Source: a virus. From it: a stretch of DNA of 21,226 nt. The stretch covers positions 1 through 21,226 of the IMG/VR virus record IMGVR_UViG_3300025646_000454. One strand, written 5' to 3'. The stretch's first letter is position 1. The number at the start of each line of letters is the position of its first letter. Of this stretch, positions 1-21,226 are shown piece by piece. The translations under genes were made by a program, and so were the position numbers. The notes under the pieces are model-generated. The model was not told where the DNA came from. It was given only the letters and a program-made list of their open reading frames with translations, and made no database searches.

Positions 1-5
1 GAAGA

Positions 6-158
6 ATGCAAACGATTAAAAAACCTACTATGAATCAGATGGACCAATTCCTCCGGATCGCAAACGCACGCCTACGTAAGATCTATCCAAACAAAGCCCA
101 GCGCCGAGCCTGGGCAGCGAAGATGTATGTAAGATGGGTGAGCCGCAAACAGAGCTAA
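6..158 (+). CDS. Small basic protein of unknown function (50 aa; start near window edge)
   Basis: Open frame from ATG at 6 to TAA at 156-158. The product is strongly basic (many Arg/Lys) with an aromatic/basic stretch near residues 27-45 that includes YPNKAQRRAW. Codon choice (ATC, CGC, GCA) resembles the other genes here. The frame is still open at the left edge, so the true start may lie upstream, or be the ATG at 30 or 39. I do not recognise the family. The charge would suit nucleic-acid binding, but that is only inference. It is followed by a roughly 140-nt noncoding stretch full of repeats. Confidence 0.5.
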   Translation: MQTIKKPTMNQMDQFLRIANARLRKIYPNKAQRRAWAAKMYVRWVSRKQS

Positions 159-161
159 TGC

Positions 162-269
162 GTACCAAAGTGGTACACAAAGTAAGGGTATAACCTTACG
201 ATGTTGTCACATAAGTAAGGTAATAGTGTGACAAAGTGTAAGATAAAAACACCACAAAGTGTAAAATAA
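162..269. repeat. Noncoding region with three palindromes and iteron-like repeats
   Basis: In order: a perfect palindrome GTACCA-AAG-TGGTAC (162-176); GTAAGG-6 nt-CCTTAC (182-199); TTGTCACA-15 nt-TGTGACAA (204-211/227-234), whose loop carries another GTAAGG; then a direct repeat ACAAAGTGTAAGATAA (231-246) and ACAAAGTGTAAAATAA (254-269), 15 of 16 bases identical with a 23-nt period. The core CAAAGT occurs four times (166, 178, 232, 255). No ORF explains it. It lies between two small genes and could hold operators, a replication origin or structured leader RNA for the 303-560 gene. Function is inference; the repeats are seen directly. Confidence 0.7.
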
Positions 270-302
270 CCCCCTAATGATGGGATTTAACACCAAAGAG
301 AG

Positions 303-560
303 ATGAAAACAAAAGCGCAACAACTTAACATCAAAGAGTTTCCATTTGAAATTAAGAATGAAAATGGAAAAGTGATTTACTATGAAAACGAAAACGGCTT
401 TTGGTGGAACATTGAATATGATTCAGATGGTAATAAGATTTACTCTGAAAACTTCCCAGATTATTCAAGGAAATGGAAATACGATTCTGATGGAAAGGAA
501 ATTTACTATGAGTTTAAAAGATGGAATGTATCGCATTACCTAAACACAAAAGAGAGATGA
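303..560 (+). CDS. Small protein with YDSDG-type repeats, unknown function (85 aa)
   Basis: ATG at 303 follows the sequence AAAGAGAG, which recurs immediately before the next gene at 549-556, supporting both starts. The protein carries three imperfect repeats of the form (N/D)G(K/N)xIYxE: near residues 21-28, 43-50 and 63-70. Two of them sit in YDSDG(N/K) units, and Trp/Tyr residues are abundant. Such short aromatic repeats recur in phage and bacterial hypothetical proteins and probably fold as small beta-strand modules, but I know of no assigned function. The gene is richer in A+T and in GAA/AAA/TAT codons than its neighbours, which hints at a separate origin. The TGA stop overlaps the next ATG (ATGA). 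Confidence 0.75.
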   Translation: MKTKAQQLNIKEFPFEIKNENGKVIYYENENGFWWNIEYDSDGNKIYSENFPDYSRKWKYDSDGKEIYYEFKRWNVSHYLNTKER

Positions 561-721
561 AGGACCATAAACCTAACCGAAGACGACGCAGAGCGATGCA
601 GCGCATCGGAGACAAGATAGCAGAACAGATATATAAACAAAGGGCAATAAAGAAAGCTAATGATACGGAAAAGGAAACACATCCGGGAGATACAGAAGTA
701 CCTGGAGATGCTAATGATTGA
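557..721 (+). CDS. Small Arg-rich protein of unknown function (54 aa)
   Basis: I start it at the ATG at 557, which overlaps the previous stop in an ATGA junction and is preceded by the same AAAGAGAG leader as the 303 gene. An in-frame ATG at 521 lies inside the previous gene and is less likely. The N-terminus is very basic (NRRRRRAMQRIGDK), followed by a helical-looking segment and an acidic, Gly/Pro-containing C-terminus. The last 62 nt overlap the next gene in another frame. No family recognised; an RNA- or DNA-binding role would fit the charge but is unproven. Confidence 0.5.
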   Translation: MKDHKPNRRRRRAMQRIGDKIAEQIYKQRAIKKANDTEKETHPGDTEVPGDAND

Positions 722-845
722 CAACGTCAATATGACGATTCAAGCAAGCCGCTTCGGCTGGACGCCGGAGCTGCAAAACCAAATTACTAACAGCGCACTC
801 CTGATCAGGAAGTACCAACGCAGGCTGCGATTAATCAAGATGTGA
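660..845 (+). CDS. Small basic helical protein of unknown function (61 aa)
   Basis: ATG at 660 gives a 61-residue product whose codons (ATC, TAC, CTG, GAG, AAG) match the major genes of the window. The first half overlaps the 3' end of the preceding ORF. In-frame ATGs at 708 and 714 are alternative starts that would reduce the overlap. The product is predicted mostly helical with basic ends (MIRKRKHIREIQ and RKYQRRLRLIK). The stop at 843-845 overlaps an ATG (TGATG). No function can be assigned. Confidence 0.5.
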   Translation: MIRKRKHIREIQKYLEMLMIDNVNMTIQASRFGWTPELQNQITNSALLIRKYQRRLRLIKM

Positions 846-904
846 TGGATATTATAGATTTGTGCAATAGAGATAAAGAAGAAAACGGAATAGAGAATGA
901 CTAA
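845..904 (+). CDS. Possible 19-residue acidic peptide
   Basis: An ATG overlapping the previous stop (TGATG) opens a 19-codon frame rich in Asp/Glu/Asn and ending at TAA 902-904, with 8 nt of overlap into the next gene. Context is the only support: every junction around it is an overlapping stop/start. It may be only a coupling ORF that carries ribosomes to the 897 start, or may not be translated. Confidence 0.25.
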   Translation: MDIIDLCNRDKEENGIEND

Positions 905-1073
905 AGACACTGCGCTACGAGAAGCATACGAAATCATATATGCAGCATTAGATAGAGCAAAAGAAGAAAACGCTCACATCCAATATCAATATGGTCTAGA
1001 AGACGCATTGGAAATACTAAACGACTATCGGGCTAGCCTGAAGTTCCAAGACACGATCAATGATAAGCGTTGA
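897..1073 (+). CDS. Small helical protein of unknown function (58 aa)
   Basis: ATG 897 to TGA 1071-1073. The composition is regular for a soluble helical protein, with Ala/Leu/Glu heptad-like stretches such as REAYEIIYAALDRAKEEN (residues 8-25) and LEDALEILNDY. Codon use matches the neighbours. It overlaps the following nuclease gene by 14 nt, consistent with a single operon. No family recognised. Confidence 0.55.
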   Translation: MTKDTALREAYEIIYAALDRAKEENAHIQYQYGLEDALEILNDYRASLKFQDTINDKR

Positions 1074-1596
1074 GATAGATAAAAACCTAAAGATTAGTAT
1101 ATGGAATGCTCTCCTGGAGCACTCCGTAGCTAATCGAGGAAAAGGAGACGGAACCCAGGAACAACAATACGTCGGCCTGCTAGGCGAATACACAGTAAAG
1201 GGACTGCTAGGAATAGACTACGAACAGCTCTCCGGCTTCGACGGAGGCTACGACCTAACCATCAAAGGAGCAAGAGTAGACATCAAAACAATGGGAAGGA
1301 CCGTGGATCCCCAGGACCACTACGTCAATAACTTCATAGCCTACCAGCAAGACTTTGACTGCGACTACTACATATTCTGCAGCATCAACAAGACGACAAG
1401 CATCCTGACGATCTGTGGATACCAAGACAAGAGAACGCTGCTAGAGGTCGCTGACTTCTTCCCGGAAGGAAGCGTAAGATACAGAGACGACGGTACCAAG
1501 TTTAAAATGAAGGCACCAACATACGAGATCAAAAACAGCGATCTAAAACCAATTAATGAAATAGAAGATATATGGAATCTCCAGGATCAGACCTGA
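1060..1596 (+). CDS. PD-(D/E)XK-type nuclease candidate (178 aa)
   Basis: The core reads as a restriction-endonuclease fold: an acidic residue in a predicted helix (GEYTVKGLLG, E43), then GGYDLTIKG (D65), a short turn, and VDIKT (D74-x-K76). This matches the E...D...(D/E)xK metal-binding layout. The fold is found in phage resolvases, Mrr-like enzymes and restriction nucleases acting on DNA. Substrate and exact family cannot be read from the sequence. It sits among small early genes with overlapping junctions on both sides, so it is probably expressed early, perhaps for host DNA degradation or replication-intermediate processing (inference). Length is typical for a single-domain member. Confidence 0.6.
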   Translation: MISVEIDKNLKISIWNALLEHSVANRGKGDGTQEQQYVGLLGEYTVKGLLGIDYEQLSGFDGGYDLTIKGARVDIKTMGRTVDPQDHYVNNFIAYQQDFDCDYYIFCSINKTTSILTICGYQDKRTLLEVADFFPEGSVRYRDDGTKFKMKAPTYEIKNSDLKPINEIEDIWNLQDQT

Positions 1597-1715
1597 TGCT
1601 TATAAACAAGCACAACTACAAAAGAATGGTAGACATCCTGGTCCAACTCTATATGAGAAACAAGCTCGCTCCAGACGAGCGAGAATTTGTTAGGGGATTA
1701 GTTGACTTTGAATAA
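1596..1715 (+). CDS. Small protein of unknown function (39 aa)
   Basis: ATG 1596 overlaps the previous stop (TGATG); stop TAA at 1713-1715. The sequence is amphipathic, with KRMVDILVQLYMRNK predicted helical, and has normal codon use for the window. No homolog is recognised. It closes the first tightly coupled gene run: the next 35 nt are noncoding and AT-rich. Confidence 0.45.
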   Translation: MLINKHNYKRMVDILVQLYMRNKLAPDEREFVRGLVDFE

Positions 1716-1734
1716 TTAATACACTACGTTCGAT

Positions 1735-1751
1735 ACAAACAAAAGGGACTA
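1735..1751 (+). promoter_or_regulatory. Repeated translation leader ACAAACAAAAGGGACTA
   Basis: This 17-nt sequence immediately precedes (and its last A begins) the ATG at 1751. A copy differing at one base lies at 3622-3638, just ahead of the ATG at 3642. The A-rich run followed by GGG/AGGA looks like a translation initiation region, and its conservation supports both starts. Confidence 0.55.
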
Positions 1752-1969
1752 TGAAAAACTACACACACCACTTCGACATCGACGGCATAGACATCTTCGC
1801 CGTCGTATGGTACGAACCAGGACAGGAAGGAAGCTATGAAGATCCATACATAGCACCGAGCCACGAGATAAGAACAATGTGGATCGGAGATCAACTACTT
1901 GATCCATCGACAGATCTCTTCTGCTACATAGAAGAGAAGATCCAAGAAGAACTCGGAACACCGATATGA
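1751..1969 (+). CDS. Conserved-looking small phage protein, unknown function (72 aa)
   Basis: Start chosen at ATG 1751 because it follows the repeated leader. The protein begins MKNYTHHFDIDG and continues with an acidic, aromatic stretch (WYEPGQEGSYEDPYIAPSHE) and a probable C-terminal helix. Compact proteins of this layout (beta strand, PG turn, acidic loop) occur as hypothetical proteins in many phages. I cannot name a function. The TGA stop is at 1967-1969, four bases before the next ATG. Confidence 0.6.
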   Translation: MKNYTHHFDIDGIDIFAVVWYEPGQEGSYEDPYIAPSHEIRTMWIGDQLLDPSTDLFCYIEEKIQEELGTPI

Positions 1970-1972
1970 TAG

Positions 1973-2248
1973 ATGGATGGTTTTGCTACCTATGCTCTAC
2001 GGGAGCAACTGATTATTATCGGAGAGATGATCAAAGACAACTCCGACAACCTTACTGCAGTACTACAACTCGAAGCGATGTACGCAGCGATCAGCTTCTG
2101 TATGACATCGATCGAAAAGATAGAGCGAAGGATCCTGGAGGCACAGATCAAGAACGGTCACCTGGAGATTGACATCAGGCAACTCCGGAAGGAAAACAAG
2201 GAACTCAAAAACAGGATCGAGGAATTACTAACAAGAGTGCAGCTATAA
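1973..2248 (+). CDS. Coiled-coil protein of unknown function (91 aa)
   Basis: An almost entirely helical protein. Residues about 45-90 form a strong coiled coil (IEKIERRILEAQIKNGHLEI, then LRKENKELKNRIEELLTRVQ) with Leu/Ile spaced in heptads, so it probably dimerises or binds a partner. I chose ATG 1973 over the competing frame starting at 1966, whose product has irregular composition. The stop codon sits in the loop of a terminator hairpin, so this is the last gene of the first transcription unit. Function unknown. Confidence 0.6.
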   Translation: MDGFATYALREQLIIIGEMIKDNSDNLTAVLQLEAMYAAISFCMTSIEKIERRILEAQIKNGHLEIDIRQLRKENKELKNRIEELLTRVQL

Positions 2249-2265
2249 AAAGCTGCATTTTTTTT
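2238..2265 (+). terminator. Intrinsic terminator ending the first gene block
   Basis: TGCAGCT (2238-2244), a 6-nt loop and AGCTGCA (2251-2257) form a perfect 7-bp stem followed by eight T residues. The stop codon of the preceding gene (2246-2248) lies in the loop. This is a textbook Rho-independent terminator for the + strand. Confidence 0.9.
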
Positions 2266-2293
2266 GCATAAGTTCTGAAATTCAGTATATTAG
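2264..2293 (+). promoter_or_regulatory. Candidate Bacteroidetes-type promoter for the sigma factor gene
   Basis: TTG (2264-2266), 19 nt, then TATATTAG (2286-2293), which matches the Bacteroidetes -7 box TAnnTTTG at five of six defined positions; the -33 TTG has near-ideal spacing. It lies right after the terminator and about 35 nt ahead of the ATG at 2329, so the downstream block would begin here. The consensus is established knowledge; promoter activity is inferred. Confidence 0.5.
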
Positions 2294-2328
2294 TTGCGTG
2301 ATGGTAAGATTATTGCACACACTACCTA

Positions 2329-2844
2329 ATGGAACTGCTAGAGCTGCTTGCAGCGAAACATAAAGATTGGCTACAAATGGCCTATAGCTTCGGACTCCAA
2401 ACAGAGGATGCCGAAGACCTGGTGCAGGATATGTACATTAAGATGTACAATATGTCTCAAACCAAAGAATTCATACCAGCAGAACGGACCTACCTATTCT
2501 ACGTATACATCACGCTCCGTAACTTGTTCTACGACAACAAGAAAGCAGAGGTACCCACACAAGATATAACGACACTGCATCTAGCAATAGATGAAGAACC
2601 TGAAAACGACAAGGAAGCACTTGAGGTGCTCCTAGATAAGATGAGCCAATGCGTCGAAGACCTGCATTGGTACGATAAGAAGATCTTCGAGATCTACTAC
2701 GGAAGAGGAGAAACGATCCGGCAATTAAGTAAAGGAAGCAAGATCAGCTCAAGTTCAATATTTAACACTATAAAGAATGTCCGAGAAACAATCAAAACCA
2801 AGTGCGAAGAAGAGTACAAAGACTACACCAAAGAAGACCTCTAA
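2329..2844 (+). CDS. Sigma-70-family (ECF-like) RNA polymerase sigma factor
   Basis: A 171-residue protein with the two-domain layout of small sigma factors. Region 2 lies at about residues 10-72, including EDAEDLVQDMYIKMYNM (26-42) and YITLRNLFYDNKK, equivalent to the core-binding and -10-recognition helices. After an acidic linker (residues 77-105), a region-4-like helix-turn-helix occupies about 112-158 (GETIRQLSKGSKISSSSIFN). It would bind host RNA polymerase core and redirect it to phage promoters. It is the first gene after a terminator and a host-type promoter, as expected for a regulator of a later gene class. Region 2 is divergent, so a non-sigma HTH regulator of the same superfamily is possible. 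It overlaps the next gene by 68 nt. Confidence 0.75.
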   Translation: MELLELLAAKHKDWLQMAYSFGLQTEDAEDLVQDMYIKMYNMSQTKEFIPAERTYLFYVYITLRNLFYDNKKAEVPTQDITTLHLAIDEEPENDKEALEVLLDKMSQCVEDLHWYDKKIFEIYYGRGETIRQLSKGSKISSSSIFNTIKNVRETIKTKCEEEYKDYTKEDL

Positions 2845-3208
2845 AGGACTAGGAGATACAATAGAGAAGGTAACCGAGGCTACCGGTATCAAAGCTGCTG
2901 TAGAATGGTTCAGTGAGGCCACAGGCATCGACTGTGGATGTGACGTAAGAAAGGAAAAGCTCAATAAGATATTCCCATACAAGAGCAGAGTGCTCTGCCT
3001 GGAACAGAGCGAGCACGAACAACTGAAATCATTCTTCGCTGAATTCAACGGAAGAGAAGTGCAGGAGAAATGGCAGGAGCCGCTCTCACGTATCCACGCA
3101 CGCATCTTCGAGCACAAGTACTACATACCCTGTACCTGTAGTCCAAAAGAATGGAACAGAGTGATCCAGGACCTCAAGAAGGTATACAAGGAGTATGAAG
3201 GAGCTTGA
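2777..3208 (+). CDS. Cys-containing conserved phage protein, unknown function (143 aa)
   Basis: The basic, Lys/Ser/Thr-rich N-terminus (residues 1-24) is probably disordered. Next come GLGDTIEKVTEATGIK and a second EATGI unit (34-38 and 47-51), then CGC (C53, C55) in DCGCDVRKEKLNKIFPYKS. Two more cysteines occur as CTC (119-121), with a fifth at C74, so a metal site is possible. From memory, the segment GLGDT...CGC..R...LN..FPY recurs in Flavobacteria phage proteins without a known function. The start at 2777 lies inside the sigma factor gene (68-nt overlap). A later start would cut the conserved block, since the next Met codons are far downstream. Confidence 0.65.
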   Translation: MSEKQSKPSAKKSTKTTPKKTSKGLGDTIEKVTEATGIKAAVEWFSEATGIDCGCDVRKEKLNKIFPYKSRVLCLEQSEHEQLKSFFAEFNGREVQEKWQEPLSRIHARIFEHKYYIPCTCSPKEWNRVIQDLKKVYKEYEGA

Positions 3209-3587
3209 TCTGTATAACATAATCAAGCTCTGCTACATCCCGGACCTTGAGAAAAGCGAGAAGCAATACTCCAGCTTCGACTGCTACTCCTTGAGATACA
3301 AAATGGACATTGAACTCAAGTGCCGGAGAACTCACTACGATGAACTGATCCTGGAAAAGAAGAAATACGAAGCGCTAATGAAAAGAGCGGAGGAGTTTGG
3401 AACTAGGGCCTTCTACATAAACAGTACGCCCAAGGGAATATACTCGTTCAATCTATCTGCACTGACAGACCTGGAGTGGGAAACGAAATACCTACCCAAG
3501 AAGACAGACTTCCCCGAGCGCTACCACATAGAAAAAGAGATAACAATGCTACCCATAGAATTAGCAACAAGATTAGATGAAGAATAA
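3195..3587 (+). CDS. Second small PD-(D/E)XK-like protein (130 aa)
   Basis: Residues 26-45 (SSFDCYSLRYKMDIELKCRR) place D29 on one strand and E40-x-K42 on the next, the spacing of a PD-(D/E)XK core; THYDELILEKKKYEALMKRA then forms the expected following helix. The rest is a small alpha/beta domain with INSTPKGIYSFNL near residues 75-87. From memory, this family is common in Bacteroidetes phages and mobile elements as a hypothetical protein. Nuclease activity is inference and the first helix with a catalytic acid is not obvious. It overlaps the preceding gene by 14 nt. Its TAA stop begins a possible -7 promoter box. Confidence 0.55.
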   Translation: MKELDLYNIIKLCYIPDLEKSEKQYSSFDCYSLRYKMDIELKCRRTHYDELILEKKKYEALMKRAEEFGTRAFYINSTPKGIYSFNLSALTDLEWETKYLPKKTDFPERYHIEKEITMLPIELATRLDEE

Positions 3588-3612
3588 ATTTGCGTAGTAA
3601 CTTAATAGTTAC
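3585..3612 (+). promoter_or_regulatory. Possible -7 box with adjacent palindrome (operator candidate)
   Basis: TAAATTTG (3585-3592) matches the Bacteroidetes -7 consensus TAnnTTTG exactly, though no good TTG lies at the -33 position. It is followed by GTAACT-TAAT-AGTTAC (3597-3612), a perfect 6-bp palindrome covering the expected transcription start, where a dimeric repressor could bind. The gap to the next gene (3588-3641) is one of the few in the window. Confidence 0.35.
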
Positions 3613-3621
3613 GTAATTAGA

Positions 3622-3638
3622 ACAAACAAAAAGGACTA
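3622..3638 (+). promoter_or_regulatory. Second copy of the repeated translation leader
   Basis: ACAAACAAAAAGGACTA, 16 of 17 bases identical to 1735-1751. It is followed by ACA and the ATG at 3642. The first codons after both copies are also similar (ATGAAA...TACAC), suggesting the two 5' ends share ancestry. Confidence 0.55.
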
Positions 3639-3641
3639 ACA

Positions 3642-3767
3642 ATGAAACAGTACACTTACAAAGACGTGATCAAGAGCTTCACGATCTTTATCCTAGCAAC
3701 GGTAGCATTCGCAATCATCAACGGCCTCCTCGAGCAGTGGGCACCAACAGGTTACAATGGCTTATAG
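3642..3767 (+). CDS. Small single-pass membrane protein (41 aa)
   Basis: The reading frame runs from ATG 3642, after the repeated leader, to TAG 3765-3767. Residues about 10-30 (IKSFTIFILATVAFAIINGLL) are hydrophobic enough for one transmembrane helix, with a short basic N-terminus (MKQYTYKDVIK), so it is probably an inner-membrane peptide. It might serve exclusion, lysis control or membrane anchoring, but nothing in the sequence decides. It overlaps the next gene by 11 nt. Confidence 0.6.
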   Translation: MKQYTYKDVIKSFTIFILATVAFAIINGLLEQWAPTGYNGL

Positions 3768-4542
3768 TAGAAAGATGATAAGACTCCTGGACGGAAGCCA
3801 GGAGGAGAAGCTGATACTAGAAGAGCAAGCAATAGATGACGACTTCTACTACGGCTACCTAGGAAAGGCTGCGCTCTCAAGCAGCAGCCTAAAGCAACTA
3901 CTGCAAAGCCCAAAGACATACCACTATATGCAGAAGTATGCCCAACAGGACACCAAGAGCCTCCTGATAGGAAAGCTCTTCCATTGGGCAATACTAGAGC
4001 CACACAAGATGGATGAGGTACAAGTGGTAGATGTGCAGAGCAGAAACGCCAAAGCCTTCAAAGAGGCAAAGGAGGAGCACGGCCAGGTGATCACAAAGAA
4101 GGAAGAAGAAGAGATCCGAAGGCTGCAAGATGCGATGCTCCGAAACGAAAAGGTGCTCTCTTTCCTAAAGGGAGCACAGTTCGAAGTACCCTGCGTCGAT
4201 ATGCTAGGAGGATATGCCTTCAGAGCAAAGGCCGACATCATCCAGGACGGACACATCATCGACCTAAAGACCACAACAGACCTGAACGCATTCAGATACA
4301 GCGCAAGGAAATACGGATACGATGTGCAGTGCTACATCTACTGCAACCTATTCGACATACCCTACACCAACTTCCACTTCGCAGCAATAGACAAAGGAAG
4401 CCTAGACATCGGAGTCTACCACGTGAGCGAGGAGTTCTACCTTGCTGGAAGAGAAAAGGTCCAGCAAGCACTTGAACGATACAAGAGCTTTTTTGTAGAC
4501 AAAAACGATATTGACAGTTATTATATAGAAGACACCTTATAA
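3757..4542 (+). CDS. RecE/exonuclease VIII-like PDDEXK nuclease (261 aa)
   Basis: The motif order fits the exodeoxyribonuclease VIII PDDEXK-like family (PF12684 type): SSSSLKQLLQSPKTYHY (41-57), GKLFHWAILEP with H76, an acidic E143 ahead of AKADII (D160), the catalytic IDLKTTTD (D169-x-K171), and YDVQCYIYC (Q191). Such enzymes resect double-stranded DNA 5' to 3' and usually work with a RecT/Erf/SSB annealing partner in phage recombination. No partner is visible in the window; it might lie outside or be supplied by the host. Length is normal for the isolated nuclease domain. Start at ATG 3757 overlaps the membrane peptide. The stop overlaps the next ATG (TAATGG). Confidence 0.85.
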   Translation: MAYSRKMIRLLDGSQEEKLILEEQAIDDDFYYGYLGKAALSSSSLKQLLQSPKTYHYMQKYAQQDTKSLLIGKLFHWAILEPHKMDEVQVVDVQSRNAKAFKEAKEEHGQVITKKEEEEIRRLQDAMLRNEKVLSFLKGAQFEVPCVDMLGGYAFRAKADIIQDGHIIDLKTTTDLNAFRYSARKYGYDVQCYIYCNLFDIPYTNFHFAAIDKGSLDIGVYHVSEEFYLAGREKVQQALERYKSFFVDKNDIDSYYIEDTL

Positions 4543-5807
4543 TGGAAAGAGTAAAGATCGGTGCCGTAAGGCCAAACCCAAACAACCCAAGAACAATCAA
4601 AGGGCATAAGTTCGAGAAGCTCGTGAAGAGCATCAAGGACTTCCCGGAGATGCTCGACCTACGCCCAATCGTCGTCAATGACGATATGATCGTGCTAGGA
4701 GGAAATATGAGATTGAGAGCCTGCCAGGAAGCAGGCCTCAAAGAGGTGCCGATCATCAAAGCCAGCAACCTAACCGAGGAGCAGGAAAAAGAATTCATCA
4801 TCAAGGATAACAGCTCCTTCGGAGAATGGGATTGGGATGCGCTAGCAAACGAATGGAACACAGAAGAGCTACTCGATTGGGGAATGGACTTCCCCGAGGA
4901 TTGGGCACAGCTCGACGAAGAAGAAGCAAAAGACGATCACTACGAGCCAACAGAACAGACGGAGCTATATGTAAAGCAAGGAGACCTCATCACCTTCCAC
5001 AAAGCAGATGAGGAGCTCCACCGTCTGATCTGCGACGACAGCACGTCCCACGACGTGGTGGAAAGGCTAACAGGAGACAAATACTACGACCTGGTAGTAA
5101 CCGATCCACCCTACAACGTAGACTACGAAGGAAGCAACGGACTCAAGATCCAAAACGATAAAATGGGTGACGAGGACTTCCTAAACTTCCTCCAGGGATT
5201 CTACGATGCGAATGCACTCAAGACAAAGAAAGGAGGAGGATGGTATGTCTTCCACGCCGACAGCGCAAGCAATGCCTTCCGACTAGGCTGGCAAAGAAGC
5301 GGACTGCTCCTCAAGCAGTGCCTAATATGGGTAAAGAACAGCATCGTCCTAGGAAGACAAGACTACCAATGGAAACACGAGCCTATCCTATACGGCTGGA
5401 AAGAGGGAGCATCACACTACTTCATAAACGACAGAACAAACCCAACGGTAATAGAAGAAGAGGTAGACTTCAGCAAGATGAAGAAGGAGGAGCTCGTAAA
5501 GCTCCTCGAAGAAGTAAACAAGGAACAAAGCACGATCATACACCACGACAAACCATCAAAGAATGACGTGCACCCAACAATGAAACCTATCCCTCTAGTA
5601 GGGGACCTGATAAAGAACAGCTCACGAAGAGGTGAGATCGTCGGAGATCCCTTCTCCGGATCAGGAAGCACAATGGTAGCCTGTCACCAACTTGGAAGAA
5701 AATGCTACGGCATCGAACTCGATCCCAAGTACTGCCAGGTCATCATCGAAAGAATGCAGCAACTAGACGAACACATAACAATTAAAATAAACGGAGAGCA
5801 ACTATAA
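4542..5807 (+). CDS. ParB-like domain fused to DNA adenine methyltransferase (421 aa)
   Basis: Residues about 4-90 form a ParB/sulfiredoxin-like domain (NPNNPRTI, then VLGGNMRLRACQEAG at 51-65). An acidic linker follows. Residues 150-405 form a beta-class N6/N4 methyltransferase: DPPY at 188-191 (catalytic motif IV), HPTMKP at 344-349, then the SAM-binding DPFSGSGST at 369-377 and YGIELDPKYC. The order IV before I defines the beta class, and DPPY favours adenine as target. The fusion is common in phages and would modify phage DNA against restriction or mark it for replication or packaging. Insertion 305-340 (charged, helical) is probably part of target recognition. It ends the DNA-metabolism block just before the hairpin island and terminase. 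Confidence 0.9.
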   Translation: MERVKIGAVRPNPNNPRTIKGHKFEKLVKSIKDFPEMLDLRPIVVNDDMIVLGGNMRLRACQEAGLKEVPIIKASNLTEEQEKEFIIKDNSSFGEWDWDALANEWNTEELLDWGMDFPEDWAQLDEEEAKDDHYEPTEQTELYVKQGDLITFHKADEELHRLICDDSTSHDVVERLTGDKYYDLVVTDPPYNVDYEGSNGLKIQNDKMGDEDFLNFLQGFYDANALKTKKGGGWYVFHADSASNAFRLGWQRSGLLLKQCLIWVKNSIVLGRQDYQWKHEPILYGWKEGASHYFINDRTNPTVIEEEVDFSKMKKEELVKLLEEVNKEQSTIIHHDKPSKNDVHPTMKPIPLVGDLIKNSSRRGEIVGDPFSGSGSTMVACHQLGRKCYGIELDPKYCQVIIERMQQLDEHITIKINGEQL

Positions 5808-5828
5808 GCAAAAGTTCTTACAATGAGG

Positions 5829-5894
5829 CCTTCGGCCCAAATCCCCGAAGGTATGGTTTGGTTTACCCGGGAAGACGTCGCTTACGTCCCCGGG
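5829..5894. promoter_or_regulatory. GC-rich double-hairpin island ahead of the terminase genes
   Basis: In the 104-nt gap between methyltransferase and terminase, CCTTCGG (5829-5835) pairs with CCGAAGG (5845-5851). CCCGGG-AA-GACGT (5866-5878) pairs with ACGTC-CCCGGG (5884-5894): 11 base pairs, a 2-nt bulge and a 5-nt loop. An alternative GGCC-TTC-GGCC (5827-5837) competes with the first stem. No T-run follows, so it is not a simple terminator. Candidates are a pac/cos packaging site or a structured 5' leader. The structures are seen; the role is inferred from position. Confidence 0.6.
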
Positions 5895-5911
5895 CTCTCT
5901 AATTTAACACT

Positions 5912-6262
5912 ATGGCAGCGAACAAAACTTTACAGAATAAAAAGCAACTCATTGATGCAATGGAGCAAAGCCTAGGTGTAGTTACCCAGGCCTGTAAGAT
6001 GGTAGGCATATCAAGAGTCACCTACTACGACTATTACAATAACGATCCTGAATTCAAAGCAGCGATAGACGAGCTACAAAACGTAGCTCTAGACTTTGCC
6101 GAGAGCCAACTCCACAAGCAAATAAGAGAGGGCAGCACAGGAGCAACAATCTTCTATCTAAAAACCAAAGGAAAGAACCGAGGATACATAGAGCGCCAGG
6201 AGATACAACACGATACCGACACAGGCTTCAACATCAAGATCGTAGATGCAACTAGAGACTAA
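5912..6262 (+). CDS. terS: Terminase small subunit (DNA-packaging initiation protein)
   Basis: The 116-residue protein has an N-terminal helix-turn-helix (LGVVTQACKMVGISRVTYYD, residues about 21-40), then a helical oligomerisation segment (DFAESQLHKQIREGSTGATI) and FYLKTKGKNRGYIERQEI. This is the usual ending of phBC6A51-like small terminases. The family forms a ring that binds the packaging site and hands DNA to the large subunit. It overlaps the large-subunit gene by 17 nt, which settles the assignment. The DNA it recognises may be the hairpin island directly upstream. Confidence 0.85.
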   Translation: MAANKTLQNKKQLIDAMEQSLGVVTQACKMVGISRVTYYDYYNNDPEFKAAIDELQNVALDFAESQLHKQIREGSTGATIFYLKTKGKNRGYIERQEIQHDTDTGFNIKIVDATRD

Positions 6263-7403
6263 TGTTGTATTCAGACACCTACTCCAAGCCGACAAGAAGA
6301 TCATCATCGAGCAAGGAGGTACCCGTTCAGGAAAGACCTACAACATCCTGATATGGATAATATACTACTGCCTATCCGAAGCTAAAGGAAAGACCATCAC
6401 CATATGCCGGAAGACATTCCCGGCAGTACGATCGTCAGTGATGAGAGACTTCTTCGAGATCCTCGAGAAGGTCGGGCAATACAATCCAGCAAACCACAAC
6501 AAGAGCTCACACGAATATATGCTTGGCGGCAATATGGTGGAGTTCATATCCCTGGACCAACCACAGAAGGTGAGAGGTCGCAAGAGGGACCTCCTCTACA
6601 TCAATGAGGCCAATGAGCTGCACTACGAAGACTGGCAGCAGCTGATCCTCCGGACCACAGGCCGAGTGATCATTGACTACAACCCAAGTGATGAATACCA
6701 CTGGATCTACGACAAGGTCATACCAAGAAACGACGCACAGTTCCATAAGACCACCTACCTAGACAATCCCTTCCTGCCACAGACGATCATCGACGAGATC
6801 GAACGCCTAAAGGAAACAGACGAGCAATACTGGCAGGTCTACGGACTAGGAGAGAGAGGAGCGTCCAAAGCGCTCATCTTCCAATACCACGAAACAGACA
6901 AGATACCCGATGGTGCTAGATCAGTAGCAATGGGAATGGACTTCGGGTTCACGAATGATCCGACAACCCTCGTCGCAGCATACGAATACAACGGAGATCT
7001 ATACTTTGACGAGAAGATCTACCAAACAGGAATGACCAACAGAGACATCCACAAAACGCTCCAGGGATTAAACCTGGACCGAAGAGCGGAGATCTTTGCA
7101 GATAGCGCCGAGCCAAAGAGCATCAAGGAGCTGCAACTATTCGGCTGGAACATCAAAGCCACAGCAAAAGGACCGGACAGCATAATGGCCGGTATCGATA
7201 TGCTCAAGCGACACAAGCTCTACATCACCAAGGGAAGCGTCAACCTGATCAAGGAAATGAGAAACTACAAGTGGATAGAAGACACCAACGGAAAGATTCT
7301 AAACAAACCGATGGACCAATACAATCACGCCATCGACGCAATGCGCTACGCTACATACAACAGAATGGCTAGACCGAACTACGGTAGATACGCAGTAAGA
7401 TAA
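6246..7403 (+). CDS. terL: Terminase large subunit (packaging ATPase/nuclease)
   Basis: Both catalytic halves are intact in 385 residues. The ATPase shows Walker A GGTRSGKT (24-31), Walker B LLYINEANE (116-124, with E121 catalytic) and the coupling motif IDYNPS (143-148). The RNase H-like nuclease shows GMDFGFTNDPT (D232), IFADSAEP (D286) and NHAIDAMRYA (D364), the three metal-binding aspartates. The layout is that of the PBSX/Terminase_3 group, slightly short for the family. It drives ATP-dependent DNA translocation into the prohead and cuts the concatemer. No other Met gives a complete ATPase, so the start is secure. Confidence 0.95.
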   Translation: MQLETNVVFRHLLQADKKIIIEQGGTRSGKTYNILIWIIYYCLSEAKGKTITICRKTFPAVRSSVMRDFFEILEKVGQYNPANHNKSSHEYMLGGNMVEFISLDQPQKVRGRKRDLLYINEANELHYEDWQQLILRTTGRVIIDYNPSDEYHWIYDKVIPRNDAQFHKTTYLDNPFLPQTIIDEIERLKETDEQYWQVYGLGERGASKALIFQYHETDKIPDGARSVAMGMDFGFTNDPTTLVAAYEYNGDLYFDEKIYQTGMTNRDIHKTLQGLNLDRRAEIFADSAEPKSIKELQLFGWNIKATAKGPDSIMAGIDMLKRHKLYITKGSVNLIKEMRNYKWIEDTNGKILNKPMDQYNHAIDAMRYATYNRMARPNYGRYAVR

Positions 7404-7421
7404 AACAGAATCGAAAAAAAC

Positions 7422-7436
7422 AGTTATTTATATATG
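7422..7436 (+). promoter_or_regulatory. Start-codon element AGTTATTTATATATG, copy 1
   Basis: This 15-nt sequence, which includes the ATG at 7434, is repeated exactly at 15033-15047 and 18049-18063. Copies 1 and 3 share 18 bases (CAGTTATTTATATATGCA). It may be a translation-initiation element or a promoter for a leaderless message. Confidence 0.6.
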
Positions 7437-8096
7437 CAGGTTGAAATCATCATACCGGAAGGTCTCCACGAGATAACCCTAGGGCAATACCAAAGATTCG
7501 TCTCGCTCAAAAGCGATGACGAGATGTTCCTAGCACAGAAGGCAATAGAGATCTTCTGCAACGTGCCGTTGATCATTATCAACAATATGCCCTACAAGGA
7601 AGTGACCAGGATCAGCAGCCGCATATTCGGATACTTCGATAGCAAGCACGCCCTAAAGAAAAGCGTCACCATAGGAGGAAAGGAGTTCGGATTCATACCG
7701 AACCTCGAGGACATCACCTTCGGAGAGTACGTCGACCTGGACACCACGATACCGGATTGGGAAACGATGCACAATGCAATGGCGATCCTCTACCGGCCCG
7801 TGATAAGCCGGGCCAAACAACTCTACAAGATAGAAGACTACGAGAGCAGCCATAAGTACAGCGAGACAATGAAGGAAGCACCTATGACAATGGTCTTCGG
7901 TGCCCTGGTTTTTTTTTGGAGTTTAGGAACGGAATTATCGATAGCTATGATGGAGTCTTTGGAGGAGGAGATGAATACAGCGTCCAAGCAAACTTCGCAC
8001 GAAAGTGGGGATGGTATAGCAGCTTCTATGCACTCGCTAAAGGAGACGTTACAAAGTTTGAAGACGTTGCTAGGATCAGCCTCCATACAGCTATGA
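7434..8096 (+). CDS. Tail assembly chaperone-like protein, zero-frame product (220 aa)
   Basis: The start is fixed by the repeated start-codon element. The protein begins with a domain typical of Bacteroidetes phage proteins of this position (ITLGQYQRF near residue 14; FIPNLEDITFGEYVDLDT near 87-104; ILYRPV near 118), then a hydrophobic VFGALVFFWSLGTEL (154-168). The nine Ts encoding residues 160-162 are a slippery site. The zero-frame tail contains SGDGIAASMHSLKETLQ (191-207), which also looks conserved from memory. Gene position after terminase and ahead of the tail genes, plus the -1 overlap, resembles the lambda G/GT chaperones that load the tape measure. The chaperone role is inference from architecture. 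Confidence 0.65.
   Translation: MQVEIIIPEGLHEITLGQYQRFVSLKSDDEMFLAQKAIEIFCNVPLIIINNMPYKEVTRISSRIFGYFDSKHALKKSVTIGGKEFGFIPNLEDITFGEYVDLDTTIPDWETMHNAMAILYRPVISRAKQLYKIEDYESSHKYSETMKEAPMTMVFGALVFFWSLGTELSIAMMESLEEEMNTASKQTSHESGDGIAASMHSLKETLQSLKTLLGSASIQL
7909..7917 (+). other. U9 slippery sequence for -1 programmed ribosomal frameshifting
   Basis: Zero-frame codons are GTT TTT TTT TGG; the heptamer T-TTT-TTT at 7910-7916 is an ideal -1 slip site. After slipping, the ribosome continues TTG GAG TTT AGG and reads a frame open to 8158. I see no convincing stimulatory hairpin just downstream. Confidence 0.7.
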
Positions 8097-8158
8097 TGTA
8101 CCTAGAGTTTGAGAAAGAGAAGATAGAAACAGAACAAAGAATGCTAAAGAAGCAATGA
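7916..8158 (+). CDS. Chaperone -1 frame extension (80 aa, made as a 241-aa fusion)
   Basis: This -1 frame has no ATG in its first 55 codons; only a TTG at 7916, which lies at the slip site. The product contains FARKWGWYSSFYALAKGDVT and FEDVARISLHTAMMYLEFEKEK, a helical domain I recall as recurrent in Bacteroidetes phages. Its stop overlaps the next gene as ATGA, the usual junction in this genome, so this frame is probably the one translated into the coupling point. Slippage gives residues 1-161 of the upstream frame plus these 80. Independent initiation at TTG is a weaker alternative. For 178 nt both frames appear to be coding. Confidence 0.65.
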   Translation: MEFRNGIIDSYDGVFGGGDEYSVQANFARKWGWYSSFYALAKGDVTKFEDVARISLHTAMMYLEFEKEKIETEQRMLKKQ

Positions 8159-8622
8159 CAGGATACTACGACTTACTAGAGAAACTAAAGACAAGCCTAG
8201 AGGCCAACCCAAGCATCACTACGGTGACGACAGGAGACCTCCTCGAGGTAGACCTGGCGAAGCAAACGATCTTCCCACTAGCCCACATCATAGTGCAGAA
8301 CGTAACCTTCTCCGATCACGTGATGACGTTTAACGTCAGTATCTTATTTGCTGATATAGTGGACTTCAACAAGTCCAACCCAAGGGACGGAGAGATCTTC
8401 AGAGGAAACAATAACGAGCAGGACGTGCACAACGCAATGCTCCAGGTGGCCAACAAGCTATGGACAGATATGAGCAGAGGCACAATCTTCTCGGATCAAT
8501 ACCAGGTAGACGGCACGCCTACAGCCGAGCCGTTTGTTGAGCGCTTCGATAACGAGCTAGCAGGATGGGATATGACACTAAACATAAGCATACCGAATAA
8601 AGACATCAGTGCCTGCGTTTGA
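8155..8622 (+). CDS. Conserved tail-region protein, possible tail terminator (155 aa)
   Basis: An alpha/beta protein starting with a helix (YYDLLEKLKTSLEANPSI), followed by strands with VDLAKQTIFPLAHIIVQN (32-49), FNVSILFADIVD, a loop RGNNNEQDVHNAML, and a strand-rich end LAGWDMTLNISIPN. This layout (N-terminal helix, beta sheet, ending in a strand that describes a tail monomer) resembles tail terminator/completion proteins of the lambda gpU type, and the gene lies where such a protein is expected. From memory it is widely conserved in Bacteroidetes phages but usually unnamed. ATG 8155 overlaps the chaperone extension's stop. Confidence 0.6.
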   Translation: MTGYYDLLEKLKTSLEANPSITTVTTGDLLEVDLAKQTIFPLAHIIVQNVTFSDHVMTFNVSILFADIVDFNKSNPRDGEIFRGNNNEQDVHNAMLQVANKLWTDMSRGTIFSDQYQVDGTPTAEPFVERFDNELAGWDMTLNISIPNKDISACV

Positions 8623-9136
8623 TCCAAAATACCTGCAAGAGACCTTCGATAAGTTCGGTAAGTACGTCGTGCAGCAAGCACGGACGAACCTCACCAAGAA
8701 GAAGAAGAATGTAAGCAAGAAGCTCTACAACAGCATCGGCTATGAGAGCAAGCCGAGCAAGAGTGGAATCAGCTTCAGCTTCGCATTCTCAATGGAGGAG
8801 TATGGAGACTTCCAGGACAAAGGGGTAAGTGGTATCAAGAAGAAGTACAATACACCGTACAGCTACCGAAACAAGAAACCACCAATCGGACCAATAGACA
8901 AATGGATCGTAAGGAGAGGATTCAAAAACATAAGAGACGAGCAAGGCCGATTCATAAAGAGACGCAGCCTTGCTTTTGCAATACAAAACAAGATATATAG
9001 AGACGGCATCAAACCGTCTCACTTCTTCACACGAGCCTTCACGCTCGGGTACAAGAGAATGCCACAAGAGATAAGAAAAGCCTTTAAGCTCGACATTGAA
9101 GAGTTTATGAAATACACCCTAAAAGATATATTCTAA
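8609..9136 (+). CDS. HK97 gp10-like tail/neck completion protein (175 aa), GTG start
   Basis: The protein is basic (many Lys/Arg), starts with a helix (LQETFDKFGKYVVQQARTNL), then KLYNSIGYE, a strand pair and EYGDFQDKGV (64-73), the signature region of HK97 gp10/lambda gpZ-like completion proteins. PIGPIDKWIVRRGF (92-105) and IKPSHFFTRAF (134-144) follow. It is larger than typical gp10 because of the insert at 75-120. The start is GTG at 8609, 14 nt inside the previous gene. No ATG is available before residue 62, which would remove the N-terminal helix. Role: joining the tail to the head or capping the tube (inference). Confidence 0.65.
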   Translation: MPAFDPKYLQETFDKFGKYVVQQARTNLTKKKKNVSKKLYNSIGYESKPSKSGISFSFAFSMEEYGDFQDKGVSGIKKKYNTPYSYRNKKPPIGPIDKWIVRRGFKNIRDEQGRFIKRRSLAFAIQNKIYRDGIKPSHFFTRAFTLGYKRMPQEIRKAFKLDIEEFMKYTLKDIF

Positions 9137-10386
9137 TGCCCATTGTATCACCACAAAGTTTAGTAGGAGCAAGAAGCCCTATATACATTACGGCTAACTA
9201 TTCCTCTCTAGCCGCATCGCTTACCGATGTGACATTTGATATTTTTATTTGGACAGGAGCAAGAAACTCACGTCCTGCTTCAGCACAGTACACGCTGTTC
9301 CGTGACGTGTTCGCAGGAAACGATGTATCCTTCGACATTGCGCCAATGGTCAGAGAATACCTATCAAACAGCTACGAAGGATTCGATGCTACGGATGTGA
9401 GCTACGCTCCGGACGGCAGCGTAGTATGGGTGCAGATAGACTACGAGGTCAACTACATAAACAAGGCCACACCACCACAGACCATAAACGATACAGGAAG
9501 CAGCGACATCTTTGAATCAAGCAACGGATACCACATCTTTATTGAAGCAGCAAACAAAGAAGTGAATAAAGGATTCGCTAGTGTCAATGCTCAAAAATAC
9601 ATCAAGAATAACGGCAATGAAACAGTGCCGGTATATCTAGGTAAATGGGGAGAGGGCTACGACATCTACTGGGCATACAAGGATAGAGTGATTGCTGATG
9701 GAGGAACGGTAGAAGGCACTACCCTATGTGCTAACATCGGTCTCGAATACGTTGAGATCCTAGGAGACGGAGGATACAACATCGATATAAGAATGACAGA
9801 GAGCCAGCTCCAAAACCTTCAAGCAGAAGGAAGAGTGTTGCTACTGCCTTGTGGTGTAAGTAATCTAGGCACCTGGGTAGAAAGCGTCAGTGAGGTATTA
9901 ACCTACACCAATTACTACGAAATCAACCTGAAGGATAAAGACGGAACTACACTAGACACACGTAGGTTCTATCCTACTTGTGAAGCGAAGTACACACCAA
10001 GCGTGATGCAGTTCATCAACAAAAATGGACTATGGGAAAGCGTCACATTCTTCAAGCGCAGCGAGGAAACAATAGACGCATCAGGAGAGCAATACAGAAA
10101 GTCAATAGGATCATCATCAGCCCTGGGATTCAGCTACTCAACTACCAACCCATTGTACCAACGCTACAATGTGAACGGAAGAAAAAGATTCACACTCAAT
10201 ACCGGATGGGTAGGTGAAGACTACAAACAGATCGTAGAACAAATGCTAATCAGTGAGCGAGTGATGCTCGATGGATTGCCGGTGAACGTATCAACACAAA
10301 ACATCACGCTGCAAAAAAGCGTGAATGACAAAAACATCAATTATACCGTTGAGGTAGAAGAAGCATTCGACATACGCTATGTATAA
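9136..10386 (+). CDS. Large tail/baseplate structural protein (416 aa)
   Basis: Beta-rich protein with IYITANYSSLAAS near residue 16, a beta domain with FDIAPMVREYLSNSYEG (66-82), and a C-terminal third containing RRFYPTCEAKYTPSVMQFIN (278-297), RYNVNGRKRFTLNTGWVGED and SVNDKNINYTVEVEEAFD. I recall this whole arrangement from Bacteroidetes phages, always paired with the next gene. It has no enzymatic motif. Being upstream of the tape measure in the tail block, it is probably a baseplate or tail-tip component. TAATG junction upstream, 8-nt overlap downstream. Confidence 0.65.
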   Translation: MPIVSPQSLVGARSPIYITANYSSLAASLTDVTFDIFIWTGARNSRPASAQYTLFRDVFAGNDVSFDIAPMVREYLSNSYEGFDATDVSYAPDGSVVWVQIDYEVNYINKATPPQTINDTGSSDIFESSNGYHIFIEAANKEVNKGFASVNAQKYIKNNGNETVPVYLGKWGEGYDIYWAYKDRVIADGGTVEGTTLCANIGLEYVEILGDGGYNIDIRMTESQLQNLQAEGRVLLLPCGVSNLGTWVESVSEVLTYTNYYEINLKDKDGTTLDTRRFYPTCEAKYTPSVMQFINKNGLWESVTFFKRSEETIDASGEQYRKSIGSSSALGFSYSTTNPLYQRYNVNGRKRFTLNTGWVGEDYKQIVEQMLISERVMLDGLPVNVSTQNITLQKSVNDKNINYTVEVEEAFDIRYV

Positions 10387-12379
10387 AGTAGGGCTATATA
10401 TCGACGGACAGAGAGCCGACCTATTCCAAGACGAGGGAATAGAGATGAACCTGACGGTGCAGAACATCAAAGACCTCGGAAAGGTCTTCGGTGACTTCAG
10501 CAATGGATTCACGATCCCAGCGTCTCCAGTCAACAATACGATCTTCAAGCACTACTACAACGTTGACGTCTCCGGAGGCTTTGCTGCCGCACAGCGAGTG
10601 ACGGCATTCATCGAGGTAAACAACAATGTCTTCAGACAGGGAGTCCTAGAGCTCGAGCAGGTACAGATGAAGAAAGGAGAACCGTACGCCTACAGCGTAT
10701 CGTTCTACAGCAAGACAACAAGCCTAAAGGACCTCATAGGAGAGGACCAGCTCAATGACCTGGACCTATCAGCCCAGGACCACACCTATAACGACACCAA
10801 CATCGAGACAGGGATCAATGCCTACGTCAGTGGAACAGACAATGCTGTGATCTACCCAATGATCACTCCGGTAACGAGATGGTACTACGACAGTCAAGGA
10901 TCACACGGTGACGGAAACATCCACTACCACAATGATCCGGACCACGGTGTAATGTACTACGACCTTAAACCAGCAGTCAAGATCAAGAAGATCATAGACG
11001 CTATAGAGGCAAAGTACGGAATCACCTTCAACAGCAACTTCTTCGACAGCACTGACTTCGGCAAACTATTTATGTGGTGCCACCGTCGAGCAGGGTATAT
11101 GTTCAAGGACCAGCCCAATGGGAAGGAAGCAGACGTGATCATCTTCACGTCGGGAACAACAGGAGACTACAACCTAACTACGCAAGAGTACACAGTACAG
11201 ACAGCGCAGGAGTCCGAGATACGCATAGCCTACAGCATCACATCATCAGACAGCTATAAGATTCAGATATTCATCAATGATGAGCTAGCAAGTAGCCGGT
11301 CACATACCGGCAACGGATCAGCAACTATCTACCTAGGCACCCTAAACATAGGAGACAGAGTACAGCTACGCTTTGCCGTCCCTGATGAATGGGACGGATC
11401 AACAGTGTCGATAGGATTAGTAAGTGCCGATGTAGAATACTTCTACTTGAGCAGCTGGAACCTTGGAGACTCCGTATCGAAGATCGGCCAGGCCATTACT
11501 ACCCAGGTAGTAATATCGGACCAACTACCCGAGCAGAAAGTAGTAGACTTCCTATCAAGCCTAATAAAGCAGTGGAACTTGGTGATCGTCCCAACGTCAC
11601 CAACGCAATATACAGTAGAGCCACTAGACGATTGGTACGCTGCTGGAACAACACACGAGATCACTCAATACGTAGACACGGAAGAGGTGACCATTAAAAA
11701 GCCCGAGCTATATCGAAGAATCTCATTCAGCTATAACGAAACGGAAGCAATCCTCGGAGAGACATACAGGCTTCAAAACGACATCGGCTATGGTGACCTA
11801 CGGGCCGACTTCACATTCGATGCAGACGAATTTAATATTGAAGTGGGCTTCGACAATATGCTCTTCGAAAGGCTAACGGATATTTATACAAACGGAGTAG
11901 GCCTAACCGAAATCAACGTTGGCCAATGCGTGACTAGAGAGGAAGAACCGTACATAGGTAAACCAATTATATTCTATGCAGCAGGCAACCTGCGTATAGC
12001 ATTAGCAAATCACTGGAGCTACACCAATATGAGCGGCAATGCTATTCAAAAGCAAGATATGTGGCTCATAGGAAACGTAAACAGCTCCACAGCAGAATCA
12101 GTGACGCAAACGCTAAACTTCGGAACCGAAGTAGATCCATACTTGCTCCAGGGCTTTACACAGAGCCTATACCAAAATTATTGGAGAGACTACATCACGG
12201 ACCTGTACAATTCAAGCAGGAGAGTATTCAGCTACAAAGCACAGCTACCGTTAGGCGTGATGTTAAACCTCAAGAATAACGACAAGCTAACGATCCTAGA
12301 ACGTAACTACATCATCAATAACGTGAAGCTGAACCTGACCACAGGTGAAGCAACACTAGAGCTATTAAACGAAGTGTAA
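10379..12379 (+). CDS. Large tail-tip/baseplate structural protein (666 aa)
   Basis: It opens with VGLYIDGQRADLFQDEGIEM and IKDLGKVFGDFSNGFTIPAS (30-49), a segment that I recall as diagnostic of a conserved family in Flavobacteria phages: a subunit-contact domain followed by FRQGVLELEQVQMKKGE and YSVSFYSKTTSLKDLIGED (108-126). The middle (about 250-350) looks like a beta-sandwich insertion rich in Ser/Thr/Gly (IAYSITSSDSYKIQIFIND). The C-terminal part (about 380-660) resembles baseplate hub-type domains, with PTSPTQYTVEPLDDW and LTILERNYIINNVKLNLTTG. The role as tail tip or hub is inference from size, beta content and position; no protease or lysozyme motif is seen. Confidence 0.65.
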   Translation: MYKVGLYIDGQRADLFQDEGIEMNLTVQNIKDLGKVFGDFSNGFTIPASPVNNTIFKHYYNVDVSGGFAAAQRVTAFIEVNNNVFRQGVLELEQVQMKKGEPYAYSVSFYSKTTSLKDLIGEDQLNDLDLSAQDHTYNDTNIETGINAYVSGTDNAVIYPMITPVTRWYYDSQGSHGDGNIHYHNDPDHGVMYYDLKPAVKIKKIIDAIEAKYGITFNSNFFDSTDFGKLFMWCHRRAGYMFKDQPNGKEADVIIFTSGTTGDYNLTTQEYTVQTAQESEIRIAYSITSSDSYKIQIFINDELASSRSHTGNGSATIYLGTLNIGDRVQLRFAVPDEWDGSTVSIGLVSADVEYFYLSSWNLGDSVSKIGQAITTQVVISDQLPEQKVVDFLSSLIKQWNLVIVPTSPTQYTVEPLDDWYAAGTTHEITQYVDTEEVTIKKPELYRRISFSYNETEAILGETYRLQNDIGYGDLRADFTFDADEFNIEVGFDNMLFERLTDIYTNGVGLTEINVGQCVTREEEPYIGKPIIFYAAGNLRIALANHWSYTNMSGNAIQKQDMWLIGNVNSSTAESVTQTLNFGTEVDPYLLQGFTQSLYQNYWRDYITDLYNSSRRVFSYKAQLPLGVMLNLKNNDKLTILERNYIINNVKLNLTTGEATLELLNEV

Positions 12380-12516
12380 TGGGATACCTAAAATACATCA
12401 TCAGCGCACTACCCGAGGTAGAAGCAAAGACTGAAAACATAGCGATAGCAAAAGGCAAATACGAAGAGCCAAAGAACTGGAAACAATACTTTAAAAGACT
12501 GAAGAATGGCCATTAA
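12379..12516 (+). CDS. Small basic protein before the tape measure (45 aa)
   Basis: ATG 12379 overlaps the previous stop (TAATG), and TAA 12514-12516 lies 11 nt inside the tape measure gene. The product starts MGYLKYIISALPEVEAKTEN and ends with KNWKQYFKRLKNGH. Junction style and codon use indicate a real gene. No function can be given; its place suggests a tail-assembly accessory. Confidence 0.55.
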   Translation: MGYLKYIISALPEVEAKTENIAIAKGKYEEPKNWKQYFKRLKNGH

Positions 12517-14392
12517 GGAAACGGTACAGATAGACGTAGAATCCAATGCAACGGACCAAACCAATGAATTGGTAGGTGCGATCAATGAGCTCAAGGATGC
12601 TATCAAAGAGATGTCCTCCGGCCTTGAGAAAGGCCTAGGAGACGTCGACAAGGGCCTCAAGGATACAAAAGACAGTGTCGAGGCGGTAGGCGAAACAGCA
12701 GGAAAGAGCGAGAAGGGCGTAAGCAAACTCTCCAAGGCCTTCGGTAATATCGGAAAGGCATCAGGGATCATCTTCCTTGTGGAGAAAGCAATGGAGATCC
12801 TATACGATCTCTTTAATAACAACCAAAGAGTAGTGGACGCCTTCAACACGGCGTTCAACTTCCTGCAAATAGCCTTCAGCGACTTCGTCAAGTTTATCGA
12901 GAGCAACATAGGAGGCATCACAGGATTCTTCAAAGACATCTTTGAAAACCCGGTAGAGAGCATAAAGTCCTTTGGTACGGCAATAGCAGAGAACATACTC
13001 GAGCGCCTGTCAAGTATATTGGATGTTGCCGGTTATGTTGGAAAGGCACTTAAAAGTTTATTCACAGGAGACTTTGCCGGTGCCATAGAGAACGTGAAAG
13101 AAGCAGGTAAAGAAATGGTCGATGTCTTTACCGGAGTAGACAACTCCGCAGAGAAGATAGCAGACGGCACCAAAAAGATAGCAGGAGCCGTAGTAGACTA
13201 TACCAAGAAGACATACCAGGCAGCAGGAGCAATGACCGAGCTCAACAAGCAAGCCGAACTTGCTGATGTCATCAACCAGGGACTCATCGAGAAGTACGAT
13301 CTACAAGCGGAACAACAAAGACAGATCCGTGACGACGAGAGAAACACCATCGAAGAGCGCATCGCAGCTAACAATCGCCTAGGGGAGATCCTAGACGAGC
13401 AAGAGGCAGCAATGCGAGCAAACGCACAAATCCGACTAGCCCAGGCACAACAGAACGCTAAACTTGACGAGAACAACATAGAGTTCCAAAGGGAACTGAT
13501 TGATGCAAGAAACGAAGTAGCTGCAGTAGACGCACAGATCGCAGGATTCAGATCAGAGCAACTATCTAACCAGGAAGCACTCGAGCGTGAACTGCTCGAG
13601 ATCGCACGAGGAAAGAAAGAAGCGGAGATCGAAGCCAATGAGATCAGCAAGCAAGCAGCAATCGATGCAGAGGAAAACACCCTGAAAAGACTCGAGCTGG
13701 AAAAGGAACTAGCAAAGGCCACAAAGGAATCACGAGTAAGCATCATCGAAGACGAGCTGGCCCTAACGAAGGAGGGCACAGCACGCTACCAGGAACTCCT
13801 AGACGAGAAACTACTCCTCGAGACAGAATACGCAGCAGAGAGCAAGCGTATCGACAGGGAGACAGAGCTAACCAAGCGTGAAGAGCGTGAGCAAACCATA
13901 CAGATGGGCTACGACCTTACCAAGCAAGGCCTCGAAGCGGCAATGGCGCTATCGGAAGCCTTCGCTGGGGAAAGCGAAGCACAGCAGCGTAGAGCATTCA
14001 ACGTACAGAAAGCACTATCAGCAGCCAACACCGTGATCAGCACAATCGAAGGTGCACAAAATGCATACACCACAGCACAGAAGAGTCCTATCACAGCAGC
14101 CTTCCCTGCCTACCCGGCTATCCAGGCCGGGCTTGCAACAGCATTTGGTATAGCGAAGCTCAAGCAGATTCAAAACCAGCAGTTCAATGCGAGCAGCGTG
14201 CCGTCGACAACGTCGGCACCGGCAACAGTTGGATCAAGAACTCCTCAATTTAATATTGTAGGAACCAGTGGAATTAACCAAATTGCACAAAGCCTAAACC
14301 AGGACCGTCCGGTAAGGGCGTATGTGGTAGGAAGCGACGTATCAACACAACAGCAATTAGATAGAAACAGAGTAAAAACAGCATCATTATGA
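12506..14392 (+). CDS. Tail tape measure protein (628 aa)
   Basis: Very helical protein, rich in Ala/Glu/Lys/Gln. The N-terminal region (1-80) is charged coiled coil; hydrophobic stretches follow at about 87-103 (SGIIFLVEKAMEILYDLF) and 115-200 (FLQIAFSDFVKFIES, IGGITGFF, YVGKALKSLF). A long coiled coil spans about 245-480, and a hydrophobic FPAYPAIQAGLATAFGIAKL lies near 530-555. This is the classic tape-measure composition. At about 1.5 angstrom per residue it predicts a tail of at most about 94 nm, suitable for a siphovirus. The protein sets tail length and is ejected with DNA. The stop overlaps the protease start (ATGA). Confidence 0.85.
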   Translation: MAIKETVQIDVESNATDQTNELVGAINELKDAIKEMSSGLEKGLGDVDKGLKDTKDSVEAVGETAGKSEKGVSKLSKAFGNIGKASGIIFLVEKAMEILYDLFNNNQRVVDAFNTAFNFLQIAFSDFVKFIESNIGGITGFFKDIFENPVESIKSFGTAIAENILERLSSILDVAGYVGKALKSLFTGDFAGAIENVKEAGKEMVDVFTGVDNSAEKIADGTKKIAGAVVDYTKKTYQAAGAMTELNKQAELADVINQGLIEKYDLQAEQQRQIRDDERNTIEERIAANNRLGEILDEQEAAMRANAQIRLAQAQQNAKLDENNIEFQRELIDARNEVAAVDAQIAGFRSEQLSNQEALERELLEIARGKKEAEIEANEISKQAAIDAEENTLKRLELEKELAKATKESRVSIIEDELALTKEGTARYQELLDEKLLLETEYAAESKRIDRETELTKREEREQTIQMGYDLTKQGLEAAMALSEAFAGESEAQQRRAFNVQKALSAANTVISTIEGAQNAYTTAQKSPITAAFPAYPAIQAGLATAFGIAKLKQIQNQQFNASSVPSTTSAPATVGSRTPQFNIVGTSGINQIAQSLNQDRPVRAYVVGSDVSTQQQLDRNRVKTASL

Positions 14393-15030
14393 AAATAGTA
14401 GAACTGATACTAGACGAGGAAGAAATGATGGCCGGAGTGCAGGCCATCTCTATTGTGGAGTACCCTGCAATCGAAGAGAACTTCGTGAAATTAAGCAAGG
14501 ACCAGGAGATCAAACTAGCAGAGGTAGACAGTGAGCGCCGCATCCTGATGGGACCGGCACTCATTCCAAACAAGACGATCTACCGTAAGAACGGAGAAGA
14601 CGAATACTACATCTACTTCAGCAAGGACACGATCCGTAAAGTAAGCGAGATGTTCCTTACCAAGGGAAACCAAAACAAGAGCACGCTAGAACACCAAATC
14701 GATCTGCAAGGATTGAGTGTGGTAGAAAGCTGGATCGTCGAAGGAGAGCAAGACAAAAGCCGAGCCTTCGGTATGGAGGTACCGGAAGGCACCTGGATGG
14801 TATCGATGAAGGTCTACAATGAGGACGTATGGGAAAAGTACGTGAAGACCGGAAAGGTGAAAGGCTTCTCCATAGAAGGCTACTTTGCCGATAAGGTGAA
14901 TATGGGAAAACAGCTAGACCTCGAGGAGATCATCGATGAGGAACAACAAGCTGAAATACTCCTAGAGGAGATTCGCAAAGAGCTAGAAACGCTAAAAAGC
15001 GTTTCCGAAAATGCAACAAACAAGAAATAA
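14389..15030 (+). CDS. XkdF-type prohead maturation protease (213 aa)
   Basis: The sequence follows the Phage_XkdF serine-protease-like domain: RRILMGPALIPNKTIYRK (50-67), YYIYFSKDTIRKVSEMFL (73-90), STLEHQ with H102, LSVVESWIVEGEQDKSRAFG (109-128), PEGTWMVSMKV and VKGFSIEGYF with S161. H102 and S161 are the likely catalytic pair. The acidic, helical C-terminus (175-213) may act as a scaffold-binding tail. It would cleave scaffold and capsid precursors during prohead maturation. Position just before the scaffold and capsid genes fits. Catalytic assignment is from family resemblance. Confidence 0.8.
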   Translation: MKIVELILDEEEMMAGVQAISIVEYPAIEENFVKLSKDQEIKLAEVDSERRILMGPALIPNKTIYRKNGEDEYYIYFSKDTIRKVSEMFLTKGNQNKSTLEHQIDLQGLSVVESWIVEGEQDKSRAFGMEVPEGTWMVSMKVYNEDVWEKYVKTGKVKGFSIEGYFADKVNMGKQLDLEEIIDEEQQAEILLEEIRKELETLKSVSENATNKK

Positions 15031-15032
15031 TT

Positions 15033-15047
15033 AGTTATTTATATATG
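15033..15047 (+). promoter_or_regulatory. Start-codon element AGTTATTTATATATG, copy 2
   Basis: Exact 15-nt match to 7422-7436 and 18049-18063; the ATG at 15045-15047 begins the scaffold-like gene. The whole 14-nt gap after the protease stop consists of this element plus two bases. Confidence 0.6.
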
Positions 15048-15617
15048 AAAGCGACAGAGACTCTAAACAAAATCGCAAATCTGCTTAACGTAGATTTGTC
15101 AGCCCAGGAAGAAGTGAAGCTCGAGCAAATGCGTCTCGAGAACGGAACAGTAATCGAAGCAGAATCCTTTGAAGCAGGAGAAGCAGTATTCATTGTAACG
15201 GAAGACGAGCGTGTAGCCTTACCAATCGGCGACTACGAGCTAGAGAACGGAATGACGTTGATCGTAGCGGAAGAAGGAGTAATTGGTGAGATCCGTGAAG
15301 GTGAAGTAGAGGAAGCTCCAGCAGCCGAAGAGCCTGCTGAAGAAGTAGAAGCTGCAGAAGAAGAGATGGCCTACGCTACCAAAGAGGAGTTAGGTGCAGC
15401 TATCGATGAGCTCAAAGGAATGATCGAAGAGATCAAAGGAATGATGGCTCCGAAAGAAGAGGAGATGGCGAAAGAGGAATTGTCTGCAAAACAACCTGCA
15501 GCAAAGCCAATCAAAGCTAACCCGGAAGCAAAGCAGCCTACAAGTATGAAGGCCTTCGCTCACGCAGCGAAGTCTACTACCCTGGACCGAGTGCTTTCTA
15601 AAATCGCACAACGATAA
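15045..15617 (+). CDS. Capsid scaffold-like protein (190 aa)
   Basis: Start fixed by the repeated start-codon element. An N-terminal helix (ETLNKIANLLNVDLSA) precedes a small beta domain with two LENG-centred repeats (31-34, 66-69; GDYELENGMTLIV). An extremely acidic Glu/Ala/Pro stretch (84-108) follows, then a short coiled coil (KEELGAAIDELKGMIEEIKGMM, 113-134) and a basic, Lys/Ala-rich C-terminus (145-190). Acidic coiled-coil proteins between protease and major capsid genes are typically scaffolds. The basic C-terminus could be the capsid-binding part. I am confident of the context but less so of the exact role. Confidence 0.65.
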   Translation: MKATETLNKIANLLNVDLSAQEEVKLEQMRLENGTVIEAESFEAGEAVFIVTEDERVALPIGDYELENGMTLIVAEEGVIGEIREGEVEEAPAAEEPAEEVEAAEEEMAYATKEELGAAIDELKGMIEEIKGMMAPKEEEMAKEELSAKQPAAKPIKANPEAKQPTSMKAFAHAAKSTTLDRVLSKIAQR

Positions 15618-16003
15618 TGAAGCAGGTAGAGAAGATCTGGTCAGAGATGGCCTCAAAGAAAGCAGAGCTTTCCAAAGAGAAGGTGGAGCTGTCAGTTATC
15701 GGTGATCTTAACAAACTTGCTCAAGAAGCAAAAGACCTGCAAGGTGATATCGAGCGTTCAGAGCAAGATATGAAAGACCTTATTGATTCTATGTCAAACA
15801 TCGGAATGCAAGCAGGAGAAGAACTAGACTATGCTGAAAAGCTAGATGACGATCTTGAAAATGCAATCAGAACAGCGCTAAACGCTGCTGAAGCATTGGG
15901 TATTGGCAAAGTTCCTGAAATTGACGACGCAGTAGAAAGAAGAGCAAATCTGCGTAAGGCATACAATGACGCCTACGCACAGTGGAAAAAACTAGACTTT
16001 TAA
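15617..16003 (+). CDS. Helical head-region protein, tandem paralog 1 (128 aa)
   Basis: All-helical and acidic, with the N-terminal signature IWSEMASKKAELSKEKVELS (7-26), heptad-like middle segments (QEAKDLQGDIERSEQDMKDL) and a C-terminal LGIGKVPEIDDAVERRANLRK. The next gene encodes a protein of identical length with matching landmarks (LWSEMA, AKEIGVDVPELDEARKA), so the two arose by duplication. From memory, single members sit before the capsid gene in other Bacteroidetes phages, without assigned function. Scaffold, decoration or head-assembly chaperone roles are possible. TAATG junction with the scaffold gene. Confidence 0.65.
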   Translation: MKQVEKIWSEMASKKAELSKEKVELSVIGDLNKLAQEAKDLQGDIERSEQDMKDLIDSMSNIGMQAGEELDYAEKLDDDLENAIRTALNAAEALGIGKVPEIDDAVERRANLRKAYNDAYAQWKKLDF

Positions 16004-16390
16004 ATGAAAGCGCTATACAACCTTTGGTCTGAAATGGCCAAACCGAAACAAGAGCTAGCTTCCCAGGAAGTGAAGCTGTCTGCAGTAGAAGAACTAGAGC
16101 GCAGCACTGATGTGTTTCTTGACGAAGCAAGAGAGCTAGAAGGTTATATTTTGGATTTCGATCAACATATGGACCGTGCACTCGGAACATACAGAATGAT
16201 GCTAGGACTCTACGAATCGCTAGATTCTGAATTAGGTGATTTTGATCAACAGATTGACAAGGTAGCTGCAGCAGCAAAAGAGATTGGAGTAGACGTCCCT
16301 GAACTAGACGAAGCTCGTAAAGCTATGAGATCAGCTGAAGAAGCATATGCGGATGCAGAGGAGCGCATCCGCAAATACAATTTACTATAA
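16004..16390 (+). CDS. Helical head-region protein, tandem paralog 2 (128 aa)
   Basis: Starts immediately after the stop of its paralog with no gap. Shared features: the N-terminal LWSEMAKPKQELASQEVKLS, similarly spaced Leu/Asp heptads, and AAAAKEIGVDVPELDEARKA (about 91-110) opposite GIGKVPEIDDA in the first copy. Identity is low outside these blocks, so the duplication is old or diverged quickly. A long Met/Tyr-containing segment (TYRMMLGLYESLDSELGDF) differs from paralog 1, which suggests that the copies now have different partners. Function unknown. Confidence 0.65.
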   Translation: MKALYNLWSEMAKPKQELASQEVKLSAVEELERSTDVFLDEARELEGYILDFDQHMDRALGTYRMMLGLYESLDSELGDFDQQIDKVAAAAKEIGVDVPELDEARKAMRSAEEAYADAEERIRKYNLL

Positions 16391-16417
16391 AATTAATTTA
16401 ATCAAAAACGAATAGAA

Positions 16418-17338
16418 ATGGCAACATCTATTACTACAACTTACGCTGGCGAATTTGCAGGTAAGTACGTGTCAGCTGCTCTATTGAGCGCAGACACAAT
16501 TGAAGGCGGTGGTATCACCGTTAAGCCAAACGTGAAGTACAAAGAAGTAATGAAAACTCTTTCTACTAACGCATTGGTAAAAGACGCAGCTTGTGACTTT
16601 GCTGATCAGTCAACAGTGACTCTAGCAGAGCGCATCTTGCAACCGGAAGAGTTCCAGGTAAACTTGGAATTGTGTAAGAAAGACTTCCATTCTGACTGGG
16701 AAGCAGTACAAATGGGCTACAGCGCATTTGACAACTTGCCTCCTAGCTTCGCTGACTTCTTGTTAGGTCACGTGATTGCTAAAGTAGCACAGAAGACAGA
16801 AGAGAACATCTGGAAAGGTGTAACTGCTAACGCAGGTGAGTTTAACGGCTTCGCTACTTTGTTGGCTGCTGACTCTGACGTAATCGACGTAACAGGTACT
16901 ACAGTAACTGCTGCAAACGTTATCACTGAATTGGGTAAAGTAGTTGACGCTATCCCAACTGCAGTATACGGTAAAGAAGACTTGTACTTGTACGTATCAA
17001 GCAACGTAGCTCGTGCATACGTACGTGCTCTAGGTGGCTTCGGTGCTTCAGGTTTGGGTGCGAATGGTGTGCGTAACGAAGGAACAACTTGGTTCAATGG
17101 TCAAGACTTGGCTTTCGACGGCGTTAAATTGTTCGTAGCTCCAGGTATGACTGACAACGAGATCGTAGCTGCACAGAAGAGCAACTTGTTCTTCGGTACA
17201 GGATTGTTGTCTGACCACAACGAAGTGAAGTTGATCGATATGGCTGACTTGGACGGATCACAAAACGTTCGTGTGGTTATGCGCTTCACTGCAGGTGTTC
17301 AGTACGGTATCGGTAGCGACATCGTATACTACACCTAA
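16418..17338 (+). CDS. Major capsid protein (306 aa)
   Basis: Recognised from position after protease and scaffold, size near 300 residues, and sequence style: TLSTNALVKDAACDFADQ (46-63), KKDFHSDWEAVQMGYSAFD and PSFADFLLGHVIAKVAQKTEENIWKG near 90-135, then YLYVSSNVARAYVRALGG and the C-terminal NVRVVMRFTAGVQYGIGSDI. This is compatible with an HK97-type fold. There is no obvious N-terminal cleavage site. Codon use differs sharply from neighbours: about 20 of 25 Leu codons are TTG (others mostly use CTA/CTC), with GCT, CGT and GGT frequent, as in very highly expressed genes. A strong terminator follows 22 nt after the stop. Confidence 0.85.
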   Translation: MATSITTTYAGEFAGKYVSAALLSADTIEGGGITVKPNVKYKEVMKTLSTNALVKDAACDFADQSTVTLAERILQPEEFQVNLELCKKDFHSDWEAVQMGYSAFDNLPPSFADFLLGHVIAKVAQKTEENIWKGVTANAGEFNGFATLLAADSDVIDVTGTTVTAANVITELGKVVDAIPTAVYGKEDLYLYVSSNVARAYVRALGGFGASGLGANGVRNEGTTWFNGQDLAFDGVKLFVAPGMTDNEIVAAQKSNLFFGTGLLSDHNEVKLIDMADLDGSQNVRVVMRFTAGVQYGIGSDIVYYT

Positions 17339-17360
17339 TCAATAGGACATAGATAGATGA

Positions 17361-17395
17361 AAGGGCAGGTGGGCAAAAGCCTGTCTGCCCTTTTT
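17361..17395 (+). terminator. Intrinsic terminator after the capsid gene
   Basis: AAGGGCAG (17361-17368) pairs with CTGCCCTT (17385-17392). Continuing inward, GTG/TGT pair as three G-U wobbles and GGC/GCC close an AAAA loop, giving a continuous 14-bp stem followed by a T-run (17391-17395). It is centred in the gap between capsid and tail-tube genes. Confidence 0.9.
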
Positions 17396-17422
17396 AATTT
17401 AAACGAATAAAAGAAAGAAACA

Positions 17423-17974
17423 ATGGCGTGCGATTTAACACAAGGCCGTAAGGCACCCTGTAAAGACGTAGTAGGTGGAATCACTGCTGTCTACTTTGCT
17501 GACTACGGTGACGCTGGAACAGCGACACTAGGCACAGACGGTGAGATCACAGACTTCTCTGCAGACTTCACGGTATACAAGTATGAGCTAAAAGGAAACA
17601 GCTCATTCGAACAATCAATCAACTCTAGCCGCGAGAACGGAACAACCTTCTTCGAGCAGACGTTGAACCTAACCTTGCCTAAATTAAGCAAGGAGGACCA
17701 CAATGAGATCAAGCTACTTGCTTACGGTCGTCCACAGATCTTCGTACAAGACTACAATGACAATTTGTTCGCAGTAGGTCTAGAGCACGGAGCAGAGGTA
17801 ACCGGAGGAACAATTGTGACAGGAGCGGCAATGGGTGACCTATCAGGATACACATTGACATTCACTGCCCAGGAGGTACTACCTGCTAACTTTGTGAACG
17901 GAGCAACAGCAGCAGATCCATTCGGTGGATTGTCTACATCTACAGTTAATGTAACTGAAGGAACGAACTCTTAA
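17423..17974 (+). CDS. Tail tube-like major structural protein (183 aa)
   Basis: Beta-rich, beginning ACDLTQGRKAPCKDVVGGIT with two cysteines (C3, C13), then AVYFADYGDAG, FTVYKYELKGNSSFEQSINS, a strand-rich LNLTLPKLSKEDHNEIKLLA and VTGGTIVTGAAMGDLSGYTLTFTAQE. Size, beta content, abundant-gene codon use and a dedicated terminator fit a tail tube (major tail) protein. From memory, the opening block recurs in Bacteroidetes phages as a virion protein. A role as a capsid decoration protein is the main alternative, since it lies directly after the capsid gene. The leader shares AATTTAA...AACGAATA with that of the capsid gene. Confidence 0.65.
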   Translation: MACDLTQGRKAPCKDVVGGITAVYFADYGDAGTATLGTDGEITDFSADFTVYKYELKGNSSFEQSINSSRENGTTFFEQTLNLTLPKLSKEDHNEIKLLAYGRPQIFVQDYNDNLFAVGLEHGAEVTGGTIVTGAAMGDLSGYTLTFTAQEVLPANFVNGATAADPFGGLSTSTVNVTEGTNS

Positions 17975-17999
17975 TCAGCCCAAGAGTAAGTAAACACAG

Positions 18000-18029
18000 G
18001 GGACGGCATAACAGCCGTCCCTTTTTTTT
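18000..18029 (+). terminator. Intrinsic terminator after the tail-tube-like gene
   Basis: GGGACGGC (18000-18007), loop ATAACA, GCCGTCCC (18014-18021): a perfect 8-bp GC-rich stem followed by eight T residues. With the terminator at 17361 it brackets the tail-tube-like gene. Confidence 0.92.
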
Positions 18030-18048
18030 GCACAAAACCGGATTTTTC

Positions 18049-18063
18049 AGTTATTTATATATG
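18049..18063 (+). promoter_or_regulatory. Start-codon element AGTTATTTATATATG, copy 3
   Basis: Third exact copy, ending in the ATG at 18061-18063. Only about 20 nt separate it from the terminator, so if transcription restarts here the promoter must lie in or very near this element. Confidence 0.6.
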
Positions 18064-18396
18064 CACATAGTAAGAACTGACAATCAACTCCTGAAGATCA
18101 CACCAAGATCCTATTCAACGGACCAGGTGACGGTAACGGTAACAAACGAGACGACAAACACGTCACAAGAGCAAACGCTCACACCGGTAGCATCAGGAAA
18201 CCATATGAACATCACCGGCACATTTACTTTTGCGCAAGGTATTTTTTACTATTTTGTTGTGTCTCAAGGAGGCAATGAGATCTACCGAGGTAAGATCTTC
18301 TGCACAGACCAAACAGACCTAGAGAAGTACACGGTTAACCAGGGACAATACGAAACATACGAAAAGGCTAACGCCAATGAATACATAACCCTATGA
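18061..18396 (+). CDS. Small beta-rich virion-region protein (111 aa)
   Basis: I chose ATG 18061 because it belongs to the repeated start-codon element. A longer frame from TTG at 18028 would begin inside the terminator's T-run. The protein alternates polar and hydrophobic residues (DQVTVTVTNETTNTSQEQTL, then FAQGIFYYFVVSQ and IYRGKIFCTDQTD), indicating an all-beta Ig-like or similar fold, and ends in a polar region with YETYEKANANEYITL. Position between tail tube and portal suggests a minor virion or neck component. No family is recognised with certainty. Stop overlaps the portal ATG (ATGA). Confidence 0.6.
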   Translation: MHIVRTDNQLLKITPRSYSTDQVTVTVTNETTNTSQEQTLTPVASGNHMNITGTFTFAQGIFYYFVVSQGGNEIYRGKIFCTDQTDLEKYTVNQGQYETYEKANANEYITL

Positions 18397-20165
18397 TGAA
18401 GGTACACAGCATCAATCTGTCGAGCTACACGAGACCTGCAGTCATCGAGCAACGCAACAAAGACTACGTTGAATACGGTGAAGATAACAACTACTATCAA
18501 TACCTGATTGATCGCTACAACGGCAGCCCTACAAATAACGCCATTATAAACGCTGTAAGCGACTTAATCTATGGAAAGGGGATAGACGCTACAGACAGCT
18601 CTAAAAAGCCAGGAGAGTACGCTCAAATGCGTTCTCTTGTTCATCCGTCCTGCTTGAAGAAAGTGACAGCCGATCTTAAAATGATGGGCCAATGTGCTTT
18701 CCAGGTAATCTACAGTGCGGACCGTCGTGTCGCACAAGTAGAGCATATGCCTATTCAAACGCTCCGAGCAGAGAAGATGAATGACGAAGGCGACATCGAA
18801 GCATACTATTATGCTGCAGATTGGACCAAGGTAGGCCCACAGCACAAGCCGGAACGCATCCCAGCGTTCGGATACAGCAGCGAGAACCTAGAGATCCTGG
18901 TAGTACGCCCTTACAAAGCAGGATACTACTACTACAGCCCGGTAGACTACCAAGGAGGACTACCTTATGCAGAGCTAGAAGAAGAAGTAGCAAACTACCA
19001 CCTGAACAACATCAAAAACGGAATGGCACCGTCGATGTTGATCAACTTTAACAACGGAGTGCCTGACGAGGAAGAGCGTCTCCTGATAGAGAGACGCATC
19101 CTAGACAAATGGTCAGGATCAAGCAATGCCGGTAGAGCAATCATTGCCTTTAACGAGAGCAAAGAGCTAGCAGCGACAATCGATCCGGTACAACTATCGG
19201 ACGCAGCGCAGCAATACGAGTTCCTATCCGGAGAAGCAATGCAGAAGCTGATGGTCTCACACCGTGTGACCTCACCAATGCTCCTAGGGATCAAAGACAA
19301 CAGTGGACTAGGAAACAACGCCGAGGAGATCGAGACAGCAACGCTGCTCTTCGACAACACGGTGATCCGTCCATTCCAGGAGATGATCCTCGATGCGCTA
19401 GATCAAATCCTAGCAGTAAACGACATCAACCTGGACCTATACTTCAAGACACTGCAGCCGTTAGAGTTTACGGACAGAAGCGCAGCAGCAACAAAAGAAG
19501 AAACAGAGAAGGAAACAGGAGAGAAGCTCTCCACCTGCCTATCAGAGATGCCCAAGCAATACGATAACTACGTAGACGAGCTCATAGGGCTCGGCGAGGA
19601 CATCAATGAAGAGGAGTGGGAACTAGTAGACGAGAGAGAGGTCGACTACGACCAGGAGGAAGCGCTAGATAAGATGATCGGCCTAGCCAGCACAGGAACT
19701 GCACGCCCACGTGCAAAGAGTGAGCAGGATGCCGAGAAAGAAGGCGTCACTTTCCTAGTGCGCTACCAATACGCACCTAACAGAGCAGGAGCAGACAGCA
19801 GAGAATTCTGCAAGAAGATGGTCGCAGCAAACAAGGTCTACCGAAAGGAAGACATCGTAGCCCTGGACAATAAAGTGGTAAATGCCGGGTTCGGCCCTTA
19901 CGGAGCCGACACCTACAGCATATGGCTATACAAGGGAGGACCAAGATGCCACCACAAATGGTTTAGAAAGACCTATATGAGCCGCAATGGCGTCAAGCCG
20001 GATCCAAGCTCACCAAATGCAAAAACGGTCAGCAGAAGCGAAGCTAGAAAGGCAGGATTCAATCCACCAAGCAACCCTAACAAGGTAAGTGTGGCTCCAA
20101 ACAAAATGAAGAACAAAGGATTCATCAATCCGAAGAGTCCTAAAGACATTCAACCCGGTATCTAA
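18393..20165 (+). CDS. Portal protein with C-terminal MuF-like extension (590 aa)
   Basis: Residues 1-400 read as a portal protein: EYGEDNNYYQYLIDRYNGSP (27-46), NAIINAVSDLIYGKG (49-63, a hallmark of PBSX/HK97-type portals), AFQVIYSADRRVAQVEHMP (102-120), then EYLSGEAMQKLMVSHRVTSP-like clip/stem segments and a wing region. The portal ring is the DNA entry point and binds terminase and connector. After an acidic linker (380-445), residues about 450-525 form a second domain with SREFCKKMVAANKVYRKEDI and GGPRCHHKWFRK, resembling the Cys/His end of Mu F/SPP1 gp7 head-morphogenesis proteins; a basic tail follows. The fusion would replace a separate MuF gene, of which none is seen here. ATG at 18396 is an equally possible start. 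Confidence 0.85.
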   Translation: MMKVHSINLSSYTRPAVIEQRNKDYVEYGEDNNYYQYLIDRYNGSPTNNAIINAVSDLIYGKGIDATDSSKKPGEYAQMRSLVHPSCLKKVTADLKMMGQCAFQVIYSADRRVAQVEHMPIQTLRAEKMNDEGDIEAYYYAADWTKVGPQHKPERIPAFGYSSENLEILVVRPYKAGYYYYSPVDYQGGLPYAELEEEVANYHLNNIKNGMAPSMLINFNNGVPDEEERLLIERRILDKWSGSSNAGRAIIAFNESKELAATIDPVQLSDAAQQYEFLSGEAMQKLMVSHRVTSPMLLGIKDNSGLGNNAEEIETATLLFDNTVIRPFQEMILDALDQILAVNDINLDLYFKTLQPLEFTDRSAAATKEETEKETGEKLSTCLSEMPKQYDNYVDELIGLGEDINEEEWELVDEREVDYDQEEALDKMIGLASTGTARPRAKSEQDAEKEGVTFLVRYQYAPNRAGADSREFCKKMVAANKVYRKEDIVALDNKVVNAGFGPYGADTYSIWLYKGGPRCHHKWFRKTYMSRNGVKPDPSSPNAKTVSRSEARKAGFNPPSNPNKVSVAPNKMKNKGFINPKSPKDIQPGI

Positions 20166-20665
20166 TGGCTACAGCACTATTCATAAAAAGAGACGACCTG
20201 GTTCGAAACACGTTCCTCTCCGGGAATGTGGACACGGACAAGTTCATCCAATTCATAAAGATCGCCCAGGAAGTACACGTACAGCAGTACCTAGGTACGA
20301 AGCTATACGAGAAGATAAGCAATGAGATCATCGCCGGTACATTGTCCGGCGACTACCAAACGCTGGTAGACACGTACGTGCAGCCAATGCTTATCCATTG
20401 GGCAATGACAGAGTACCTTCCGTTTGCGGCCTTCACGGCCAGCAACGGAGGTATCTACAAGCGCCAGGTAGAGAATGGCGAGACAGCATCAAGAGAGGAC
20501 CTATCCTTCCTGATCGAGAAAGAGAGAAACCTAGCCGAGTACTACACTCGCAGGTTTATCGATTTTATGTCTTTCCACCAAAGCACCTACCCGGAATACA
20601 ACACCAACAATAACGAAGACATATACCCACTAAAAGATAGCACGTTTAGCGGATGGATGCTGTAG
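20165..20665 (+). CDS. Head-tail connector/adaptor protein (166 aa)
   Basis: Mostly helical: ALFIKRDDLVRNTFLSGNVD (4-23), DKFIQFIKIAQEVHVQQYLG (25-44), then YVQPMLIHWAMTEYLPFAAF (71-90), and ERNLAEYYTRRFIDFMSFHQ (119-138). This pattern and its place after the portal fit gp6-like head completion/adaptor proteins, which form a ring under the portal. From memory it is a conserved family in Bacteroidetes phages. ATG 20165 overlaps the portal stop by one base. Confidence 0.7.
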   Translation: MATALFIKRDDLVRNTFLSGNVDTDKFIQFIKIAQEVHVQQYLGTKLYEKISNEIIAGTLSGDYQTLVDTYVQPMLIHWAMTEYLPFAAFTASNGGIYKRQVENGETASREDLSFLIEKERNLAEYYTRRFIDFMSFHQSTYPEYNTNNNEDIYPLKDSTFSGWML

Positions 20666-20748
20666 TAAAGAAATACACACCAAAACAAAAGAACATCAGG
20701 AAGCTCAAAGTTTACCTGAAAAAGATAGAGAAGAAGAATGGCAACTGA
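20653..20748 (+). CDS. Tiny lysine-rich protein (31 aa)
   Basis: ATG 20653 lies 13 nt inside the preceding gene and its stop lies 11 nt inside the next, the same tight overlap seen throughout. The product (MDAVVKKYTPKQKNIRKLKV...KKIEKKNGN) is about one-third lysine. It fills the only gap between two confident genes. Its 3' end resembles that of the 45-aa ORF at 12379 (basic end, ATGGC start of next gene). No function known. Confidence 0.45.
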   Translation: MDAVVKKYTPKQKNIRKLKVYLKKIEKKNGN

Positions 20749-21052
20749 CGAAAAAGGCTACGGATCAATCTACGGGTCTACCTGGTGGGGATCGGGAGAC
20801 GCTTTCACCAACACCATAGGTTGGGGAAGCGCAATGTTTTACATTTTAGATCCAGCACAGTTTCAACAAAGAGCTTTGGCTGACGGAGCAACAATGGAGG
20901 CATTCGAATGTGTCTCCAAGCAGCTACGTAGATATCCCCAGGCCGATCGAGGCCGTCAACTGATGGACGCATACGATGCAAGAGTTACTGCAGCATCCGG
21001 ATCAACGGAGGCAAGGACCTGTACAATAAATGAACTAAACGATTTATTCTAA
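20738..21052 (+). CDS. Gly/Trp-rich small protein before the receptor-binding gene (104 aa)
   Basis: The N-terminus repeats a GxGSxYGSTWWGSG / TIGWGSAMFY pattern (residues 6-38), an aromatic-glycine stretch that I recall from Bacteroidetes phages at this position. It is followed by a helical domain with ECVSKQLRRYPQADRGRQLM and a short acidic end. Between connector and fibre gene, it may be a tail-fibre accessory or neck component; this is a guess. Stop and next start overlap (TAATG). Confidence 0.6.
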   Translation: MATDEKGYGSIYGSTWWGSGDAFTNTIGWGSAMFYILDPAQFQQRALADGATMEAFECVSKQLRRYPQADRGRQLMDAYDARVTAASGSTEARTCTINELNDLF

Positions 21053-21226
21053 TGAGTTTATATAAAGATGCCAGCTTGGTTATGATCCCAAGCGCATATA
21101 AAGACGGAAAGCTGTATAGTATTAGACCTACTGATGGTAGTGGAGATTTTACTTTTAGTAGGGGTTCAAATCTTGCTGCTACGAGGGTAGATGTTAATGG
21201 CTTAATTGAGAAGGGTAGAGAGAATC
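21052..21226 (+). CDS. Receptor-binding/tail fibre protein, N-terminus only (truncated by window)
   Basis: ATG 21052 opens a frame running off the right edge. The first 58 residues read MSLYKDASLVMIPSAYKDGK, then LYSIRPTDGSGDFTFSRGSN and LAATRVDVNGLIEKG. I recall this conserved N-terminal module from many Bacteroidetes phage and prophage tail-fibre or LamG-domain proteins; it precedes variable adhesive domains. The stretch is visibly richer in T and A, with TTA/TTT/AGT codons unlike the neighbours, which suggests exchange between phages. C-terminal domains cannot be seen. Confidence 0.7.
   Translation, partial: MSLYKDASLVMIPSAYKDGKLYSIRPTDGSGDFTFSRGSNLAATRVDVNGLIEKGREN

Follow-up and report, generated by a model that had tools for sequence, protein, structure and literature searches.

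The window analysed here is the whole 21,226-nucleotide stretch of IMG/VR virus record IMGVR_UViG_3300025646_000454, and the locus of interest within it lies directly behind terL (Table 1). A T9 run falls inside a zero-frame ORF that reads through the tract and ends in its own stop. The −1 frame is open from a stop at 7853 through 8158, and a −1 slip on the heptamer would join the 161 residues of the common N domain to a further 80, giving by conceptual translation a fusion of 241 amino acids. At the sequence level there are two isoforms with one common start, one short and one frameshift-extended, and the stop of the extended form overlaps the start of the next gene as ATGA. Recomputed from the sequence, the original prediction was correct in the T9 run, the ends of both frames, the 220- and 241-amino acid products, and the ATGA overlap; its statement that the −1 frame lacks a usable ATG also holds, none being present in the window ahead of the conserved core.

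Table 1. Features of the cassette and the neighboring genes named in the text, with positions in the window.
Feature	Position	Strand	Product	Remarks
terL	6246-7403	+		Directly upstream of the cassette
Zero-frame ORF	7434-8096	+	220 aa	Putative gpG-like short isoform; matches phrog_32199 (E 1.7e-18), function unknown
Common N domain	7434-7916	+	161 aa	
T9 slip site (putative)	7909-7917	+		Zero frame GTT TTT TTT TGG; heptamer T_TTT_TTT at 7910-7916
−1 frame extension	7916-8158	+	80 aa	Putative gpT-like domain, KWGWY family; TGA at 8156-8158
Zero-frame tail	7917-8093	+	59 aa	
Dual-coded overlap	7917-8093	+		Selection on the zero-frame tail and on the −1 domain, from sequence statistics
ATGA junction	8155-8158			Fusion stop overlaps start of next gene
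Next gene	8155-8622	+	155 aa	Starts at the ATGA junction; phrog_30964
Tape measure gene	12506-14392	+		phrog_21537, phrog_1538; 4.35 kb downstream of the cassette

The tract is the sole T9 of the window, in which two T8 runs begin at 2258 and 18022, and a T9 arose in 2 of 300 Markov simulations of the window. It runs against the codon bias, since phenylalanine is preferentially encoded by TTC (197 codons, versus 64 for TTT) and GTT is rare among the valine codons (30/359). With the two halves folded separately as unchanged translations, AlphaFold2 returned a pLDDT of 81 for the 220-amino acid form, in which a long predicted helix (residues 151-186) passes through the slip point, and a pLDDT of 79 for the −1 domain, predicted to be a small helical domain.

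Scanning viral contigs yielded 67 loci, and profile scans gave at least 580 and at least 592 matches, of which 80 of each were used; after the removal of near-copies, at least 138 loci had both domains. Comparison of the T-run and both frames in related phages had been named beforehand as a check, and both are conserved in 138/138 of the deduplicated loci among the matches listed: each has a run of eight or more T at the homologous place (T9 in 126, T10 in 11, and T8 in one), and in each the two domains lie −1 apart whatever the run length. The runs begin in differing codon phases among the loci listed, with the −1 relation kept. Relatives without the T-run but with an ATG-started second gene were sought, and there were none among the 138 deduplicated loci listed. 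The only cultured close members found are the Nonlabens phages P12024L and P12024S, and one Flavobacterium metagenome-assembled genome also carries the cassette, so the hosts are very likely Bacteroidota.

The original prediction also held that both frames are coding over the overlap, and this is borne out statistically. Among the loci listed, the zero frame stays open for 25-84 codons beyond the slip, most commonly 62, and the dual-coded overlap is usually about 50-80 codons long. When the −1 protein was held fixed and its synonymous codons were redrawn in 28 representatives, the zero frame was expected to close far earlier than observed (combined P for the observed openness 5e-18; the sequences in all the dual-coding tests are related, and their P values are therefore guides, not exact), while the same resampling gave no such signal for the third frame of these representatives. 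In 36 representatives with less than 55% identity, the stop fraction of the zero frame over the first 20 overlap columns was 0 versus 0.049 expected, a depletion absent from the control frames of the same column test. Residue agreement in the zero frame of the overlap was 1.65 times that expected in the same 36; controls behind the zero-frame stop and in the upstream gene gave 1.03-1.06, but the third frame inside the overlap gave 1.24, and general constraint therefore explains a part of the excess. For the −1 frame, synonymous identity rose from 1.03 upstream of the overlap to 1.42 within it and stood at 1.23 behind it, and third-position change of this frame is lower in the overlap, for instance 0.176 in the window's own group versus 0.343 for the upstream zero frame. 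On these statistics of stop absence, resampling, and synonymous and third-position constraint, selection acts on both frames of the overlap.

Between the T-run and the KWGWY core, no ATG occurs in the −1 frame of 66 of the 67 divergent representatives (ATG alone being counted, not GTG or TTG), and directly after the tract the −1 frame is conserved as L.F[RK]. The exception is only P12024L, which has a −1 ATG ahead of the core and in which the T9 is still present. Phage records searched directly with the −1 domain gave no match. Starting from the short form, a fold search pointed to Flavobacterium phage 6H, through which single-ORF proteins 259-301 amino acids long were reached; these belong to phrog_25418 and are found in Duneviridae (Flavobacterium phage 23T, laban6-1, and Cellulophaga phage Ingeline) and in Leef, a Microcystis phage. 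In hhalign, the profile of the conceptual fusion aligned with these single-ORF relatives end to end across the junction (229 columns, E 1.5e-13), with E values of 6e-11 for the N part and 1.8e-4 for the C part, compared to 0.08-0.7 for column-shuffled controls; several predicted viral structures of 226-267 amino acids also have matches to both halves. The end-to-end alignment indicates that the fusion is also made naturally in one frame, and the earlier proposal that the two halves form one fusion thus corresponds to a real protein architecture. The phrog_25418 proteins are homologous to the 241-amino acid conceptual fusion over its whole length, but they are encoded by a continuous ORF for which the slip site is not needed. 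They may be produced as the long form alone, in which case a ratio of short to long forms would not be needed everywhere. Phage 6H was considered as a second frameshift case and rejected, because its relatives have one 293-amino acid ORF; the annotated 191-amino acid protein of 6H (10352-10927) is a shortened form of this ORF in near-identical phages, and either a sequencing error or a mutation in the 6H record probably accounts for the split.

The cassette had been placed beside terL and far from the tape measure gene, as is the case in the window and in its lineage. Among the loci listed that have at least 1 kb of upstream sequence, terL lies upstream of the cassette in 120 of 127, the 155-amino acid next gene is found downstream in 128 of the relatives listed, and tape measure matches were obtained in 19 of the 22 long records searched. 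The gene order kept in the lineage is terL, the cassette, genes for proteins of 155, 175, 416, and 666 amino acids, and the tape measure gene. Four genes separate the cassette from the tape measure gene, instead of the usual, though not obligatory, position just upstream of it. The cassette heads a co-directional run of genes ending in the tape measure gene, and capsid and tube-like genes lie beyond. In Ingeline, about 1 kb lies between the end of the single ORF and the annotated tape measure gene downstream of it; the genes that follow the single-ORF relative have no homology to the 155- and 175-amino acid genes of the window.

The locus is best read as a lambda G/GT-like cassette belonging to a lineage of Bacteroidota siphophages of which Nonlabens phage P12024L is a member. 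With a probability of roughly 0.8, it is a programmed-frameshift gene for two proteins with a common N domain, most likely working like lambda gpG/gpGT, a tail-chaperone mechanism that has been reviewed (PMC5009743). Reading in the zero frame would give the 220-amino acid product and a −1 shift at T9 the fusion with the KWGWY domain, the fusion presumably arising in a fixed and low proportion. The tape measure protein would then be chaperoned during tail assembly by numerous short molecules and a few long ones, and the −1 domain would recruit the tail tube subunit. The position of the Ingeline ORF before a tape measure gene and the short/long architecture point to a tail assembly chaperone, a role that is quite probable by analogy with gpG/gpGT. 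Because direct similarity to named chaperones is weak, namely BFVD A0A8S5V8Z8 in a fold search (E 0.03, rank 39) and phrog_29715 (E 0.09), we infer the role; a profile search of the PDB gave nothing useful and a fold search of the PDB gave no match. The original prediction of a lambda G/GT-like cassette therefore stands for the frameshift architecture (the tract, the −1 relation, and the fusion relatives), while in assigning a chaperone role and a ribosomal slip it went beyond the evidence.

If the frameshift is real, the protein could serve elsewhere than in tail chaperoning, for instance as a factor for packaging or for head-tail joining. The conserved position adjacent to terL and the absence of a significant match to a solved chaperone in the PDB sequence and fold searches would fit such a factor, but the G/GT architecture, the single-ORF relative that precedes the tape measure gene in Ingeline, and the place of the cassette at the head of genes ending with a tape measure gene make it unlikely. 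A further reading has two overlapping genes, with the −1 domain started separately by internal initiation or re-initiation. In P12024L, the −1 ATG overlaps the zero-frame stop and two genes are annotated; however, the T-run is retained even there, conservation of the −1 frame extends as far as the run, both halves are joined in the single-ORF relatives, and an ATG before the core is missing from all other representatives (GTG and TTG uncounted), so that separate initiation has very little probability. The lowest is given to one ordinary in-frame gene with a mis-sequenced or mis-assembled T-run, which is scarcely credible: T9 runs are error-prone and single-ORF relatives exist, but selection acts on the zero-frame tail, the arrangement is the same in independent assemblies and in an isolate, and the −1 relation is found across T8, T9, and T10 and across different codon phases among the loci listed. 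Assembly or homopolymer error was ruled out because that relation holds whatever the run length and codon phase. As far as sequence comparison can tell, the frameshift arrangement is due neither to chance nor to assembly error.

Like lambda G/GT, and the HK97- and P2-type systems, the cassette has a short zero-frame product, a longer −1 fusion, a heptamer-type slip site, and, as in lambda, a C-terminal domain accessible by the shift alone. The slip site of lambda is GGGAAAG, whereas that proposed here is a T9 homopolymer; the zero frame continues 59 codons past the slip under selection, whereas the slip in lambda is near the end of G; and the cassette lies behind terL, well before the tape measure gene, and no named chaperone matches it significantly in sequence. 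The Nonlabens phages P12024L and P12024S (Inhavirus) have a homologous T9 cassette after terL (CDS 40/41 and 38/39), annotated as two separate hypothetical proteins; there, the zero frame differs in stopping 25 codons past the slip and the −1 frame in having an ATG. The frameshift trick is a known one; that its homopolymer slip site, long dual-coded overlap, and unusual genome position are new here is well supported, and no published report of such a cassette in the Bacteroidota lineage was found in the open-access literature. The lineage is abundant; in its isolate the annotation shows two hypothetical genes with no relation to each other, and the PHROG families carry no assigned function. 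A function for these two protein families is suggested by the cassette, and the unusually long overlap provides a handle on the role of the second C-terminal tail.

Tandem ribosomal slippage on U_UUU_UUU and slippage by RNA polymerase are considered almost equally likely, the ribosome being very slightly favored because every characterised tail-chaperone frameshift is, to our knowledge, ribosomal. The heptamer is compatible with tandem slippage of the ribosome; in E. coli, slipping has been reported for a set of heptamers that includes U_UUU_UUU and U_UUU_UUC, and U_UU.C is there no less slippery than U_UU.U (PMC4066793). In the alternative, which falls somewhat short of an even chance, RNA polymerase would add one U in the T9 and ribosomes would read the edited mRNA unshifted, giving the same 241-amino acid fusion. 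The precedent is Shigella mxiE, in which a T9 in the overlap of two ORFs gains one U by transcriptional slippage to give a longer product (PMC1088944, PMC6260861); mxiE differs in being a bacterial, non-phage regulator, and slippage in the phage cassette is a candidate mechanism. Polymerase slippage is a serious rival because the second phenylalanine codon is never TTC (0/56 representatives versus 13.9 expected, P about 10^-7.7), although TTC there is synonymous in both frames in 126 of the loci listed and U_UU.C slips at least as well on E. coli ribosomes (PMC4066793). It is also in keeping with a run of at least nine T in 137 of the 138 deduplicated loci listed, where a heptamer requires seven, with the lack of an RNA stimulator in the 67 representatives, and with a stop in the third frame no more than three codons on in 134/135 loci listed, which would end the products of other indels. 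However, in the tail-chaperone frameshifts characterised so far it is the ribosome that slips (PMC5009743), hydrophobic or aromatic residues can account for T at run positions 1 and 9 and dual coding for the third-frame stops, and the cited slip preferences are those of the E. coli ribosome and may not be those of Bacteroidota.

Stimulatory RNA structure, which is common but not obligatory, was sought upstream and downstream of the tract, and none was found beyond shuffled expectation (mean z 0.0, 67 representatives). The window has a terminator-like hairpin, GCACC...GGTGC, just before the T9 (7870-7908, z −2.0), which did not recur in the family test of 67 representatives and which could raise polymerase slippage or termination in the window's clade. 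Tentatively, and with somewhat less than an even chance, the whole Bacteroidota tailed-phage lineage may set its chaperone isoform ratio by polymerase slippage at the T9, with both C-terminal tails selected. A slip at either level would lead to an identical protein product, and the cassette offers a clean natural system for comparing ribosome and RNA polymerase slip, with the single-ORF cousins as natural controls.

Several observations were made elsewhere in the gene neighborhood. On the upstream side, positions 4542-5807 encode a 421-amino acid protein that by eye resembles a fusion of a ParB-like domain with a DNA methyltransferase (motif DPPY). Tandem paralogues at 15617-16003 and 16004-16390 (31% identity over 112 amino acids, E 2e-10) are flanked by a scaffold-like gene on one side and the major capsid gene on the other. 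Behind the tube-like gene there is a strong intrinsic-terminator-like hairpin of 10 pairs at 17998-18023, followed by a T-run (T8 from 18022). The 183-amino acid tube-like protein of the window (17423-17974) is matched by both 2149-2643 and 5962-6390 of P12024L (JQ823123.1), which possibly has a duplicated tail tube gene.
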